Below, piece after piece: positions 1 through 64,000 of a DNA stretch of 64,000 nt. The notes below the pieces were generated by a model. That model saw only the letters and a program-made list of their open reading frames with translations. It was not told where the DNA came from and ran no database searches. Location: assembly GCA_020061355.1 (NCBI GenBank), contig JAGUYK010000032.1, positions 124,001 to 188,000 of the forward strand, written 5' to 3'. Source of the stretch: Ignavibacteriales bacterium. Lineage in GTDB: Bacteria; Bacteroidota; Ignavibacteria; Ignavibacteriales; Melioribacteraceae. Numbering within the stretch: the first letter of the stretch is position 1; every line of letters begins with the position of its first letter. The position numbers and the translations under genes were made by a program.

Positions 1-1
1 T

Positions 2-40
2 TGCCGGTGGGAAATCTTTGAAGGAGAAGAAGAAAAGTAA
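2..40 (+). CDS. 3' end of an unidentified CDS (partial)
   Basis: Twelve codons ending in TAA at 38-40 read ...RWEIFEGEEEK, an acidic tail with no identifiable domain. The stop overlaps the ATG of the following mini-ORF (TAATG), a common sign of translational coupling, and this is the main reason to believe the frame. The gene body lies left of the window. Nothing can be said of its function. Confidence 0.3.
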   Translation, partial: CRWEIFEGEEEK

Positions 41-117
41 TGGGAAAAAAGAAAACCATAATCGCAGTCGCAACTCTTTTAACAGTGCTAATAAGCATAT
101 TCAAAAAAAAGCAGTAA
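40..117 (+). CDS. 25-residue basic, hydrophobic mini-protein
   Basis: ATG at 40 overlaps the stop of the preceding frame, with an AAGGAGAAGAAG stretch (21-32) just upstream as a possible ribosome binding site. The peptide begins MGKKKTI, has one hydrophobic run (about residues 6-20) and ends FKKKQ, so it could be a single-span membrane peptide with lysines at both ends. A strong hairpin terminator follows 18 bases downstream, which supports a transcription unit ending here. No family is recognised, and chance cannot be excluded for so short a frame. Confidence 0.35.
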   Translation: MGKKKTIIAVATLLTVLISIFKKKQ

Positions 118-134
118 ATCGATAGATTTTCAAG

Positions 135-163
135 AAAGTGTCTCCAAATGGAGGCACTTTTTT
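135..163 (+). terminator. Rho-independent terminator
   Basis: AAAGTGTCTCC (135-145), loop AAAT, GGAGGCACTTT (150-160): an 11-bp stem with one U-G pair, followed by more T. It ends the short transcription unit at the left edge of the window. Confidence 0.75.
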
Positions 164-519
164 ATGTGGGATAGTGATTTTGAGGAGTTTCGGGGACTTA
201 AAAACATATTCTAGATTCATTTCATCAATAAGATCAACGGTTCGGAGATATTTCTAAGTATTGAATTTAATGTCCAGAAAGAATTTTTCAGTTGGCTAAA
301 GTTTTAGATTAATAGTTAGATGCGATCATTCTTGATTAAGAACCCTTAATGAACAACAACTACGAATTTCTACACTAGCTAACTTCAACTTTCTAAAAGA
401 CGATATTAGCTGGTCAGGTATGTACGAAAAGGATAATCCTCTTTGAAAAGCTTGATTTGAAGTAAAAACTAGATGTAAATTGTAATTATTGTATAATAAA
501 TTCTGATAGACTACTATTT
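164..519. other. Gene-free stretch, nothing recognised
   Basis: About 350 bases of A+T-rich sequence between the terminator and the 650-residue CDS. I see no tRNA, no copy of the tRNA-Lys fragment found at 5911, no convincing promoter and no open frame of note. It presumably holds the promoter of the next gene. Confidence 0.5.
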
Positions 520-2472
520 ATGATCCTACTCCTTGATATTGAGTCACTAATTGAGCGAAAATCTACAGACCTCAAGCTAGCTGAATACTTAAAAAATAAT
601 CCAATCCCAGAAACAATTAATATTGAAAATACGATCTTACCTTATAAAGACCGCTTAAAAATGGAAAATAAACCAATAGACGCTTCCGTCTTTAAGAGAA
701 AGATCAAAGAACATTTTAAGCAACACATCCCCTTTAATCTAACTAAGATTGCATTTCTAAACTTTTCAGATAATCAGATTACAAAACAGCAAATTATCGA
801 ATACTCTGAACAAATTATATCAGATATATTTGGCCCTTTTGTCAGTATTCATGCAATAAATGATAGGAAAAGTTTAGCTAAGGATAGTATTGCGGAATTG
901 GGAGAAATCCAAAATCGTGTTTTTAATAGAAAGGATCTTATAAATAAATCAGGCATGTATGATCTTGGAAAGTTAAATAGATTTATTGACGATGAAGATT
1001 CTTTTTTCCTCTCAAGATATCTCACTGAAAATCTAATTCAGCTATTGAAATTGTTTCCGACCATAATTGGTTATAGAAGATCAGGATTTTGTATTGAATC
1101 CAATTATATCAACAAATCGTATCACCCAATCAGCGATATTGAAAAATATCTAGATCACTATCTAAGTCTTAAAAAGATATCAAAAAGCTATAAAGATAAT
1201 ACTACAGACAAAACGATTTATAACTTCGTAGAAAATCCAGGATTTATTACCGAAGTATTCAAAAGAAATGTTGTGGAAGATATTTCAAGGTCGCATGTGT
1301 TAGGATACATATTTGAGGCCTATGAAAATTGTGTAATGGGTATCCGTAAAAGAATTTATTTGGAGGGAGGGGATAGTTTTATATCTAGAAATTTTATTGA
1401 TGATCTTAAAACGAAAATCGGGACAATATATATCGGTGATTGTACAGAAGGTGAATATTGTATAAACGAAGAAAGCAATTCCCTAGCATTTATTAATATA
1501 GATAAACTTGACAATTCAAGTTTGCTCAATCTTTTCCTCGAACTTAATAAAGAAAAGTTTTATGATAAAAGAATCATACTCCAGAGCAATAATTATCTTT
1601 TAGAACCAGAACGATATTCGTTTTATAAAGTTGGGATACCCTCTGTTGAGTCGTGTAAAGATTACATGTATCTTTTTTTCTGGTTCTTAGCAAAGACAAA
1701 AGGTTTATTTCTTTTCCCAGTATTTTATGAATATCCAGATTCACGAAACTCAATCGACAAACAAGACCTGAATTATTGTAAGGTTATGAACGATGCGCTG
1801 TTTAATATTCCATCTTTAAGAGAACTAGAAAATATTATTGATTTTCTTAAATCTATTCCGAACATTTATCCTTTACAAATAAACTCGGACTTCATTTTCG
1901 ATTTACAAGAGTATATAACACAGAAATATAAAACGGTAACAATAAAGGAACAATCTTATACCGGAAAGGATTCCAATGACTATAGTCTAGTATTTATTCA
2001 TGTTGAAAACAAAAAGACAAAAAAAGACACTTGGAAAATTATAGATCAGAAAAACAATGTCGAATGTAATGTGAATTATTTGGACTCAATAGTGTTGCTT
2101 TCTATCGTCTATTTATTTCTTTATACAGATAAATATTCAGCTAATAAAATAAATACTGACTATTTATATAAAGAAATAAGTTTCTATAAGGGATCTCCAA
2201 TTTCTAAAATACCGGATAAAGGATCCAAGCATTATTTAGATAATTATTATGCAAGATATTTTGATCGAATAAAACACCCTTATAATTATGAACAAGTACC
2301 TCTCAAAGAAGAAAAGCAAAATCTTTTGAAAATGAAGAAGGTACTATTCGATATTACTACTAATCATATACGGATTACCTCTCAAGATACATTTGTAATA
2401 GATCGTTCGAAAATAATGATTACGGTGAAAGATAAATCACTTGATGATTTTATAAAAAGCAGACAGCTCTAA
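520..2472 (+). CDS. Unknown protein with a degenerate NtrC-like AAA+ region
   Basis: 650 residues, not confidently assigned to any family. By eye, residues about 240-455 follow the layout of a sigma54-activator AAA+ domain. A hydrophobic strand and Gly-rich turn (RIYLEGGDSF, about 275-284) sits where Walker A should be. AFINIDKL (about 327-334) takes the place of Walker B, RIILQSNNYLLEPE corresponds to the ATNxxL sensor stretch, and PSLRELENIIDFL (about 431-443) closely resembles the conserved VRELENVI segment. The P-loop lysine, the Walker B acidic pair and GAFTGA are absent, so ATPase activity is unlikely. The N- and C-terminal parts match nothing I know. No clear ribosome binding site precedes the ATG. 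It lies in an integrated element, so a host-takeover, regulatory or defence role is possible but unproven. Confidence 0.8.
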   Translation: MILLLDIESLIERKSTDLKLAEYLKNNPIPETINIENTILPYKDRLKMENKPIDASVFKRKIKEHFKQHIPFNLTKIAFLNFSDNQITKQQIIEYSEQIISDIFGPFVSIHAINDRKSLAKDSIAELGEIQNRVFNRKDLINKSGMYDLGKLNRFIDDEDSFFLSRYLTENLIQLLKLFPTIIGYRRSGFCIESNYINKSYHPISDIEKYLDHYLSLKKISKSYKDNTTDKTIYNFVENPGFITEVFKRNVVEDISRSHVLGYIFEAYENCVMGIRKRIYLEGGDSFISRNFIDDLKTKIGTIYIGDCTEGEYCINEESNSLAFINIDKLDNSSLLNLFLELNKEKFYDKRIILQSNNYLLEPERYSFYKVGIPSVESCKDYMYLFFWFLAKTKGLFLFPVFYEYPDSRNSIDKQDLNYCKVMNDALFNIPSLRELENIIDFLKSIPNIYPLQINSDFIFDLQEYITQKYKTVTIKEQSYTGKDSNDYSLVFIHVENKKTKKDTWKIIDQKNNVECNVNYLDSIVLLSIVYLFLYTDKYSANKINTDYLYKEISFYKGSPISKIPDKGSKHYLDNYYARYFDRIKHPYNYEQVPLKEEKQNLLKMKKVLFDITTNHIRITSQDTFVIDRSKIMITVKDKSLDDFIKSRQL

Positions 2473-2606
2473 CCACCCCTATTTATATCTCAAATTAGAT
2501 TCACTCTCAGTTTTGCGTTAAAGTTTTATATGGTGAAAACCATATAGATACCCATCCATTTTACTAATTACTTTTGTTCAGAAATTTTAATTAATCATTA
2601 GGAGAA

Positions 2607-3419
2607 ATGATGGAAAAGGATAAAGCAACAAAAGAAAAATCTATCGAAACAAAAAAGAAAGACGAAATAATCGATAGTATCTCAGCCTCCCAACAACCAA
2701 CCGGTTATTCTTCGCTCGACCCAAAGTTAGATTTCCCCAGTGGCTATTTGTCCGGTGGGTTATCTTCTCAATATGAGGAGTTGCTCAAAACTGAGAAAAA
2801 GCTTAAGGAAATAAGCGAAAGAATTAAGTGGTATAAAGAGCAGTTAAAACCTATTAACCGAGTTGAGAGAAAACGAGGTATTAAGTCAGCACTTACGCCA
2901 ATAGAGAGAAAAATTAATAAAGCAATGGTCAAGAAACTCGAAACAGAGCGCGTTACTGAAAGCGAAAACTGGAAGATTCAATATGCGGCATTCACCGAGG
3001 CCTCTTATGACGAGATAGAGCGTTCTATAAATGAAAGATATGTCGAATTAGGTAGGTCGGGTCATTATGCAAAAAAATATAGTGGTTCAATTGTCACTCG
3101 ATTAAAGACCCTTCTGGAAAACGTATTGCTAGAAAATTTTGATGAGTTAAAAAAATTAAATGATTCAGTTGTGAAATCAGAGAAAGAAAAAGTGTCGCAA
3201 GTAATTTATGCTTTTATCAAAGAGAATGAAGATAATCCATTTCTCAGCACGTTTTATATTTCTCATAAAACTCTACAACCACGGTATACAAAGTTGATAA
3301 CCGAATTACTTAATGAATGGAACGAAAGATCTGTTGAGGAATATTCATTCAAGAATAGTGATGTAAAATTAGAAGAAGAGAAAAAACAAACAACTCTGAA
3401 AAGTTCGAAAAAACGATAA
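2607..3419 (+). CDS. Unknown charged, helical protein of the integrated element
   Basis: 270 residues preceded by AGGAG (2600-2604) at good spacing. A Lys/Glu-rich N-terminus (about 1-25) leads into a Ser/Gly/Tyr-rich segment (30-55) and then long charged helices predicted from heptad-like Leu/Ile spacing (about 55-120). The C-terminus is strongly basic. There is no signal peptide or membrane segment. No catalytic motif or family is recognised. A structural, DNA-associated or adaptor role is conceivable. It sits alone between the 650-residue protein and a hairpin at 3502. Confidence 0.75.
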   Translation: MMEKDKATKEKSIETKKKDEIIDSISASQQPTGYSSLDPKLDFPSGYLSGGLSSQYEELLKTEKKLKEISERIKWYKEQLKPINRVERKRGIKSALTPIERKINKAMVKKLETERVTESENWKIQYAAFTEASYDEIERSINERYVELGRSGHYAKKYSGSIVTRLKTLLENVLLENFDELKKLNDSVVKSEKEKVSQVIYAFIKENEDNPFLSTFYISHKTLQPRYTKLITELLNEWNERSVEEYSFKNSDVKLEEEKKQTTLKSSKKR

Positions 3420-3501
3420 AGCTTCTCAATGAAAACTGAAATCTTTAGAAGAAACTTGAAAACACATTTTACACAACAGGTGTCACTAGTCACTCGCCAA
3501 G

Positions 3502-3532
3502 AAACAACCCGTAGGCCAATACGGGTTTGTTT
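3502..3532 (+). terminator. Hairpin, probable terminator
   Basis: AAACAACCCGTA (3502-3513) pairs with TACGGGTTTGTTT (3520-3532) with one bulge. The right arm is T-rich, but there is no long T run after it. Position 83 bases after the 270-residue CDS fits transcription termination. Confidence 0.5.
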
Positions 3533-3577
3533 CACTTTAGCATAATTAAATACAAATTAAATGTTACAGGAAAATAA

Positions 3578-3916
3578 ATGAATAATAAGAGACTAATCGA
3601 AGACGATCATAGTAAATTCGATAAAACTATCAGATCAGAATCCTTTTTTTCCACCTTCTCAGAAATCTCCGAGTGCGGGCATGTATGTGCGGTAATTTAC
3701 ATTAAGCCAGGTTCTATGACAACAAAGTTGTTATCATTATTAGAAACCACTTATGGATATGTATTAAAAGCTCCGAAGAAGATTGAGCACTCAATACTGC
3801 TGCCGATTTATAAATCTATTAACCACTCAGAGCTAGCAAAGACAGTAAATACTTTGAAAATAACAGTAAATGAATTTTCATGTGATTTAATTCACTGGTC
3901 TGTTACAGTCAATTAG
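3578..3916 (+). CDS. Small unknown protein
   Basis: 112 residues with AGGA about 8 bases before the ATG. It is mixed alpha/beta in character, soluble, with no signal peptide. It has two cysteine-containing patches (SECGHVCAV, about 31-39, and FSCDL near the C-terminus) but no recognisable metal-binding motif. No family is recognised. It belongs to the string of small genes before the integrase. Confidence 0.6.
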   Translation: MNNKRLIEDDHSKFDKTIRSESFFSTFSEISECGHVCAVIYIKPGSMTTKLLSLLETTYGYVLKAPKKIEHSILLPIYKSINHSELAKTVNTLKITVNEFSCDLIHWSVTVN

Positions 3917-3960
3917 TGAAAGTAAAATGAATTTAATAAAGCATTAACAGGAATTGTAAT

Positions 3961-4359
3961 ATGAAAAAAATAAATAAAACAGACTTCATAATAGAAACAT
4001 TAATAAACCCAGCATTAGCAATTCTTGGAAAGAATCAACCAAGTGGCATTGAGATCATTGATCTTGAAACAAAAGAATTATTAATGGAAAGAATTACCGA
4101 TATCAAAAAGAAGAGAGAGCTGTGGATATCCTGTGGAGTTCATGATCAGGTTCCAGTTAAAGGTGTAAAAGAGTATCTAGAAAAAGAGAATGGTTTCAAA
4201 GTCTCATATCAAAAGCAAGATGGAAAATGGATCGTAGATGGAGTGAAAATGATTTTAATAAATAATCTGGAAGCTGAACTTATTCATGCCAGTGACACGA
4301 TAAGACTTCTCTGCTGCATACTTGTTGATTGGCGTGTTGAAGCCGATGTCTTAAGATAG
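3961..4359 (+). CDS. Small unknown protein
   Basis: 132 residues, preceded by AGGAATT. The first 35 residues look helical (INKTDFIIETLINPALAIL) and the middle is charged. No motif is identifiable. A possible ending of the unit follows: a weak inverted repeat CCACAA/TTGTGG at 4405-4427 with an 11-base loop, which could equally be an operator for the next gene. It is part of the integrated element; function unknown. Confidence 0.6.
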   Translation: MKKINKTDFIIETLINPALAILGKNQPSGIEIIDLETKELLMERITDIKKKRELWISCGVHDQVPVKGVKEYLEKENGFKVSYQKQDGKWIVDGVKMILINNLEAELIHASDTIRLLCCILVDWRVEADVLR

Positions 4360-4487
4360 ATTGAATGATTATCCTGTAACAATAAAGGAACTCCATTAGT
4401 ACACCCACAACTAAGGGGTTCTTGTGGTATAAGTATAAATGACAATAAAGTTCATAAGTCTGAAAGATGGAAAAGGAGATAAAAATA

Positions 4488-4793
4488 ATGAACAGCGAAG
4501 AGCTCAAATTGTTTTCTGTAAGTGACGCGGCACGTTTACTAGGCCTTGGAAGGCGAGCTCTTTGTTTATTAGTAGCAGAGGGGCGAATTGCCACACACCC
4601 AATCGGGAAGCGGAAGATGATATCTAAGAAGGATCTTATTGAATTTTTAGAATCCTCAAAAAAAGTATGTGTTGTTGTTACACCCCAAAATGAAAGTGTG
4701 CGAAAATTTCAAACATCATCAGATATGAGTATGATATTAACAAATATAATAAAGGAGAAACAACGTGGCCTCAATTTACAAACCAAAGGATAA
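4488..4793 (+). CDS. Excisionase-type HTH DNA-binding protein
   Basis: 101 residues from ATG 4488, chosen because AAGGAG (4473-4478) is correctly spaced for it; an in-frame ATG at 4467 has no such site. The N-terminal half follows the MerR-like HTH_17/excisionase pattern: FSVSDAARLLGLGRRAL (about 9-25), then a wing with RIATHPIGKRKMISKKDLIEFL. The C-terminal 45 residues are not recognised. The 3' end overlaps the integrase start by 29 bases, so the two are translationally linked. By family knowledge such proteins steer integrase towards excision or regulate element genes. Confidence 0.8.
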   Translation: MNSEELKLFSVSDAARLLGLGRRALCLLVAEGRIATHPIGKRKMISKKDLIEFLESSKKVCVVVTPQNESVRKFQTSSDMSMILTNIIKEKQRGLNLQTKG

Positions 4794-5880
4794 AAGACAT
4801 TGGTACATAAGTTATATTGACCCCGATACTGGAAGAACTAAAAATCAATCCACCAAGCTACTCGCCGTTCAATCTACCAAAGAAACAGCCGAAAAGATAT
4901 GTGAAGCTTTCGAAGAGGAATTAGAAGAAAGGAAATCTATTCTCATAAAGCTAAACATACAGAAAACAACCATCGCTTTAGCGTTTGATCACTTTCTAAA
5001 GATGAATGCTGATAAAGTTGAGAAGACCAAGTATGCATATAACTTTTTCTACAAGTGGTTCACAAAGAGTTTCAATCAACATGACCCTTGTACGGTTATC
5101 AACAAAATATCAGCCGAAGATTGGATGATAAAAATGCGAGGATATTATGATGAACCCAATACTCTGTATGGTTTGTATAAAGTGCTAAATAAGTTCTTGA
5201 ATTTTCTATTTGAGTACTCTCATATTCCGGTCTTTAAGCTAAATAAAAATGTAAAGCCAAAACCAATTGAAAAGCCTATTAAAGTATTTGATCCTCTGGA
5301 CTTAGAAAAGATGATTAAGAACCTTAGTAGAAAGAAAAAAAATTCAAATTTCACTACGATGTTCTATCTATTGTTATATACTGGGTTACGTCCTAGCGAT
5401 TTAGTTGATATAAAAGTTGAGGATGTTGATATAGAGAGTATGACTCTAGATTATTATTCATCCAAGGTAAAAATTCATCATTGTATTCCGTTGCACGAGA
5501 AACTAAAGCCAATAATAACAAAACGTATTAATGAGATTAAAAGTGGAAAGCTGATTAACTATGCTACTACTGTTGATATGGGAAAAGCCTTTCGACGATA
5601 TTTAACAAGCATTAAACTTACTGGTAAGGGATATAATTTAAGAACGTTCAGAAAAAATTTTGCCACACGTGCTTTTGAAAATGGAATCAATTTATTAAGT
5701 GCCTCACGCTTGCTAGGTCACCGAACTATGCAAACTACACAAAAGTATTATACTCATGTGGAAAAACTAAAACTTGCCGAGGAATTGAAAAAACTTTCCT
5801 TCAAAAAGGGGAGTAAAAAGGGAGTAATTCCAAGGGTAAAACGTACTAATTTCGAAAAGAAAAGTATCGAAAACAGCTAA
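4765..5880 (+). CDS. Tyrosine recombinase (integrase)
   Basis: 371 residues from GTG 4765, with AAAGGAG at 4751-4757. It has an N-terminal DNA-contacting arm, a core-binding domain (about 65-165) and a catalytic domain (about 175-335). Catalytic residues seen are R209 in TGLRPSD, the beta-hairpin K234, H319 and R320 in LLGHR, and the nucleophile Y329 (Y328 adjacent) in QKYYTHV. The box II motif that normally reads HxLR is RTFR here (R293...R296), so the usual histidine is arginine. It lies 30 bases before a tRNA-Lys 3' fragment, which marks the attachment site it most likely uses. A Lys/Arg-rich tail (345-365) extends past the catalytic domain. Confidence 0.93.
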   Translation: MASIYKPKDKRHWYISYIDPDTGRTKNQSTKLLAVQSTKETAEKICEAFEEELEERKSILIKLNIQKTTIALAFDHFLKMNADKVEKTKYAYNFFYKWFTKSFNQHDPCTVINKISAEDWMIKMRGYYDEPNTLYGLYKVLNKFLNFLFEYSHIPVFKLNKNVKPKPIEKPIKVFDPLDLEKMIKNLSRKKKNSNFTTMFYLLLYTGLRPSDLVDIKVEDVDIESMTLDYYSSKVKIHHCIPLHEKLKPIITKRINEIKSGKLINYATTVDMGKAFRRYLTSIKLTGKGYNLRTFRKNFATRAFENGINLLSASRLLGHRTMQTTQKYYTHVEKLKLAEELKKLSFKKGSKKGVIPRVKRTNFEKKSIENS

Positions 5881-5910
5881 AAAACGTAATATTCTGCTTG
5901 TTTAATCGTT

Positions 5911-5952
5911 CTTTTAAGGTGAAGGTCGGTGGTTCGAGCCCACCCGTGCTCA
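5911..5952 (+). other. attR: 3' half of a tRNA-Lys(UUU) gene
   Basis: From the anticodon loop on, this is tRNA-like: loop CTTTTAA (5911-5917), 3' anticodon stem GGTGA, variable AGGTC, T-stem GGTGG, TTCGAGC loop, CCACC, then 3' acceptor CGTGCTC and discriminator A (5952). The bases before it match neither the required 5' anticodon stem (TCACC) nor any D-arm or 5' acceptor (GAGCACG), so the gene is only half present. The loop with UUU indicates lysine. Position right after an integrase makes it the right attachment site; the intact tRNA should mark the other end, left of the window. Confidence 0.85.
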
Positions 5953-5958
5953 CGAGAG

Positions 5959-5993
5959 AAAGCCTTGTAACTTAATAAGTTGCAAGGCTTTTT
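5959..5993 (+). terminator. Terminator of the tRNA-Lys unit
   Basis: AAAGCCTTGTAACTTA (5959-5974) and TAAGTTGCAAGGCTTT (5976-5991) form a 16-bp stem with a single U-G pair, followed by T. It starts seven bases after the tRNA acceptor end, so it is presumably the original chromosomal terminator of tRNA-Lys, now separated from its 5' half. Confidence 0.85.
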
Positions 5994-6385
5994 CATCTTT
6001 AAAATGATTTAAAAGTAGAACAAAGAAAATTCTTGTTCTTTCCAACTGCCTACCAAGAAAAAAGGGGGAATTAAGTACTATTGATTAAGGCGTTCTTATT
6101 GTTGATTTTGTTCAAATATGTGTCACTCATCATAACTAGACTTGCTGTCTATTGCTTTATTAAGCTCTATTTGTTAAGTTGATTTTGGGTAAGAACTCCT
6201 ACGTAAGGGTATTTTTACTAAATTAAATCTGAATTATTCTGAATAATTAACCAAAATAATTATACGGCTTACTATTATGATCTTATTTTTAATTTCCTTT
6301 GATAGGAGTAATCAGAGGGCTTAATGGAAATTAGGTAATTAATTTTAGCGATTGATCAAAATAGAATTTTTACGAAAGTACTTTC
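5994..6385. other. Intergenic region with two inverted repeats
   Basis: Element/chromosome junction to the FISUMP lipoprotein gene. It contains an imperfect repeat GAACAA...TTGTTC (6018-6038) and a perfect 8-bp inverted repeat AATTATTC-T-GAATAATT (6232-6248). In such A+T-rich DNA these may be chance. No gene is visible. Confidence 0.4.
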
Positions 6386-8428
6386 ATGAAAAAAAATATT
6401 TTTCTGTTAATTTTTACAATGTGGGTTTTAGGATTGTTTTCCTGCAGGGATCTAATTTCTGATAATCCTATTGATAATAATATAAAACTTAATCCACCAT
6501 CTAGCGTAACGGTTTCATTTTCAGCAGATACAATGGTAACAGTTAGCTGGCAGTATCAAAACGCAGATAAATATATATTTACCGTAGAAATCAGCTCCGA
6601 TAGTACTAGCTGGCAAAAATTAGGAGATGCAAATAAAGAGAATTCTTTGACCGTAAAATATATTTTTGAGGTAAATAAGGATTACTTTTTTAGAGTCTAT
6701 GCAAATATTGAAGAACAAAGGAGTTCCTTTGGTTCCGCAAAAGCAAAAATAACATTGCTCGGTTCACCTTCCGAACTGGTTGTTACTTTCCCTGTGGATA
6801 CTAAAGCTGTTCTAACATGGAAGGATAATTCTACAATTGAATCCAACTTCGAAATCGAATCTAGCCTGGATGGTACTAATTATTCTTTTGCTAAGAATGT
6901 TGCAGCGAATACCACTTCAACAGAAATAGAGGGAAATTATTCAACTAATGTTAATTACTATTTTAGAATTAGAGCTAAAACGACTATTAATTTTTCTGCT
7001 TTCTCTAATGTAGCACAAGGCAAACCCGGATTAAATGCCCCAACTAATTTACAAATAACATTTCCAAGCGATACAAAAGCAAGATTAACTTGGATTGACA
7101 ACACCACATATGAAACCGGTTTTGAAATCGAGATGAGCAGTGATAGAACTAATTTCACATTGGTCAAAATAGTTAATGCGAATACTACATCCACAGAGAT
7201 TGATGCAATCTTTCTAACAAGTATAACATATTCTTTCAGGGTTAGGGTTAAAACAACGAATAATTATTCTGGTTACTCAAATATAGTTGAAGGTAAACCG
7301 GTATTGAATGCCCCCAGTAATTTAATAGTAACATTTCCCGGTGATACTAGGGCAAGATTAACATGGACTGATAATAGTACATATGAAACCGGATTTGAAA
7401 TAGAACGAAGTGCTAATGCTTCTAATTTTACAATTGTTAAAACCGTTGATGCGAATGTTACTGCCGTGGATATTGATGATAATTATCAATTTGGCATCAC
7501 ATATTCTTTCAGAATGAGAGCCAAAACAATAAATAATTATTCTCCCTATTCTACTCTTCAATTAAGCGGACTGAAACCTCATATACCTGTATTAACCTCG
7601 CCGACAAACAATGCAGCCGAGATTGGAATGTTACCAGTTTTAACATGGGGTGCAAGCACCGGTGCAAATGACTACACTTTGCAAGTATCTACCAGTAGTT
7701 CTTTTAGCTCATATATATATAGCAAGAGCGGATTGAAAACTACAAGTGAGCAGATAGAGGGTTTAAAACCTTCAACAATTTATTTCTGGCGTGTAAGTGC
7801 ATCCAATAATTTTGGTGCATCTAACTGGTCCGATATCCGGTCATTTACAACTTTAACTCCCTGTCAGGGTGTGACAAGTGTTACATATGACGGTAAAACA
7901 TATAATACCGTTGCAATCGGATTCCAATGCTGGCTTAAAGAAAATCTTGATGTTGGAAGTATGATTCCGGTATATCAAAATTCAAGTAATAATGGAGTGA
8001 TTGAAAAGTATTGCATTGAAGACAAGATAGAATATTGCGCACCATACGGCGGATTGTATCAGTGGAACGAAGCAATGGCTTACAGCTCATTGCCTGGAGC
8101 TCAAGGTATTTGTCCGGATGGATGGCACATACCTACTAAAGGTGAGTTTGAAATTCTCCAATCAGAAGTCAATAATTCAAGAGATGCATTATTAGCACAA
8201 GGTGAGTTGAGCGGAAACAATAGCAGCGGTTTCTCTGCATTGTTGTCCGGCATCCGCTATGATGTTGGATATTATATAAACCTTGGTTATCAGACAAATT
8301 ATTGGACTTCAAATGAATATAATATTTTCTATGCCTACTATATGAACCTTTACTACAGTAATACTTTCATTAACATTAACTACGAATTAAAGAATTTTGG
8401 TTATAGTGTCCGCTGTGTTAAAGATTAA
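6386..8428 (+). CDS. FN3-repeat lipoprotein with C-terminal FISUMP domain
   Basis: 680 residues. The N-terminus is a type II signal peptide with lipobox LFSC (Cys20), predicting an outer-membrane lipoprotein. Five fibronectin-III-like repeats follow (about 38-485). Repeats 2-4 share near-identical openings (PSxLxVTFPxDTxARLTW) and an ETGFEIE motif, a sign of recent internal duplication. The last 190 residues are a FISUMP domain (Fibrobacter succinogenes major paralogous domain): YDGKTYNTVAIGFQCWLKEN, GGLYQWNEAM, CPDGWHIPT and a closing YSVRCV. There is no type IX sorting tail. The domain is repeated in the secreted protein at 9874. The likely role is cell-surface adhesion or substrate binding; the ligand is unknown. 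Confidence 0.88.
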   Translation: MKKNIFLLIFTMWVLGLFSCRDLISDNPIDNNIKLNPPSSVTVSFSADTMVTVSWQYQNADKYIFTVEISSDSTSWQKLGDANKENSLTVKYIFEVNKDYFFRVYANIEEQRSSFGSAKAKITLLGSPSELVVTFPVDTKAVLTWKDNSTIESNFEIESSLDGTNYSFAKNVAANTTSTEIEGNYSTNVNYYFRIRAKTTINFSAFSNVAQGKPGLNAPTNLQITFPSDTKARLTWIDNTTYETGFEIEMSSDRTNFTLVKIVNANTTSTEIDAIFLTSITYSFRVRVKTTNNYSGYSNIVEGKPVLNAPSNLIVTFPGDTRARLTWTDNSTYETGFEIERSANASNFTIVKTVDANVTAVDIDDNYQFGITYSFRMRAKTINNYSPYSTLQLSGLKPHIPVLTSPTNNAAEIGMLPVLTWGASTGANDYTLQVSTSSSFSSYIYSKSGLKTTSEQIEGLKPSTIYFWRVSASNNFGASNWSDIRSFTTLTPCQGVTSVTYDGKTYNTVAIGFQCWLKENLDVGSMIPVYQNSSNNGVIEKYCIEDKIEYCAPYGGLYQWNEAMAYSSLPGAQGICPDGWHIPTKGEFEILQSEVNNSRDALLAQGELSGNNSSGFSALLSGIRYDVGYYINLGYQTNYWTSNEYNIFYAYYMNLYYSNTFININYELKNFGYSVRCVKD

Positions 8429-8442
8429 GTTATGAGTGAAGT

Positions 8443-9819
8443 GTGAAAATAAATCATAACAAGAATTTTTTATTCATTTCATTAGCCTTATTTCTGTCTT
8501 CATATTTATGCTGGGCTCAGACATTAGAAGTTGAAATTGAAGGCTATTCATCTAATATTTATCTATCAAATCTTGCCGGTGAAAAAACTTCTTTAATAGA
8601 TTCCGCAAATTCAAAAGACGGTTCCAAGTTTTCATTATCAAAGAATAATTTGCATTCCGGTATTTGCCGTATTTCATTCGATAAGAATAAATGGATTGAT
8701 TTTATTAATGATGGTAAAAATGTTTCTATTTCAACAGATATTAAAAATGTTTTTGATAGTCTCAGGATAATTGAGTCGGAAAGCAATAAGCTTTTTTATT
8801 CTTTTCTTAGACTAAATAGACAGTATAAAACTAAAACTGAACTGCTTAACCTTATCATATCCCGGTTCCCGAAAGATGATCCATACTACAATTTGTCCCG
8901 CCAAAGACTTAATGAGTTGCAGAATGAATACCTTGAATTTGTAAACATTACCTCGCAGAAAGAGCCTGCATCTTTTATCGCAAGATATATCCGTTATGCA
9001 CAGCTTCCTGTAATTGATATCAATCTTACTGTTGAAAAGCATGTTGACTATTTGAAATCAAACGCACTCAATCATATCAATTTTAACGATGCATTGTTGA
9101 TTAACTCGGATCTCTTTACAAACAAAACGATTGAGTATTTATCCTATTACGGGAATCCCCAATTCCCAAAAGAAATGCTAGAAAAAGAGTTTATGAAATC
9201 TGTTGACACACTTCTGAACAAAGCGAAAGTAAATCAGCTCGTCTATCAACAAATAACTGAATATATGATTGATGGATTTAAAAGATTCGGATTTGATCAG
9301 GTACTGGACTATATAGTTGAGAATTATGTTATTAAAGATGACCTCTGTCTTGATGAAAAAACTGAAGGAATGATTAAACGAAGAATTGACCAGGCAAGAA
9401 TACTTAAAATCGGTAGCTCGGTCCCTGAAATAACTTTACCAGATATCAATGGAAAACAAATAGATCTGAATAAAATTAGAGCAGGTAAGATCTTAATAGT
9501 ATTTTATGCAAGCTGGTGCCCGCATTGTAAAGAATTATTACCTCAATTGGACACATTGGTAAAAAATCAGACTGAAAAGAAATTAGAAGTTCTTGCTGTA
9601 TCGCTTGATACAAAAAAAGATGAGTGGATTAATTTTATCACCGCTAATTGTCGGTCTCTTATCAACGTGTCTGATCTAAAGGGATGGAATTCTAAATCTG
9701 CTGATGATTATTTTATTTACGCAACACCAAGTATGTTCTTAATTGATAGTGATCGAAAAATTATTAGTAAACCGACGACGTTTGATGAATTAAGAAAGTA
9801 TCAGCTGTTATTTGAGTAG
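8443..9819 (+). CDS. Exported TlpA-like thiol-disulfide oxidoreductase
   Basis: 458 residues from GTG 8443, 14 bases after the preceding stop. It has a Sec signal peptide (about 1-26, ending CWAQ). A beta-rich N-terminal part (about 27-110) resembles the DUF4369-type domain often fused to thioredoxins in Bacteroidetes. A helical linker (about 120-310) follows, then a TlpA/AhpC thioredoxin fold (about 320-458) with active site WCPHC (C359, C362). The dithiol motif indicates redox activity in the periplasm, perhaps on the cysteine-containing FISUMP proteins encoded on either side. That partnership is inferred from position and from the conserved cysteines of those domains. Confidence 0.85.
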   Translation: MKINHNKNFLFISLALFLSSYLCWAQTLEVEIEGYSSNIYLSNLAGEKTSLIDSANSKDGSKFSLSKNNLHSGICRISFDKNKWIDFINDGKNVSISTDIKNVFDSLRIIESESNKLFYSFLRLNRQYKTKTELLNLIISRFPKDDPYYNLSRQRLNELQNEYLEFVNITSQKEPASFIARYIRYAQLPVIDINLTVEKHVDYLKSNALNHINFNDALLINSDLFTNKTIEYLSYYGNPQFPKEMLEKEFMKSVDTLLNKAKVNQLVYQQITEYMIDGFKRFGFDQVLDYIVENYVIKDDLCLDEKTEGMIKRRIDQARILKIGSSVPEITLPDINGKQIDLNKIRAGKILIVFYASWCPHCKELLPQLDTLVKNQTEKKLEVLAVSLDTKKDEWINFITANCRSLINVSDLKGWNSKSADDYFIYATPSMFLIDSDRKIISKPTTFDELRKYQLLFE

Positions 9820-9873
9820 ATACATTTTTATGCATCAATAAATAGATTCATATTGTTGAGCAATGGAGGCATT

Positions 9874-10827
9874 ATGAAACTAGGATTCTTAATTTCAGCT
9901 CTATTTAGCTTTTCTGGTTTAGTCTTTTCTCAAAATCCCTGTCCAAATTTGCCTGCAGTCAATTATGGCGGGAAAATATATAACACTGTTCAAATTGGAA
10001 CACAGTGCTGGCTAAAAGAAAACCTTGATATAGGAACGATGATACCGGTGAATCAAGATGGAAGCAACAATGGTTCAATAGAAAAGTACTGTTATAATAA
10101 TGATATAAATAATTGTAATGTTTATGGTGGGTTATACCAGTGGAATGAAGCAATGCAATATGCGTCAACACCCGGTTCAAAAGGAATTTGCCCAACCGGC
10201 TGGCATATCCCAACAATCGAAGAATTTCAATCCTTAGCAAATATGGTTCAAAATGATGGTAATGCATTGAAAGCAATAGGACAGGGAACCGGAAATGGTT
10301 CAGGAACCAATACAAGTGGTTTCTCTGCATTATTATCCGGATACAGAGGAAACGATGGTCAGTCCTACTATATAGGCAGCCATTCCCGTTTCTGGGGTTC
10401 AATAGAAAATATTACTTTCGGTGCAAATATCATTCACCTTTACTACAACGTTGGCAATATTGGCTTTGGCGATGGTTATAAGGAATTCGGTTATAGTGTT
10501 CGATGCGTTAATGATATTAATATCACTTCTGTTTTTGAAGAGTTAAATCAGAATCAAATTCCAGAAGGGTATTCAATTTCACAAAACTATCCCAATCCTT
10601 TTAATCCTAATACTTTGATAAAATATTCAATTCCTAAATTCTGCCATGTTACAATAAAACTTTTTGATTTATTAGGAAAAGAAATTTTATTATTGATTGA
10701 TGAAGATAAGAATCCGGGTAATTATGAAATCTACATTAATGGAAAGGATTTTGCATCTGGAATCTATTATTATAAGATAAACGCGGGCGAATTTTTACAA
10801 TCGAAAAAAATGGTTTTGCTAAAATAG
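9874..10827 (+). CDS. Secreted FISUMP protein with type IX sorting tail
   Basis: 317 residues from ATG 9874, which has GGAGG (9865-9869) in front; a TTG frame extension to 9853 is not needed. Signal peptide about 1-20, FISUMP domain about 22-215 (YNTVQIGTQCWLKEN, GGLYQWNEAM, GWHIPT, YSVRCV), then a C-terminal Por/type IX secretion sorting domain (about 235-317). The tail begins with ISQNYPNPFNP and ends in the basic QSKKMVLLK. By family knowledge the tail is removed during export by the type IX system and the protein is attached to or released from the surface. It shares its main domain with the lipoprotein at 6386. Confidence 0.9.
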   Translation: MKLGFLISALFSFSGLVFSQNPCPNLPAVNYGGKIYNTVQIGTQCWLKENLDIGTMIPVNQDGSNNGSIEKYCYNNDINNCNVYGGLYQWNEAMQYASTPGSKGICPTGWHIPTIEEFQSLANMVQNDGNALKAIGQGTGNGSGTNTSGFSALLSGYRGNDGQSYYIGSHSRFWGSIENITFGANIIHLYYNVGNIGFGDGYKEFGYSVRCVNDINITSVFEELNQNQIPEGYSISQNYPNPFNPNTLIKYSIPKFCHVTIKLFDLLGKEILLLIDEDKNPGNYEIYINGKDFASGIYYYKINAGEFLQSKKMVLLK

Positions 10828-10904
10828 TATCAAATAATACTTGTTTTATAAAATGTGTATCCTGCTATTTAGGCGGGTGGGATTAAAAACCGGATAAGAA
10901 TTAC

Positions 10905-10935
10905 TTGCGGATACATTCTAAAAACACTACTTTGC
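10905..10935 (+). promoter_or_regulatory. Candidate promoter of the trp leader
   Basis: TTG (10905-10907), 20 bases, then TACTTTGC (10928-10935), close to the Bacteroidetes -33/-7 pattern TTTG...TAnnTTTG. It would start transcription about 20 bases before the leader-peptide ATG. Sequence match only; one base short of the consensus spacing in the -7 box. Confidence 0.4.
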
Positions 10936-10962
10936 GATTGCAAATTTTAAAACAAGAATTGT

Positions 10963-11028
10963 ATGGCAGTTATTAATAACATATCGAATTTAAGCTGGTG
11001 GTGGAGAATTAATTCTCTGCCATCCTGA
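10963..11028 (+). CDS. trpL: Trp attenuation leader peptide
   Basis: A 21-codon frame with ATG at 10963 and TGA at 11026-11028 reads MAVINNISNLSWWWRINSLP plus S. Three tandem TGG codons lie at 10996-11004. Tandem Trp codons in a short frame about 120 bases ahead of a tryptophan synthase gene are the hallmark of ribosome-mediated attenuation. The spacing fits: a ribosome stalled on the Trp codons leaves 11016-11025 free, whereas a ribosome at the stop codon covers it. The ribosome binding site is weak (AAGAA), which is not unusual in this phylum. Name given by function, not homology. Confidence 0.8.
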   Translation: MAVINNISNLSWWWRINSLPS

Positions 11029-11130
11029 TGCTATTTAAATAAACAATAAACTAAAAGCCGTGGATGGTAGAACAGTTCACGGCTTTGTTATATCCAGTCG
11101 TGAACTTCCATTCAGCGGCTTTATTTTTTT
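11016..11130 (+). promoter_or_regulatory. Trp attenuator: antiterminator and terminator
   Basis: Antiterminator: 11016-11025 (TCTGCCATCC) pairs with 11062-11071 (GGATGGTAGA) over 10 bp with one G-U. Terminator: AAAGCCG (11054-11060) pairs with CGGCTTT (11116-11122), ATGG (11064-11067) with CCAT (11108-11111), and AGTTCACG (11074-11081) with CGTGAACT (11099-11106), followed by ATTTTTTT (11123-11130). The antiterminator uses bases of the terminator's left arm and encloses the rest, so the two exclude each other. A further 9-bp hairpin is possible between 11054-11062 and 11078-11086. The RNA should terminate when Trp-tRNA is plentiful. Pairing was done by eye. Confidence 0.78.
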
Positions 11131-11149
11131 AAACCAAAGGAGGTTCACA

Positions 11150-12451
11150 ATGTCAGGCAGTAAAATTGTTTTTCTCGATCAAACTAAAATGCCAACTAAT
11201 TATTATAATATTTCAGCGGATTTGCCCGAACCAATGGCTCCACCGCTTCATCCCGGAACTAAAGAACCAGTTGGTCCTCAGGATTTATCGGCAATTTTTC
11301 CTATGGAATTAATTATGCAGGAAGTTTCAACGGAGCGATTTATTGAAATTCCTGATGAAGTACTGGAACTCTACAAAATTAGCCGGCCAACGCCTTTAAT
11401 TAGAGCATCAAATCTTGAAAAATATTTAGACACACCGGCAAAAATATTTTATAAGTATGAAGGCGCAAATCCAACCGGAAGTCATAAAACTAACACTTCA
11501 TATGCCCAGGCGTATTATAACAAGAGAGCCGGAATTAAAAAGCTGGTTACTGAAACCGGAGCGGGGCAGTGGGGAAGTTCACTTGCAATGGCATGTAAAC
11601 ATTTTGGTTTGGAGTGCGAAGTCTTTATGGTAAAAGTTAGCTATCATCAAAAACCATATAGAAAAACTTTGATGAACCTTTTTGGTGCAGAGGTTCATGC
11701 AAGTCCTTCAAATCTTACAAATGCCGGAAGAAAAGTTCTGGAAGCCGATCCGGATTCGCCCGGTTCTCTCGGTATTGCTATAAGTGAAGCAATCGAAAAA
11801 GCAGTCCAGAGAGATGACACAAATTATAGTCTTGGCAGTGTTCTAAACCATGTGCTGTTGCATCAAACAATAATTGGTGAAGAAACCCGTATTCAATTTG
11901 AAATGATCGATCATTATCCGGATGTTGTAATTGGATGCGTAGGCGGAGGCAGTAACTTTGGAGGGATAGCATTTCCATTCCTTCGAGATAAACTAAGGGG
12001 AGATCATAATGATCTTCAAGTGATCGCTGTAGAACCGGAATCATGTCCCACGCTTACACAGGGAAAATTTGAATACGATTTTGGTGATGAAGCCTGTATG
12101 ACACCGCTTCTTAAAATGTACACGCTGGGGCACAATTTTATTCCACCGAGCATTCACGCGGGCGGGCTGCGTTATCATGGGATGGCGCCAACTATTTCGC
12201 ATTTGCACAATCTAGGTTTTATTGAAGCTTCATCTTATAATCAATCAGTTGTTTTTGATGCAGCGAAAGTTTTTGCACAGACGGAAGGAATTGTTCCGGC
12301 TCCGGAAAGTTCTCATGCAATCAAGGAAGCAATAGAACAAGCATTGAAATGTAAAACGGAAGGCACTTCAAAAACTATTCTCTTCAATTTATCCGGACAC
12401 GGGTTTTTGGATCTTGGTGCTTATGAACAGTTCTTAAATAACAGTTTATAG
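11150..12451 (+). CDS. trpB: Tryptophan synthase beta chain, TrpB2 type
   Basis: 433 residues from ATG 11150, preceded by AAAGGAGG (11136-11143). It makes tryptophan from indole and serine with PLP. The PLP lysine is K113 in NPTGSHKTN, and the phosphate-binding GGGSNFGG is at about 264-271. The long N-terminal extension and the sequence around SRPTPLI place it with TrpB2, the longer form often found apart from the trp operon. No trpA or other trp gene is adjacent. TrpB2 enzymes are thought to salvage free indole or to act without TrpA. The upstream leader with three Trp codons indicates that its expression follows tryptophan supply. The gene ends at a bidirectional hairpin. Confidence 0.93.
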   Translation: MSGSKIVFLDQTKMPTNYYNISADLPEPMAPPLHPGTKEPVGPQDLSAIFPMELIMQEVSTERFIEIPDEVLELYKISRPTPLIRASNLEKYLDTPAKIFYKYEGANPTGSHKTNTSYAQAYYNKRAGIKKLVTETGAGQWGSSLAMACKHFGLECEVFMVKVSYHQKPYRKTLMNLFGAEVHASPSNLTNAGRKVLEADPDSPGSLGIAISEAIEKAVQRDDTNYSLGSVLNHVLLHQTIIGEETRIQFEMIDHYPDVVIGCVGGGSNFGGIAFPFLRDKLRGDHNDLQVIAVEPESCPTLTQGKFEYDFGDEACMTPLLKMYTLGHNFIPPSIHAGGLRYHGMAPTISHLHNLGFIEASSYNQSVVFDAAKVFAQTEGIVPAPESSHAIKEAIEQALKCKTEGTSKTILFNLSGHGFLDLGAYEQFLNNSL

Positions 12452-12467
12452 TAAGTAAATTGTTCTG

Positions 12468-12486
12468 GGGGCAATAAAATTGCCCC
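12468..12486 (+). terminator. Terminator after trpB2
   Basis: GGGGCAAT (12468-12475), AAA, ATTGCCCC (12479-12486), then TTTAATTT. It lies between convergent trpB2 and the glycerate kinase gene and may serve both. Confidence 0.85.
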
Positions 12487-12487
12487 T

Positions 12488-13813
12488 TTAATTTACAAGG
12501 ATGATTATTATATCCATCACATTAGTTCCGGTTGGACCGGTGATTATTAGTCCACCTGTTTTTTCAAAGAATGTGTATGAATCATTATTATCTAAAAACT
12601 GAAGGGGCAATAAATTCAATTCATTGGTTCGCTGCCAGATTTCATTTGAAGCAATTGCACCGGCAGCATCTGTAGGTCCGTCAGTTCCGTCAGTTCCGCA
12701 GCTTGCTATTAAGTAGTCGAATTCAGAATAGTTCATTTCAATCAAAGCCGAGAGAGCTAATTCCTGGTTTCTTCCGCCTTTGCCATTTCCTTTTATTTTA
12801 ACAGTTGTTTCACCGCCAATTAAAACACACGCCGGTTTAGAAATTGGCTGGTTTTCCCGATTAATTTTCTTAGCAATGTCAGCAGCAAGCTTTCCAATAT
12901 CTCTCGCTTCACCCTGAATATTATCGGAACGAATCAGAACGTTATATCCAAAAGTTTCAGCTTTTTCTTTTGCATGAATTAGGGCTTCTTTATTATTACC
13001 AAGAATAATGTTCGTTACATTCTTAAAGATCTCATTTCCGGGTTTAACTGTTTCAAGAATGCTTCCTTGGGCACCCATTGAAATATATTCTAGAATATTA
13101 TCAGGAATCTGATCTTTTATTTTATACTTTGCCAGTACATTTAATGCATCCTGAAAAGTACTTGGATCCGGTGAAGTAACACCTCCGGAAATTGCTTCAA
13201 GCGGATCGTTGATAACATCCGATAAAATTAAACTGACACAGGTAGCAGGGTAAATTGCCTCTGAAAGCTTTCCACCCTTAATTTTAGATAAATGTCGACG
13301 GACAATATTCATCTCTTCAATATTAGCCCCGCACTTTAGGAGCGCTTTAAAAACACTTTGAAGTTCAGAAAGAGTAATTTCATCCGGCAACTTTTCTAAT
13401 AATGCCGAGCCGCCTCCTGAAAGGAGACAGATTACCAGGTCGTTCTCATTCGCTTCGTTGACAAGTTTTAATATTTCGTCACCGGCTTTTAATCCATTTT
13501 CATCCAGTACCGGATGCCCCGATTCAATAATTTTAATTCTACTGCAAGGAATAGAATGCCCATATTTAGTTGAAATAATTCCGTCTGCTATTTTACTCTC
13601 TAATATTTTTTCAAATTCATGCGCCATGGATGCAGATGCTTTGCCAGTGCCGACAATATAAATATTCTCATATCGGTCTAAATTAATTTTGTGAGTATCT
13701 ATTAAGAGATAACTTCCTTCAAGCATTACTTTTCGTGGAATTAACTGATCGGGTTTTACCGAGTTGATTGCTGAATCGATAATCTGAAAGAGATCGTCTT
13801 TTAACTTTTTCAT
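12488..13813 (-). CDS. Glycerate 2-kinase, GckA/MOFRL family
   Basis: 441 residues from the ATG at 13813, which has GAGG five bases upstream; a TTG five codons earlier was rejected. The N-terminal domain has GTGKASASM (about 56-64) and LLSGGGSALL (about 132-141). The C-terminal MOFRL-type domain shows LIGGETTVKIKGNGKGGRNQ, then ASCGTDGTDGPTDAAGA, typical of ATP-dependent D-glycerate 2-kinases. These phosphorylate glycerate to 2-phosphoglycerate in serine, sugar-acid or glyoxylate breakdown. It is convergent with trpB2 and divergent from the membrane gene at 13902, so it is probably monocistronic. Confidence 0.88.
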   Translation of the reverse strand: MKKLKDDLFQIIDSAINSVKPDQLIPRKVMLEGSYLLIDTHKINLDRYENIYIVGTGKASASMAHEFEKILESKIADGIISTKYGHSIPCSRIKIIESGHPVLDENGLKAGDEILKLVNEANENDLVICLLSGGGSALLEKLPDEITLSELQSVFKALLKCGANIEEMNIVRRHLSKIKGGKLSEAIYPATCVSLILSDVINDPLEAISGGVTSPDPSTFQDALNVLAKYKIKDQIPDNILEYISMGAQGSILETVKPGNEIFKNVTNIILGNNKEALIHAKEKAETFGYNVLIRSDNIQGEARDIGKLAADIAKKINRENQPISKPACVLIGGETTVKIKGNGKGGRNQELALSALIEMNYSEFDYLIASCGTDGTDGPTDAAGAIASNEIWQRTNELNLLPLQFLDNNDSYTFFEKTGGLIITGPTGTNVMDIIIILVN

Positions 13814-13901
13814 TTTAACCTCATGCAAAGATAGAAATTATTTCTAAGATGAATAATAATATTGTAAATTGAGCAAGGTCAAATAAATTTTGTGGAGTTA
13901 G

Positions 13902-14555
13902 TTGGATCCTTATTTTCAAATTTTTATTGGAAGTTTCCTACTTAGCATTGTTCATGCTCTTATTCCAAGTCACTGGCTCCCGTTAGTTGCAATAGGGAAA
14001 GCAGAAAAATGGAATACGGGTGAAACAACAACGGTTGCAATAATAACAGCGGTTTCGCATACACTCAGTACTGTAGTAATAGGTATTGTTGTAGGTCTGG
14101 TTGGTTACAAACTTTCTGAAACATATCATTATATAACGCATTATTTAGCCCCAGCGATACTAATATTTCTTGGACTTATCTATTTTTATCTGGAATACCG
14201 TCATAGTAAAATTAAAACGGCACATAATCACCATCATGTTGACATAGACGGAATTGTAAAAAAGAAAAAAACGAAACGCTCAATAATTCTTACATTAAGT
14301 GCAGCGATGTTCTTTTCACCCTGTCTTGAAATTGAAGTCTATTATTTTACCGCAAGCCGGCTAGGCTGGACAGGAATTGGTATCGTTTCGGTTGTTTATT
14401 TTTTTGTGACTGTTATAGGTATTGTTCTGCTTGTTTATCTAGCATCCAAAGGTGTGCAAAAACTTAAATGGCATTTTCTGGAGCATCATGAAAAAATAAT
14501 AAGCGGAACTATACTTGTCCTGGTGGGGTTGTTGGCATTTTTCATTGACTTTTAA
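13902..14555 (+). CDS. Polytopic membrane protein, metal-transporter-like
   Basis: 217 residues from TTG 13902 (GGAG at 13894-13897). About six hydrophobic spans are visible, with an early HALIPSHWLPL motif and a histidine-rich loop HNHHHVD (about 108-114) between spans 3 and 4. A later SPCLEIEVYYF segment follows. Histidines in the first helix plus a His-rich loop recall RcnA/NiCoT and cytochrome c-biogenesis (DsbD/TauE-like) permeases, so heavy-metal or cation export is plausible. No substrate can be assigned. It could alternatively be a hypothetical member of the LysE-like superfamily. Confidence 0.7.
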   Translation: MDPYFQIFIGSFLLSIVHALIPSHWLPLVAIGKAEKWNTGETTTVAIITAVSHTLSTVVIGIVVGLVGYKLSETYHYITHYLAPAILIFLGLIYFYLEYRHSKIKTAHNHHHVDIDGIVKKKKTKRSIILTLSAAMFFSPCLEIEVYYFTASRLGWTGIGIVSVVYFFVTVIGIVLLVYLASKGVQKLKWHFLEHHEKIISGTILVLVGLLAFFIDF

Positions 14556-14668
14556 CTTTTATAATCCGGATTTATTAGTTTGATGTTAGAGGTTCATTTA
14601 AAAACTTCTTTAGAGATTTCGATAAAATAAATATCTTCTACCATGCATTTTTGGAATATAATTTTTTA

Positions 14669-15589
14669 ATGAAGAAAATTTCATTTGTAATTAACGGCTT
14701 ACTTAAGAATATCAATTCGAGAACAAAAGAAATAGAACTGCTTCTCGGTAAAGATTTTAACATTTCATATCACATTTCGCAAAGAAGTACAGACTCAATT
14801 GATTTATCCCGTAAATGTATTGAAGAGGGAACCGACTATATAATAGGTATTGGCGGTGACGGAACTCTAAATGAAGTAATAAACGGTGTGATGTTATCAG
14901 ATAAAAAGAAAAGGAAGAATGTAAAAGTGGGACTGCTTCCAACAGGTTCCGGTAATGACTTTGCAAAAACTATGAAACTGGATTCTGAAGTGTTAACATT
15001 AAAAAATCTAATAGAAAGTGAACAATCAGTTTCTATTGATATCGGAAAAATCGAATGCAAAGACAATAACAGAAAGGATGCAATAAGATATTTTAACAAC
15101 ATTGCAGATGTAGGTTTAGGCGGTGAAGTGGTTTTGAAAGTTAATAAAAGCAGCAAAATATTTAGCCCCACTTTCAGATACCTTAAATCATCCGTTGAAG
15201 CATTTTTCACATACCGGAAAAAGAGAATCAGGTTTACTTCACCTCATTTTGTATGGGAAGGCGCTGTATTAATCCTCTGTCTTGCTAATGCAAATTATTT
15301 TGGAAGCGGATTGGGAATAGCTCCACATGCTCAGGTTGATGATGGCAAAATGGCTGTTGTTATTGCCGGCGAGATAAGTCTTTTTGATTATCTTAGAAAT
15401 CTTTCCCGCATCAGGAATAAAGAAATAATAAATCACCCTGGAATAATTTATAAGGAAGTTGAATCCTGTACCATTGAACCCATTGAAGATAATTTATTGA
15501 TCGAAACAGATGGCGAGCTTGCAGGAATTCTTCCACTTAAGATGAGTGTGTTAAATAAGGAAATTGAATTCCTTTCACCTAAAAAATAA
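14669..15589 (+). CDS. Diacylglycerol/lipid kinase family protein
   Basis: 306 residues; ATG 14669 gives the usual start MKKISFVING, while an in-frame TTG at 14651 would add six atypical residues. The DAGK catalytic domain shows IIGIGGDGTLNEVING (about 57-72) and LLPTGSGNDFAK (about 90-101), the nucleotide-binding signatures of the DagK/YegS/LCB5 superfamily. The C-terminal beta-sandwich is complete and ends with IETDGE. These cytoplasmic enzymes phosphorylate diacylglycerol or related lipids with ATP. The substrate cannot be decided from sequence. It is followed by a perfect hairpin shared with the convergent peptidase gene. Confidence 0.9.
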   Translation: MKKISFVINGLLKNINSRTKEIELLLGKDFNISYHISQRSTDSIDLSRKCIEEGTDYIIGIGGDGTLNEVINGVMLSDKKKRKNVKVGLLPTGSGNDFAKTMKLDSEVLTLKNLIESEQSVSIDIGKIECKDNNRKDAIRYFNNIADVGLGGEVVLKVNKSSKIFSPTFRYLKSSVEAFFTYRKKRIRFTSPHFVWEGAVLILCLANANYFGSGLGIAPHAQVDDGKMAVVIAGEISLFDYLRNLSRIRNKEIINHPGIIYKEVESCTIEPIEDNLLIETDGELAGILPLKMSVLNKEIEFLSPKK

Positions 15590-15594
15590 TTATA

Positions 15595-15616
15595 GGGACG
15601 TTATGAATAACGTCCC
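15595..15616. terminator. Bidirectional hairpin between convergent genes
   Basis: GGGACGTTAT (15595-15604) and ATAACGTCCC (15607-15616) form a perfect 10-bp stem. There is no long T tract, but it lies exactly between convergent stops at 15589 and 15627. Confidence 0.65.
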
Positions 15617-15626
15617 CATCAATGAG

Positions 15627-17813
15627 TTAAATACCAATCTCATTCAAAATATTATGCGCCCCTGAGAATTTATCCAAAACCCAGAGAACATAGCGGATAT
15701 CAACACCAATCGAGCGGCTGTAGGATTCATTCCAGGCAAAGTCATTTATTGTTGCTTCGAAAGCACGGTCAAAATTTACACCGACTAATCTGCCGTAAGA
15801 ATCGAGAATAGGGGAGCCGGAATTTCCACCTGTGGTATCCATGTTGTATAACATAGCAACCGGGAGCTTATTTCTTTTAGTGCTCACATATTTCCCGAAA
15901 TCTTTGCTGCTATACAGAACTCTTAACTTATCGGGAATAACAAAATCATCTTCGCCTGTAGAATTTTTTTCGATTACTCCGTCAATGGTGGTAAATGGTT
16001 CCATGTAAGTAGCATCTGCCGGTGAATATCCTTTAATATAACCGTATGTTAAACGCAGGGTACTATTGGCATCCGGAATAAAATTAGTCTGCTTCCAAAG
16101 CATCTTAACATCCACAAGATCCCCGTAAAGTTTATTTAATTTGCCCTCATTGCGTTCGTTAAACTTTTGAAGTGATTGATTCTGGACTCTTAAATTATGA
16201 ACAAAATCCAATAATGGATCCTGAAGTGCGGCAAGCTGCTCCGGCGTCATTTCTAAAAGGGAATTGAAATAATCAGTCCCCCGTATTTTAGAAGCAAGAA
16301 TCTCATTGTCAATAAAACCGGAAATAGATATTACATAATCCTCCCTACCAGAATTTAACAAATTATCCAGAGCAGCAATTCTTGAACTCTCTGAAAATCC
16401 CTTAGCATCTTTAAACATTTTAGCAAGAACGATCTTTTCAAATCTGGAACTTAAATTATTGACAGAACTAACTGCCCGGCTGATTGACTGTTTAATATTC
16501 TTTTCCTGAAATTGTGTGCTTCGTTCGTTATCCGGTTTCTTAATTTCCTCTGCATGTGTAAATATAAAATTTGCAAGTGAAAGTGTAGGCGACATATTGA
16601 AAACCTGTCTGAAAAACAAATCCGCTTGAGCTAATTCATTTACATTGATAAACACATCATTAATCTCATTGAGGAGATTACCATAATTGGCTTTCAATTC
16701 AGGTCTCGATTGAATAAAAGAATTTAGCATTTGATCTTCTTCTTCTTTCTGTGAGATCAGATTAATCTTCTTAAGCCCTTTTAATTTTCCTTTATAATTT
16801 TTCATTGTGTTTGCTAATCCTTTTATACGGTTAGCAGCGGCAAGCTCAAGTTCCTTATCACCTTTACTAATATCCTGAAGAGTTTTTATACCGAATTCAT
16901 ATAAGTCGGATATATAAGGTAAAAGATAATCCTGTTGATATTTTACATACTGTGATGGTCGATGACGAAAAGTTCTTCCGGGATAGCCAAGAATGAAAAC
17001 AAAATCATTTTCTTCAACTCCGTTTGAGTTTACTTTCAAGAACTTTTTTGGTTTGTAAGGAACATTATCTTTGGAATAAGTTGCTGCTTTACCATCGGGG
17101 GCAACATAAGCACGTAATAAAGAGAAATCACCTGTGTGACGCGGCCAGACCCAGTTGTCTGTTTCGCCGCCAAAGTTTCCTATTGATTGAGGCGGTGCAA
17201 AAACTAACCTTATATCACGAATGGTTCTATATTTGAATAATATATAAGATTTTCCGGCAAACATTTCCGATACATCAGCTACAATTGATTCCTTTTCATT
17301 AGTTGCGGCTTCTGCAATTTCTTTCGATTTTTTTACAATGGTCTGCGTTCTTAATGATGGATCGGTTATGTTTTTAACAGCGCTTAAAATCTGGTCTGAA
17401 ACATCCTGATACGATTCTAAAATACGGCATGTATTTCCCAAGGCGGGAATTTCTTCTTCCATTGTTTGTGCATGAAATCCATTTTCCAAATAATTTTTTT
17501 CAACTGTACTTGCTCTAACAATTGAACCGTATGCACAGTGATGATTTGTTATTATTAACCCTTTATCAGAAATAAAGGAGCCGGTACACCCGCCGACGTT
17601 TACAAGTGCATCTATCAAACTTATTCCATCTGGATTATAAACCTCTTTCGGATCAATTTTCAATCCTGCCTTTACTAAATCAACTTTATCAATTTCACTT
17701 AATGGATACATCCCTTCTTCCGGTGAAGCCGGAAGCATTCCAAGTATTAACGTAAGTGCAATTAATAGTGTGATTAATTTGATAGGTTTAAGAACAAACT
17801 TTTTAATAATCAT
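15627..17813 (-). CDS. S46 dipeptidyl-peptidase, DPP11-like
   Basis: 728 residues from the ATG at 17813, preceded by GGAG; the frame extends 34 codons further but without support. Signal peptide about 1-30. The chymotrypsin-like fold of family S46 shows GGCTGSFIS and LIITNHHCAYG (catalytic His about 91), the conserved DNWVWPRHTGDF and the serine box GGNSGSP with S665. The residue 18 positions after that serine is arginine (R683). In Porphyromonas gingivalis, Ser655/Arg673 define the Asp/Glu-specific DPP11, whereas DPP7 has glycine. This predicts removal of dipeptides with acidic P1 residues in the periplasm, hence peptide scavenging. It is divergent from the carotenoid operon. Confidence 0.92.
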   Translation of the reverse strand: MIIKKFVLKPIKLITLLIALTLILGMLPASPEEGMYPLSEIDKVDLVKAGLKIDPKEVYNPDGISLIDALVNVGGCTGSFISDKGLIITNHHCAYGSIVRASTVEKNYLENGFHAQTMEEEIPALGNTCRILESYQDVSDQILSAVKNITDPSLRTQTIVKKSKEIAEAATNEKESIVADVSEMFAGKSYILFKYRTIRDIRLVFAPPQSIGNFGGETDNWVWPRHTGDFSLLRAYVAPDGKAATYSKDNVPYKPKKFLKVNSNGVEENDFVFILGYPGRTFRHRPSQYVKYQQDYLLPYISDLYEFGIKTLQDISKGDKELELAAANRIKGLANTMKNYKGKLKGLKKINLISQKEEEDQMLNSFIQSRPELKANYGNLLNEINDVFINVNELAQADLFFRQVFNMSPTLSLANFIFTHAEEIKKPDNERSTQFQEKNIKQSISRAVSSVNNLSSRFEKIVLAKMFKDAKGFSESSRIAALDNLLNSGREDYVISISGFIDNEILASKIRGTDYFNSLLEMTPEQLAALQDPLLDFVHNLRVQNQSLQKFNERNEGKLNKLYGDLVDVKMLWKQTNFIPDANSTLRLTYGYIKGYSPADATYMEPFTTIDGVIEKNSTGEDDFVIPDKLRVLYSSKDFGKYVSTKRNKLPVAMLYNMDTTGGNSGSPILDSYGRLVGVNFDRAFEATINDFAWNESYSRSIGVDIRYVLWVLDKFSGAHNILNEIGI

Positions 17814-17989
17814 TTTAACTCCGGTTAGGTATACAAAAGAAATATTTCGCTTACAAAATAAAAGTTTGTTATTATATAAGGAAAATAAAATCGGTTTATT
17901 TTTAAGACAGGGCAATTGATAATTACCTAAAGAAAATAAAGGAATAAAATTTCGGCTCTTAAGTCATTAAACTCCTTTTTTATTTTTTG

Positions 17990-18013
17990 GATTTACGAAA
18001 AAAACAGTAAATC
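17990..18013. promoter_or_regulatory. Inverted repeat ahead of crtI, possible operator
   Basis: GATTTAC (17990-17996), 10 bases, GTAAATC (18007-18013), a perfect 7-bp dyad about 80 bases before crtI in the region shared with the divergent DPP11 gene. It could be a regulator site for the carotenoid operon. No regulator gene is in the window to test it against. Confidence 0.35.
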
Positions 18014-18092
18014 TATTTGGAATCATATTAGCTGGAAATGGAACTAATAAATAGAATTGAAGGTTAAGATTAACGAATATCACAAATATAAA

Positions 18093-19574
18093 ATGGACAA
18101 AAGCGCATTAATAATAGGTTCGGGATTAGGAGGTTTATCAACGGCATTACGACTTTCCTCAAACGGATATAAGGTCGTGGTTCTTGAAAAGCATTCGACA
18201 CCCGGCGGTAGAATGAATATCATCGAAATGGACGGTTTCCGCTTTGATATGGGCCCTTCGTTTATGAGTATGACTTATGAATTTGATGAACTATTCAATA
18301 CTGTTGGGATTAAAAATCCAGTTGAATTTGAAGAACTGGAACCCTTGTATCAGGTTTATTTTGAGGGTAAGGATAAGCCAAGAAGAATTTTTAAAGATTT
18401 AGAAAAACTGGAAAAAGAATTTAGTGATGTTGAGCCCGGTCTAGCTTCTAAAGCAGATGCATACTTAAAACGAGCCGGTCAATTCTGGCATGATACTGAA
18501 GATAAAGTTGTCAAAACAAATTTTGACAGCATGTTCAAATATCTTCTCAAACTTTCCACTGTTCCTTGGAAGCATATACCATATTTGTACAGAACGATGT
18601 GGAGCGAAGTTGAAAAACAATTTAAATCGGAAGAAGTAAGAATCATTTTTTCTCTAGTTGCATTCTTTTTAGGTGCGACTCCGTTTCATACTCCTGCAAT
18701 CTATTCATTGCTTAACTATACAGAGATGAGGCATAATGGTTACTGGCGCATAAAAGGCGGCATGTACCGTTTAATTGAAGAATTAGTAAAGATTCTTAAA
18801 GATAGAGGTGTGGAGTTTCATTTCGATACTGAAGTAGTAAATATCGGTTCTAATAGCGGAAAGCTTTATGAGGTTATTGATCGGAATGGGAAAAGATGGC
18901 AAGCTGATATATTTATTTCGAATGCCGATGCCGCTTCTTTCCGCGGACAAGTACTTGGACGGAAGAAATTTAATGAAGAGAAATTAGATAAGATGCACTG
19001 GACCCTTGCACCGTTTACAATTTATCTCGGTGTTAAAGGTAAGGTCGATAATCTTGAGCATCACAATTATTTTCTTGGTAGCAATTTCAAAGGTTATGCC
19101 GATACAATTTTCACATCGTCAATAGCACCGCAGAAACCGTATTACTATGTAAATGTATTATCAAAATCGGATTCAACTTGCGCACCAGATGGCTGTGAAA
19201 ATATTTTTATTTTGTGTCCTGTCCCCGATCTCCGTTACAAAAAAGATTGGAGCGATAAAGAAGAACTTGCAAATACATTAATCAAAGATTTATCTCAACG
19301 TATCGGGTTTGATTTAGAATACAATACAATGGTAAAAAAAATTCTTGCACCGGACGATTGGGCTGCCATGCTTAATCTTTATAAAGGTTCTGGTTTGGGT
19401 TTAGCACATGATATTAATCAGGTCGGAGCATTTAGACCCAAGAACAAAGACGAACATTTCAGTAATCTTTATTATGTCGGTGCATCAACAACACCCGGCA
19501 CAGGTTTGCCAATGGTAGTCATTAGTTCACGCTTAGTAACAGAGAGGATCTCAAATGATTCAACTTTATCATGA
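18093..19574 (+). CDS. crtI: Phytoene desaturase
   Basis: 493 residues from ATG 18093 (MDKSALIIGSG), which puts the dinucleotide fold at the N-terminus as in the family; a TTG at 18057 is a frame extension. FAD-binding GSGLGGLSTALRLSSNGY (about 8-25), EKHSTPGGR, FDMGPSFM and the C-terminal LYYVGASTTPGTGLPM are diagnostic of CrtI-type carotene desaturases. It converts phytoene to lycopene at the membrane. It is the first gene of the operon; crtB overlaps its 3' end by 20 bases. The second CrtI-like gene downstream is better assigned as crtD. Confidence 0.92.
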   Translation: MDKSALIIGSGLGGLSTALRLSSNGYKVVVLEKHSTPGGRMNIIEMDGFRFDMGPSFMSMTYEFDELFNTVGIKNPVEFEELEPLYQVYFEGKDKPRRIFKDLEKLEKEFSDVEPGLASKADAYLKRAGQFWHDTEDKVVKTNFDSMFKYLLKLSTVPWKHIPYLYRTMWSEVEKQFKSEEVRIIFSLVAFFLGATPFHTPAIYSLLNYTEMRHNGYWRIKGGMYRLIEELVKILKDRGVEFHFDTEVVNIGSNSGKLYEVIDRNGKRWQADIFISNADAASFRGQVLGRKKFNEEKLDKMHWTLAPFTIYLGVKGKVDNLEHHNYFLGSNFKGYADTIFTSSIAPQKPYYYVNVLSKSDSTCAPDGCENIFILCPVPDLRYKKDWSDKEELANTLIKDLSQRIGFDLEYNTMVKKILAPDDWAAMLNLYKGSGLGLAHDINQVGAFRPKNKDEHFSNLYYVGASTTPGTGLPMVVISSRLVTERISNDSTLS

Positions 19575-20403
19575 TACATCGTTTTCGATGAGCAAAAAAA
19601 TGACGAAAGCATACAGCACTTCGTTTAGTCTTGGCATTAAAGCATTTACCAAAGAATACCGCGACCCAATTTATGCAATTTATGGTTTCGTTCGACTTGC
19701 CGATGAGATTGTCGATTCATTCCATGATTACAATAAAGCTGAATTAATCAAACAATTTCGTATAGATACTTTTAATGCAATAAAAGAAGGGATATCAACT
19801 AACCCGGTTCTTCATGCTTTTCAGCTTGTTGTTAACAAGTATAAAATTGACAATGTTCTAATTGATGCATTTTTTAAAAGCATGGAAATGGATCTCGATA
19901 AATCTTCCTACCATAGAGAAATTTATGATACCTACATTTATGGTTCGGCTGAAGTTGTCGGTTTAATGTGCCTAAAAGTTTTTGTCAATGGTGATGAATT
20001 AAAATACCGGGAATTATTGTATCCTGCTAAAATGCTCGGCTCTGCGTTTCAGAAAGTAAATTTTTTACGTGATATTAAAAGTGATATTGACGAACGCGGA
20101 AGAATTTACCTGCCCGATGTTCATGGATCCGAAGGAATTGACGATACGAATAAAAAACGACTTGAAAACGAAGTTAAAGAAGAGTTTCATCAAGCACTCA
20201 TTGGAATATTAAAACTTCCTATGGGTGTAAAACTTGGAGTTTATTCAGCATACCTTTACTATTATGTTCTGTTTAAGAAGATACAAAGACTTGGTGTAGA
20301 AGAACTTCTTAAGAGACGTGTAAGAATTTCTAACTTTACAAAGCTCTTTTTACTCGTAAAATCGTTCTGGGAAATCAAAGTTGTAAAAATCAGGTTTGAG
20401 TGA
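19555..20403 (+). CDS. crtB: Phytoene synthase
   Basis: 282 residues from ATG 19555, with AGAGAGG upstream. The family signatures YSTSFSLG (about 20-27), RLADEIVDSFHD (first Asp-rich motif) and NFLRDIKSDIDERGRIYLP (second Asp-rich motif) are all present. It joins two geranylgeranyl diphosphates to phytoene. The start lies inside crtI, so translation is coupled. No GGPP synthase gene is in the window, so the precursor enzyme is encoded elsewhere. Confidence 0.93.
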   Translation: MIQLYHDTSFSMSKKMTKAYSTSFSLGIKAFTKEYRDPIYAIYGFVRLADEIVDSFHDYNKAELIKQFRIDTFNAIKEGISTNPVLHAFQLVVNKYKIDNVLIDAFFKSMEMDLDKSSYHREIYDTYIYGSAEVVGLMCLKVFVNGDELKYRELLYPAKMLGSAFQKVNFLRDIKSDIDERGRIYLPDVHGSEGIDDTNKKRLENEVKEEFHQALIGILKLPMGVKLGVYSAYLYYYVLFKKIQRLGVEELLKRRVRISNFTKLFLLVKSFWEIKVVKIRFE

Positions 20404-20984
20404 TGAAAGGATTATTTTTATTATTATTAATTATTCAATCATTTGCATTGGCAAATGGAAAGGTTAAATCAGGTCCTCACGAAATCGATTTAGATGTTCT
20501 TGAATTTATTCGAACTAACTACTATGCTTCTGTTGAAAATGAAGATCTGGTGGAGGAAATCGAAAAATTTATTGTTAGAAATTTTTCATCCGATAAAGAA
20601 AAATATCCTAACCTTATATTAGCATATATTGCTGCATTACAATCAGTAAAATCTAAACACGCATTCTGGCCTTTTACTAAACTTGAGTACTTTAATCAAT
20701 CCATGGAGTTGTTTAAGAATGTAATTAGCAAAGAGCCAAATAGTCTCGAAATTAGATTTCTTAGATTTGCTATTTTACATCACGTTCCGGGTTTTTTAGG
20801 ACATGCAACAGAAAGACAGGAAGATGCAAATATCATTGTAAGGCTTCTGCTTTTAAAAGATTACTCCAGTATTAGTGAAGATATACAGCAGGGAATTGCT
20901 GAATTTCTAATTAAAAGCAAAAGATTGCTCCTATTCCAGGAGAAACGGATAACTGATAATTTTGTTCTGGCTTTAAATGATTAG
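20403..20984 (+). CDS. Small exported helical protein in the carotenoid operon
   Basis: 193 residues from ATG 20403, overlapping the crtB stop (TGATG). A clear Sec signal (MKGLFLLLLIIQSFALANG) precedes an all-helical body with TPR-like spacing (FNQSMELFKNVISKEPNSLE...). An HHVPGFLGHA segment (about 121-130) is notable. No family is recognised. Overlaps on both sides (with crtB and crtYcd) show it is an integral part of the operon, so a role in carotenoid handling or delivery at the envelope is possible. This is inference from position only. Confidence 0.75.
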   Translation: MKGLFLLLLIIQSFALANGKVKSGPHEIDLDVLEFIRTNYYASVENEDLVEEIEKFIVRNFSSDKEKYPNLILAYIAALQSVKSKHAFWPFTKLEYFNQSMELFKNVISKEPNSLEIRFLRFAILHHVPGFLGHATERQEDANIIVRLLLLKDYSSISEDIQQGIAEFLIKSKRLLLFQEKRITDNFVLALND

Positions 20985-21669
20985 TACATATTTAATTATT
21001 AATATCCTGATAATTATTGTACCGCTTCTTCTAACCTTTGAAAAAAAAATCAAATTCTACAAAAAATTACCCGCGCTTGCTGTTTCAATAATTATAGTCG
21101 GCGGGACATTTATTCTTTGGGATATTATTGCAACCTACCGCGGTGATTGGGATTTTAACCCGCAATATCTAGTCGGAATAGAAATCTTCAATTTGCCGAT
21201 TGAAGAAATATTATTTTTCATAACCGTTCCGTACTCAGCTATTTTTTTGTATGAAACTGGAAAAATTTATCTTAAGAACATTACTTTTCATGCAAATAAA
21301 ACCATAGTACTTGCAATCGCTCTCATTCTCATTGTGATCGGACTTATGTTCAATGAGCAATATTATAGTTTAACAGTTTTATTCTTTAGCGGTCTCTTTT
21401 TAATAGTATCCTCAATATTTAATTCCAAAATCCAAGTTCTAAATTCAAGTTTGTATTGGAGCTGGATCCTTTTTATGTATCTGCCTTTTTTTATAGTGAA
21501 TTACTTTCTAACGTCACTACCGATAGTCACATATTCACCAGCTGCAATATGGGGAATAAGAATTACAACTATTCCATTTGAGGATTTCTTCTATTCATTT
21601 TCAATGTTATCATTTTATCTCTATGTTTATATGATTGTAAAAGAGAAATGGCTAAAAGAAAACGAATAG
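20977..21669 (+). CDS. crtYcd: Lycopene cyclase, CrtYcd type
   Basis: 230 residues with about six or seven membrane spans. It is a fusion of the two lycopene-cyclase half-domains seen separately as CrtYc and CrtYd in actinobacteria. The first half has LPIEEILFFITVPYS (about 69-83) and the second has the matching IPFEDFFYSFSML (about 197-209). Both carry the acidic PxE motif needed for activity. It forms beta-ionone rings; together with CruF and CrtD a monocyclic product (gamma-carotene) is expected. It overlaps both neighbours. Confidence 0.88.
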   Translation: MISTYLIINILIIIVPLLLTFEKKIKFYKKLPALAVSIIIVGGTFILWDIIATYRGDWDFNPQYLVGIEIFNLPIEEILFFITVPYSAIFLYETGKIYLKNITFHANKTIVLAIALILIVIGLMFNEQYYSLTVLFFSGLFLIVSSIFNSKIQVLNSSLYWSWILFMYLPFFIVNYFLTSLPIVTYSPAAIWGIRITTIPFEDFFYSFSMLSFYLYVYMIVKEKWLKENE

Positions 21670-23140
21670 CGGTAGTGGGAGCGGGTTTAGGTGGTTTAAG
21701 TGCAGCAATTAGATTAGCCATTAACGGTTATACAGTTGATCTATACGAGCAGGGCAAAAGTCCGGGGGGTAAGGCAAACCAGATTAACGAAAATGGTTTT
21801 AGGTTTGATACCGGACCATCACTTCTTACGATGCCTTTTGTCATCAAGGATTTGTTTGAAAACGCCGGTGAAATAATTGAAGACTACTTTGAAATAATTC
21901 CCTTAAAAAATCTTTGTAAGTATCATTATCCCGATGGCACAATAATTAATGCTTACTCAGACACAGAAAAATTTGCTGAAGAAATATCATCAAAAACGAA
22001 AGACACAGCCCAATCAGTTAAAAAGTACTTAAAATATTCCGAAAAGATTTATGAGTTGACTGCTGATCTTTTCTTGTTTGGTGATTTCTCCGAGCCAAAG
22101 AATTTTATAAGTACTAAAGCCCTTAACACATTACTCCAGATAAACAAAATTGATCCGTTCCGGACAATGCATAATGCAAACAAGAGTTTTTTTAAAGATG
22201 AGAAGACTATCCAGTTGTTTGACCGGTATGCTACTTATAACGGATCTGATCCATTTAAAGCTCCGGCTACTCTTAATATAATTCAGCATGTAGAATATAA
22301 TCTAGGTGGTTATATATTGAATGGGGGAGTCTATTCACTGGTAAATGCACTTTATCGTTTGGCTCAGAAGAAGGGTGTAAACTTTTTCTTTGAGAGTAAA
22401 ATATCTAGAATCCTTCATAATGATTTTTCAGTAAATGGAATAACAATCAATAGAAACGGTATTTTAGAAAAGAAAAATTATGATACGATTATTTCGAATG
22501 CCGATGTAAATTATTCATACAAACATTTACTTGATGATAACCGTTCGGATTCAGCTGTGAGATATTCGAAACTTGAACCTTCCAGCTCTGCTTTAGTATT
22601 TTACTGGGGAGTTAAAGGTAAATATGACGATTTAGAAATTCACAACATTTTATTCTCTTCAGACTATAAAAAAGAGTTTAATGATCTTTTTGTAAAGAAA
22701 GTTTGTCCCGATGACCCGACTGTTTATATTTATATATCTTCGAAGTACAATAGTAATGATGCCCCGGCGGATCACGAGAATTGGTTTGTTATGATAAATG
22801 CACCTTACGTTAAAAATCAAAACTGGGAATATGAGATTGAAAAAAGTAGAAAAAGCATTATTAGCAAAATAAACAGTTTTCTGAAAGTAGATATTGAGAA
22901 TAAAATTGTTACCGAACAAGTTCTTACTCCGGAAATAATTGAAAAATCAACAAGCAGTTATAGAGGAAGTCTATACGGCATTTCCTCAAATTGCAAAAGA
23001 GCAGCATTGTAAGGCAGAAGAACCGTTCTAAAGAATATTCCGGTTTATATTTTTGCGGGGGAAGTTCTCATCCGGGTGGAGGAATTCCTCTTGTTATCCT
23101 TTCGGGTAAATTAGCAGCAGAAGCAATTATTGGGTCGTAA
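21648..23140 (+). pseudogene. crtD: 1-hydroxycarotenoid 3,4-desaturase, frameshifted
   Basis: The first frame (21648-23012, 454 residues) begins KRIAVVGAGLGGLSAAIRLA and contains GGKANQ, FDTGPSLLTMP, and LFDRYATYNGSDPFKAPATL, which fit CrtD better than CrtI. It stops abruptly after SSNCKRAAL. Moving one base back at about 23008-23012, the reading continues RQKNRSKEYSGLYFCGG, then SSHPGGGIPLVILSGKLAAE, to TAA at 23138-23140. This is exactly the conserved C-terminus of the family. One missing base, probably in the TT at 23009-23010, explains it. Either the gene is freshly inactivated or the sequence has an indel error. The enzyme would desaturate 1'-hydroxy-gamma-carotene to the torulene form. 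Confidence 0.9.
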
Positions 23141-23141
23141 A

Positions 23142-23210
23142 ATGATTCATGTTATTCAGATTATATTTGGTTGGATTATATTTCCGCTTAAGAGGTTCAG
23201 TCTGTTATGA
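23142..23210 (+). CDS. 22-residue single-span membrane peptide
   Basis: ATG 23142 follows the restored crtD stop by one base and its TGA overlaps the ATG of the acyltransferase gene (ATGA). The peptide MIHVIQIIFGWIIFPLKRFS plus LL is hydrophobic with a basic end. It may be a coupling leader for the acyltransferase or a real tiny membrane protein. It could also be noise, since it is too short to judge. Confidence 0.3.
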   Translation: MIHVIQIIFGWIIFPLKRFSLL

Positions 23211-23863
23211 TAAAAGCCGATCATAAAAAATATGCAAGATGGATTTTTATTCCTTATATGAACAGGATGCTGAAAAAGAATTTCAGTCACTTCTATTTGG
23301 TAAATGAGTATCCCCAAGCATTAAAAGAAAGCAAACTTGTTATTACACCAAACCATATAAGCTGGTGGGATGGTTTCTTTGCGGAGTTTCTCTTCTCAAA
23401 ATTGTTGAACCGGAAACTTCATATAATGATGCTGGAAGAACAATTAAAAAAGTACTGGTTCTTTAAAAAGCTGGGTGCTTATTCGATACAGCCTGATTCT
23501 ATTAGGAGCATTTTAGAAACAGCCAGGTACACAATGGAACTGATCAATAATCCAAACAATTTTGTTATCACTTATCCCCAGGGTGAGATAGAATCATTTG
23601 AGAAGAGACCTCTGACATTAAAGGAAGGCTTGAAGTATTTTATAAAGGGAATTGAAAACGAATTTTACGTTTTACCGGTAGGTTTCAAAATTCATTACTA
23701 TAATGAAAAATATCCTTCAATAATTGTAAGGTTTGGCAAACCTTTAAATGGAAACGTAGTGTTAAGCAGTTATTCCACCTTTAAGAATGAATTTATGGAT
23801 AATCTGGATCAGCTTGCAGAGGCAGCGGAGAAAAAGGAATTTGTTAAGGATTTATTCGCTTAA
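23207..23863 (+). CDS. PlsC-like acyltransferase, CruD-like role
   Basis: 218 residues. The acyltransferase motif NHISWWD (NHx4D, about 46-52) and a later TYPQGE (about 124-129, in the place of the FPEGT box) identify the lysophospholipid acyltransferase fold. The location between crtD and a glycosyltransferase points to acylation of a carotenoid glycoside, as done by CruD in Chlorobaculum tepidum. I do not claim orthology. Its start overlaps the mini-ORF stop, and its stop overlaps the next ATG (TAATG). Confidence 0.82.
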   Translation: MIKADHKKYARWIFIPYMNRMLKKNFSHFYLVNEYPQALKESKLVITPNHISWWDGFFAEFLFSKLLNRKLHIMMLEEQLKKYWFFKKLGAYSIQPDSIRSILETARYTMELINNPNNFVITYPQGEIESFEKRPLTLKEGLKYFIKGIENEFYVLPVGFKIHYYNEKYPSIIVRFGKPLNGNVVLSSYSTFKNEFMDNLDQLAEAAEKKEFVKDLFA

Positions 23864-24966
23864 TGATTTCGAATTTACTTTTCATATTGCTTCTATCCAT
23901 CAACTTGATATTCCTTTTCATAATTATTTATAATTTTTTTACAGCTCCTAGAATTAAGAACATTAAGTCGACAACACATAGTAACTATAAACTTTCCATT
24001 CTTATTCCGGCGAGGAACGAGGAAAAAAATATTTCACATTGTCTCGATTCAATTCTTAATCAATCGTTTAAGAATTACGAAGTAATTGTTATGAGTGACG
24101 AGTCAAATGATAATACTGCTAGCATAGTTAATGAATATGTCTCAAAGGATAGTCGAATTAAATTGGAACTTGGTAAGAAACTTCCGGAAGGATGGCTTGG
24201 CAAAAACTGGGCGTGTTTTCAATTGTCACAAAAAGCCACAGGTGATTTATTTCTATTTATTGATGCGGACGTTAGGTTAAATGAAAATGCAGTTTCAAGT
24301 TCGGTTAAGTTATTTGAGGAAAAGGGTCTTAGTTTAATAACTGTTTTTCCGACACAACAAATAAACGGGATAGGCGCTCAGTTGGTCGTGCCATTGATGA
24401 ACTGGCTTCTATTAACATTTCTACCATTAAAAAAAGTTTACACATCCCCAAGGAGTTCATTTGTTGCTGCTAATGGTCAGTTTATTCTGATTGATAGAAA
24501 AACTTATGTAAGTATCGGTGGTCATAATGATGTGAAGAATCAGGTGGTTGAAGATATGGAATTGGCAAGGAAAGTAAAACAGAATGGATTAAGAATGATA
24601 ACAGCATTAGGAAACGATTCCATCTTTTGTGAGATGTATAGTTCTTTAAATGACTCAGTTAACGGATTCTCTAAAAACTTTTTTAAGGGCTTCAATATTA
24701 GCTCTATCACATTCTTATTAATGCTGTTTTTTATGATGATTCTATTTTTCACGCCTGTTATTCTTATAATATTGAACATTAATTTTCTGCTGATTGTTAG
24801 TATTATATTAATCGGCAGGGTATTGATTTCCCTAATGAGTAAACAAAAAGTAGTCATAAATGTTATTCTTCATTTTTTTCAAATGCTCGTTTTGATATTT
24901 GTAGGAATAAAATCAGTCTACGCCGCATCATCCGGAGATATTGAATGGAAGGGAAGAAAAATATAA
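23863..24966 (+). CDS. Membrane GT2 glycosyltransferase, CruC-like role
   Basis: 367 residues: an N-terminal membrane span (about 5-27) and a GT-A domain with SILIPARNEEKNISHCL (about 46-62), SDESNDNT and the metal-binding LFIDADVRL (about 129-137). A VVEDMELARKVK acceptor-side motif (about 227-238) is followed by two or three C-terminal spans. The family 2 type and its place between the acyltransferase and cruF suggest it glycosylates the 1'-hydroxyl of the carotenoid, as CruC does in Chlorobaculum. The sugar donor is unknown. It overlaps cruF by 22 bases. Confidence 0.85.
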   Translation: MISNLLFILLLSINLIFLFIIIYNFFTAPRIKNIKSTTHSNYKLSILIPARNEEKNISHCLDSILNQSFKNYEVIVMSDESNDNTASIVNEYVSKDSRIKLELGKKLPEGWLGKNWACFQLSQKATGDLFLFIDADVRLNENAVSSSVKLFEEKGLSLITVFPTQQINGIGAQLVVPLMNWLLLTFLPLKKVYTSPRSSFVAANGQFILIDRKTYVSIGGHNDVKNQVVEDMELARKVKQNGLRMITALGNDSIFCEMYSSLNDSVNGFSKNFFKGFNISSITFLLMLFFMMILFFTPVILIILNINFLLIVSIILIGRVLISLMSKQKVVINVILHFFQMLVLIFVGIKSVYAASSGDIEWKGRKI

Positions 24967-25589
24967 TTACACGATACTCAACAAAATTTCTCTTTATAAT
25001 TTTTGCCGTCGGAATTGTTGGTCACATAAATCCCGGTACGAGAGATATAATGCTTTTACTAACTCCCTTTACTCTATTTATTACAATGAGTGTAGTATTT
25101 TATTCTCTATTTTGTGAATCAAATAGAAAGTTAATACTCTGGTTTTTGATTACATACTTATTCACATTTATTACAGAAGTGATTGGTGTTAAAACCGGAA
25201 TCGTATTTGGTAATTATCTTTATGGGTCAACGCTCGGTATAAAAGTTTTAAGCGTTCCATTAATTATCGGATTGAACTGGGTATTCGTAATTCTTGGCGC
25301 CATCACTTTTTCTCAAAAAGTTACAAGCGATAAAAACCTGATTGCATTAATAACAGCATTGATTGCCGTCGCGTTCGATATGGTTTTAGAACCTGTGGCA
25401 ATTAAACTTGATTATTGGAACTGGCAAAACGGTAAAATTCCATTGCAAAACTACCTTGCATGGTTTGCTATCTCTTTTATTGTTTCATGGTTTTTCAATA
25501 GAATGAATCTGCATATTAAAACGGATTTACCTAAAATCTATCTTATTGTTCAAACAATATTCTTTGTTTCTCTTTTAATTTTTATTTGA
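24945..25589 (+). CDS. cruF: Carotenoid 1',2'-hydratase, CruF (DUF422)
   Basis: 214 residues with about seven membrane spans. The DUF422 pattern is visible in ITEVIGVKTGIVFGNYLYG (about 63-81), PLIIGLNWVFVI, and FDMVLEPVAIKLDYWNW (about 144-160), with conserved Glu/Asp residues in the membrane. CruF adds water across the psi-end double bond, giving the 1'-hydroxyl that the glycosyltransferase then uses. It lies between the glycosyltransferase and crtW, eight bases before the latter. Confidence 0.88.
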   Translation: MEGKKNIITRYSTKFLFIIFAVGIVGHINPGTRDIMLLLTPFTLFITMSVVFYSLFCESNRKLILWFLITYLFTFITEVIGVKTGIVFGNYLYGSTLGIKVLSVPLIIGLNWVFVILGAITFSQKVTSDKNLIALITALIAVAFDMVLEPVAIKLDYWNWQNGKIPLQNYLAWFAISFIVSWFFNRMNLHIKTDLPKIYLIVQTIFFVSLLIFI

Positions 25590-25596
25590 GGTTAAA

Positions 25597-26265
25597 ATGG
25601 GGATTGTTATTGCTTTATCAATTATCTTTATTTGGATTTCTCACCTTACTTATATGCTTACATCTGTAAATGTAGATTTTACATCGCCATTATTTTATCT
25701 GCATCTTTTTTTGCAAACATATTTCTACACCGGTTTATTCATAACTGGTCATGATGCAATGCATCAAACAGTTAGCCGTAATAAGAAATTGAACCGAGCA
25801 ATTGGAACGATAGCAGCATTTCTGTATGCAGGTTTATCTTATAAGAAGTTGATAGTCAATCACTTTAAGCATCATAAAAATCCTGGATCTGGAGATGATC
25901 CTGATTTTAATGTTAAGTCTCAGAATTTTTTTATCTGGTGGGGCTCATTCATGTTAAGATATACAACCGTACTCCAGATATTAATTATGGCTCTGGCTTT
26001 TAATATTTTGAAAATATGGGTACCTGAAAAATCACTCTGGTTCTTCTGGGTTATACCGGCACTTTTAAGCTCACAACAGTTATTTTTTTTCGGTACTTAT
26101 CTTCCACACCGGAAACCTCACGATCATGATATGGAACCACATAAGGCAAGGACACAAAAGAAGAATCACGTGTGGGCAATGGTATCATGCTACTTCTTCG
26201 GATATCATTTTGAACATCACGATGCACCACAGACACCATGGTGGCAGCTATATAAAACGAAATGA
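25597..26265 (+). CDS. crtW: Beta-carotene ketolase
   Basis: 222 residues, with GAGG before the ATG. It is a membrane di-iron oxygenase with the CrtW histidine boxes: HDAMH (about 50-54), HFKHHKNP (about 88-95), and HFEHHDAPQTPWW near the C-terminus, plus YLPHRKPHDHD (about 168-178). The TPWWQL ending is typical of CrtW. It puts a 4-keto group on the beta-ring. No crtZ-like 3-hydroxylase is in the cluster, so a 3-hydroxy group is not predicted from this locus. It is the last gene of the operon and is convergent with the kinase at 26276. Confidence 0.92.
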   Translation: MGIVIALSIIFIWISHLTYMLTSVNVDFTSPLFYLHLFLQTYFYTGLFITGHDAMHQTVSRNKKLNRAIGTIAAFLYAGLSYKKLIVNHFKHHKNPGSGDDPDFNVKSQNFFIWWGSFMLRYTTVLQILIMALAFNILKIWVPEKSLWFFWVIPALLSSQQLFFFGTYLPHRKPHDHDMEPHKARTQKKNHVWAMVSCYFFGYHFEHHDAPQTPWWQLYKTK

Positions 26266-26275
26266 TTTAATCCGA

Positions 26276-27412
26276 TTATCTCGGTAGCTCTATTGTAAAG
26301 ACAGTACCCAACTGTTTATCGGAAATGAATGACACTTTCCCATTCAGATTCTGTTCAATTATCAGTTTTACACTATAGAGTCCAATTCCTCTTCCTTTTT
26401 TCTGCTTGGTGCTGAAAGATCTTTTAAAAAGTTGAAGTTGAACATTATCCGGAATTAATTGCGAGTTGTAGACATTAATAAAGGCTGTTTCATCGGTTAT
26501 GAATGAGTACAATTTAACTTCGTCATTGTTTAATGATGCTTCTAGTGCGTTTTTAATTAAGTTACCAAGTGATCTTACAACAAGAACTTTATCTGTCTTA
26601 ACCTTAATGTCTTCATTAAGAAAACTTACTGTAAAATTTCTACCGATAGCAAGTTCATGGTTCTGATAAAGTTCAAAGGCAGATTGAACAATTTCGTTAA
26701 TAGAAACATCTTTGATATTAACCTGAAGATTACCCTCCTCGGCATGTCTTATTTCTTGCTGGATTAATATTTCATTAAGTAATTGCTCGGATGAAATGAC
26801 AAGGGAATTAATCAACTGTCCCTTTTCCTCATCATTACTTTCACGTACAAGTAATTGAGCAAGTCCGTTAATTGCGCCCGACGTGTTTAGAATATCATGA
26901 AAGAAAATTCTTTCCAGTGATTCCTTCCTCTTTTCGCTCGATATATCTTTTACGGAGAACAGAGTATAGTTATTGTTTTTAAATTGGATTGGTTGAGTAA
27001 AGACTAAAAATTCATAAGAGATTTCTTTCTCATTTACTAGGCCAGTAATTTTACACTCTTCTTCAACTTTTTGATGAGTATCCCATGTATATTTAATTGC
27101 TTTAGCAGCGCCGCATTCCCTGCAGAATGTTGCCGTTCCGCATCCTCCTGGCAGAGCACGGCTGTGGATACAATTTAGTGCCTCACCGATTCGTTTACCT
27201 AAGATCTGTTCGGGTTCTCTTACATTAAATGCTGAATAGGCTTTGTCGTTGAATGCAACAATTTGTCGGTTTCGGTTCAACACTACAACAAATTCAGGAA
27301 AACCTTCAAGTATTTCACTAATTAAGGGATTTACTTTGAATAACAAATAATCATCTATAATCTCTTCGGGTTCGGAACGTTCCGGACTGTCGTAATGTGT
27401 TTCAAGCTGCAT
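26276..27412 (-). CDS. PAS sensor histidine kinase with a cysteine-rich insert
   Basis: 378 residues, no membrane span, so cytoplasmic. An N-terminal PAS domain (about 35-160) contains CIHSR, GGCGTATFCRECGAA (about 82-107), i.e. a His and four Cys in a 25-residue patch that could bind a metal or Fe-S/haem. The H-box is IFFHDILNTSGAI (about 169-181, phospho-His in FHD). The ATPase domain has NLIKNALEAS, then KKGRGIGLYSVKLI. There is no cognate regulator next to it. It is preceded by a small outer-membrane-like gene eight bases upstream, a likely operon partner. The stimulus is perhaps redox or a ligand of the Cys patch. Confidence 0.88.
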   Translation of the reverse strand: MQLETHYDSPERSEPEEIIDDYLLFKVNPLISEILEGFPEFVVVLNRNRQIVAFNDKAYSAFNVREPEQILGKRIGEALNCIHSRALPGGCGTATFCRECGAAKAIKYTWDTHQKVEEECKITGLVNEKEISYEFLVFTQPIQFKNNNYTLFSVKDISSEKRKESLERIFFHDILNTSGAINGLAQLLVRESNDEEKGQLINSLVISSEQLLNEILIQQEIRHAEEGNLQVNIKDVSINEIVQSAFELYQNHELAIGRNFTVSFLNEDIKVKTDKVLVVRSLGNLIKNALEASLNNDEVKLYSFITDETAFINVYNSQLIPDNVQLQLFKRSFSTKQKKGRGIGLYSVKLIIEQNLNGKVSFISDKQLGTVFTIELPR

Positions 27413-27420
27413 AAAACTTC

Positions 27421-27882
27421 CTATTTGAAGTAGTATCTTGCCCCTAGAGCAATATCTAAATTGAGTGATGTTGAAGGAATTAGATTAAAAACCGGAACCA
27501 GCTCAAGGAAAACATCAATCGGTAGTTTATCACTTAGCCATGCAATTCCCATTACACCTCTTGCACCAAGAGCATTATCAGAATTATTAACAAACCTCAA
27601 TCTTGCTCCAAATCCATAATAGACCGGCAACCGGTAATCGGATTTAATTACATCAAATGCATGATACAAATAATCTGCATGAAGAGACATTGCACTGAAT
27701 TTTTGAACAAATGAATATGCTAAACCAAAGTCGAATGCATTGTTGCCGTCAATCCAGTATTTTGCACTAATTCCGGTTGGTTCTCCTACCATCAACCCTA
27801 AGCCGAAACCTTTATCCTGAGCATTAAAATTATTAAACAACATTATTACTAAAGCTACAGTGGTAATAAACACTCTTTTCAT
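27421..27882 (-). CDS. Small outer-membrane beta-barrel-like protein
   Basis: 153 residues with a Sec signal (about 1-21, ending NNFNAQ). The remainder alternates hydrophobic and polar residues, with repeated Gly/aromatic turns and a terminal ARYYFK, as in eight-stranded barrels. GEPTGISAKYWIDG (about 33-46) resembles an opening often seen in DUF3996-like proteins. It lacks enzymatic motifs. It is cotranscribed with the PAS kinase downstream, given the eight-base gap. Function unknown. Confidence 0.72.
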   Translation of the reverse strand: MKRVFITTVALVIMLFNNFNAQDKGFGLGLMVGEPTGISAKYWIDGNNAFDFGLAYSFVQKFSAMSLHADYLYHAFDVIKSDYRLPVYYGFGARLRFVNNSDNALGARGVMGIAWLSDKLPIDVFLELVPVFNLIPSTSLNLDIALGARYYFK

Positions 27883-27978
27883 ATTATATCCTATAATAAA
27901 CAGTAAATAAACCGATGCGAATTAACGAAAAAAAGTTAAGAAATAAAAGTTACATTTGAGTTATAAATAGATTCTTAT

Positions 27979-28012
27979 TTGACAAAATAAAAGTTAATAA
28001 TTCTTAAATTTG
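27979..28012 (+). promoter_or_regulatory. Bacteroidetes-type promoter
   Basis: TTGACA at 27979-27984 (TTTG at 27978-27981) and TAAATTTG at 28005-28012, matching the TAnnTTTG -7 element, 32 bases before the ATG of the GlmU-like gene. Confidence 0.5.
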
Positions 28013-28043
28013 TGCCTGTTATATTAAATAATACAGAGGTATA

Positions 28044-29537
28044 ATGAGCGGTAACGAAATCAATGAATTAATTAAGTATTACTCGGCAGAATTTGATTAT
28101 ACTAAAAAAGAAACAGTAATTATTTTAGCCGCCGGACATGGTAAGCGTATTAAGTCGCAAACTTCAAAAATGCTTCATAAAATTTGGGAAAGCCCAACCG
28201 TTGAACGAGTATGCAACGCATGTTTAAATTCACTTGGTAACGCCAATATAATAATCGTTGTAGGAATTAAAGCCGATGAGGTGATCAAAACAGTTGGTAA
28301 GAAAATGTCGGTCATTTATGCTTACCAGGCGGAACAAAAGGGAACCGGCCATGCCGTTCAGGTTGCACTAGAAAAAATAGACTCATCAAAATATGACGGA
28401 ACTGTTTATGTCTTTCCCGGCGATATGGGACTTATTGATAGTACAACTATTAATTACTTTCGCGATTCTCTCATTCAATCACAGTCGGATATGATTGTTT
28501 TAACCGGAATTTTTGAAGGTAGAATAGAGGATAATTATTACGGAAGGATTGTTAGAGTACCCGCTAATAAAAGTAAAAATGAAATTTCAGATAAAAACGG
28601 TAATGTAATCGAAATAATTGAATATAAAGATATCATGAACCTGGAGAGTACCAAGCCCTATAAAGTTAAGTATAAAAAGAAAGTAATCACATTTAAGAAA
28701 AAAGCACTTATTGAAAACCGGGAATTTAATTCAGGTGTATTTGCATTCAAGTATCAAAAGCTCAATGAATTGATAAAAATGATAGGTGAGAATAATATTC
28801 AGAAGGAGATTTATTTAACAGACTTAGTTTATCTTTTTAATCATAACGGCTATGCAGTTTCTGCCGTAAGTCCAAAAAATCAATATGTTTTGACGGGCTT
28901 CAATAATAAATCTGTTTTGAAAGAAATGGATGCAGTTGCTCGTAAACTTATCTATGATAAATTGAAAGATATAATTGAGATTGATGACCCGGATGATTTT
29001 TTTATTGATGAATCTGTTGTTAATGAAATAATGGAATTGGATGGCAAGGGTATCCCTCTTGATATAAGGATCGGTAAGGGCGCTTATATTGGCAAAGACG
29101 CAAAATTAAATTTTAATCTTTCTATAATGAAAAATGTCTTCATTAACGGGGCAATTAATTTTGGGAAAAATATTTTGATTCGTGAAAATACACAGCTTTC
29201 CTGTTTCTACGGACAAAGAATTGAAATTGGTGATAATACAGAAATCTTCGGCGGTAATATTATAAAAGGGAACGTTAAAATTGGAAAGCATTCGATGATA
29301 GAATCGGGTGTGAGGATTACCGGGAGCGATGATTATCCTGTAGTTATAGGTGAAAATGTTACAATAAAAGGTGTCACTTACATTTTTGGTTCGCTAATTG
29401 AAGATCATATTCATCTGGAGCACTCTGTTATAATTCGAAAAAATATATCCAAACCTCAGAATGCTAAACAGGATATTTATAAAGTGAGATATTATCTGCC
29501 TGAAGCCGAAGGAATTGATGCAATAAAAAATTTGTGA
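28044..29537 (+). CDS. GlmU-like nucleotidyltransferase with left-handed beta-helix
   Basis: 497 residues. The N-terminal nucleotidyltransferase domain starts ETVIILAAGHGKRIKSQTSK (about 27-46), which carries the GlmU-type L-A-A-G-x-G-x-R-x-K-S signature. It has KGTGHAVQVAL and VFPGDMGLID (metal-binding Asp). Residues about 175-230 hold a lysine-rich insertion not typical of GlmU. From about 345, hexapeptide-repeat turns (IGKGAYIGKDAKL, IGDNTEIFGGNI, IGENVTIKG) form a left-handed beta-helix. It is plausible as a UDP-GlcNAc pyrophosphorylase, possibly with acetyltransferase activity. The catalytic His/Lys of the GlmU C-domain could not be confirmed. Confidence 0.8.
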   Translation: MSGNEINELIKYYSAEFDYTKKETVIILAAGHGKRIKSQTSKMLHKIWESPTVERVCNACLNSLGNANIIIVVGIKADEVIKTVGKKMSVIYAYQAEQKGTGHAVQVALEKIDSSKYDGTVYVFPGDMGLIDSTTINYFRDSLIQSQSDMIVLTGIFEGRIEDNYYGRIVRVPANKSKNEISDKNGNVIEIIEYKDIMNLESTKPYKVKYKKKVITFKKKALIENREFNSGVFAFKYQKLNELIKMIGENNIQKEIYLTDLVYLFNHNGYAVSAVSPKNQYVLTGFNNKSVLKEMDAVARKLIYDKLKDIIEIDDPDDFFIDESVVNEIMELDGKGIPLDIRIGKGAYIGKDAKLNFNLSIMKNVFINGAINFGKNILIRENTQLSCFYGQRIEIGDNTEIFGGNIIKGNVKIGKHSMIESGVRITGSDDYPVVIGENVTIKGVTYIFGSLIEDHIHLEHSVIIRKNISKPQNAKQDIYKVRYYLPEAEGIDAIKNL

Positions 29538-29540
29538 TTT

Positions 29541-29581
29541 AAGCAAACCGGAGTTTCTTAAAAGAACCTCCGGAATTGCTT
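29541..29581. terminator. Bidirectional terminator between convergent genes
   Basis: AAGCAA/TTGCTT, CCGGAG/CTCCGG and inner TTCTT/AAGAA form one long stem (29541-29581) between the GlmU-like gene and rpsT. Confidence 0.8.
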
Positions 29582-29588
29582 ATAAACT

Positions 29589-29852
29589 TTATTTAGATGC
29601 GGCTAATTTATTGACATGTTTGGTAAGAGATGATTTCTTTCTTGCTGCTGTATTTTTATGAATTCTTCCTTTCGCTGTTTGTTTATCTAACGTAGCAACA
29701 GCAACCTTCAATAACTCTTCAGCCTGTGCTTTATCTTCTAACGTATAGACTTTTTTAACCACTGTTTTCACTTTTGATAAAGCAGCTTTGTTTCTTTCAC
29801 TTCTTGTTTTGCTTTGTCTTATTCTCTTTTTTGCCGATTTGTGATGCGCCAT
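29589..29852 (-). CDS. rpsT: Ribosomal protein S20
   Basis: 87 residues, the family's usual length. It begins MAHHKSAKKRIRQSKTRSER, with further basic helices and the KGRIHKNTAARKKSSLTKH segment typical of S20. It binds 16S rRNA during assembly of the small subunit. It is monocistronic, divergent from queE. Confidence 0.97.
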   Translation of the reverse strand: MAHHKSAKKRIRQSKTRSERNKAALSKVKTVVKKVYTLEDKAQAEELLKVAVATLDKQTAKGRIHKNTAARKKSSLTKHVNKLAASK

Positions 29853-30112
29853 TCAAAAATACCTTATATTTGTTAAAAAACGTGCGTAAATATAGCATTA
29901 TAGAGTATTCGAATCAAATTTATGGATGAATAGAAATACCAATGCTTCTTTAGCAGGAACGCCAAAAAACATGAATCCCTTTGGACAACGAAATCACAAC
30001 TAAGTACTTTTCGTTCATTTTATTGCTGTTTGGATTTTTTTTATAATTTGTAACTTGTTTTTTGTGGCTTGATTATTTGAAGGATTATTGTTTGAAACCG
30101 TTCATTTGTTGA

Positions 30113-30140
30113 TTGGTTATTTGCAGGATTGTTATCTTTG
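30113..30140 (+). promoter_or_regulatory. Bacteroidetes-type promoter of queE-queD
   Basis: TTG (30113-30115), 17 bases, TATCTTTG (30133-30140) followed by C: a clean -33/-7 pair 25 bases before the queE start. The rest of the 313-base gap between rpsT and queE holds nothing recognised. In particular I see no preQ1 riboswitch-like structure. Confidence 0.55.
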
Positions 30141-30165
30141 CACCCACGATAATAATGGTTGAAGT

Positions 30166-30804
30166 TTGTTAAAAGTTAATGAAATATATTATTCAATTCA
30201 GGGTGAAAGCTCGAAAGCCGGACTCCCATGTGTTTTTGTAAGACTTACATATTGTAATCTGCGCTGCACTTATTGCGATACCGAATATTCATTTTACGAT
30301 GGAAATGATAAAACTATCAATGAGATTATTGTTGAGGTTAAAAAGTACGCTTGTAAACTGGTTGAAGTAACTGGTGGGGAGCCCTTGGTTCAAAATGAGT
30401 CCCTTGAGTTAATGCAGAGACTATGCAATGAAGGTTTTGAAGTGATGCTCGAAACAGGGGGAAGCCTTCCGATTAAAGAGATTGATAAACGTGTTATGAT
30501 AATAATGGATTTAAAATGTCCCTCGAGCAAAATGATGAAGAAGAATCTTTATGAGAACATCAATCATATAAAACCATCGGATGAAATTAAGTTTGTGATT
30601 GGTACAAGGGAAGACTATGATTGGTCAAAAGAACTAATTATTAAGTATAGCTTAACTCAAAAGTGTTCGGTTTTGTTTTCTGTAGTTTTTGGTCAACTGG
30701 AACCGGTTCAACTTGTAAATTGGATTTTAGAAGATAAAATTAATGTTCGATATCAATTACAGATGCATAAGATAATCTGGCATCCCGAAAAAAAAGGTGT
30801 TTAA
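30166..30804 (+). CDS. queE: 7-carboxy-7-deazaguanine synthase
   Basis: 212 residues from TTG 30166, which gives the family start LKVNEIYYSIQGES; no in-frame ATG lies nearby. Radical-SAM motif C-N-L-R-C-T-Y-C (about 31-38, the CxxxCxxC cluster), SAM-binding VTGGEPL (about 64-70) and ETGGSLP match QueE. It makes CDG from carboxytetrahydropterin on the way to queuosine. It overlaps queD by one base (TAATG), its pathway neighbour. Confidence 0.93.
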   Translation: MLKVNEIYYSIQGESSKAGLPCVFVRLTYCNLRCTYCDTEYSFYDGNDKTINEIIVEVKKYACKLVEVTGGEPLVQNESLELMQRLCNEGFEVMLETGGSLPIKEIDKRVMIIMDLKCPSSKMMKKNLYENINHIKPSDEIKFVIGTREDYDWSKELIIKYSLTQKCSVLFSVVFGQLEPVQLVNWILEDKINVRYQLQMHKIIWHPEKKGV

Positions 30805-31217
30805 TGAAAATCGCAAAGGAATTTAGCTGGGAGATGGGGCATCGCTTACCTTTTCATGAAGGTAAGTGTAAAAATCTTCATGGGCATTCATATAAATGTA
30901 TGGTAGAACTTTCCGGCAAACCCGATAAAAATGGTATGCTGCTCGACTATTACGATTTAAAAAAAATCATGGATCCAATTATTGAAGAGCTTGATCATTC
31001 ATTTATGGTTAATAGCAGCGATAAGGAGTTAATTGAAATTTTAGATCGGCTTAAATCGAATAAAGTTATTGTAGATTTTGATTCTACAGCAGAGAATATA
31101 TGTCTCTATTTAATGGATAAAGTTAGACGTTCATCTTTACCAACAAATATTGAGGAACTTAAGGTAAGAGTTTTAGAGACTGAAAATACCTACGCGGAAG
31201 AATCCTGTAAGCTTTGA
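30804..31217 (+). CDS. queD: 6-carboxytetrahydropterin synthase
   Basis: 137 residues. Zn-binding histidines are visible in MGHRLPFHEGKCKNLHGHSY (His13 and the HGH pair), with the catalytic Cys in EGKCKN. DYYDLKKIM and LDHSFM follow, as does a closing RVLETENTYAEES. It supplies the substrate for QueE from dihydroneopterin triphosphate. Only these two steps of the queuosine path are present in the window; GTP cyclohydrolase, queC and others are elsewhere. Confidence 0.95.
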   Translation: MKIAKEFSWEMGHRLPFHEGKCKNLHGHSYKCMVELSGKPDKNGMLLDYYDLKKIMDPIIEELDHSFMVNSSDKELIEILDRLKSNKVIVDFDSTAENICLYLMDKVRRSSLPTNIEELKVRVLETENTYAEESCKL

Positions 31218-31222
31218 AATCT

Positions 31223-31238
31223 ACAGAATTATTTCTGT
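31223..31238. terminator. Short hairpin between convergent genes
   Basis: ACAGAA-TTAT-TTCTGT (31223-31238) followed by TGTTTTAT. It overlaps the 3' end of the sirtuin gene. A modest terminator candidate for queE-queD. Confidence 0.4.
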
Positions 31239-31966
31239 TGTTTTATGAATTCTAAAATATGTGGTAATATCTCACCCGATTTTCCAAATACAGAATAGTC
31301 AGTGTTAGTTGATAATTCGGTTGGTTCAATATTTATCTCAACAAGATAAGCCCCTGCACGTTTTGCACTCATAGGAATATAAGCTGCCGGATAAACTACT
31401 GCTGATGTGCCAACAACAAAACAGAGATCACTCCACTCGGCAGCTTTTTCGCCGCCACTGAATTGATCCTGAGGAAGGAATTCACCGAACCACACTACAT
31501 CCGGACGAATTAAACCACCGCATTTTTTACAGTGGGGGACACTTTCTGTGTTTTCTAAATCATTCAGATAATAAAAAGTTTTACAATCAACACAAAAATT
31601 TCTTTCGATATTACCGTGTAACTCAAATATTTTTGTCGAACCGGCTCTACGGTGCAGGTTATCAATGTTTTGTGTAACGACTGTTACATCATAAAATTTT
31701 TCAAGTTCTGCAATTGCTATATGACCGGCATTTGGTTTTGTATTATGTACAATTTCCCTTCTATGTTGATACCATTGCCAGACTAAATCGGGATTTTTCA
31801 TAAATGCATCGAAGCTGGCAAGCTCTTCAGGTTTCATTTTATTCCAGATACCGTCTTTACCGCGGAAAGTTGCTATACCGCTTTCTGCTGAAATTCCAGC
31901 TCCGGTAAAGAATACCAGCTTCTTAGCATTTTTAAGTTTATCGAGAAATTCTTGTTTGAATTGCAT
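31229..31966 (-). CDS. cobB: Sirtuin (NAD-dependent deacylase), class III-like
   Basis: 245 residues with the full sirtuin set: FFTGAGISAESGIATFRG (about 19-36), TQNIDNLHRRAG, catalytic His in ELHGN, Zn site C-V-D-C...C-K-K-C, and GTSAVVYPAA. Y66 and R69 in WYQHRR occupy the Y-x-x-R positions that in E. coli CobB (Tyr92, Arg95) and human SIRT5 bind acidic acyl groups. Desuccinylation or demalonylation is therefore expected in addition to deacetylation. Regulates enzyme acylation in the cytoplasm. Last in a minus-strand run. Confidence 0.93.
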   Translation of the reverse strand: MQFKQEFLDKLKNAKKLVFFTGAGISAESGIATFRGKDGIWNKMKPEELASFDAFMKNPDLVWQWYQHRREIVHNTKPNAGHIAIAELEKFYDVTVVTQNIDNLHRRAGSTKIFELHGNIERNFCVDCKTFYYLNDLENTESVPHCKKCGGLIRPDVVWFGEFLPQDQFSGGEKAAEWSDLCFVVGTSAVVYPAAYIPMSAKRAGAYLVEINIEPTELSTNTDYSVFGKSGEILPHILEFIKQQK

Positions 31967-32055
31967 AGCCGATTTAATACTAATAAGGGCGAAGCAGGTA
32001 ATCTCAAGTTTGAGTTTATGAGATTACTCGCTTAACCCGATTGAATATTCTTCAA

Positions 32056-32832
32056 CTATTCGTTTTTAATATCAATTAAAATCTGTTTTGCTTCAGTTTT
32101 TCTTTTATCATCATCCTGATGAGCATTTGTAATGGTCAATGCTTTATTTAGCATTTCTCTCGCGGTTTTGTATTCATCTTCGCGAATTAGGGAGTTTGCA
32201 TAATCGACATAAAACATTACATAATTCGGATACAACTCAATTGCCTTTTTGAATTCATGAATGGCGATTTCATTATCAGCCCAGCCAAGACCCAATATAG
32301 ACCGGGCCGGTTTCCATTTTTCGCTGGTTTTTGCGTGTGTTCGTGCTAACACATAATGTGAAACACCCATTATAAAATTATCACCATTATTAAGTTGAAT
32401 TGCTTTTTCCACATCGGCTCTCACGGAGTTAACAACACCGGCAACAGAAAAGACACCTTTGAATAATGCAATCTTTCCGTTAGCAATAGCACGGCGCAGG
32501 AAGCTAATAGATTTATTTTGATCAAGTTTTATTGCTTTATCAGCAAACTCCAAAGCTTTTTGATAAGTTGCAAGCTGGGCATCTTCCTGGGCTGAAGTGC
32601 TTGTAGGCATTTTATCTCCAATATCTACATATGTTCTGCTTAAACGCCAGACGACTTCCCAATTTTCCGATTCTTGTTTTTCAGCTTTTAGAAGAACTTC
32701 AAGAGCTTTCTCATTATTGAATTGAGAATAATAATTATCGCACTCCTGAATTAACTGTTCAACTGTCTGGGCTGTAATGTAACCTGTGAAGAGGAAGAGA
32801 ATTGTAGTTAATGCAAACAAGTATTTTTTCAT
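32056..32832 (-). CDS. Exported TPR-repeat protein
   Basis: 258 residues with a signal peptide (about 1-21, ending ITAQ) and at least four TPR-like helix pairs, e.g. KALEFADKAIKLDQNKS, and AIHEFKKAIELYPNYVMFYV. The overall layout resembles bacterial proteins annotated as regulator-of-microtubule-dynamics-like TPR proteins. It would serve as a periplasmic scaffold, with unknown partner. It lies 27 bases after the YhaM-like gene. Confidence 0.78.
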   Translation of the reverse strand: MKKYLFALTTILFLFTGYITAQTVEQLIQECDNYYSQFNNEKALEVLLKAEKQESENWEVVWRLSRTYVDIGDKMPTSTSAQEDAQLATYQKALEFADKAIKLDQNKSISFLRRAIANGKIALFKGVFSVAGVVNSVRADVEKAIQLNNGDNFIMGVSHYVLARTHAKTSEKWKPARSILGLGWADNEIAIHEFKKAIELYPNYVMFYVDYANSLIREDEYKTAREMLNKALTITNAHQDDDKRKTEAKQILIDIKNE

Positions 32833-32859
32833 TTTTTGTTTCCTCTTATTGTTAAGTGA

Positions 32860-33837
32860 TTAATCTGTTTGATCTTCTTCCGGCAAATCGTCCGGAATAT
32901 ATAGAGAAGTGTTGGCCAGATATAGAAATTTTGTCCACTTATTTCCTTTGTTCTTTTCTGCTTCAATTGCAGATTTATATGCATTTGTTTTGGCGCTTAA
33001 CTCATCTGCCTGGTATAAAGCAATTGCCTCAAGTGTTTTCGGTTCAACCGGAGAGGCAAATTCGAGTTTTCCCTGGTGGCTTAATATCAAATGCAGAAGC
33101 TGATTTTTTAATTCAGTTGGAAAATCCGTTATTGTTGCAGCTGCCTTTTCAACCTCGATTGCACTAATAACAATATGACCGACCAGTTTTCCTTTATCTG
33201 TATAATCAAAAACATTTTCATAAGTGAGTTCTTCTGTTTTACCGAAATCATGCAAGAGAGTTCCGGTAATGAGAAGATCACGTTTGATTTCTGGATGCAA
33301 AACGCTCATTAGATCGCAAATCTTAACTATCTCAAGAGTATGTTCCAGCAATCCATGAATGTATGCATGATGCCATGCTTTACCAGCCGGTGTTCTGCAA
33401 AATTTATTGAAATTATCTCCGTTGAAAATTTTCTTAAGCAGAGTATGTAAGTATTGATTTGAGATTGAACCTATTGCCGCATTGAACTCATCAATCATTT
33501 CATTAAGAGGTCGTCTGGATTTTGGAAGGAAATCATCACTTGAGACATTATCATCCTTAACTGCTAATCTGATTTTATCAACCCTAATTTGCAGGGCACC
33601 ATTGAACTCTTCAATTGATCCGGCTACTTTAACAATTGTGCCTTCCTTTAAGCCATCAACAATATCTTCGAACTTATTCCATACTTTTGCAGGTAGAAGA
33701 GCGGACTGATCCCTTAATTCCATATTAAGAAATGGTTTACCGTTTTTTGCGGTCTTTGTCTCACATTTGGTGATAATGAAAAAGGAAGCGAATTCATCAC
33801 CAACCGAAAGTTCATTTAATTTTTTTTGATTAAACAT
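32860..33837 (-). CDS. YhaM-like 3'-5' exoribonuclease (OB-fold + HD)
   Basis: 325 residues. The N-terminal OB-fold (about 10-100) reads VGDEFASFFIITKCETKTAKNG...LRDQSALLPAKVW, the tRNA-anticodon-type nucleic-acid-binding domain. The HD domain (about 155-290) has HHAYIHGLLEHTLEI, TLLHDFGK (His-Asp metal site), GHIVIS and HLILSHQG. This arrangement defines the YhaM/CBF1 family of Mn-dependent 3'-5' exonucleases. A role in RNA turnover is likely. The end is Glu/Asp-rich (PDDLPEEDQTD). Confidence 0.88.
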   Translation of the reverse strand: MFNQKKLNELSVGDEFASFFIITKCETKTAKNGKPFLNMELRDQSALLPAKVWNKFEDIVDGLKEGTIVKVAGSIEEFNGALQIRVDKIRLAVKDDNVSSDDFLPKSRRPLNEMIDEFNAAIGSISNQYLHTLLKKIFNGDNFNKFCRTPAGKAWHHAYIHGLLEHTLEIVKICDLMSVLHPEIKRDLLITGTLLHDFGKTEELTYENVFDYTDKGKLVGHIVISAIEVEKAAATITDFPTELKNQLLHLILSHQGKLEFASPVEPKTLEAIALYQADELSAKTNAYKSAIEAEKNKGNKWTKFLYLANTSLYIPDDLPEEDQTD

Positions 33838-33899
33838 AAAACGTGTTTTTATGATCTAAAGTATCTTCAATTTATATAAAAAAATATGAACAGCAAAGA

Positions 33900-34424
33900 T
33901 TAGTTTTCTACAATTTTAACAATACTTTCTTCGGGCAGCCTAACCAGTACAGACCTTCGAAGTAGATCGATCGAAACGGCAAGATACTTTTCTCCCTTTT
34001 TATACTCAGTTACTATTCCGATCACATCGCTAAATGGACCGTCAGTTATCCTGACTTTTGCACCCACTTCAATTTTATCTGTTACAAAAACTTCAGGTTT
34101 TTCTGAGAGAAGTCTTCTTAAATTTTCGATTTGCCATTCCGGAATAATTGACGGTTTATCGTTAAAACAAATTGTTCTGACAATTGAAGATTGCTGAATC
34201 GAAATTAACCTTTCATGTCCATCAGCATAAATGAAAATGTAACCTCTAAAAATCGGTTCTTCGACTTTCTTTTTACGGTCACTCCATTTTTTTTTAACAA
34301 TTATTGTCGGAAGATAGACTTCTATCGAAAGGGCGCGTATCTGTTCCAGGGCTTTAAATTCGTGTCGTGGTTTTGTGTATAATGCAAACCAATGTTTTAC
34401 TTTGTTATTTATTTTTTCTGGCAT
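33900..34424 (-). CDS. NusG-like transcription factor, UpxY/RfaH type
   Basis: 174 residues. The NGN domain is HWFALYTKPRHEFKALEQI (about 11-29), EVYLPTI, and FRGYIFIYADGHERL (about 58-72). A KOW motif is present in KVRITDGPFSDVIGIV (about 124-139). It is a specialised NusG paralogue of the kind that, in Bacteroides, antiterminates one polysaccharide operon (UpxY). Here it follows a hybrid kinase by 36 bases rather than leading a sugar operon. The surface-sugar locus is 9.5 kb away on the same strand, so a link is possible but not shown. Confidence 0.85.
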   Translation of the reverse strand: MPEKINNKVKHWFALYTKPRHEFKALEQIRALSIEVYLPTIIVKKKWSDRKKKVEEPIFRGYIFIYADGHERLISIQQSSIVRTICFNDKPSIIPEWQIENLRRLLSEKPEVFVTDKIEVGAKVRITDGPFSDVIGIVTEYKKGEKYLAVSIDLLRRSVLVRLPEESIVKIVEN

Positions 34425-34460
34425 ATTCTGGGAAATGATAAGTTTAATGGGAAAGTAAAA

Positions 34461-35948
34461 TTAAAAAATACATTCCTTAACGGTTTCGATTAGCTGATCT
34501 AAATTGACCGGTTTAGGAATTATTTTATCAACACCAAGTTTGGAATACGTTCTAGATATTTCATCATTCAATTTAGCAGAAACAACAATAACCGGGATTG
34601 TTCTACCCGATTCACGTTTATTTAGCGCTTCCACAAGTTGAATTCCGTTCATCAGCGGCATATCATGATCGGTTATAATAATTGTGGGGGTCAGTTCCTT
34701 CAAAACGCCTATAGCTTCGTAACCGTTATTAACTGCCTTAATTTCGAAATTAGTAAGATGCTCTTCGATCACTTTTTTGTAAAGTGCCCTGATGGCTATA
34801 TCATCTTCAACGATCAGGACAAAATTTTTGGCTTCCGGTACAGTAAAATGAAATTCACTTCCTTTACCGACCTGAGAATAGAACCATACTTGTCCACCGT
34901 GCTTTTCAACAATTTCCTTCATTAATGTAAGACCAAGTCCGCTTCCTTTTTCGCCGTTGGTGCCTACAAGAGAAAACTTCTGATCAATTTTAAAAAGTTT
35001 CGATTGGTTTTCCTCTGCAATGCCCAATCCTTCATCGCGCACAACTATTTCGATCATCCCATCTTTAAACCGCTGCGATTGAATGTGAACTTCTTTTCCT
35101 TCGGGAGTGTACTTTATAGCGTTGCTGGTAAGGTTAATAATCGCTTGACCAATGAGACGTTCATCAGCATTCATAAATAGATCAGGAGGTATGTCGAATT
35201 TAATATCAATGTTTTTTCTCACCGCATCGCCGGTTAAAGGTGCAATAATAGTTGTAATGATGTTTTTAACATTAAGTCGAACAGGCTCTATTTTAATACG
35301 TCCTGTCTGCAGTCTTGACCAATCGAGCAAACAATTGATTAGATTCAGCTGGGTCTTGGAAGCATCGTATATATATTTTAAGTATTCCAGTTTTTCCTCT
35401 TCGCTTAAATCTTTTTCGTTGAGTAATATTTCAGAAAAACCGAGTAGAGTTGTAAATGGTGCGCGCAGATCATGGGAAACGATGGAAATAAATTTATCTT
35501 TTGAAGCATTCAGCTCTCTTAAAGAGGAATTTATTTTTTCAACTTCAAGCTCTTTCTCTTTTATGTCTGTAATATCAATTGTAGTACTTTGCTTTTTATT
35601 AATCTCTCCATCTGGATCCCTTGTTATATTTAAGGATTCTTTAAGCCAGACTTTTTTCCCGGTTTTTGAGATTATACTGTAATATAAATCTGTTGAATAT
35701 ACTGAAGAGTCGTTTTCTAAATAAGCCAGATTTTTTTTAAGCGAATCTAAATCCTCTTCGCAGACTAATGAATATATTTTATCGGGCAGAGCATTTATTT
35801 CTTCGGGAAGATAACCGGTTACCTCGGTAAGATTGCTGGAAAAAAAATTTTGACCGGTGCCGTTTTTGAAAATAATACTTATGAAGATATTTTTAAGCCC
35901 TTCACATAAATTTGAAAGCTGCTGAAGTTCAAAATTTTCTTTTTCCAT
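34461..35948 (-). CDS. Hybrid sensor kinase with C-terminal receiver
   Basis: 495 residues from the ATG at 35948. A TTG frame start at 35978 falls inside a possible -7 box (TATATTTG, 35983-35976), which argues for the ATG. A PAS/PAC region covers about 15-140 and a coiled coil about 140-160. The H-box is FISIVSHDLRAPFTTLLGFSE, the ATPase has NLTSNAIKYTPEG and GSGLGLTLMKEIVEKHGG, and the receiver domain (about 375-495) has ITDHDMP. No transmembrane segment is evident. A C-terminal receiver without an output domain implies a phosphorelay partner elsewhere. Confidence 0.9.
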   Translation of the reverse strand: MEKENFELQQLSNLCEGLKNIFISIIFKNGTGQNFFSSNLTEVTGYLPEEINALPDKIYSLVCEEDLDSLKKNLAYLENDSSVYSTDLYYSIISKTGKKVWLKESLNITRDPDGEINKKQSTTIDITDIKEKELEVEKINSSLRELNASKDKFISIVSHDLRAPFTTLLGFSEILLNEKDLSEEEKLEYLKYIYDASKTQLNLINCLLDWSRLQTGRIKIEPVRLNVKNIITTIIAPLTGDAVRKNIDIKFDIPPDLFMNADERLIGQAIINLTSNAIKYTPEGKEVHIQSQRFKDGMIEIVVRDEGLGIAEENQSKLFKIDQKFSLVGTNGEKGSGLGLTLMKEIVEKHGGQVWFYSQVGKGSEFHFTVPEAKNFVLIVEDDIAIRALYKKVIEEHLTNFEIKAVNNGYEAIGVLKELTPTIIITDHDMPLMNGIQLVEALNKRESGRTIPVIVVSAKLNDEISRTYSKLGVDKIIPKPVNLDQLIETVKECIF

Positions 35949-36093
35949 AGCCCAATTCAAAGGTGAGATGCTTGCCAAATATAAAAAAAAGTCTTTAATA
36001 CTGCTTGTTTATCATTTAAAAAAAATCAGAACTTTATTAAGTATTTTAATGTTCGGTATTTAGTGAATAATAAAAAATAAGGAAACAAAGCTT

Positions 36094-38370
36094 TTGAAAT
36101 CATATTTAATGTTGTTATTTCTATTAGTCCCCGTGGTAATTCTGGCAGATACTTCCAAAGGAACCATTACCGGAAAAGTTATAGACAAGGTGACTAAAGA
36201 ACCATTGCCTGGAGTTAATATTGTAGTTGTTGGTACTTCTATAGGTGCAGCTACAGATTTAAATGGAATCTTTGAAATAAAAGGATTAGATGTTGGAACC
36301 TACCAGATACGCGTTTCTGCAATTGGTTTTAATACAATAGTCAGGTCCGATGTTGTCGTTAATAATGTAAAACCCGCCGATCTAATGTTCGAAATGATGG
36401 AAGCCGTTATTGAACTTGAGGGAGTTACGGTTAAGTCAGAATATTTTGACATGAATCCGACCGAATTAAACAGTGTTGCAAGTTTTGGCTATGAGGAAAT
36501 TAGAAGGGCTCCCGGAGGTTTTGAAGATGTTGTAAGAGCGCTCTCAGTATTACCGGGCGTTGCTCAGGCAAGCCCGGGTAGAAACGATTTGATTGTACGG
36601 GGTGGGGCGCCCTCGGAAAATCTATATGTGGTTGACGGATTTGTAGTACCGAACATAAACCATTTTGGAAGTCAGGGCGCTACTGGCGGTCCGTTGAGTT
36701 TTATAAATCTTGATTTTGTAAGAGAAGCAACTTTTTCTACAGGGGGATTTTCTTCCTTATACGGTGATAAACTTTCATCTGTGTTAAAAATTGATTTACG
36801 TGAAGGTAGAAAAGACAAAATTGGCGGCAAGGGAACTATTTCTGCTTCTCAATTCGGATTTAATCTTGAGGGACCGATTTCATCCAATTCGAACTTTGTA
36901 TTTTCTGCAAGAAGAAGTTATCTCGATTTTATTTTCAATGCTGCCGGTTTTAACTTTGTGCCCGAGTATTATGATCTTCTAACTAAGTATACTTATAATA
37001 TTGATCCCAGAACTAAAATCTCTTATTTGTTTATCGGAGCTTTTGATAAAGTTAAATTCAACAATAAGGATTCCGAAGATTTATATGAGAACTCCCGTAT
37101 CCTCGGAAGCAATCAGAACCAGTATGTCACCGGTATATCATTCAGGAAATTGTTCGGTAAGGGATTCTATGATATAACATTATCCAGGAATTTTGTTGAT
37201 TATGATACGGCTCAAAGGGATACTCTGCTTATTCCGATTTTTCAGAACAAATCCAGAGAAGGAGAAAATGAATTAAAAGCCGATCTGGTCTATAAATTTT
37301 CATCTTCATCAGAATTGAATGTCGGTTCAACAGTAAAACTCATAAAATTTAATGCAGATATTTTACTGCCTAACTTTACAACATCATTTGGTGAGACGTT
37401 GAATATTACTTCGTTAAATACATCAAGGAATTATTATAAATATGGTTTTTATGCTCAATATTCAGATGTTTTATTTGACCGGGTAATGGTTTCGTTTGGT
37501 GCGCGTGGAGATTTCTTCAGCGGTATTAATAACGGATTTTATGCTAGTCCGCGCGCTTCTTTTTCCTATATAGTAAGTGATGCCGCAACTTTAAGTTTTA
37601 GCACCGGGATTTATCATCAGAGTCCTTCTTACATTTGGCTTGCTGCATTTGAATCGAATAAAGATCTAAAAGCGGTCCGTGTTGATCAATATGTACTGGG
37701 TTATGAAAGAAGGCTAAGAGAAGATATTAGAATGAAATTAGAAGGCTATTATAAGGATTATAAAAACTACCCGGCAAGTACATTAAGACCATACCTGGTT
37801 TTATCTAATACCGGGGCAGGATACGGAGGTGGAGATGAGAATTTTTCATCATTCGGATTGGAACAGCTTATAAGTGCCGGACACGGGATCGTAAGAGGAG
37901 TTGAATTTTCTATGCAGAAAAAATCATCGCAAACTCCTCATTACGGAATCTTAAGTATTACTTATAGTGAAAGTTTCTTTACTGGTCTTGACGGTATTCA
38001 AAGACCCGGCTCCTATGATCAGAAGTGGATCTTAAATCTAAGTGCCGGATATATTTTCAATAATAGATGGGAGGCTTCACTCAAATTCCGTTTTGCAACC
38101 GGTAATCCTTATACTCCATTTAATCCGGATGGTACACAAAGTGTTTCTAATTATAATACAAATCGTTTAGAACCGTCACACTCATTGGATTTGCGTATTG
38201 ATAGACGGTGGAATTTTGAAAATTTTGCTCTTATTACCTATTTGGATATTCAAAATATTTACAATAGAAAAGTCTCCAATACTATCAGGTGGGATTACAG
38301 GAAAGGCGAAATTGATAATCAATCATCTATCGGTATTTTGCCATCGATAGGAGTGAGTCTGGAATTTTAA
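36094..38370 (+). CDS. TonB-dependent outer-membrane receptor
   Basis: 758 residues from TTG 36094 (AAGGAAAC upstream), giving a normal signal peptide (MKSYLMLLFLLVPVVILAD). It has a carboxypeptidase-regulatory-like domain (about 22-105: TGKVIDKVTKEPLPGVNIV) and a plug (about 120-240) with LPGVAQASPGRNDLIVRGG and VVDGF. The beta-barrel extends to the C-terminal SIGVSLEF. It imports a ligand through the outer membrane with TonB energy. No SusD-like gene is adjacent, so this is not a classic polysaccharide locus. The substrate is unknown. Divergent from the hybrid kinase. Confidence 0.92.
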   Translation: MKSYLMLLFLLVPVVILADTSKGTITGKVIDKVTKEPLPGVNIVVVGTSIGAATDLNGIFEIKGLDVGTYQIRVSAIGFNTIVRSDVVVNNVKPADLMFEMMEAVIELEGVTVKSEYFDMNPTELNSVASFGYEEIRRAPGGFEDVVRALSVLPGVAQASPGRNDLIVRGGAPSENLYVVDGFVVPNINHFGSQGATGGPLSFINLDFVREATFSTGGFSSLYGDKLSSVLKIDLREGRKDKIGGKGTISASQFGFNLEGPISSNSNFVFSARRSYLDFIFNAAGFNFVPEYYDLLTKYTYNIDPRTKISYLFIGAFDKVKFNNKDSEDLYENSRILGSNQNQYVTGISFRKLFGKGFYDITLSRNFVDYDTAQRDTLLIPIFQNKSREGENELKADLVYKFSSSSELNVGSTVKLIKFNADILLPNFTTSFGETLNITSLNTSRNYYKYGFYAQYSDVLFDRVMVSFGARGDFFSGINNGFYASPRASFSYIVSDAATLSFSTGIYHQSPSYIWLAAFESNKDLKAVRVDQYVLGYERRLREDIRMKLEGYYKDYKNYPASTLRPYLVLSNTGAGYGGGDENFSSFGLEQLISAGHGIVRGVEFSMQKKSSQTPHYGILSITYSESFFTGLDGIQRPGSYDQKWILNLSAGYIFNNRWEASLKFRFATGNPYTPFNPDGTQSVSNYNTNRLEPSHSLDLRIDRRWNFENFALITYLDIQNIYNRKVSNTIRWDYRKGEIDNQSSIGILPSIGVSLEF

Positions 38371-38400
38371 TTGTCATTACTAAATAAATTTATTTGCAAT

Positions 38401-39774
38401 TCAACTCGCTTCATCTTTCGGTGATTTTGTTGGAATGTTAAGCTCATCCATTTTTCGATAGAGTGAAGAGAGTCCAATTTCCAGGGCTTTTGCAGCTTCT
38501 TCTTTGTTGTATTCGTATTTCTTAATTGTCTTCAATATATGTTCTCTTTCAAAATTTCTGAGTGCTTCTTTTATTGAATCCGGGTAGCCTGCATCAATGC
38601 TCTCACCCTTGAAATAATCAGCCAATTCGTTGACAGACAGCACGTCTTTGTTACAGAATATAATTGCACGTTCAATTACATTTTCAAGTTCTCGTACACC
38701 TCCGCGCCAATCATGGGAGATCAATGCTTTCATTGTTTGATTATCAGCTCCTATAATTTTCTTACCCATCTCATTACTATATCTTTCAATAAAATGATTG
38801 ACAAGAAGGGGGATGTCTTCCTTCCTTTCATTTAATGTGGGTAGTTTTATTTCAACCACATTAAGCCGGTAATACAAATCTTCCCTAAATTCCCCCAATT
38901 TTGTTTTTTCAAACAGATTTTGATTTGTTGCCGCAATAATGCGTACATCGGTGCTGACCGGCTTAGTCCCGCCCACCTGGAAAAATTCTTTATCTTCAAT
39001 TGCACGCAGTAGTTTTACCTGCATATTCAGAGGCAGGTCGGCAATCTCATCAAGAAGTAATGTTCCGCCATCGGCTACTTTGAATAGACCCTGCTTATCA
39101 TCCGCAGCACCGGTAAAAGCTCCCTTCTTATGTCCGAAAAGTTCGCTCTCAATCAAATTCTCGGAAATTGCCCCGCAATTAATAGGAAGAAATATTTTCT
39201 CTTTTCTTTTACTGTTGAAATGAATTGCTTTTGCAACGAGTTCTTTTCCTGTTCCGCTTTTTCCCTGGATTAAAATATTGCTATTTGTAGGAGCCACCTG
39301 TGAAATTAAATCAAAGACCTTTTTCATCGAATCGCTTTTACCGATCAGATTTGTAAAACCTGTATCCGAGGAGATACGCTGACGAAGATATTTATTTTCT
39401 GCAGCAAGTTTTTTGTAATCAATTAATTTTTTTATTCGGAAGATTACATCATCAAATTCGATCGGTTTGATTAAATAATCATATGCGCCGTTTCTAAGTG
39501 CATCTATTGCCGTTTTAACAGATGCATAGGCAGTCATAATAATAAAAAACGTATCAGGACTAATTTTAGAGGTTGATTCTAATAATTGAATCCCATCTAC
39601 TTTGGGCATTTTTATGTCTGTAATTACTATATCAAAATTCTCCGCCTCGATCTTTTGTAATGCCTCTTCACCGTCACCGGCAACATCTGTTGAGTAACCT
39701 TCCTCATCGAGTATAAGCTTTAATGAATCGCGAATCGGTTTTTCATCATCTGCAATTAAAATCTTAACAGGCAT
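38401..39774 (-). CDS. NtrC-family sigma54 response regulator
   Basis: 457 residues: receiver (about 1-120; DD at 10-11, phospho-Asp in VITDIKMP), AAA+ (about 140-370) with QGKSGTGKELVAKAIH, ELFGHKKGAFTGA (sigma54 contact) and LLLDEIADLP. A Fis-type HTH (about 415-450) ends with ALEIGLSSLYRKMDEL. It activates sigma54 promoters when phosphorylated. Its partner kinase is encoded directly upstream, 11 bases away. Confidence 0.95.
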   Translation of the reverse strand: MPVKILIADDEKPIRDSLKLILDEEGYSTDVAGDGEEALQKIEAENFDIVITDIKMPKVDGIQLLESTSKISPDTFFIIMTAYASVKTAIDALRNGAYDYLIKPIEFDDVIFRIKKLIDYKKLAAENKYLRQRISSDTGFTNLIGKSDSMKKVFDLISQVAPTNSNILIQGKSGTGKELVAKAIHFNSKRKEKIFLPINCGAISENLIESELFGHKKGAFTGAADDKQGLFKVADGGTLLLDEIADLPLNMQVKLLRAIEDKEFFQVGGTKPVSTDVRIIAATNQNLFEKTKLGEFREDLYYRLNVVEIKLPTLNERKEDIPLLVNHFIERYSNEMGKKIIGADNQTMKALISHDWRGGVRELENVIERAIIFCNKDVLSVNELADYFKGESIDAGYPDSIKEALRNFEREHILKTIKKYEYNKEEAAKALEIGLSSLYRKMDELNIPTKSPKDEAS

Positions 39775-39785
39775 TTATTCTCCAT

Positions 39786-41285
39786 CTAATTTAATTCTAA
39801 AGGTAATACAATTGTGAATTTACTTCCTTCATTAATTTTGCTCTCAACTTTAATTTCACCGTTAAATCGTTTGATTATACCATAGCTGACCGATAATCCA
39901 AGTCCGGTACCTCTGCCAACTTCTTTTGTTGTAAAGAACGGGTCAAAAATTTTCTCTATTGTAGTTTGGTCCATACCACAGCCATCATCACGAATATCAA
40001 CATAAATATTTTTTCTGTCGAAATCAGATTTAATACTAATTGCTCCATTTCCTTCAACAGCATCAATTGCATTGATAAGTATATTAACAAAAACCTGTAA
40101 CAATTGATCTGCTGCGATATTTACTTTTGGTAAACTTGCTTTCAAGTCTGTATTAAAATTTACTTTGCGAACGCGCTTATCGTACTTAACAATTCCAAGT
40201 GCAGTTTTGATAATATCGGTAATGTCCTGAATGGCAAGTTCGTAACTGGGCGGACGCGAAAAATCAACAAGCTCTCTAACAATTCTCGTAATACGATCGA
40301 TATTTTCTTTGATATTAACAAGCTGTTCGCTGATGAATGGATCCTGACTTTTTCTTTGTAGAATTTGTACAAGCGAGGATATTGAAGCAAGCGGATTTCC
40401 AATTTCATGTGCAACGCCTGCGGCAATCTGGCCTATCACTGCTAATTTTTCAGATTGATCGATCTGGGCTTGAAGTTTTCTAAATTCGGTAAAATCTTTA
40501 ATGATAATTGATCTACCGATATAATGGCCGTTATTGCTCGGAAGTCTCGACACATTTAGTTTTACACTAATTATACGACCGTCCTTGGTTTTGCGCTCCG
40601 TTTCAAAATAATTTGTCTGATCAGATTGAATTGATTTTTCTTTTATTATATCTAATTCTTCAAGATGTTTACCCCCTTCCGGTAATAAAAACGTAGAGGG
40701 TTTGCCAATCATTTCTTCTTCAGTATAGCCAAAAATTCTTTCAGCACCTTTGTTCCATGAAATAAACTTTTCGTTTTTATCTACAATCATGATTGCTGAA
40801 TCTGAACTGTGAAGGATGTTTTCTAAATATTCCTGGTTCATTTCAAGTTTGGATGCAAGGCGGTCACGATCGTATTCCAGTTCCTTCATCTTTGTTTCCT
40901 GATGCAGCATACCGTAACGTGCAAAAATTTGTTCAATAATTCCGTCCAGGTAACCAAGTAGAATAACAGGGTCAAACTGCCCGGTATCTTCCTTCTCGAT
41001 TTCATTTAAAAGTGAAAACCTGCCATTACTGAAAAGCTGACTTGTTTCCAAAAGGTTCAGATTGTTCTTCGAAAACAAAGTGTAAATATCAATCAGGTAT
41101 TGGTCAGCTTGACGGTAATCGTTTCCTTCAATAACATCAATAAATGTGATTATACTGCTTTCTACGAATGTCCTTATTTGCGGTTCGGAAAGTTTATCGC
41201 TGAATACCTGCAGAACTTTTGCAGTCCAATTTTCAACAATCGAATTAAAATGTTTTCTTAAAAATTCTATCAGCAGTTTTTTCAT
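39786..41285 (-). CDS. PAS histidine kinase partner of the NtrC-type regulator
   Basis: 499 residues. An N-terminal helical domain (about 1-140, RsbRD-like in appearance) and a coiled coil precede a PAS domain (about 150-270: SDSAIMIVDKNEKFISWN...GYTEEEMIGKP). The H-box AAGVAHEIGNPLASISSLVQ and ATPase motifs NILINAIDAVEG, DDGCGMD, GRGTGLGLSVSYGI follow. There is no membrane span, so it senses a cytoplasmic signal. It is the first gene of the two-component operon. Confidence 0.93.
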   Translation of the reverse strand: MKKLLIEFLRKHFNSIVENWTAKVLQVFSDKLSEPQIRTFVESSIITFIDVIEGNDYRQADQYLIDIYTLFSKNNLNLLETSQLFSNGRFSLLNEIEKEDTGQFDPVILLGYLDGIIEQIFARYGMLHQETKMKELEYDRDRLASKLEMNQEYLENILHSSDSAIMIVDKNEKFISWNKGAERIFGYTEEEMIGKPSTFLLPEGGKHLEELDIIKEKSIQSDQTNYFETERKTKDGRIISVKLNVSRLPSNNGHYIGRSIIIKDFTEFRKLQAQIDQSEKLAVIGQIAAGVAHEIGNPLASISSLVQILQRKSQDPFISEQLVNIKENIDRITRIVRELVDFSRPPSYELAIQDITDIIKTALGIVKYDKRVRKVNFNTDLKASLPKVNIAADQLLQVFVNILINAIDAVEGNGAISIKSDFDRKNIYVDIRDDGCGMDQTTIEKIFDPFFTTKEVGRGTGLGLSVSYGIIKRFNGEIKVESKINEGSKFTIVLPLELN

Positions 41286-41517
41286 TCAAAAACGTTCTTT
41301 CGTAGGATTATCGTCGAATTAAAAGGGTGTAAGTATAACTTAAACCGACTTTTGTTTATTCAGAAAAATGTAAGCCAAAAATAACGAAACACTCCCTTAT
41401 TTGAAAGAATTAACCTGATTGATTTATATTACATTGAAAAGAGGAACAAGACATTTTGATTTGTGTATAAGAAAATGTTAATTAACAATTGATAAATAAT
41501 ACGGCATAGAGGATAAA

Positions 41518-43125
41518 ATGAAAATCAGACTTCTTTTCCTAACAGCACTTCTATTTAGTATTCAAACTATCGCTTCGAACGAGATAAACTTGAAAACCGA
41601 ATTAAGCGGTGTTAAAGTTTTCTTGAGAGGAGCAGAGCTTCAGCATACTGCAAAACTAAAGATTGAAAAGGGAATGACAGACCTTGTCTTTGACGGATTG
41701 GCATCCAACATCGATAGGAACAGTATTAATATTTCTGCTAAAGGTGATGCTGTAATAATCTCGGTGGTACAAAGGTTTGATTATATGAAGCCCATTGAAA
41801 AAAATCCCGCAGTAATTAAATTGGAAGATTCACTGGGAATCATGAACCAAAAATTATTTACCAGGCAGAACGAAAATGACGTATTAAAATCAGAAACTGA
41901 TTTGATATTGGCTAACAAACAATTAGGCAGCGACAGTAAAAGTGTTAGTGTGATTGAGCTTCAGAAGATGGCTGATTTTTTTAGAAAGCGGCTTGGTGAA
42001 ATTAAAGCGCAACAGCTTATCCTGATGAATGAAACAAAGAAAATTGAAAAGGATATTGAACGAATTAAAAAGCAGCTATCCGAATTGAATGCAAGGTTAA
42101 GTCGTCCGACAAATGAACTTGTTGTTACTGTTTCCGCAAAAAGCTATACCTCACTTGAATTGACACTTTCGTATTTTATCAATGATGCCGGATGGCAGCC
42201 GGTTTATGATGTAAGGGTTAATAATCTAAATTCCCCGGCAATGCTAAATTACAAAGCGAATGTTTGGCAGAATAGCGGTTTTGATTGGAATGATATAAAT
42301 GTTGTGTTATCGACCCGTAATCCAAGTCAGAATAATAACAAACCTGAATTATATCCGTGGTTTATTGATTTTCAAACCTATAGTTTGAATAAGGATAGAA
42401 TGGGTGCAGCCCAAAAATCTCTTGCCGTAGCACCGATGCAAGTCGTTTCGGATATGAAAGAATCTGAATCCATGTCAGATTACTTTTCGGTTGAGCAAAA
42501 GCAGCTTTCAGTTGAATTCAATCCATCTATTAAGTACTCGGTTCCTTCCGATGGTAAACCTCACACAGTTGCAATACAGGATTTTTCAATTCCAGCAGAG
42601 TATGATTATTACGCTGCCCCCAAATTGGATAACAATGCGTTCCTTATTGCTTACCTGACTAAATGGAATGACTATAATCTTTTGCCGGGACAAACAAATA
42701 TTTATTTCGAGAACTCATACGTAGGTCAATCATTTATCGACCCTTTTACTTCAAAAGATACTTTGATGATTTCACTCGGAAGAGATCAAAATATTACTGT
42801 TAAAAGGGAAGTGTTGAGGGATTTTACGGAGGATAAATTTTTAAGCAGCGATGTTGAAAGATTTTTTGGATATGATATTGTTATCAGAAATAATAAAAAT
42901 GTTCCGATAAAGATTTTTATTGAAGAACAAATTCCAATTTCGAAAAATGAAGATATCCGGGTAAAGGTAATTGATGTTTCAGGCGGTAATTATACAGCCT
43001 CTAATGGAAAAATAAGCTGGAAGTTAAATTTGGATGGATCAAAATCGATTACAAAAAAATTAGTTTATTCTGTAAGATATCCTAAGGATAGAACAATTCA
43101 AGGATTGTTAATGGTAGGTCGTTGA
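41518..43125 (+). CDS. DUF4139 (MuiA-like) exported protein
   Basis: 535 residues with a signal peptide (about 1-19). The N-terminal DUF4140 part reads VKVFLRGAELQHTAKLKIEKG (about 31-51). A coiled coil (about 105-195) and the C-terminal DUF4139 region follow, with SYFINDAGWQPVYDVRVNN (about 219-237) and WQNSGFDWNDINVVLSTRNP. Family members have been tied to mucoidy inhibition, but no biochemical activity is established. Probably periplasmic or surface-associated. It is monocistronic and ends in a hairpin. Confidence 0.88.
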   Translation: MKIRLLFLTALLFSIQTIASNEINLKTELSGVKVFLRGAELQHTAKLKIEKGMTDLVFDGLASNIDRNSINISAKGDAVIISVVQRFDYMKPIEKNPAVIKLEDSLGIMNQKLFTRQNENDVLKSETDLILANKQLGSDSKSVSVIELQKMADFFRKRLGEIKAQQLILMNETKKIEKDIERIKKQLSELNARLSRPTNELVVTVSAKSYTSLELTLSYFINDAGWQPVYDVRVNNLNSPAMLNYKANVWQNSGFDWNDINVVLSTRNPSQNNNKPELYPWFIDFQTYSLNKDRMGAAQKSLAVAPMQVVSDMKESESMSDYFSVEQKQLSVEFNPSIKYSVPSDGKPHTVAIQDFSIPAEYDYYAAPKLDNNAFLIAYLTKWNDYNLLPGQTNIYFENSYVGQSFIDPFTSKDTLMISLGRDQNITVKREVLRDFTEDKFLSSDVERFFGYDIVIRNNKNVPIKIFIEEQIPISKNEDIRVKVIDVSGGNYTASNGKISWKLNLDGSKSITKKLVYSVRYPKDRTIQGLLMVGR

Positions 43126-43154
43126 TTAGTTAATTAATTTATTAATCGACGACC
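43117..43154. terminator. Bidirectional terminator
   Basis: GGTCGTTGATTA (43117-43128) pairs with TAATCGACGACC (43143-43154), 12 bp with one U-G, between convergent genes; the left arm overlaps the stop of the DUF4139 gene. Confidence 0.75.
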
Positions 43155-43163
43155 CACTAAAAA

Positions 43164-43979
43164 TTAATTTTTCCTAAAGCTGCGGAAAGCAAATATAAAT
43201 TGCTTGAAGTAGTTATTCGGGAAAAAAGTTTTTAAACCGTATTCGTTCGCCTTTTCTTCGGGTAAATATGCCGAGCCGAAGATCCAATCCCAGATAGCAA
43301 ACTTTGTAGCGAAATTGCGGTTACGTCCCTTACCTGTTGTGTGATGTATTCTATGCATTTCCGGACCGTTTATAATCCACTGTAGCTTTCCGGTTTTTAC
43401 ATTTAAGTTAGAGTGGATATACATCCCCCAGACTGCGCTTATCACACCTTTATAAGCGACAACCTCCGGTTGTGAACCCAATAATACAATAGGAAGAAAT
43501 TCAATAGTTTGGTTGATCAAAATTTCGACAGCATGAGAACGTGAACCTGAAAGCCAATCAACTTTTTTGGGCGAATGATGAGCTTCATGAATTCTCCACA
43601 AAAATTTATTCTTATGTTGCCAGCGGTGCATCCAGTAAATGTAAAGATCATGAGTAATTGTATAGAAAATTAACTGGAGCCAAATTGGAACATCTGCAAA
43701 TAATCTTAAACGGGAAAATCCTGATGTGTTATCAAGCGAGTTAATTATAATCGTAAAAATTATTATTCCGAGAATATAACTTTGAGCGATTGTATAGAGA
43801 GCGAAATCGTCAAAGAAACCTTCTCGCAAAACTTTTTGTCCCTTGTTATAAGGAAAAATTCTTTCGAATATAACAAATAAAATTGCCGTCACCGCAATAA
43901 TCAGATAAGATGCTTTTTCATAGGCTTGAAGGTTGGATAGATAAATCACAATAGATTCTAAAAGTGCAGTGAGATCCAT
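43164..43979 (-). CDS. Membrane di-iron hydroxylase (sterol desaturase family)
   Basis: 271 residues with four or so membrane spans and the fatty-acid hydroxylase histidine boxes HDLYIYWMHRWQH (about 110-122), HEAHH (about 131-135) and HRIHHT (about 211-216). It oxidises a C-H bond of a lipid or lipid-linked substrate at the membrane. It overlaps the neuB stop by one base, which ties it to the sugar locus, an unusual partner for a nonulosonate pathway. It may act on a lipid carrier or a membrane lipid unrelated to the sugar. Confidence 0.85.
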   Translation of the reverse strand: MDLTALLESIVIYLSNLQAYEKASYLIIAVTAILFVIFERIFPYNKGQKVLREGFFDDFALYTIAQSYILGIIIFTIIINSLDNTSGFSRLRLFADVPIWLQLIFYTITHDLYIYWMHRWQHKNKFLWRIHEAHHSPKKVDWLSGSRSHAVEILINQTIEFLPIVLLGSQPEVVAYKGVISAVWGMYIHSNLNVKTGKLQWIINGPEMHRIHHTTGKGRNRNFATKFAIWDWIFGSAYLPEEKANEYGLKTFFPNNYFKQFIFAFRSFRKN

Positions 43980-44872
43980 TACATAATACTTTGTTTACTT
44001 GTACGTCTTAATTTCTGGATATTTTTAAGTTCACTCTCGTAAACTCTTTTTATTCCATCACCCAGAGCTTTTTCAATATCACGGATATCTTTTACCAGCC
44101 GGGACATGCCGACGATCTCCACTGAAGCAGCCTGATCGGTTCCCCACATTGCACGATCCAATGTTATGTGCCTTTCTACAAAGGTTGCACCTAGAGCAAC
44201 GGCAGCCAATGTCGGCGCTAATCCGGTTTCGTGACCAGAATAGCCAATTGGCACACCCGGAAATTTTTCCTTATATGTCTGGATGACTTTCAAATTCAAT
44301 TCATTAAGTACACATGGGTAAGTTGAAGTTGATTGAGCTATCATTAAATTTTCTGTACCTAATATTTTTACTGCTTCTTCAACTTCTTCCATTGTGGACA
44401 TTCCTGTTGAAAGCACTATCGGTTTATTGGTAGCTTTCATTTTTTTTAGTAATACTGTATCTGTTAGGGATGCGGAAGCAATTTTGTAAATAGACGGATT
44501 AAATTGCTCAATGAAGTCGAGTGCTTCTTCATCCCATGGAGAAGCAAACCAATCAATCCCTTTTTGTTTGCAATATTCGTTTATTTCGCTGTATTGATCA
44601 TAATCAAATTCAACTCTATGGCGATATTCTATATATGTCATCCTGCCCCATGGAGTATCGCGCTCTGTGTACCATTGGTCTTTCGGTACACACAGTTCCG
44701 GAGTCCTTTTCTGGAATTTAACAGCATCACATCCGGCAAACACCGCTCCGTCTATCATTTTTTGTGCTAATGCAATTGAGCCATTATGATTGATACCGAT
44801 TTCGGCAATTATATACACTGGCTCACCCTCACCTATATACCTGTTGCCGACTTTTAATTTTGTTTGTGGCAT
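43979..44872 (-). CDS. NeuB-family ulosonic-acid synthase without SAF domain
   Basis: 297 residues from the ATG at 44872 (AAAGGA upstream); a TTG at 44887 lies inside that site. The PEP-condensing TIM barrel shows IIAEIGINHNGS (about 21-32), AVKFQKR, KIASASLTD, LSTGMST, and GYSGHETG. NeuB, LegI and PseI normally carry a C-terminal SAF (antifreeze-like) domain of about 60 residues. This protein stops at KNIQKLRRTSKQSIM, just where that domain would begin, and the reading frame ends cleanly. It should condense PEP with an aldose or its phosphate; with a phosphatase next door, a phosphorylated product is plausible. Confidence 0.88.
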   Translation of the reverse strand: MPQTKLKVGNRYIGEGEPVYIIAEIGINHNGSIALAQKMIDGAVFAGCDAVKFQKRTPELCVPKDQWYTERDTPWGRMTYIEYRHRVEFDYDQYSEINEYCKQKGIDWFASPWDEEALDFIEQFNPSIYKIASASLTDTVLLKKMKATNKPIVLSTGMSTMEEVEEAVKILGTENLMIAQSTSTYPCVLNELNLKVIQTYKEKFPGVPIGYSGHETGLAPTLAAVALGATFVERHITLDRAMWGTDQAASVEIVGMSRLVKDIRDIEKALGDGIKRVYESELKNIQKLRRTSKQSIM

Positions 44873-44889
44873 TAATTTTCCTTTCAATA

Positions 44890-45420
44890 CTATTTTAATT
44901 TCTTTTTCATTTTAGATTTGATAATTATTTCGGAAAAATCTCTAACGGCTCCGTTTCCACCTTTGTTCTTGACAACGATATTAGAAACATCTTTAGCGAA
45001 TTTTGTTGCATCAACAGGGCATGCTGAAAGTCCAACCAATTTCATAATCTCAACATCATTAGTATCATCTCCCATATATGCTACCTCGTCGGTTGTAAGG
45101 CTTTTCCTTTTAAGTATTTCACCAAGAATTTTTTCTTTTTCAAAAACTCCAAGATGAAGTTCAGTAATTTTTAATTTACGTGCACGGCTCGAAACAATTT
45201 CGGTATCTTCTCTAGTTATTATTCCGGTTTCTACATCGGCTACTCTTCTCAGTCTTTCAATTCCCATCCCATCGCGAATTGAAAATCTTTTCATCTCCTC
45301 ACCTTTAGCAGAATAGTAAACACCTGTATCGGTTAATACACCGTCAACATCAAGTAAAAGCATTTTTATTTTTGATGCTTTCTTAAGAATTTCTTCCCCG
45401 GATAATTTTTTCTTTTTCAT
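44890..45420 (-). CDS. HAD phosphatase, KdsC-like
   Basis: 176 residues. HAD motifs are LLLDVDGVLTDTGVYY (about 20-35, nucleophile Asp) and AYMGDDTNDVEIM (about 113-125); the capless C0 layout and length match KdsC/neuraminate-9-phosphate phosphatases. Directly upstream of neuB (17 bases), it most likely dephosphorylates the 9- or 8-phosphate ulosonic acid made by that enzyme. KDO biosynthesis is the alternative, but no kdsA or kdsB is here. Confidence 0.88.
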   Translation of the reverse strand: MKKKKLSGEEILKKASKIKMLLLDVDGVLTDTGVYYSAKGEEMKRFSIRDGMGIERLRRVADVETGIITREDTEIVSSRARKLKITELHLGVFEKEKILGEILKRKSLTTDEVAYMGDDTNDVEIMKLVGLSACPVDATKFAKDVSNIVVKNKGGNGAVRDFSEIIIKSKMKKKLK

Positions 45421-45473
45421 TTTTAAAGTTCCTTAATGATTGAGTATAAATACCCACGTAACAATCTGTATTA

Positions 45474-46277
45474 TTACCAGCAAGTCCAGCCGCCGTCTAC
45501 AATAAGATTAGCGCCTGTCATATAAATTGATGCATCACTCGCTAAAAATATTAATGCTCCTTTGTAATCATTTGGTTGTGCCATTCTGCCAAGAGGGGTT
45601 TTTGCAGAATATCTCTGAATAAAAAATTCATCCTGAGAATTTTCAACTCCACCCGGTGAAAGTGTATTAGCACGAACCCCGGTATTTCCCCAATACGCTG
45701 CAAGATATTTAGTGAACATGATTACTGCACCTTTTGTTGCTGAGTATGCGGGCGGTTTGAAAAACGATTGTGAACCGTCCTCTTTTTTATAAAGCGATTG
45801 ATCCGGTGCTGTGATACCATAAGTTGATGCAATATTAATTATACTGCCCGATTTTTGTTTAGCCATGACAGATCCAAGAATCTGTGAGCATAGAAACACG
45901 CCCGTTAAATTTACATCAATTGATTTCTGCCAGAGTTCAAGCGGGTAGTTCTCGAATTTTGACTGCTCGCTTGCTACTTTAGGATTTTCAAACATATCAT
46001 TAATTGCTGCATTATTTACAAGAATATCAATTTGACCAAACTTCTCTAAGATCTTGTCGCGTAAACTTTTTATTGAATCAGGATTGGTGACATCAAGTGA
46101 AACCCCAATTGATTCTGAAGAAAGGGTTTTTGAAAATTTCTGGCATTCCGTTTCATCAAGGTCAGCCACGGCAACATTAGCTCCGGCTTCACTTAATGCG
46201 TTGCAATGTTCTTTACCAATTAAGCCTAGTGCTCCGGTAACAATTGCGGTTTTGTTGTGCAGGTCAAATATTTTCAT
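45474..46277 (-). CDS. Short-chain dehydrogenase/reductase
   Basis: 267 residues: NAD(P)-binding TGALGLIGKEH (about 14-24), NNAA, catalytic Ser in IINIASTYG, YSATKGA (Tyr-x3-Lys), and LSPGGVEN. It is a complete Rossmann enzyme. It presumably oxidises a hydroxyl to a ketone on a sugar, giving the substrate of the aminotransferase encoded just before it. SDRs in similar loci (e.g. PtmA in flagellar sugar clusters) suggest this, but the substrate is unproven. Confidence 0.88.
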   Translation of the reverse strand: MKIFDLHNKTAIVTGALGLIGKEHCNALSEAGANVAVADLDETECQKFSKTLSSESIGVSLDVTNPDSIKSLRDKILEKFGQIDILVNNAAINDMFENPKVASEQSKFENYPLELWQKSIDVNLTGVFLCSQILGSVMAKQKSGSIINIASTYGITAPDQSLYKKEDGSQSFFKPPAYSATKGAVIMFTKYLAAYWGNTGVRANTLSPGGVENSQDEFFIQRYSAKTPLGRMAQPNDYKGALIFLASDASIYMTGANLIVDGGWTCW

Positions 46278-46324
46278 AAATCCTCAGATTAATATTTTTC
46301 ACTCTTCGCTCTACGATCATAACT

Positions 46325-47662
46325 CTATATTTTCTTAACCGGTTTCATATTAAAGTTATCAACTTTTCTGAACACGGGTTGCACCGGTTCACCGTGAAGC
46401 ATTTCTTTTAATTTGTTTTTTTCTACAGCTTGTCGCAAAACATTAAGAGACTCTTCAAGAGCCTGCAAAGTATATTCCACATCAGCATCGGAGTGTGAAA
46501 AGCACATGTTGTGAAATCCCTGCCATAGAACCCCACGTTTAATCATCTCTTGCTGCATCAAAGATTTTTGTAATAGCGGATCGCCGGCTTTCTCATCAAA
46601 TGCTGCCATTGAACGCCAGTTATATCCAATTGCCTTCGTGTAATCCATGCCAAGTTTTTGAGCAATCGAATTGAATCCGTTCTTAAGTTTTGCACCTTGT
46701 TCGTTAAGAAATTTTGGTACATTCTTATCACGTAATTCTTCAATTGTTGCTTTTACAGCTGCAAGTGATAAAGCCTCGCCGCCAAATGTTGTGTAAAAGA
46801 AAATATCTTCGTCTGCAAGCTGCATAATTTCTTTCTTGCCGGTTAGAATCGAAATCGGCATTCCATTAGCAACGGCTTTTGAATATGTTGCAAGATCAGG
46901 TGTAATTCCAAAGTATTCCTGTGCTCCACCGATAGCCATTCTGAATCCTGTCCACATCTCATCAAAAATGAGGACTATTCCTTTTTCTTTGCAGAGATCT
47001 GCCAGTTTATGTAAAAAATCATCTTTCGGTTCTTGAAACACTACCGGTTCAAGAATTACAGCCGCAACATCATCGTCAATGGAACTTTTAACCGACTCAA
47101 TATCATTATAATTAAATGTGAATGAAAATGATTTAACTTCTTCAGGTATCCCGAGGTTTCGAGCGGTTACCGCAATGTACCAATCATGCCAGCCGTGGTA
47201 ACCGCAGCAGAGGATTTTATTTTTACCGGTATATGCACGTGATAATCGTACAGCAGCGCTTGTAACATCAGCACCCGTTTTACTATAACGGATTGCTTCT
47301 GCATTTGGAATTATATAACGAATCATTTCCGCAACTTCAACTTCAAGCGGATGCATCATGGAAAATGTTATACCGTCTTCTAACTGTTTCCTGATTGCCT
47401 CATCAACTTTTGGGTATGCATATCCAAGAGATAGGGGCCCGACACCCATCATGTAATCAATGTATTCGTTACCGTCAACATCCCACACGTGTGAACCTTT
47501 GCCTTTTACGAGATACTTAGGTGCCACTCCATTAATCCATTGGGTTGGACCTTTTGCAAGTGTCTGAGTAACGGATGGAATTAGACCAAGTGCACGGTTG
47601 TAAAGCTCGTTTGATTTTTCAATCGAAGGAAAACTGTTTGTTAAACTAATTTTGTTAGCCAT
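46325..47662 (-). CDS. Class III aminotransferase, GSA-aminomutase-like
   Basis: 445 residues. PLP-dependent fold type I: YSKTGADVTSAAVRLSRAYT (about 126-145), CGYHGWHDW, LIFDEMWTGFR (PLP Asp), and YSKAVANGMP (Lys of the Schiff base). It resembles glutamate-1-semialdehyde 2,1-aminomutase, yet the context of NeuB, SDR and cytidylyltransferase argues for sugar transamination rather than haem synthesis. It has a C-terminal extension (about 420-445, HGEPVQPVFRKVDNFNM) beyond the catalytic fold. With the SDR it could make an amino sugar. Confidence 0.85.
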   Translation of the reverse strand: MANKISLTNSFPSIEKSNELYNRALGLIPSVTQTLAKGPTQWINGVAPKYLVKGKGSHVWDVDGNEYIDYMMGVGPLSLGYAYPKVDEAIRKQLEDGITFSMMHPLEVEVAEMIRYIIPNAEAIRYSKTGADVTSAAVRLSRAYTGKNKILCCGYHGWHDWYIAVTARNLGIPEEVKSFSFTFNYNDIESVKSSIDDDVAAVILEPVVFQEPKDDFLHKLADLCKEKGIVLIFDEMWTGFRMAIGGAQEYFGITPDLATYSKAVANGMPISILTGKKEIMQLADEDIFFYTTFGGEALSLAAVKATIEELRDKNVPKFLNEQGAKLKNGFNSIAQKLGMDYTKAIGYNWRSMAAFDEKAGDPLLQKSLMQQEMIKRGVLWQGFHNMCFSHSDADVEYTLQALEESLNVLRQAVEKNKLKEMLHGEPVQPVFRKVDNFNMKPVKKI

Positions 47663-47710
47663 TCTTTTCTCCGGGAAATAATTAAGCTGTTAGCTAGAAG
47701 CCTTAAGCAA

Positions 47711-48080
47711 TTAGACTTTTGCATCAGAATGAATTTTTAATTGAAATGCATTTAACATTTTCTTTATCTCATTGACTTCTTTTATTAGTAATTCAATTTT
47801 ACCATTATCCACTAATTTTAATTCTTTAATAAATAAATAGTAAAAGGTAATCAACTTCACTTGCTGAGCCAGCAGCAATTCCCAAATACTTTGAGAAATC
47901 CTTTGATGTATTCTTTCCAGAACCTTCTGCGATATTTGTTGGAATAGATAAAGAGGCTCTTCGGATTTGTGAGGTGATTCCATACTGTTCTTCTTTAGGA
48001 AATAATTTTGATAAATTATAAATTTCAAGCGCAAACTTATGTGCTCTTTCCCAAACTAACAATTTTTTATAATCTCTCAT
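47711..48080 (-). pseudogene. Four-helix-bundle (S23/IVS-type) protein, frameshifted
   Basis: The frame from the ATG at 48080 reads MRDYKKLLVWERAHKFALEI and SQIRRASLSIPTNIAEGSG, both hallmarks of the four-helix-bundle family, then stops after DYLLLFIY. The rest (IKELKLVDNGKIELL, then VNEIKKMLNAFQLKI) continues in another frame to 47711. The break is at a tetranucleotide repeat AATA x3 (47828-47839, plus strand). Removing one AATA unit joins the frames into a normal-length protein of about 121 residues. Such genes often sit as small insertions in rRNA or surface-sugar loci; function unknown. Confidence 0.85.
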
Positions 48081-48150
48081 TTTAAAATCTCATAAATCAA
48101 ACACAATAAACAAATAATTCTTACACATTCTTCTAGCCAACAATTAAAAA

Positions 48151-48957
48151 CTAATTGCTATCTCCAAATTTCTTTTTTTTATACTCTTCAATACTTTTCA
48201 ATTCATCAAGATGTTTATCATACCAGTAGGTTCCGGCAAATTTATGGTTGATCTCAACGATTTCCGGTTTTTGTTCTACCAGCTTTAATATATCATTCAA
48301 TCCGAAGTTAGGATTAAGTGGATGCAATTCTTCAAATACCTTTGTAATGAAACGATAATCCTCTTCATAATCGATAGTAAAACGCAATGAGTTCGACATG
48401 TCTAAACCGGTTTCCCATTCAACATTTCCAATTGTAAATGTATCGTTATGTTCCCAGAAAAACGGAGTTGTGTGCTCTCGTTCAAAATCTTTTGTTGCAT
48501 CACGCCAGGCATGTTCTAATGCCTGAAACGAAAAAATTTCAACGTCATTTCCATCGGGGTATGTTGCCGGGTGAAGATTGCTAACATAATCATATTCTTC
48601 GTTTTCAATATATGACTGTATAACACGGTCAATTATATGCGGATCAATCAATGGACAATCCGAAGGAATTTTAACCACTGCTTCAGCGTTAAATCTTTTT
48701 GCAACCTGATAGTGGCGGTCAAGTAAATCCGTTAAATGTCCGCGGTAACAATTAAGATTCTCATTTATACAGAGTTCTTCGATTTTGTCATCTTCTTGAT
48801 TTGTGGAAGTAGCAACGACAAGATTACCAATTAACTTAGCATTTTTAACACGCTCAATCATCCTGTTTAAGAGAGGTTTACCAAGGATAGGGAGCATCAC
48901 CTTGCCTGGTAAACGTGTAGATGATATTCTCGCCTGGATGACTGTTATTATGTTCAT
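48151..48957 (-). CDS. SpsF-like cytidylyltransferase
   Basis: 268 residues. VIQARISSTRLPGKVMLPI (about 5-23) is the nucleotide-binding start of the CMP-sugar synthetase-like SpsF family; PLIDPHIIDRVI and a conserved SLRFTIDYEEDYRFI follow. It would activate the acid made by NeuB as a CMP-sugar. Unlike NeuA it belongs to a less well studied branch. Its start codon overlaps the stop of the preceding transferase gene. Confidence 0.87.
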   Translation of the reverse strand: MNIITVIQARISSTRLPGKVMLPILGKPLLNRMIERVKNAKLIGNLVVATSTNQEDDKIEELCINENLNCYRGHLTDLLDRHYQVAKRFNAEAVVKIPSDCPLIDPHIIDRVIQSYIENEEYDYVSNLHPATYPDGNDVEIFSFQALEHAWRDATKDFEREHTTPFFWEHNDTFTIGNVEWETGLDMSNSLRFTIDYEEDYRFITKVFEELHPLNPNFGLNDILKLVEQKPEIVEINHKFAGTYWYDKHLDELKSIEEYKKKKFGDSN

Positions 48958-49970
48958 TAAACAGCCCTCAAACTAAATCTTTCTATTATTTCCTCACTTG
49001 AAGTATGGGGAGATTCAAGTAAATGCATTCCGATACGTGCAATCCTTTCTGCTGAAGTTCCGTTGTTTTGCAACGGCATTAATTTTTTCAATTCTTCAAG
49101 TCCGAAAAACGAATGAACTTCTTTTCCGAGTTCTATTCCCACGAATGCCGTAGTAGAATACTTTGTAATAAGAACATCGCTATTAGCTATCATGTGATTA
49201 GTGTCTCCCTCCGAATAAACTATTGCTCCGGGGGCGTACTTATTAATCTCTCTTGTAGCCCTTTCAACTTTTTCATTCGGGTGCAGCTTAAATATTAATT
49301 GCCTTCCTGAAGCAGCTTTTACGCATTCTTTAATAAGCTTTTTACGATTTTCCATTTTGTATGTTTCGCGTGAATCGGATGTACATACAAGTACATAGTT
49401 TTTATAAGGGAAATCGTTCTCAATATATTGTTTAATATTATCAAAATTTGGGATGCCGGTAACAATTATTTTTTCCGGTTTAACACCTTTCCTTTCAATG
49501 AAAAATTCTTTGTACCCGTATGAAGCAACACAAAAAAGATTGTAGAGATTAGACATGCCCATCGTAGAAGTACTTGCAAGCCAGCGGGGAATCTTAAGAT
49601 ACTTCACCAGGTAGAACATAATATTTTCCGGATCGGTCATTCCTTCCTGAACCAGAATTACTTTTTTATTGCGGATATTCTGCGGGTAGATTAAATCGGC
49701 ACATGTATAAACCAAGTCGTAATTATGCATAACACCGCGGTAATCTATTTCGAGATTATTTTCTCGTAAATATTTTTCAGTACTTTGTCTGAAAGGACCA
49801 TTTAGAATTGAAAAATTGAGATAACCCTTACTAACTACGTAGTTGATAAACCCATCGGCATAGTAAGGTGTAAAGTAGCAATCGCAATCCTGAAAATGAC
49901 GCGATATTTGATGCATCATAGAAGTCTGGTTTAAAGAACCGCAGATAAATAGAATTTTTTTCCCGGGCAT
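48957..49970 (-). CDS. GT-B-like glycosyl/glycerophosphate transferase
   Basis: 337 residues from the ATG at 49970 (upstream TTG at 50006 rejected as a frame extension). The C-terminal half has LIFKLHPNEKVER (about 235-247), SDVLITKYSTTAFVGIELGK (about 272-291) and an HSFFGLEEL stretch, which recall CDP-glycerol glycerophosphotransferases and polysaccharide GT-B enzymes. The N-terminal half is less conserved. As first gene of the locus it could transfer the finished CMP-sugar or another unit to the surface polymer. Donor and acceptor are unknown. Confidence 0.75.
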   Translation of the reverse strand: MPGKKILFICGSLNQTSMMHQISRHFQDCDCYFTPYYADGFINYVVSKGYLNFSILNGPFRQSTEKYLRENNLEIDYRGVMHNYDLVYTCADLIYPQNIRNKKVILVQEGMTDPENIMFYLVKYLKIPRWLASTSTMGMSNLYNLFCVASYGYKEFFIERKGVKPEKIIVTGIPNFDNIKQYIENDFPYKNYVLVCTSDSRETYKMENRKKLIKECVKAASGRQLIFKLHPNEKVERATREINKYAPGAIVYSEGDTNHMIANSDVLITKYSTTAFVGIELGKEVHSFFGLEELKKLMPLQNNGTSAERIARIGMHLLESPHTSSEEIIERFSLRAV

Positions 49971-50580
49971 TATCAGATTATCTCTTTTAGTTGTCAAAGT
50001 TAACAAAATATTATGCTCAAAACTTCAAAGGATTTCAAAATAACGATTAAATAATTGTTAAGAAAAATGAAAAAGTCAATTCAGTTCTTAATATTATCTT
50101 AACATATTGAACTCATTCCTTAGTGTTAGATTACTGATTTTTAGATGTTTTTCTATGGATTGGTTCTTTATGGTAACAATCACGAAGTGAAAAAGTATTC
50201 TCTAAATTGCCGGTGCCATGATTGATAATGATACTGCTTCAATGTAAGGATATTCCTCTGTTGAAATCGGAAAGAATGAATTAAAACAAGGTTTAATCTT
50301 CTTTTGAAAAATACTTTTTATAAACCGTTCCCATTCAATAAGTTAAATATTCCCCGAATTGCAAATTAGGTTATATGAACTCCTTATCTTCAATTTCTCA
50401 TTAAACTGATCGGATTTTCCAATTTTGATAAGTCTGTGAAAGTTTTAAAGAAATTCATGTTTCTTTTTATCAAATTCCTTCAATTCATTCATTTTTCCGA
50501 ATAAAATAATGACTAAATAGATACAAATCTGGCATAATTTATGTCCATAAAGGTATCTATTTTAGAAAAAGAGCAAGAGA
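49971..50580. other. Long divergent promoter region, no gene
   Basis: 610 bases between the sugar locus and the rnf operon. I see no open frame, RNA gene or strong hairpin, and no clean TAnnTTTG -7 box on the rnf side. It should contain promoters in both directions. Confidence 0.5.
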
Positions 50581-51918
50581 ATGATCTCGTTAAGTCACAG
50601 CAAAACTTTTAAAGGCGGAGTTCATCCTTATGAACGAAAAGTACTTACGGAAAATATGCCGTTTGAATTTATGCCGAATCCAAAACAGATTATTATTCCT
50701 TTGACCCAACATCTTGGTAAAGCAGCTAAACCAATTGTTAAAAAAGGGACCGAGGTAAAAGCCGGTGAATTAATAGCAGAACAGGATGGATTCATTTCTT
50801 CTCCGGTTCATAGCCCCGTTTCCGGAAAAGTATCTAAAATTACCGTTGGCGCTAATGTGATCGGCTTTCCAAAAGATGCTATTGTAATTGAATCGAATGA
50901 AACGAATGAAATTGTTTTTATGCCGCTGCTTGATCCTGAAAAAGTAACTCCCGATGAAATTCGTGAAAGAGTTAAAATAGCCGGAATAGTCGGTCAGGGC
51001 GGGGCGGCTTTTCCGACTTATATAAAACTTTCCCCGCCGCCAGATAAAAAAATTGATGTTATAATTCTTAATGGCTGCGAATGCGAACCTTATCTTACAC
51101 GCGATTACCGTTATATGATTGAAAGAACAAATGATCTTATTGCCGGTCTTAGATTGATAATGAAAGCTGTTGGAGTTGAAAAAGGTGCAATTGGTATTGA
51201 GGATAATAAACCCGATGCAATAATAAAATTGACTGAAGCTGTAAAAGATTATCCGAATATTTCAATTGAAGTACTTGAAACAAAGTACCCTCAAGGCGCT
51301 GAAAAGATGCTTATAAAAGCTGTTACAGGAAAAGAAGTCCCGCCGGGTAAACTTCCATTTGATGTGGGTGCGGTAATTCAAAATATAGGAACTGCAATTG
51401 CAATTAACGACGCAGTGGCAAAAGGAGAACCGCAATTTACAGCAGCTTTAACAGTGTCTGGATTGGGAATTAATCAACCCAAGAACTTAATTGTTCCGAT
51501 TGGTACACCATTATCCGACATTCTGGATTTTTGCGGCGGTGTTAAAGAGAATGCAGTTAAAGTTGTAGTGGGTGGACCGATGATGGGAGTTGCTCAATAT
51601 GATTTTTCTGCACCGGTAATGAAAGCAACGTCTGGAATCCTTGTGTTAACCGATGAAGAAGTTAATGAGCATGAAGAATCTACATGCTTACGATGCGGTA
51701 AATGTATTGATGCCTGTCCGCTTAATTTAATTCCAACAAAATTGGCAAGGTTATCTTCATTAGAAAAATTTGAAGATGCCGAGCAGCTTGGAATTACTGT
51801 CTGTATGGAATGCGGAACTTGTACTTATACTTGTCCGGCAAATATTCCTCTGGTTCAATGGATTCGATTTGGAAAACAAAGAGTTATGGCGTTACAGAAA
51901 GAGAGGCAGAGTGCTTAG
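50581..51918 (+). CDS. rnfC: Rnf complex subunit C
   Basis: 445 residues. It has the typical N-terminal lipoyl-like fold (SHSKTFKGGVHPYERK...) and an NADH/FMN-binding region with VGQGGAAFPTYIKL (about 140-153) and LNGCECEPYLTRDYR. Two 4Fe-4S clusters are held by C369-x2-C372-x2-C375-x3-C379 and C408-x2-C411-x2-C414-x3-C418. RnfC is the NADH-oxidising subunit of the ion-translocating ferredoxin:NAD oxidoreductase. First gene of the operon. Confidence 0.95.
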   Translation: MISLSHSKTFKGGVHPYERKVLTENMPFEFMPNPKQIIIPLTQHLGKAAKPIVKKGTEVKAGELIAEQDGFISSPVHSPVSGKVSKITVGANVIGFPKDAIVIESNETNEIVFMPLLDPEKVTPDEIRERVKIAGIVGQGGAAFPTYIKLSPPPDKKIDVIILNGCECEPYLTRDYRYMIERTNDLIAGLRLIMKAVGVEKGAIGIEDNKPDAIIKLTEAVKDYPNISIEVLETKYPQGAEKMLIKAVTGKEVPPGKLPFDVGAVIQNIGTAIAINDAVAKGEPQFTAALTVSGLGINQPKNLIVPIGTPLSDILDFCGGVKENAVKVVVGGPMMGVAQYDFSAPVMKATSGILVLTDEEVNEHEESTCLRCGKCIDACPLNLIPTKLARLSSLEKFEDAEQLGITVCMECGTCTYTCPANIPLVQWIRFGKQRVMALQKERQSA

Positions 51919-51963
51919 CTTTTGGTTATGATAAATTATTGTAAAATAAACAGAAAATAATTA

Positions 51964-52929
51964 ATGGAAACAAAGTCAGTAAATCCTTCTTACAAATTAG
52001 AACTTACAAGTTCGCCGCATGTACATTCACGTTGGTCAACCAAGCAAGCGATGTGGTTTGTTGTTATTGCGCTAATACCTGCACTTGTATCTGCAGTTGT
52101 TTTTTTTGGTCCATATCAATTGTTGATTGTATTGACAAGCGTTGTGTTTTGTGTTGGTACAGAATTTCTGATCAAAAAAATCAGGAAACGAAAAACTACT
52201 GTTGGCGACGGAAGTGCGGTAATCACGGGACTGTTACTAGGTTTAATTCTACCACCTAATTTCTCTCTTTCATCAACAGCAATAGGAGCAGTCTTTTCAA
52301 TTGCTATAGGTAAAGAAGTTTTCGGTGGATTAGGTTACAACATATTCAATCCGGCATTAGTCGGACGCGCATTTTTACAAGCCGCTTTCCCGGTTGCGAT
52401 TACAACCTGGACAAATCCAAATTTTTCAGTCGATACGGTTACAAGTGCAACTCCTCTTGCAGCTTATAAATTCGATAAAATTTTTACAAGTATTCAACCA
52501 ATGTTCTTAGGTAACATCGGAGGTTCGCTTGGTGAGACTTCAGCGCTTGCCATTTTAATAGGCGGAATATTTTTAATTGCAGTCGGTGTAGTCAATTATC
52601 GGGTTCCACTTGCTATGATTGTTGGCATTTTGATCTTTGCCGGTGTCTTCTGGATGATCGATCCGGTAAAATATCCGAACCCGGCATTTCAATTGTTGGC
52701 CGGTGGATTTTTATTCGGTACATTTTTTATGGCAACTGATTGGGTAACGTCGCCACTCACATCAAAAGGAATGTGGATTTTCGGATTAGGGATAGCATTC
52801 CTTGTCGTAGTGATCAGAATTTTCGGCGGTCTTCCTGAAGGTGTGATGTATGCAATTTTGATAATGAATTCTGTCGTGCCTATTATAAATCGCTATACAT
52901 ACCCAAGAATTTTTGGGGAGGCTAAATGA
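51964..52929 (+). CDS. rnfD: Rnf complex subunit D
   Basis: 321 residues with about nine or ten membrane spans; starts with the conserved SSPHVHSRWSTKQAMW. SATPLAAYK (about 162-170) corresponds to the loop carrying the covalently bound FMN threonine. FNPALVGRAFLQAAFP (about 124-139) is diagnostic of RnfD/NqrB. It is part of the ion-pumping membrane core, and overlaps rnfG by four bases. Confidence 0.94.
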   Translation: METKSVNPSYKLELTSSPHVHSRWSTKQAMWFVVIALIPALVSAVVFFGPYQLLIVLTSVVFCVGTEFLIKKIRKRKTTVGDGSAVITGLLLGLILPPNFSLSSTAIGAVFSIAIGKEVFGGLGYNIFNPALVGRAFLQAAFPVAITTWTNPNFSVDTVTSATPLAAYKFDKIFTSIQPMFLGNIGGSLGETSALAILIGGIFLIAVGVVNYRVPLAMIVGILIFAGVFWMIDPVKYPNPAFQLLAGGFLFGTFFMATDWVTSPLTSKGMWIFGLGIAFLVVVIRIFGGLPEGVMYAILIMNSVVPIINRYTYPRIFGEAK

Positions 52930-53489
52930 AAATTGTTATTCACATGATTACTACATTAACATTAATTGGTGTTATTGTCGGCGGATTGTTATCCGAAATA
53001 AATGATTGGGCAAGCCCTTTAATTGCAGCTAATCAAAAAGCAGAGACTGAAAAAGCAATTTTTCTTGTTCAACCGGAAGGTAAGTCTTACGAAACAATTC
53101 CTAAAACCGGTATTGAGATTTATAGAGTTTATGGCGCAGATAAAAATCTTGTCGGTTATTCTATGGTCTCTGTTGGTAATGGATTTCAAGGCAAAGTAAA
53201 AATAATGACCGGACTTAGTAAAGATTTATCGGAAATAAACATAATAGAAATTTTAGAGCAGGTAGAAACTCCTGGTCTCGGCACAAAAATAACCGAGGAA
53301 CCCTTTAAAGATCAGTTCAAAGGATTACAGACTACACCGCAAGTAAATTGGGTTAAAGGGAAAGTACCGGAACAACCAAACGAAATTCAAACAATTACCG
53401 GAGCAACAATTTCTTCGAAATCCGTTGTAACAATAATTAATTCCGGATTGGCTCAAGCCCGGAATCTAAAAGAGAGAGGTGTTTTATGA
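52926..53489 (+). CDS. rnfG: Rnf complex subunit G
   Basis: 187 residues: one N-terminal membrane span (about 5-22) and a periplasmic FMN-binding domain. FMN attaches to threonine in TITGATISSKSV (about 155-166), the S/T-GAT motif flavinylated by ApbE, which is encoded in the same operon. LEQVETPGLGTKI is the conserved second motif. It carries electrons within the complex. Confidence 0.94.
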   Translation: MKIVIHMITTLTLIGVIVGGLLSEINDWASPLIAANQKAETEKAIFLVQPEGKSYETIPKTGIEIYRVYGADKNLVGYSMVSVGNGFQGKVKIMTGLSKDLSEINIIEILEQVETPGLGTKITEEPFKDQFKGLQTTPQVNWVKGKVPEQPNEIQTITGATISSKSVVTIINSGLAQARNLKERGVL

Positions 53490-54166
53490 AAAAGAACAAA
53501 TCTCTTGGTTATGAATATATAAAAGGTCTTTGGGAAATTAATCCGGTCTTTAAACAGGTTTTGGGAATGTGTCCCGCCCTTGCCGTTACTGTTTCGGTAA
53601 TGAATGGATTGGCAATGGGTTTAGCAACAACATTTGTTCTTGTGTTTTCAAGTTTGTTAATCTCTTCAATAAGGAAATTTATTCCGAACCAGGTTAGAAT
53701 CGCTGCATTTATAGTTGTAATTGCAACATTTGTTACAATTGCAGATTTAGTTATGAAAGCAAAATTTCCCGAACTTAGTAAAGCATTAGGACCGTTTGTA
53801 CCGTTAATTGTTGTTAATTGTTTGATATTGGGTCGGCAGGAAGCATTCTCATCTAAGAATAATCCACTTCGTTCGCTAATGGATGCATTAGGAAACGGAA
53901 CAGGATTTTTAATTGCTCTGGTAGTTATGGGTGGAATTAGAGAAATGATTGGTTCACGCACTTTGCTTGATTATCCAATTTTGCCAGCTGGATTTGAACC
54001 CTGGTTAATTATGATTCTTCCGGCAGGTGCATTTTTAACCCTTGGATTACTAATGGGTTTGGCAAACTTTTATGTTGATAAGAAGAAGAGAAACCAACAA
54101 CAGGAATTAATAGCTAAGTATCGTAAACCTTCTACCACCCTTGAGATAAAAGGAGAGGAGGCATAA
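53486..54166 (+). CDS. rnfE: Rnf complex subunit E
   Basis: 226 residues, about six spans. GLWEINPVFKQVLGMCPALA (about 15-34) and VVNCLILGRQEAF (about 111-123) with the membrane cysteines identify RnfE, which with RnfA holds the intramembrane Fe-S cluster. It overlaps rnfG by four bases and lies one base ahead of rnfA. Confidence 0.95.
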   Translation: MKKNKSLGYEYIKGLWEINPVFKQVLGMCPALAVTVSVMNGLAMGLATTFVLVFSSLLISSIRKFIPNQVRIAAFIVVIATFVTIADLVMKAKFPELSKALGPFVPLIVVNCLILGRQEAFSSKNNPLRSLMDALGNGTGFLIALVVMGGIREMIGSRTLLDYPILPAGFEPWLIMILPAGAFLTLGLLMGLANFYVDKKKRNQQQELIAKYRKPSTTLEIKGEEA

Positions 54167-54167
54167 C

Positions 54168-54740
54168 ATGGATCTGTTTATTATTTTTATTTCGGCAGCT
54201 ATTGTTAATAATTTTGTTTTATCACTCTTCCTTGGCATCTGTCCGTTTTTAGGTGTGTCGAATAAAACATCTTCAGCATTATCTATGGGTATGGCAGTTA
54301 CATTTGTAATGGTACTTACTGCAATTGTAAGCTGGATTTTGTATTTCCTGATTTTAATCCCGTTCAAATTAGAATTCTTACAGATACCTTCGTTTATACT
54401 TGTAATTGCTTCGCTTGTTCAATTTGTTGAGATGGTTATTAAGAAAGTTAGTCAGCCATTGTATAGAGCCCTCGGAATTTTTCTCCCTCTCATTACTACT
54501 AACTGTGCTATTTTAGGTCTGGCTCTGCTGTTATCGATGAGAGAGTATTCATTAATTCAAAGCATTATTTTCGGTTTAGGTGCCGGAGCCGGTTTTACAT
54601 TAGCCTTATTTATCATGGCCGGTATAAGAGAAGAATTGGAATTAACCGATGTACCCAAACCTTTCCGTGGTGTGCCCATATCACTTATTACCGCCGGATT
54701 ACTTGCATTGGCTTTTATGGGTTTTGCCGGAATGATATAA
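54168..54740 (+). CDS. rnfA: Rnf complex subunit A
   Basis: 190 residues, about six spans. The symmetrical cysteine motifs are in FLGICPFLGVS (about 23-33) and TTNCAILGLAL (about 107-117). It pairs with RnfE around an intramembrane iron-sulphur site. RBS AAGGAGAGGAG lies before the ATG. Confidence 0.95.
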   Translation: MDLFIIFISAAIVNNFVLSLFLGICPFLGVSNKTSSALSMGMAVTFVMVLTAIVSWILYFLILIPFKLEFLQIPSFILVIASLVQFVEMVIKKVSQPLYRALGIFLPLITTNCAILGLALLLSMREYSLIQSIIFGLGAGAGFTLALFIMAGIREELELTDVPKPFRGVPISLITAGLLALAFMGFAGMI

Positions 54741-54756
54741 TTTTATTGACTCATAA

Positions 54757-55722
54757 ATGAAAAAATATTTTTTTTACATATCAATCTTAGTCGGCTTTCT
54801 TTCATGTAATAACGATGAAACCATAAAGCGTACTACTATAATAATGGGTAGTACAGTCGAGATACAAATCCGCGGAGTAAATAGTGTTACTGCCAATAAA
54901 GCTATCTTTGCTTCATTTGAAGAAGTTAAGCGGTTAGATACTTTGTTCTCTACTTACATGACCGGTAACCCGATGTGGATGCTGAATAATACTGATGCAG
55001 ATGAAATAGTAGTTACAAATGAAATGTTCAACATGCTCAAAATGTGTGATGAAATCTGGCGGATGACTAACGGTGCTTTCGATCCGGCGATTGGAAATTT
55101 AATCCATGTGATTGGGTTTGAAAAGGGCTCGCCGAAACTTCCAACTAATGAGGAAATCAAAAATGCTTTAGGAAAGATTGGCTGGAAAAATATTTTTCTT
55201 AAAGAAGAAAATATAATTGTAAAACCGAAACAGGTAAAACTTAGTTTTAATGCTATTGTGCCGGGTTATGCTGCTGATAAAGTTGCTAATTTGCTTTCAA
55301 ACTTCGGTATAAAAGAATATCTGATAAATGTTGGAGGAGAAATTTTTGCAAGGGGAGATAATTGGAGAATTGGCATTCAGCATCCTCGAAAAGAAAATGA
55401 ATTACTTGGTGCTATTAATGTTAACGGAATGGGTGTTTCAACTTCCGGAGATTACGAACAATACTTTAAGAAAGATGGAAAAAGATATTCTCATTTGCTT
55501 AATCCATTAACCGGATATCCGGCGGATGGATGTGAAGCAGTAACGATCATTGCTAAAGAAGCTTCACTTGCAGATGCTCTTTCAACCGGAATTTTTATTC
55601 TCGGTCCTGTCAAAGGAATGGAATTAATTGAAAAATTAGAAAACATAGAAGGAATGATTGTTGATACAACCGGAACAATTCATGAATCATCCGGTTTCAA
55701 AAAATTTTTAGTGAGGAAATAA
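54757..55722 (+). CDS. apbE: FAD:protein FMN transferase
   Basis: 321 residues; lipoprotein-like signal (FLSCN, Cys17). MGSTVEIQI (about 30-38), AFDPAIG (about 106-112), INVGGEIFARGDNWRIGIQHP and DALSTGIFILGP match ApbE. It transfers FMN to the threonines of RnfG and RnfD. Its position inside the operon, between rnfA and rnfB, guarantees co-expression. Confidence 0.93.
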   Translation: MKKYFFYISILVGFLSCNNDETIKRTTIIMGSTVEIQIRGVNSVTANKAIFASFEEVKRLDTLFSTYMTGNPMWMLNNTDADEIVVTNEMFNMLKMCDEIWRMTNGAFDPAIGNLIHVIGFEKGSPKLPTNEEIKNALGKIGWKNIFLKEENIIVKPKQVKLSFNAIVPGYAADKVANLLSNFGIKEYLINVGGEIFARGDNWRIGIQHPRKENELLGAINVNGMGVSTSGDYEQYFKKDGKRYSHLLNPLTGYPADGCEAVTIIAKEASLADALSTGIFILGPVKGMELIEKLENIEGMIVDTTGTIHESSGFKKFLVRK

Positions 55723-56541
55723 ATGGAACTTACAATCATCATTGCAATTGCTACAATGGGCGGATTAGGATTTTTGTTTGCAGGGGGGCTTGCATTTGCA
55801 GATAAGAAATTACGTGTAGAAGAAAATCCTCTTATTGGTAAAGTAAATGAAGTACTTCCGAATGCCAACTGCGGCGGATGCGGTTACGCTGGTTGTTATG
55901 ATTTTGCAGTAAATGTTGTTGATGGTAAAGCATTGCCAACTGGATGTCCGGTTGGAGGTGAAGAGACTGCGAGAAATATTGCTGAAATTCTAGGGGTTGA
56001 AACCGGTACTACAATTAAAATGGTACCGAAAATCTTATGCAGAGGTGGAAACAGCGAAGCTGTTAAAAAAATGACTGAATATTATGGACCGATAAGTTGT
56101 AAAGCGATGGCACTTGTTTCTGGTGGAGACAAACTATGTTTCTACGGTTGTCTAGGCGGAGGTGATTGCGTTGATGCGTGTCCATTCGGTGCAATGATTA
56201 TGAATGAAAATGGTTTACCTGAAGTGATGGAAGAAATCTGTACCGGCTGCGGTATATGTGTTAAAGCATGCCCTCGAAATATTATTGAGATGCACCCGGT
56301 GGATAGAAATGTATTTGTATTTTGTAAAAATCAGGATGACCCGAAAAGATCAAAGGAAGTTTGTTCAGTTGCATGTATCGGTTGTGGAATTTGTGCCCGT
56401 AAATCCGATGGCGGAATTGAAATGGTTAACAATCTCGGCATTATTAATTATGATAAGCTGGATGCATCCAAAATCCCGTTTGAAAAATGCAGTACCGGCG
56501 CTATTCAGGAGATCGGGGGAAGGGACATAACGGTGAACTAA
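55723..56541 (+). CDS. rnfB: Rnf complex subunit B, ferredoxin-like
   Basis: 272 residues: membrane anchor (about 3-24), an RnfB-type 4Fe-4S domain with C50, C53, C58 and C75, then two ferredoxin-type clusters (CLGGGDCVDACP; CTGCGICVKACP) and a further CSVACIGCGICAR. It is the electron entry from reduced ferredoxin. Separated from the other rnf genes by apbE. Stop overlaps the next start (TAATG). Confidence 0.95.
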   Translation: MELTIIIAIATMGGLGFLFAGGLAFADKKLRVEENPLIGKVNEVLPNANCGGCGYAGCYDFAVNVVDGKALPTGCPVGGEETARNIAEILGVETGTTIKMVPKILCRGGNSEAVKKMTEYYGPISCKAMALVSGGDKLCFYGCLGGGDCVDACPFGAMIMNENGLPEVMEEICTGCGICVKACPRNIIEMHPVDRNVFVFCKNQDDPKRSKEVCSVACIGCGICARKSDGGIEMVNNLGIINYDKLDASKIPFEKCSTGAIQEIGGRDITVN

Positions 56542-56978
56542 TGTATGAAGAAGTTTTAGTTGAAGAAGCGATAGTCCTTTCTTTACAAAATGGGATTGCT
56601 GAAGTATCGGTTACTCCGAATGAAAGCTGTGAAGAGTGCTCTGCTAAAATTATCTGCAAACCGAATAATGATGACCGGAATATTTTATCTGTTAATAATT
56701 CGATTGGTGCTAGTGTGGGTGATAATGTTAGAATTGAGATAAAAGGAAAATCAGTTTTAACCGCATCATTTAATTTATACGGCATACCTCTAATAATTCT
56801 GTTTCTGGGGATATTTCTAGGCACATCGATTTTCTCTGAATTTAGACTTGTAGAACTCTATTCGGCACTCTTTGGTATCGGATTAATCACTATATATTAT
56901 TTGTTTCTTTTATCTCACAATAAAAGCCGGCAGAATCAAATTCTTCCCAAAATTGTTTTTGTAAAACGAAATAGCTAA
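56541..56978 (+). CDS. rseC: RseC/MucC family protein
   Basis: 145 residues from ATG 56541, overlapping the rnfB stop; an upstream in-frame start at 56487 lies inside rnfB. An N-terminal soluble part has cysteines in CEECSAKIICKP (about 30-41), and two membrane spans lie about 75-115. The family is linked with Rnf in other bacteria as a SoxR-reducing or Rnf-modulating protein. The Cys set may bind a cluster. Confidence 0.87.
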   Translation: MYEEVLVEEAIVLSLQNGIAEVSVTPNESCEECSAKIICKPNNDDRNILSVNNSIGASVGDNVRIEIKGKSVLTASFNLYGIPLIILFLGIFLGTSIFSEFRLVELYSALFGIGLITIYYLFLLSHNKSRQNQILPKIVFVKRNS

Positions 56979-57000
56979 ATACTTACTGAATATTTTTAAA

Positions 57001-57037
57001 ATCCACGATGATCTGCTAAATCCGTGTCATCCGCGTT
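57001..57037 (+). repeat. Degenerate 9-10-base extragenic repeat
   Basis: Four near-copies in a row: ATCCACGATG, ATCTGCTAA, ATCCGTGTC, ATCCGCGTT. They end 20 bases before the next start. The pattern recalls extragenic ATCCGNG-type repeats I have seen in related genomes; only one cluster occurs in this window. Confidence 0.5.
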
Positions 57038-57056
57038 CTATTTTACGAGGTAAAAA

Positions 57057-58115
57057 TTGAATTCATTTCAAAACAGCTTAATGGTTTACGGTGCTAACGG
57101 TTATTCTGCACAATTGATAATTGAAGAATTACTTAGCCGTGGAATCAAACCAATACTTGCGGGACGCAACGGGACTGCAATAAAAAAAATAGCCCAAAAA
57201 TATTCTTGTGTATATAAAATCTTCGATCTTACCGATGATAAAAAATCGATTGAATCTTTATCCGGGGTACACACTGTTATAAATTGTGCGGGACCGTTTA
57301 AGTACACCGCAAAGGAAATGATTGATTATTGTCTGCATGCTAAAACAAACTATCTTGATATAACCGGAGAAATGCCTGCACTTGCCTATGCCTTCGGGTG
57401 TGACAAAAAAGCAAAAGAGAATGGAATTGTTATTCTACCGAGTGTTGGATTTGATATCATCCCAACCGATTGCCTTGCGAAACGATTAAGTGAACAAATG
57501 CCTGATGCAAAGTACCTTAAGCTTGGATTCAGTAACAAGAAAGGTGGAATCTCGCGCGGGACTTCACTAACAACACTCGAATTTATAAGCGGTAAAGGAA
57601 AGATTAGAAAAAATGGTCAGCTGGTTGATTCACCAATTGGAAAATATTCAATTAAAGTAAAGACAAATGGAGTCTCATTTTATGGTATTTCTATTCCATG
57701 GGGAGATGTTTTTACATCTTACTTCTCTACGGGGATTCCTAATGTTGAAGTCTACATGGGATTATCAAAACCATTATTTATAATAAGAAAGTTGCTAACA
57801 TTATTACTGAAAATTTATAAACTGTCATTCATAAAAAAAATATCTGCGAATTATATCAGTAGAGAATTTACAGGACCTGACAAAGTTCAAAGAGATTCAA
57901 CGCTAACCTATGTATGGGGAAAAGTCGAAAACGAAAAAGGGGAGATGGTCGAAGAACTTTACCGTGTTATGGAAGGATATAACCTAACAGCTAAAGGTGC
58001 TGCCGAAGCTGCAATCCGTGTGCTGAAGAATGAAGTTAAACCCGGGACATATACACCGTCATTGGCATTTGGAAGTAATTTTTTGGAACTCTTTTTAGTA
58101 AAAAGATTATCGTAA
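57057..58115 (+). CDS. Saccharopine-dehydrogenase-like reductase
   Basis: 352 residues from TTG 57057 (GAGG at 57047-57050). Rossmann start LMVYGANGYSAQLIIEELLS (about 8-27), LAGRNG, and INCAGPFKYTA match the saccharopine dehydrogenase/trans-acting enoyl-reductase superfamily. The C-terminal domain has GGISRGTSLTT and a final membrane-prone segment. The substrate is unknown; lipid-related reduction is one option. Not obviously part of the rnf operon, which ends 78 bases upstream. Confidence 0.8.
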   Translation: MNSFQNSLMVYGANGYSAQLIIEELLSRGIKPILAGRNGTAIKKIAQKYSCVYKIFDLTDDKKSIESLSGVHTVINCAGPFKYTAKEMIDYCLHAKTNYLDITGEMPALAYAFGCDKKAKENGIVILPSVGFDIIPTDCLAKRLSEQMPDAKYLKLGFSNKKGGISRGTSLTTLEFISGKGKIRKNGQLVDSPIGKYSIKVKTNGVSFYGISIPWGDVFTSYFSTGIPNVEVYMGLSKPLFIIRKLLTLLLKIYKLSFIKKISANYISREFTGPDKVQRDSTLTYVWGKVENEKGEMVEELYRVMEGYNLTAKGAAEAAIRVLKNEVKPGTYTPSLAFGSNFLELFLVKRLS

Positions 58116-58127
58116 ATACACTGGCAG

Positions 58128-59390
58128 TTACTGAGAAATTTCTCCATCAACATAATTATTTTCACTTTGAATTTTCCCATCATAATTATATGATGTGATT
58201 TTTCCGTTCAAGAGATTGTTTTTGTAAATATAAAAGTCGGAAAGTTTTCCGTTTTCATAAAACCATTTTGAAACACCTTCTTTCAAGCCATTGCGATAAT
58301 TCTCTTCAGCAAGTATTCTTCCATTCTTAAAATAATTAATTATAGTTCCATCTACTTTATCATTCCGGTAAGTGCGGTCCGTCTCCAGTTCACCGGTTAC
58401 ATAAAAAGTTTTAGCGGGACCTTCTTTTTTGTCATTAACATAATTTACTTCCGCAATTTTAATTCCTTCAGTGTTGAATTTGTAAAACAATCCGTTTTTC
58501 ATTCCACCTATGTAGTAAGCGATTTCTTGTAAAACACCTCCATCATAGTAAAACCTTGCCTCCCTTTCTAGTTTACCATTCTCATAAAACAACTCTGATT
58601 TCATCGAACCGCTTGAATAATAATTCAGTATCCTACCGTGTAATTTCCCTTCACGAAAATTGAGCTCCGATTTGATCGTTCCTTCATCGTAGAACTCGGT
58701 AAAACTTTCTTCAACTTTATCAAATTTACCGCTGATACCGAATCGTTCACGTTTAACTATTTGACCCATGTCGTAGGTATCAACTACTTTGATTGATCCG
58801 TCGGGGTAATAAAAATAAGAAGTTCCATCGAGCAGATCGTTTTTGTAATTTGCTTCTAATACAACAGTCGCTGTTCCGAAATCATAATAGACCTTGCTTT
58901 TTCCTTCCAACCTGTCATTAATATAATTTCTCTCGACCTCTAACCGTCCATTTTCAAAAAATATTTTTGAAATACCGTTCAATTTCCCGTTCCCATAATT
59001 CCAAATTGCCTGAAGTCCACCGCTTTTGTAATATGTTTTATTAAAGCCTTCCTGAATATTGTTTATATAATTTGGTTCTGCCCAAAGCTCTCCGGTTTCA
59101 TAATACCATCTGGATAATCCTTCCAGGTTTCCGTTTCGATAATTCCATTCCATACTTTTTGTGCCGTCATCAAAATACCAGGTAGACAAACCTTCTTCCT
59201 TGCCATCCTTAAAAAACCACTCTTTCCACAATTTACCATTTTGATGATACTCTTTGTAAGCACCGTTCTTTATCCCGTTTTCAAAATATCCTTCAGATTT
59301 AAGTTTACCGTTGTGGTAATATTCCCTCTTAATTTCCTGAGCATCAAGAATTGAATTGAATAATATTATTGTTATAAGAAAGTATTTCAT
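58128..59390 (-). CDS. Exported MORN-type repeat protein
   Basis: 420 residues: signal peptide (about 1-17) and about 16 tandem repeats of roughly 23 residues of the YxNGxLxxExxYxNGxxxG type (e.g. YYHNGKLKSEGYFENGIKNG), as in YwqK/MORN_2 proteins. The repeats fill the whole mature chain with no catalytic domain. It is likely an extended beta structure binding a partner at the envelope. Number of copies counted by eye. Confidence 0.85.
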   Translation of the reverse strand: MKYFLITIILFNSILDAQEIKREYYHNGKLKSEGYFENGIKNGAYKEYHQNGKLWKEWFFKDGKEEGLSTWYFDDGTKSMEWNYRNGNLEGLSRWYYETGELWAEPNYINNIQEGFNKTYYKSGGLQAIWNYGNGKLNGISKIFFENGRLEVERNYINDRLEGKSKVYYDFGTATVVLEANYKNDLLDGTSYFYYPDGSIKVVDTYDMGQIVKRERFGISGKFDKVEESFTEFYDEGTIKSELNFREGKLHGRILNYYSSGSMKSELFYENGKLEREARFYYDGGVLQEIAYYIGGMKNGLFYKFNTEGIKIAEVNYVNDKKEGPAKTFYVTGELETDRTYRNDKVDGTIINYFKNGRILAEENYRNGLKEGVSKWFYENGKLSDFYIYKNNLLNGKITSYNYDGKIQSENNYVDGEISQ

Positions 59391-59506
59391 AATTTGGATT
59401 TATTTGAAGAGCAAGTTATAAAAAAGTTGTAAAGAGTGTTAGTCACTAAATGGGTACTGGTAATAAAATCCAAGAAACCAACCTAGCTTATTTTTCTACG
59501 CCCGTT

Positions 59507-60517
59507 TTATTCTACTTCTTTCGAAGCGACTAAAGAAATAATTACTGAAACAGAAATTATTCCTATTATAATTCCAAGTGACAAAGTTATAGGGAATTTT
59601 CCGCCGAAAGCATCATTTAGCCATGCCATTTTTAATCCGACAAAAATGAGCACCAATCCTAATCCGTATTTAAGGTACCTGAACTTATTTACCACACCTG
59701 CTAACAAGAAGTAAAGTGCGCGTAAACCGAGAATTGCAAAAATATTTGATGTGAAAACTATCAACGGTTCTTTGGTGATTGCAAAGATGGCAGGTACAGA
59801 ATCCACTGCAAAAATAATATCTGTTATTTCGACAAAGACTAGACAGATAAATAAAGGTGTTGCGTAAGTAATCCCTTCCTTACGTAAGAAGAATTTTTGA
59901 CCTTCAATAGCGGTGGTAACGGGTAAAAGTTTTCTTAATAATTTTATGACCGGATTTTTTTCCGGATTAATTTCTTTTTCGGGTGCAAATAATATTTTAA
60001 AACCGGTCAGTATCAGGAATACCCCAAAAATTATTATTACAGCGTGGTATTGAAGCAGAACCGATCCGAGTGAAATAAAAATTATCCTGAATATTAATGC
60101 TCCTAAAATTCCGTAAAACAAAATTCGATGTTGATATTTAGCAGGGATTGCAAAAAAAGTAAATACTACAACGAAGACAAAAATGTTATCAACAGATAGC
60201 GATTTTTCAATTATATATCCTGTTAGGAATTCAAGTGCGGATTGTTTTGCAGCAATTGCTGGATTAAATCCCGGTAGCATTGCGTATTCGGGTTGCGTTG
60301 TGAATTTCCAGTTAGCATAAAAATAGAAAAGCAGATTGAATATTAAAGAAAGAGCAACCCAAACAACCGACCAGATAGCAGCTTCTTTGAATGATACTTC
60401 GTGAGCTTCTCTATGAAACACACCCAAATCAAGTGCTAGAACTAATAGAACAAAAATTGTAAATCCGACATAAACACCCCAGTATTCAGAAAAGGGGAAA
60501 AGTAAAGTAGCCTCCAT
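59507..60517 (-). CDS. TerC family membrane protein
   Basis: 336 residues with about nine spans. LDLGVFHREAHEVSFKEA (about 30-47), EKSLSVDNIFVFVVVFTFF (about 104-122) and VEITDIIFAVDSVPAIFAI (about 230-248) with intramembrane Asp/Glu are the TerC/Alx signature. Members are implicated in metal (Mn) efflux and tellurite or pH stress. I see no yybP-ykoY riboswitch in the 116 bases upstream. Confidence 0.92.
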   Translation of the reverse strand: MEATLLFPFSEYWGVYVGFTIFVLLVLALDLGVFHREAHEVSFKEAAIWSVVWVALSLIFNLLFYFYANWKFTTQPEYAMLPGFNPAIAAKQSALEFLTGYIIEKSLSVDNIFVFVVVFTFFAIPAKYQHRILFYGILGALIFRIIFISLGSVLLQYHAVIIIFGVFLILTGFKILFAPEKEINPEKNPVIKLLRKLLPVTTAIEGQKFFLRKEGITYATPLFICLVFVEITDIIFAVDSVPAIFAITKEPLIVFTSNIFAILGLRALYFLLAGVVNKFRYLKYGLGLVLIFVGLKMAWLNDAFGGKFPITLSLGIIIGIISVSVIISLVASKEVE

Positions 60518-60633
60518 GAAATTCCTTATTTATCACTGAATAAATAGAAAAATCCTAAGATAAGTTCCAATTCGAAGAAAAAATTAGAATAATTAAGAAC
60601 CAATACTTACATTTCGTAAAAAAAAGAGCAAAA

Positions 60634-61038
60634 ATGTTCAACACAAATATAAAGGTTTATTTTTTCGATGCCGACCCGGCCGGGATAATTTTTTATGCAA
60701 GTTTATTTAAATTTTCTCATTCTGCATATGAAGACTTAATGCGTCAATTGAAACTTGACAGGAATTATTTCTTTGATCCTGAATTTGTTCTCCCGATTGT
60801 TCATACCGAATCAGATTACCTTAAACCAATTAAAGTTGGCGATGATCTGAAAATTGATGTATGGGTCTCCCGATTGATGAAATCCTCGTTTGAGCTTAGT
60901 TATAAATTTCATCAATCCGATTACGATGTTGCCGCGACTGCAAAAACCGTTCACGTGTGCGTATCAAAAGCGAGTTTTAAGAAAGTTGAATTACCGGCGG
61001 ATTTATTTTCAAAACTATCACAACATTTAATTGATTAG
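60634..61038 (+). CDS. Hotdog-fold acyl-CoA thioesterase (MenI-like)
   Basis: 134 residues. VYFFDADPAGIIFYASLFKF (about 8-27) is the 4-hydroxybenzoyl-CoA thioesterase signature with catalytic Asp; length is normal. With menE, menC and menA adjacent, hydrolysis of dihydroxynaphthoyl-CoA is the likely task. It is convergent with menE and the two coding ends overlap by 12 bases. Confidence 0.85.
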   Translation: MFNTNIKVYFFDADPAGIIFYASLFKFSHSAYEDLMRQLKLDRNYFFDPEFVLPIVHTESDYLKPIKVGDDLKIDVWVSRLMKSSFELSYKFHQSDYDVAATAKTVHVCVSKASFKKVELPADLFSKLSQHLID

Positions 61039-62490
61039 TTTTTCCAATTTCTCTTTTTCTACTTTGCCCATTTCATTTCTGGGAATCCGTTCAACAAAAT
61101 AAATTTTCTTGGGCACTTTATACGGAGCAATCATATTTCTTAGTTGTTCCCGCAATTCATTCTTTGTAATAGTTGAGCTTAATACGACTGCAGCGCAGAT
61201 TATTTGTCCCCAGGTCTCATCACCTTCAGAAAAAACATAAGCATCGTTCACTGAAGGAAGCTGGATTAAATATTGAACCACCTCCTTTGCACTGACATTT
61301 TCACCCCCGGTGATTATAATGTCTTCCCTGCGTGATTCAATGTATAGATATCCGTCTTCATCTATCCAGCCAAAATCTCCGGTAAAAAAGTAACCATCCC
61401 TTTTTTTGTTTTGGGTTTCCTCCAAACTCGCATGATATTCTTTGAAAATAGATTTACAACTAACTACAATTTCACCGGATCTGTTTGAACTAATATAATT
61501 CCGGGTTTCATCTGAAATTATGATTTTACTGTTACCGAGAGGTTTACCAGCTGAATCAGGTTTGTTCTTGAAATCTTCCATTGAAAGCGCTGCAACCATT
61601 GAGCATGTTTCAGTTGAACCGTACACCTTTGTTATTGGAAATCCTTTGTAAACTGCTTCTGAACAAAGTTTAGTATCAATCGGTCCACCACCGAGAAATA
61701 CTGTTCCTAATTCTGTGTTCGGTTTAACATTGTCTTCAAGTAGTTGTTTTAGTGTTGTAGTAACTAATGATAAGTGTGTAGGATTATATTTAATCATTGC
61801 GTTTGCAATGCTCCGGTAATCTACTGAATCAGGGAATATTAAAGTTGAACCGGTTAATAAAGACCTGACAAAAATCATAAAGCCACCGATATGATAAAGT
61901 GGTAATGATACAAGCCACTTATCTTCTGAACTTAATTGAGAAAATGAATCTGTTAATAAAACACTTTGATATAAACTTTCGAATGTGTGAACGACAGCTT
62001 TTGGTTTACCCGCGCTTCCGGAAGTGAATAATATAAGAGCTGAATTCAGAGAATTGAATAAATACAGATTAATTTTATTTTCAGTGTATGCTAATTCATT
62101 GATAGTATCGAGTTTTATAACGTTTATGAATTTAAGTTGAGGTAATTTTTGTAAACTCGATGCATCAGCAATTAGACTTCTTGCACTTACAAAAGCCAGC
62201 TGCTTTTCAATATCCTCTATAGAACTGCGGGAGTTCAAAAGTACTGGAACCGCTCCGATAAGCCATAACGCATTAATCGTTTCTACAAATTCCGGTGCAT
62301 GGCTAATCAGAATGCCAATATTATCTCCCGGAGCAATTCCTTTAGTTTCTAATACCTCAGCTATTCTGTGTGATCGTTTTAAGAAATCAGAATATGTAAT
62401 AGATGTGTCATTAAAAGTGAGAGCGGTTTTTTCACCAAACTTTTCTTTTTGTTTTTGCAGCCAATGATTTGTATTGGAAATGTTGATCAT
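61027..62490 (-). CDS. menE: o-Succinylbenzoate-CoA ligase
   Basis: 487 residues of the acyl-CoA synthetase (ANL) family: LILFTSGSAGKPKAVVHTF (P-loop, about 153-171), KVYGSTETCSM, YFFTGDFGWID, and RREDIIITGGENVSA. The C-terminal Lys is in NEMGKVEKEKL. In this context the substrate is o-succinylbenzoate on the way to menaquinone. Four-base overlap with menC. Confidence 0.9.
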   Translation of the reverse strand: MINISNTNHWLQKQKEKFGEKTALTFNDTSITYSDFLKRSHRIAEVLETKGIAPGDNIGILISHAPEFVETINALWLIGAVPVLLNSRSSIEDIEKQLAFVSARSLIADASSLQKLPQLKFINVIKLDTINELAYTENKINLYLFNSLNSALILFTSGSAGKPKAVVHTFESLYQSVLLTDSFSQLSSEDKWLVSLPLYHIGGFMIFVRSLLTGSTLIFPDSVDYRSIANAMIKYNPTHLSLVTTTLKQLLEDNVKPNTELGTVFLGGGPIDTKLCSEAVYKGFPITKVYGSTETCSMVAALSMEDFKNKPDSAGKPLGNSKIIISDETRNYISSNRSGEIVVSCKSIFKEYHASLEETQNKKRDGYFFTGDFGWIDEDGYLYIESRREDIIITGGENVSAKEVVQYLIQLPSVNDAYVFSEGDETWGQIICAAVVLSSTITKNELREQLRNMIAPYKVPKKIYFVERIPRNEMGKVEKEKLEKLIN

Positions 62491-63554
62491 AATTCAATTT
62501 CGAATTTGGGAGGGTAGGTGGTTGGATCAAATTTGATTGCTCCATTCTCAATCGGGAAGACGTCGGGGATCCCTTCATCTTCAAAAAAACTTGATGTTGC
62601 AAGTCCGTGTGCATAGTTATGTTTTACCAGTGATGAAAGAAAAACAAGCATACTTCTTCCTACAACAGTTTCGAAAGCAGAAGAAATTACTACATAAATA
62701 TTTTTTACCTCAGCCAGTTTTATAATTTCTATAAGTTTGAAAATCGATCCGAGTATCATCGGCTTAATGACAATGAAACGGAAAAGACCGCTATTTATAC
62801 AGCGTTCTAATTCATCTATTGATTTAATAGTAAAATCCAGTGCGATTGGTATGGGACTAATTTTTGAGAGTCTATTAAGACAATCAATATAATCACAGGG
62901 ATCTTCAATATATTGAATTTTGTATGGTGCAAGTTTTTGTAAGTTTAGATATGCAGTATCTGCATCCCAGGCGCTGTTTGCATCAAGACGAATTTGAACC
63001 TCATCAGGAATGTTTTTTCTTAATGCATCCAGTATTTCAAGATCATCATTGAAATTTTTTCTTCCCACTTTTAGCTTAATTGTTTGATAACCGGAATTAA
63101 TATTAATCATTACCTCATTTAGTATTTCATCTTTATCGGTAAGATCAATTACTGTGTTTGCCGGTATTATTTTTTTTTGTGATGGATTAATTTGTTTTGA
63201 AAAGAGATCTCGATTATAACACAACAACAAATTTAATATGGCTTGTTCAAATCCGAAACAAACCGAAGGGACTATTATTTTATCATAAAAGGGATCACTT
63301 GAAAGGATGTGGTTTGGCTTAACCTCTTTTCCACTAAGAAATTGACTAAGATACTTAACATCATTCTCTGCATCCGAAATACTTTCCTTGTTAAAACCGG
63401 TTAAAGGAGATATTTCCCCGAGCCCTGTGTTTCCATATTGATCCTCAATAGTTAAGTAAAAACCGGTTCTTTCTGTTATTTGATTGGCTGCTGATAAGAA
63501 TGTTTTTTTTAAACCTTTACAAAAAGGCTTGTATTTTATTTTCTTGATTATCAT
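62487..63554 (-). CDS. menC: o-Succinylbenzoate synthase
   Basis: 355 residues, enolase superfamily. TIKLKVGRKN (KxK, about 156-165), RLDANSAWD (about 187-195, metal Asp), YIEDPCD (Glu) and PIALDFTIKS with a later Lys match MenC. It dehydrates SHCHC to o-succinylbenzoate. Overlaps menA and menE by four bases each, so the three form one operon. Confidence 0.9.
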   Translation of the reverse strand: MIIKKIKYKPFCKGLKKTFLSAANQITERTGFYLTIEDQYGNTGLGEISPLTGFNKESISDAENDVKYLSQFLSGKEVKPNHILSSDPFYDKIIVPSVCFGFEQAILNLLLCYNRDLFSKQINPSQKKIIPANTVIDLTDKDEILNEVMININSGYQTIKLKVGRKNFNDDLEILDALRKNIPDEVQIRLDANSAWDADTAYLNLQKLAPYKIQYIEDPCDYIDCLNRLSKISPIPIALDFTIKSIDELERCINSGLFRFIVIKPMILGSIFKLIEIIKLAEVKNIYVVISSAFETVVGRSMLVFLSSLVKHNYAHGLATSSFFEDEGIPDVFPIENGAIKFDPTTYPPKFEIEL

Positions 63555-64000
63555 AATAAAATACCGATTGCAAAAAGCAATCCGTATAAAGCAGAAAGTT
63601 TGGCAGTAAGTTCGAGAGTTTTATTCAATTCTCTGCCTTTCAATGTATAGATCATTTGAATCAACTTTAATGAAAGTGGCAAGCTGAGCAGAGGTAAAAA
63701 AACGAACAAACTATTTTTGTATGTGAAATAGACAATAAACAAAATTGCATAAGAAATAATCATAAATAAAACATATTGAATTCTGGTAAACCGTTCACCG
63801 AGTATAACTGCTAGAGTATGTTTACCATTCGATCGGTCTTCATTTCTATCCCGATAATTATTAACAACAAGTATATTGGTTATTAGTGCACCGACCGGTA
63901 TTGACAACCAGAAAGGCGTCGCAGTAATTTCCAGTGCTTGAACATAGTAAGTTCCAACTGTGCCAACCAATCCGAAAAATAAAAAAGAAGCAACATCACC
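63551..64000 (-). CDS. menA: DHNA prenyltransferase, C-terminal part
   Basis: 149 codons read to the window edge (GDVASFLFFGLVGTVGTYYV at the edge), so the gene continues right. VVNNYRDRNEDRSNGKHTLA is the second Asp-rich motif of UbiA-type prenyltransferases. Several membrane spans follow. The N-terminal half with the first Asp motif is outside. It attaches the polyprenyl chain in menaquinone synthesis. Confidence 0.9.
   Translation of the reverse strand, partial: GDVASFLFFGLVGTVGTYYVQALEITATPFWLSIPVGALITNILVVNNYRDRNEDRSNGKHTLAVILGERFTRIQYVLFMIISYAILFIVYFTYKNSLFVFLPLLSLPLSLKLIQMIYTLKGRELNKTLELTAKLSALYGLLFAIGILL

Follow-up and report, generated by a model that had tools for sequence, protein, structure and literature searches.

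A leader that, judged from sequence comparison, very probably works as a ribosome-mediated tryptophan attenuator lies directly upstream of trpB2 in the analysed stretch of 64,000 nucleotides from an Ignavibacteriales bacterium (called the window), and as a whole explanation we consider it likely that, in the clade to which the window belongs, this attenuator is joined to a second, translational level of control. The sequence-only reading of this DNA had proposed Trp attenuation of trpB2. Our results support it and amend it at three points, i.e., the assignment of the terminator, an anti-Shine-Dalgarno segment that had been overlooked, and a host that is poor in the rest of the pathway. The features of the leader are summarized in Table 1, and the paired segments are numbered from 1 to 6 in the text.

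Table 1. Coordinates of the leader features and of trpB2 in the window
Feature	Position	Strand	Description and basis
Weak promoter-like site	10905..10934	+	TTG...TACTTTG, about 30 nt 5' of the leader ATG; pattern scan
Leader ORF with WWW	10963..11028	+	21 codons and TGA; sequence, alignment of relatives, shuffle test
Three tandem Trp codons (putative sensor)	10996..11004	+	Run unique in the window; alignment of relatives
Segments 1:2, pause hairpin	10997..11024	+	12 bp, 10997-11008 with 11013-11024; folding, 1:2 hairpin in the alignment consensus
Segment 2, antiterminator 5' arm	11016..11025	+	Covariation, folding
Conserved terminator hairpin 3:4	11054..11086	+	11054-11065 with 11075-11086; folding, alignment
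Segment 3, antiterminator 3' arm, common to the terminator	11062..11071	+	Covariation, folding
Segment 4 (GTTCACGGC), partner of 3 or 5	11075..11083	+	Duplex and covariation analyses
Segment 5	11097..11109	+	11097-11105 with segment 4, 9 bp; 11100-11109 (anti-Shine-Dalgarno) with 11139-11148, 10 bp with one G-U
Segment 6 and U-run	11109..11130	+	With 11054-11067 closes the longer second terminator; folding
Shine-Dalgarno and extension of trpB2 (GGAGGTTCAC)	11139..11148	+	Sequence, motif script, covariation
trpB2	11150..12451	+	433 aa, TrpB-like PLP enzyme; profile and structure-relative matches

Leader ORF and tryptophan codons

The 21-codon leader with three tandem TGG codons is found exactly where the sequence-only reading had placed it. 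It starts with ATG at 10963, ends with TGA at 11026-11028 and encodes the peptide MAVINNISNLSWWWRINSLPS. The TGG run (TGGTGGTGG at 10996-11004) is the sole run of its kind across the 64-kb window, while 18 of 100 shuffled sequences contained at least one. Besides, the leader is the only WWW-containing ORF of 8-45 aa on both strands of the window, and the expectation is 0.07 per shuffled window (60 shuffles). A chance ORF was ruled out by these shuffle tests on the TGG run and on WWW-containing short ORFs.

Among the 29 aligned leaders from relatives (see below), 27 contain WWW or WWWW, with WWQW in L004 and WRQW in L024, and the distance from the Trp codons to segment 3 is steady at 52-64 nt in all 29. 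The ORF is thus a putative translated leader with tandem Trp codons, as expected of an attenuator. In the window, the TGG codons, the antiterminator arm and the stop codon follow each other in this order. A ribosome covers about 12 nt past its A site, and in this model a ribosome at the stop codon would cover the arm while a ribosome at the Trp codons would leave it free; the distances agree with the classic geometry claimed earlier for this arm. In L014 and L028-L031, the stop codon is located just 5' of the arm rather than 3' of it.

The promoter consensus of Bacteroidota is TAnnTTTG. A pattern scan based on it, run over the 75 nt upstream of the leader, yielded a weak site of the Bacteroidota type (TTG at 10905 and TACTTTG at 10928), which is one base short of TAnnTTTG; the full pattern occurs 12-16 nt 5' of the leader start in 13 of the 29 aligned leaders. 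A sigma-70-type promoter scan of 10800-11200 found no promoter-like site on the plus strand. The gene upstream of the leader (9853-10827 of the window) contains a Fibrobacter succinogenes major domain and a secretion-system C-terminal sorting domain. In two genomes of the same genus, a tRNA-Lys on the minus strand (2992-3064 in L002 and 2995-3067 in L003) ends about 5-7 nt 5' of the leader ATG, and joint transcription and processing of leader and tRNA are therefore possible there. A tRNA-Lys is also present in L008 and L011, farther upstream of the leader.

Pause hairpin and antiterminator

The fold of 10963-11135 reaches -50.5 kcal/mol (z -4.37), and none of 200 shuffled sequences is equally stable. 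The 10-bp antiterminator of the earlier reading turned out to be exact: segments 2 and 3 pair over their full length, and 11012-11075 folds at -17.9 kcal/mol with z -4.90 (0 of 200 shuffles). We also found the pause hairpin 1:2 (z -3.84; 0 of 200 shuffles), which was absent from that reading.

In the alignment of 29 leaders, the antiterminator core is 98.5% paired, compared with 20-63% in slid versions. The antiterminator covaries in relatives: 11 cells are altered on both sides, 0 of 500 shuffles attain the covariation score, and two pairs have both-side changes, a number attained by 3 of 500. One pair is changed from C-G to U-A in 10 rows. The tally of further pair types is no higher than that of shuffles (470 of 500). 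Segment 3 and the arms of the terminator show almost no variation. We also swapped partners between species and compared the mean duplex energies of own and foreign partners, which are -14.9 and -11.9 kcal/mol for 2:3, -14.3 and -14.1 for 3:4, and -9.9 and -8.0 for segment 5 with the Shine-Dalgarno (SD) segment (5:SD). Antiterminator and terminator are mutually exclusive and are kept in relatives, and so is the TGG run; loss of the run or of the pairings in close relatives had been named as the outcome that would speak against attenuation.

Predicted tandem terminators

The sequence-only reading had assigned the terminator to a 19-bp stem at 11054-11122. The structure at 11054-11122 and the run behind it do exist (-31.1 kcal/mol, z -6.69, 0 of 200 shuffles, followed by ATTTTTTT), but instead of a plain 19-bp stem it comprises an outer set of 14 pairs, interrupted by a bulge, that encloses an inner set of 11, and it is not the form conserved among relatives. 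The conserved form is the short hairpin 11054-11065:11075-11086 (-16.8 kcal/mol, z -4.62, 0 of 200 shuffles).

At least six U stand right after the CGG(C)/GC part of the short hairpin in 20 of the 29 loci and five U in four, and the U-run is broken in five (L001, L002, L003, L020 and L027). In the window, the short hairpin (terminator 1) is followed by GUUAU, a U-run interrupted by G, and a second site with U7 lies downstream, closed by the long structure. Pairing of segments 3 and 6 with at least nine pairs in the stop state is predicted solely in L001, L003, L005 and L011 of the 29. In most of L021-L031, a second hairpin, followed by a U-run, stands apart from the first. From these comparisons, tandem termination sites appear to be common among relatives, and the long 11054-11122 form appears to be local. 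A consensus terminator scanner, limited to loops of 3-8 nt, made no call in 10800-11200; the loops of both hairpins are longer.

Segment 5 and the ribosome-binding site of trpB2

Segment 5 resembles segment 3 and is therefore able to pair with segment 4. In the clade including the window it has two potential partners, the terminator arm at 11075-11083 and the ribosome-binding site of trpB2. The anti-SD hairpin folds with z -3.71 (1 of 200 shuffles), and the duplex between spacer and SD reaches -17.1 kcal/mol in the window, which none of 500 shuffles attains.

With a script we searched 39 loci for the motif CGTGAA, which was picked after the sequences had been inspected, and for its SD partner GTTCA. 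Both are present in 16 loci and both absent in 22; in the sole exception, L027, the CGTGAA match is segment 3 itself. For each of the 14 loci among the 29 that carry the motif, no more than 19 of 500 shuffles equal the spacer:SD duplex in strength; in L007 and L015, which lack the motif, the duplexes are about as rare as in L006 and L009 (18-19 of 500). On a TrpB2 tree of 38 of the 39 rows (L173, with 100 aa, was dropped), the motif label needs 3 changes, while shuffled labels need about 12 on average, and the number is 3 whether L168 is labelled or not. The simplest reading, with several forks of the tree open, would be one gain and two joint losses of the anti-SD and the SD extension, proposed for the group L004, L007, L010, L012 and L015 and for the row L014. 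The motif-less group of five rows has a support of 91/93, below the starred level, and the starred branches alone force 2 changes.

The helix 5:SD is 92.4% paired in the alignment versus 25-54% when slid; its covariation is modest, with a single pair changed in both arms, a level attained by 254 of 500 shuffles. Helix 4:5 is too constant for covariation to be informative, and over all 29 loci its duplex has -12.9 kcal/mol with its own partner and -12.4 kcal/mol with partners swapped between species. Considered as a possible second antiterminator in L021-L031, 4:5 seldom wins in the folds of that group.

The equilibrium fold of the full window leader did not display a relay from the leader to the SD: with a stalled ribosome, 2:3 is not predicted to form (0.1 bp), and the accessibility of the SD is much alike in the two ribosome states (0.40 and 0.46), because the 3:6/4:5 structure wins at equilibrium. 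Among the 29 loci, 2:3 reaches at least four pairs in the stalled state in just five, and L006, L009, L017 and L019 switch between 2:3 with 4:5 and 3:4 with 5:SD. Since the equilibrium fold favours the long structure in both states of the window leader, we used conditional folds instead, in which segment 3, or segments 3 and 4, are forced out of play, so that part of the model is assumed. Taking segment 3 out of play, as compared with taking out both 3 and 4, frees the SD by a mean of +0.28 across the 14 motif loci versus -0.02 in the 15 loci without the motif; the gains are weak in L005 (-0.11), L011 (0.01) and L009 (0.09), and the motif-less L028 gains 0.23. L167 and L168 were left out of the duplex swaps, both kinds of folds and the spacer:SD shuffles. 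In these models, the balance tips moderately towards a translation arm, in which segment 5 would sequester the SD of trpB2 and a stall would be relayed to the start of translation.

The main alternative is a plain four-segment transcription attenuator, in which segments 5 and 6 serve merely as a reserve terminator and the complementarity to the SD is without function. The classic arrangement alone is retained in L004, L007, L012 and L015; most of L021-L031 have the second hairpin with its U-run and none of them has the anti-SD pair; and the preference of the window for the long structure in both states fits this alternative as well. It is nevertheless unlikely. The anti-SD and the SD extension come and go together, with two joint losses as the simplest reading, L006, L009, L017 and L019 retain segment 5 although a segment-6 terminator is not seen there, and the strength of the spacer:SD duplex exceeds that of shuffles.

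Proposed mechanism

We propose the attenuator with a second, translational level as follows. When charged tRNA-Trp is scarce, the ribosome would stall at the WWW codons and leave segment 2 free, 2:3 would form, and transcription would proceed into trpB2. With segment 3 held by segment 2, segment 4 would capture segment 5 and the ribosome-binding site would be open. When Trp is plentiful, a ribosome at the stop codon would cover segment 2, and segment 3 would either pair with segment 4 (terminator 1) or close the longer structure with the U7 run (terminator 2). Once 3:4 has formed, segment 5 would be free to cover the SD of those transcripts that escape termination. For this complete two-level relay, in which a stall leads through 2:3 and 4:5 to an open SD and its absence to 3:4 termination and a 5:SD block of translation, arguments for and against are evenly balanced in our judgement. 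The leader, its pairings and their conservation are observed here, and from them we infer the response to Trp, the termination and the translation step.

If the relay is true, a single stall event would control both termination and translation, and trp-type transcription attenuation would be joined to erm-type translation attenuation by one chain of alternative helices. This chain would be built from a repeated terminator arm and would govern an indole-salvage enzyme in a host without the remaining pathway. Relatives without the second level are ready comparisons for it.

Another conceivable mode is action in trans, by the leader peptide or by the RNA released at the terminator, with attenuation in cis being secondary; such a role in trans is reported for peTrpL of Sinorhizobium (PMC7298713). 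We regard this as very improbable: apart from the W run and a loosely similar SLPS/SLLS terminus, the peptide is poorly conserved as judged by eye, while the RNA pairings are kept.

TrpB2 and the tryptophan pathway

The switch elements adjoin trpB2, as had been claimed: the gene starts with ATG at 11150, and its product is of the TrpB2 type by profiles, with 731 bits for NF009057 (cut-off 366) and 673 bits for TIGR01415 (cut-off 519). The nearest solved relatives by sequence (6hul, 4qys and 6hte) are labelled tryptophan synthase beta chain 1 or 2. By these assignments, the gene downstream of the leader is one of Trp synthesis, as an attenuator of this kind would require.

The genome of the window is 99.88% complete and has a single TrpB match. 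Profile searches of it for trpA and for IGPS (trpC) returned no match. For trpE, its best match has 183 bits, compared with 510-538 bits for the trpE of six relatives, and is not convincing; a strict cut-off of 517.7 is missed by two of these six and passed by merely 5 of 14 control genomes. The best trpD match in the genome (24 bits, versus 381-391 in two relatives) is not convincing either. TrpB2 acts in indole salvage in Thermococcus kodakarensis according to work cited in PMC11085991, from its available text. Because the rest of the Trp pathway is missing, the TrpB2 of the window probably makes Trp from indole. The same genome contains a gene of the tryptophanase subfamily (L185, G000:C7; 702 bits, cut-off 285), which falls short of the two TnaA equivalog cut-offs and might supply indole internally, and a tyrosine phenol-lyase (L186, G000:C36; 744.5 bits, over the cut-off of 720.7).

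In the family, 27 of the 29 leader-bearing genomes were examined for trpA, which is over the cut-off in 15 and under it or absent in 12, nine of which are at least 90% complete. The occurrence of leader-bearing TrpB2 in genomes without trpA suggests an indole-salvage enzyme that is tuned to the supply of Trp, and the leader makes this idea of salvage by TrpB2 testable.

Distribution of the leader among relatives

The search of related trpB2 upstream regions for ORFs with tandem TGG, which the sequence-only reading had suggested, proved fruitful. Of 80 genomes of the family, 76 have a match to the TrpB2 protein at E <=0.001, a number that includes TrpB1 and other PLP enzymes, and 44 places in these genomes are of the trpB2 type (at least 57% identical). 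Two could not be read, L022 with 37 nt upstream and L044, which is truncated. Among the other 42, 29 have a leader of this type upstream of trpB2 (28 by script, and L024, with WRQW, by eye), another Trp-rich ORF precedes the gene in three, and a Trp-rich leader was not found upstream of trpB2 in ten. The three (L033, L034 and L036) have a differing leader ending with WWLSC or WWWLSC, followed in L033 and L036 by a hairpin GCTTTCC...GGAAAGC without a clear U-run. L010 (G059) lacks a Trp-rich leader but retains what resembles a relic of the terminator hairpin, which suggests an attenuator that has decayed.

A covariance model of the 29 leaders matched 56 of 165 genomes of the order (E <=0.01, weak matches counted). 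We read 18 matched regions: nine are before trpB2 in other families of the order, six are before a trpE-like ORF, and three have no Trp leader. Behind one good Trp leader (L173, G152), the ORF stops after 100 aa, which may reflect a frameshift, decay or an error of assembly. Two of the six trpE-like ORFs are profile-identified trpE places and the others were judged by eye. In the six, which come from six genomes (L177-L182), the Trp leader has another type of terminator-like hairpin (ACCCTTCT...AGAAGGGTTTTTTG or a near match) directly 5' of the ORF. A Trp leader can thus also precede a trpE-like gene in relatives that possess a trp operon, which indicates that attenuation in the order is not confined to trpB2. 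A tRNA-Asn is located just 5' of this leader in L179 (2435-2507) and L181 (2259-2331), on the minus strand, and the L179 leader matches the Rfam Phe leader with 35.4 bits, below the gathering score of 55.

In a sample of the phylum, 10 of 395 genomes matched at E <=1e-4, every one within the order; that search scored 10 candidates per genome with strict filters, so absence beyond the order is weak evidence. Short WWW ORFs were also seen upstream of trpB2 outside the order in 7 of 71 loci (L056, L067, L075, L080, L084, L086 and L092), versus 0 of 71 on the reverse strand and 0.0 expected (20 shuffles each); in L067, L075 and L084 they are followed by tandem terminator-like hairpins, as judged by eye. 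In general, these data give candidate ribosome-mediated Trp attenuation a firm place in Ignavibacteriota, where the leader precedes a standalone TrpB2 gene retained by genomes that lack trpA.

Comparison with known systems

Ribosome-mediated Trp attenuation is best known from the trp operons of proteobacteria. Like E. coli trpL (RF00513), the leader of the window has a short ORF with tandem Trp codons, a pause hairpin and a mutually exclusive antiterminator and terminator. Unlike trpL, it precedes a lone trpB2 in Ignavibacteriales, has no Rfam match and contains segments 5 and 6 and an anti-SD.

An Rfam scan of the window leader and of 8 and 12 further loci found no family at gathering, including RF00513 and RF01692. 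A known riboswitch or Rfam leader was rejected, the sub-cut-off matches being ascribed to chance or to a remote likeness. It is extremely improbable that the leader binds a protein or a ligand (TRAP, T-box or Trp riboswitch) and contains the ORF by accident. The Rfam trpB motif RF04312 matches weakly (23.9 bits in the window and 37 in L012; gathering 59), but no leader tested reaches the gathering score of any Rfam family, and the spacing of the Trp codons in the 29 leaders is steady. In the available text of PMC11109978, the authors of RF04312 call it a strong riboswitch candidate and do not exclude a classic attenuator. That motif resembles our leader in having a hairpin, a possible antiterminator and a terminator and in standing occasionally before trpB; its hosts, however, are Firmicutes and Fusobacteria, it is mostly found before an ABC transporter gene, and the window scores far below gathering. 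Bacteroid-trp RNA (RF01692), described in the portion of PMC2864571 available as a candidate cis-regulatory motif of Bacteroidetes and linked to Trp by its name, is likewise similar in kind, but it is absent from the Rfam matches of the window leader at E up to 10.

The available parts of the open-access literature, PMC1854888 and PMC4833913 included, contain no Trp leader before a standalone trpB2 in Ignavibacteriota, and no antiterminator relay to an SD is described in such parts. Actinobacteria have classical Trp leaders, and a candidate in C. diphtheriae precedes an operon called trpB2A; unlike ours, these attenuators belong to another phylum and to operons with trpA (PMC1262725). In the leader of B. 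subtilis tlrB (yxjB), as far as the text available of PMC6851288 describes it, ribosome stalling in the leader overcomes a terminator and also a hairpin that sequesters the SD, as we propose here. In contrast to our leader, its signal is tylosin, the ribosome blocks directly, and that text identifies no overlapping antiterminator, whereas we propose a Trp signal and an antiterminator relay. In conclusion, among the systems compared here, tlrB of B. subtilis is the closest system in mechanism, and the trp attenuators of proteobacteria and Actinobacteria are the closest by signal.
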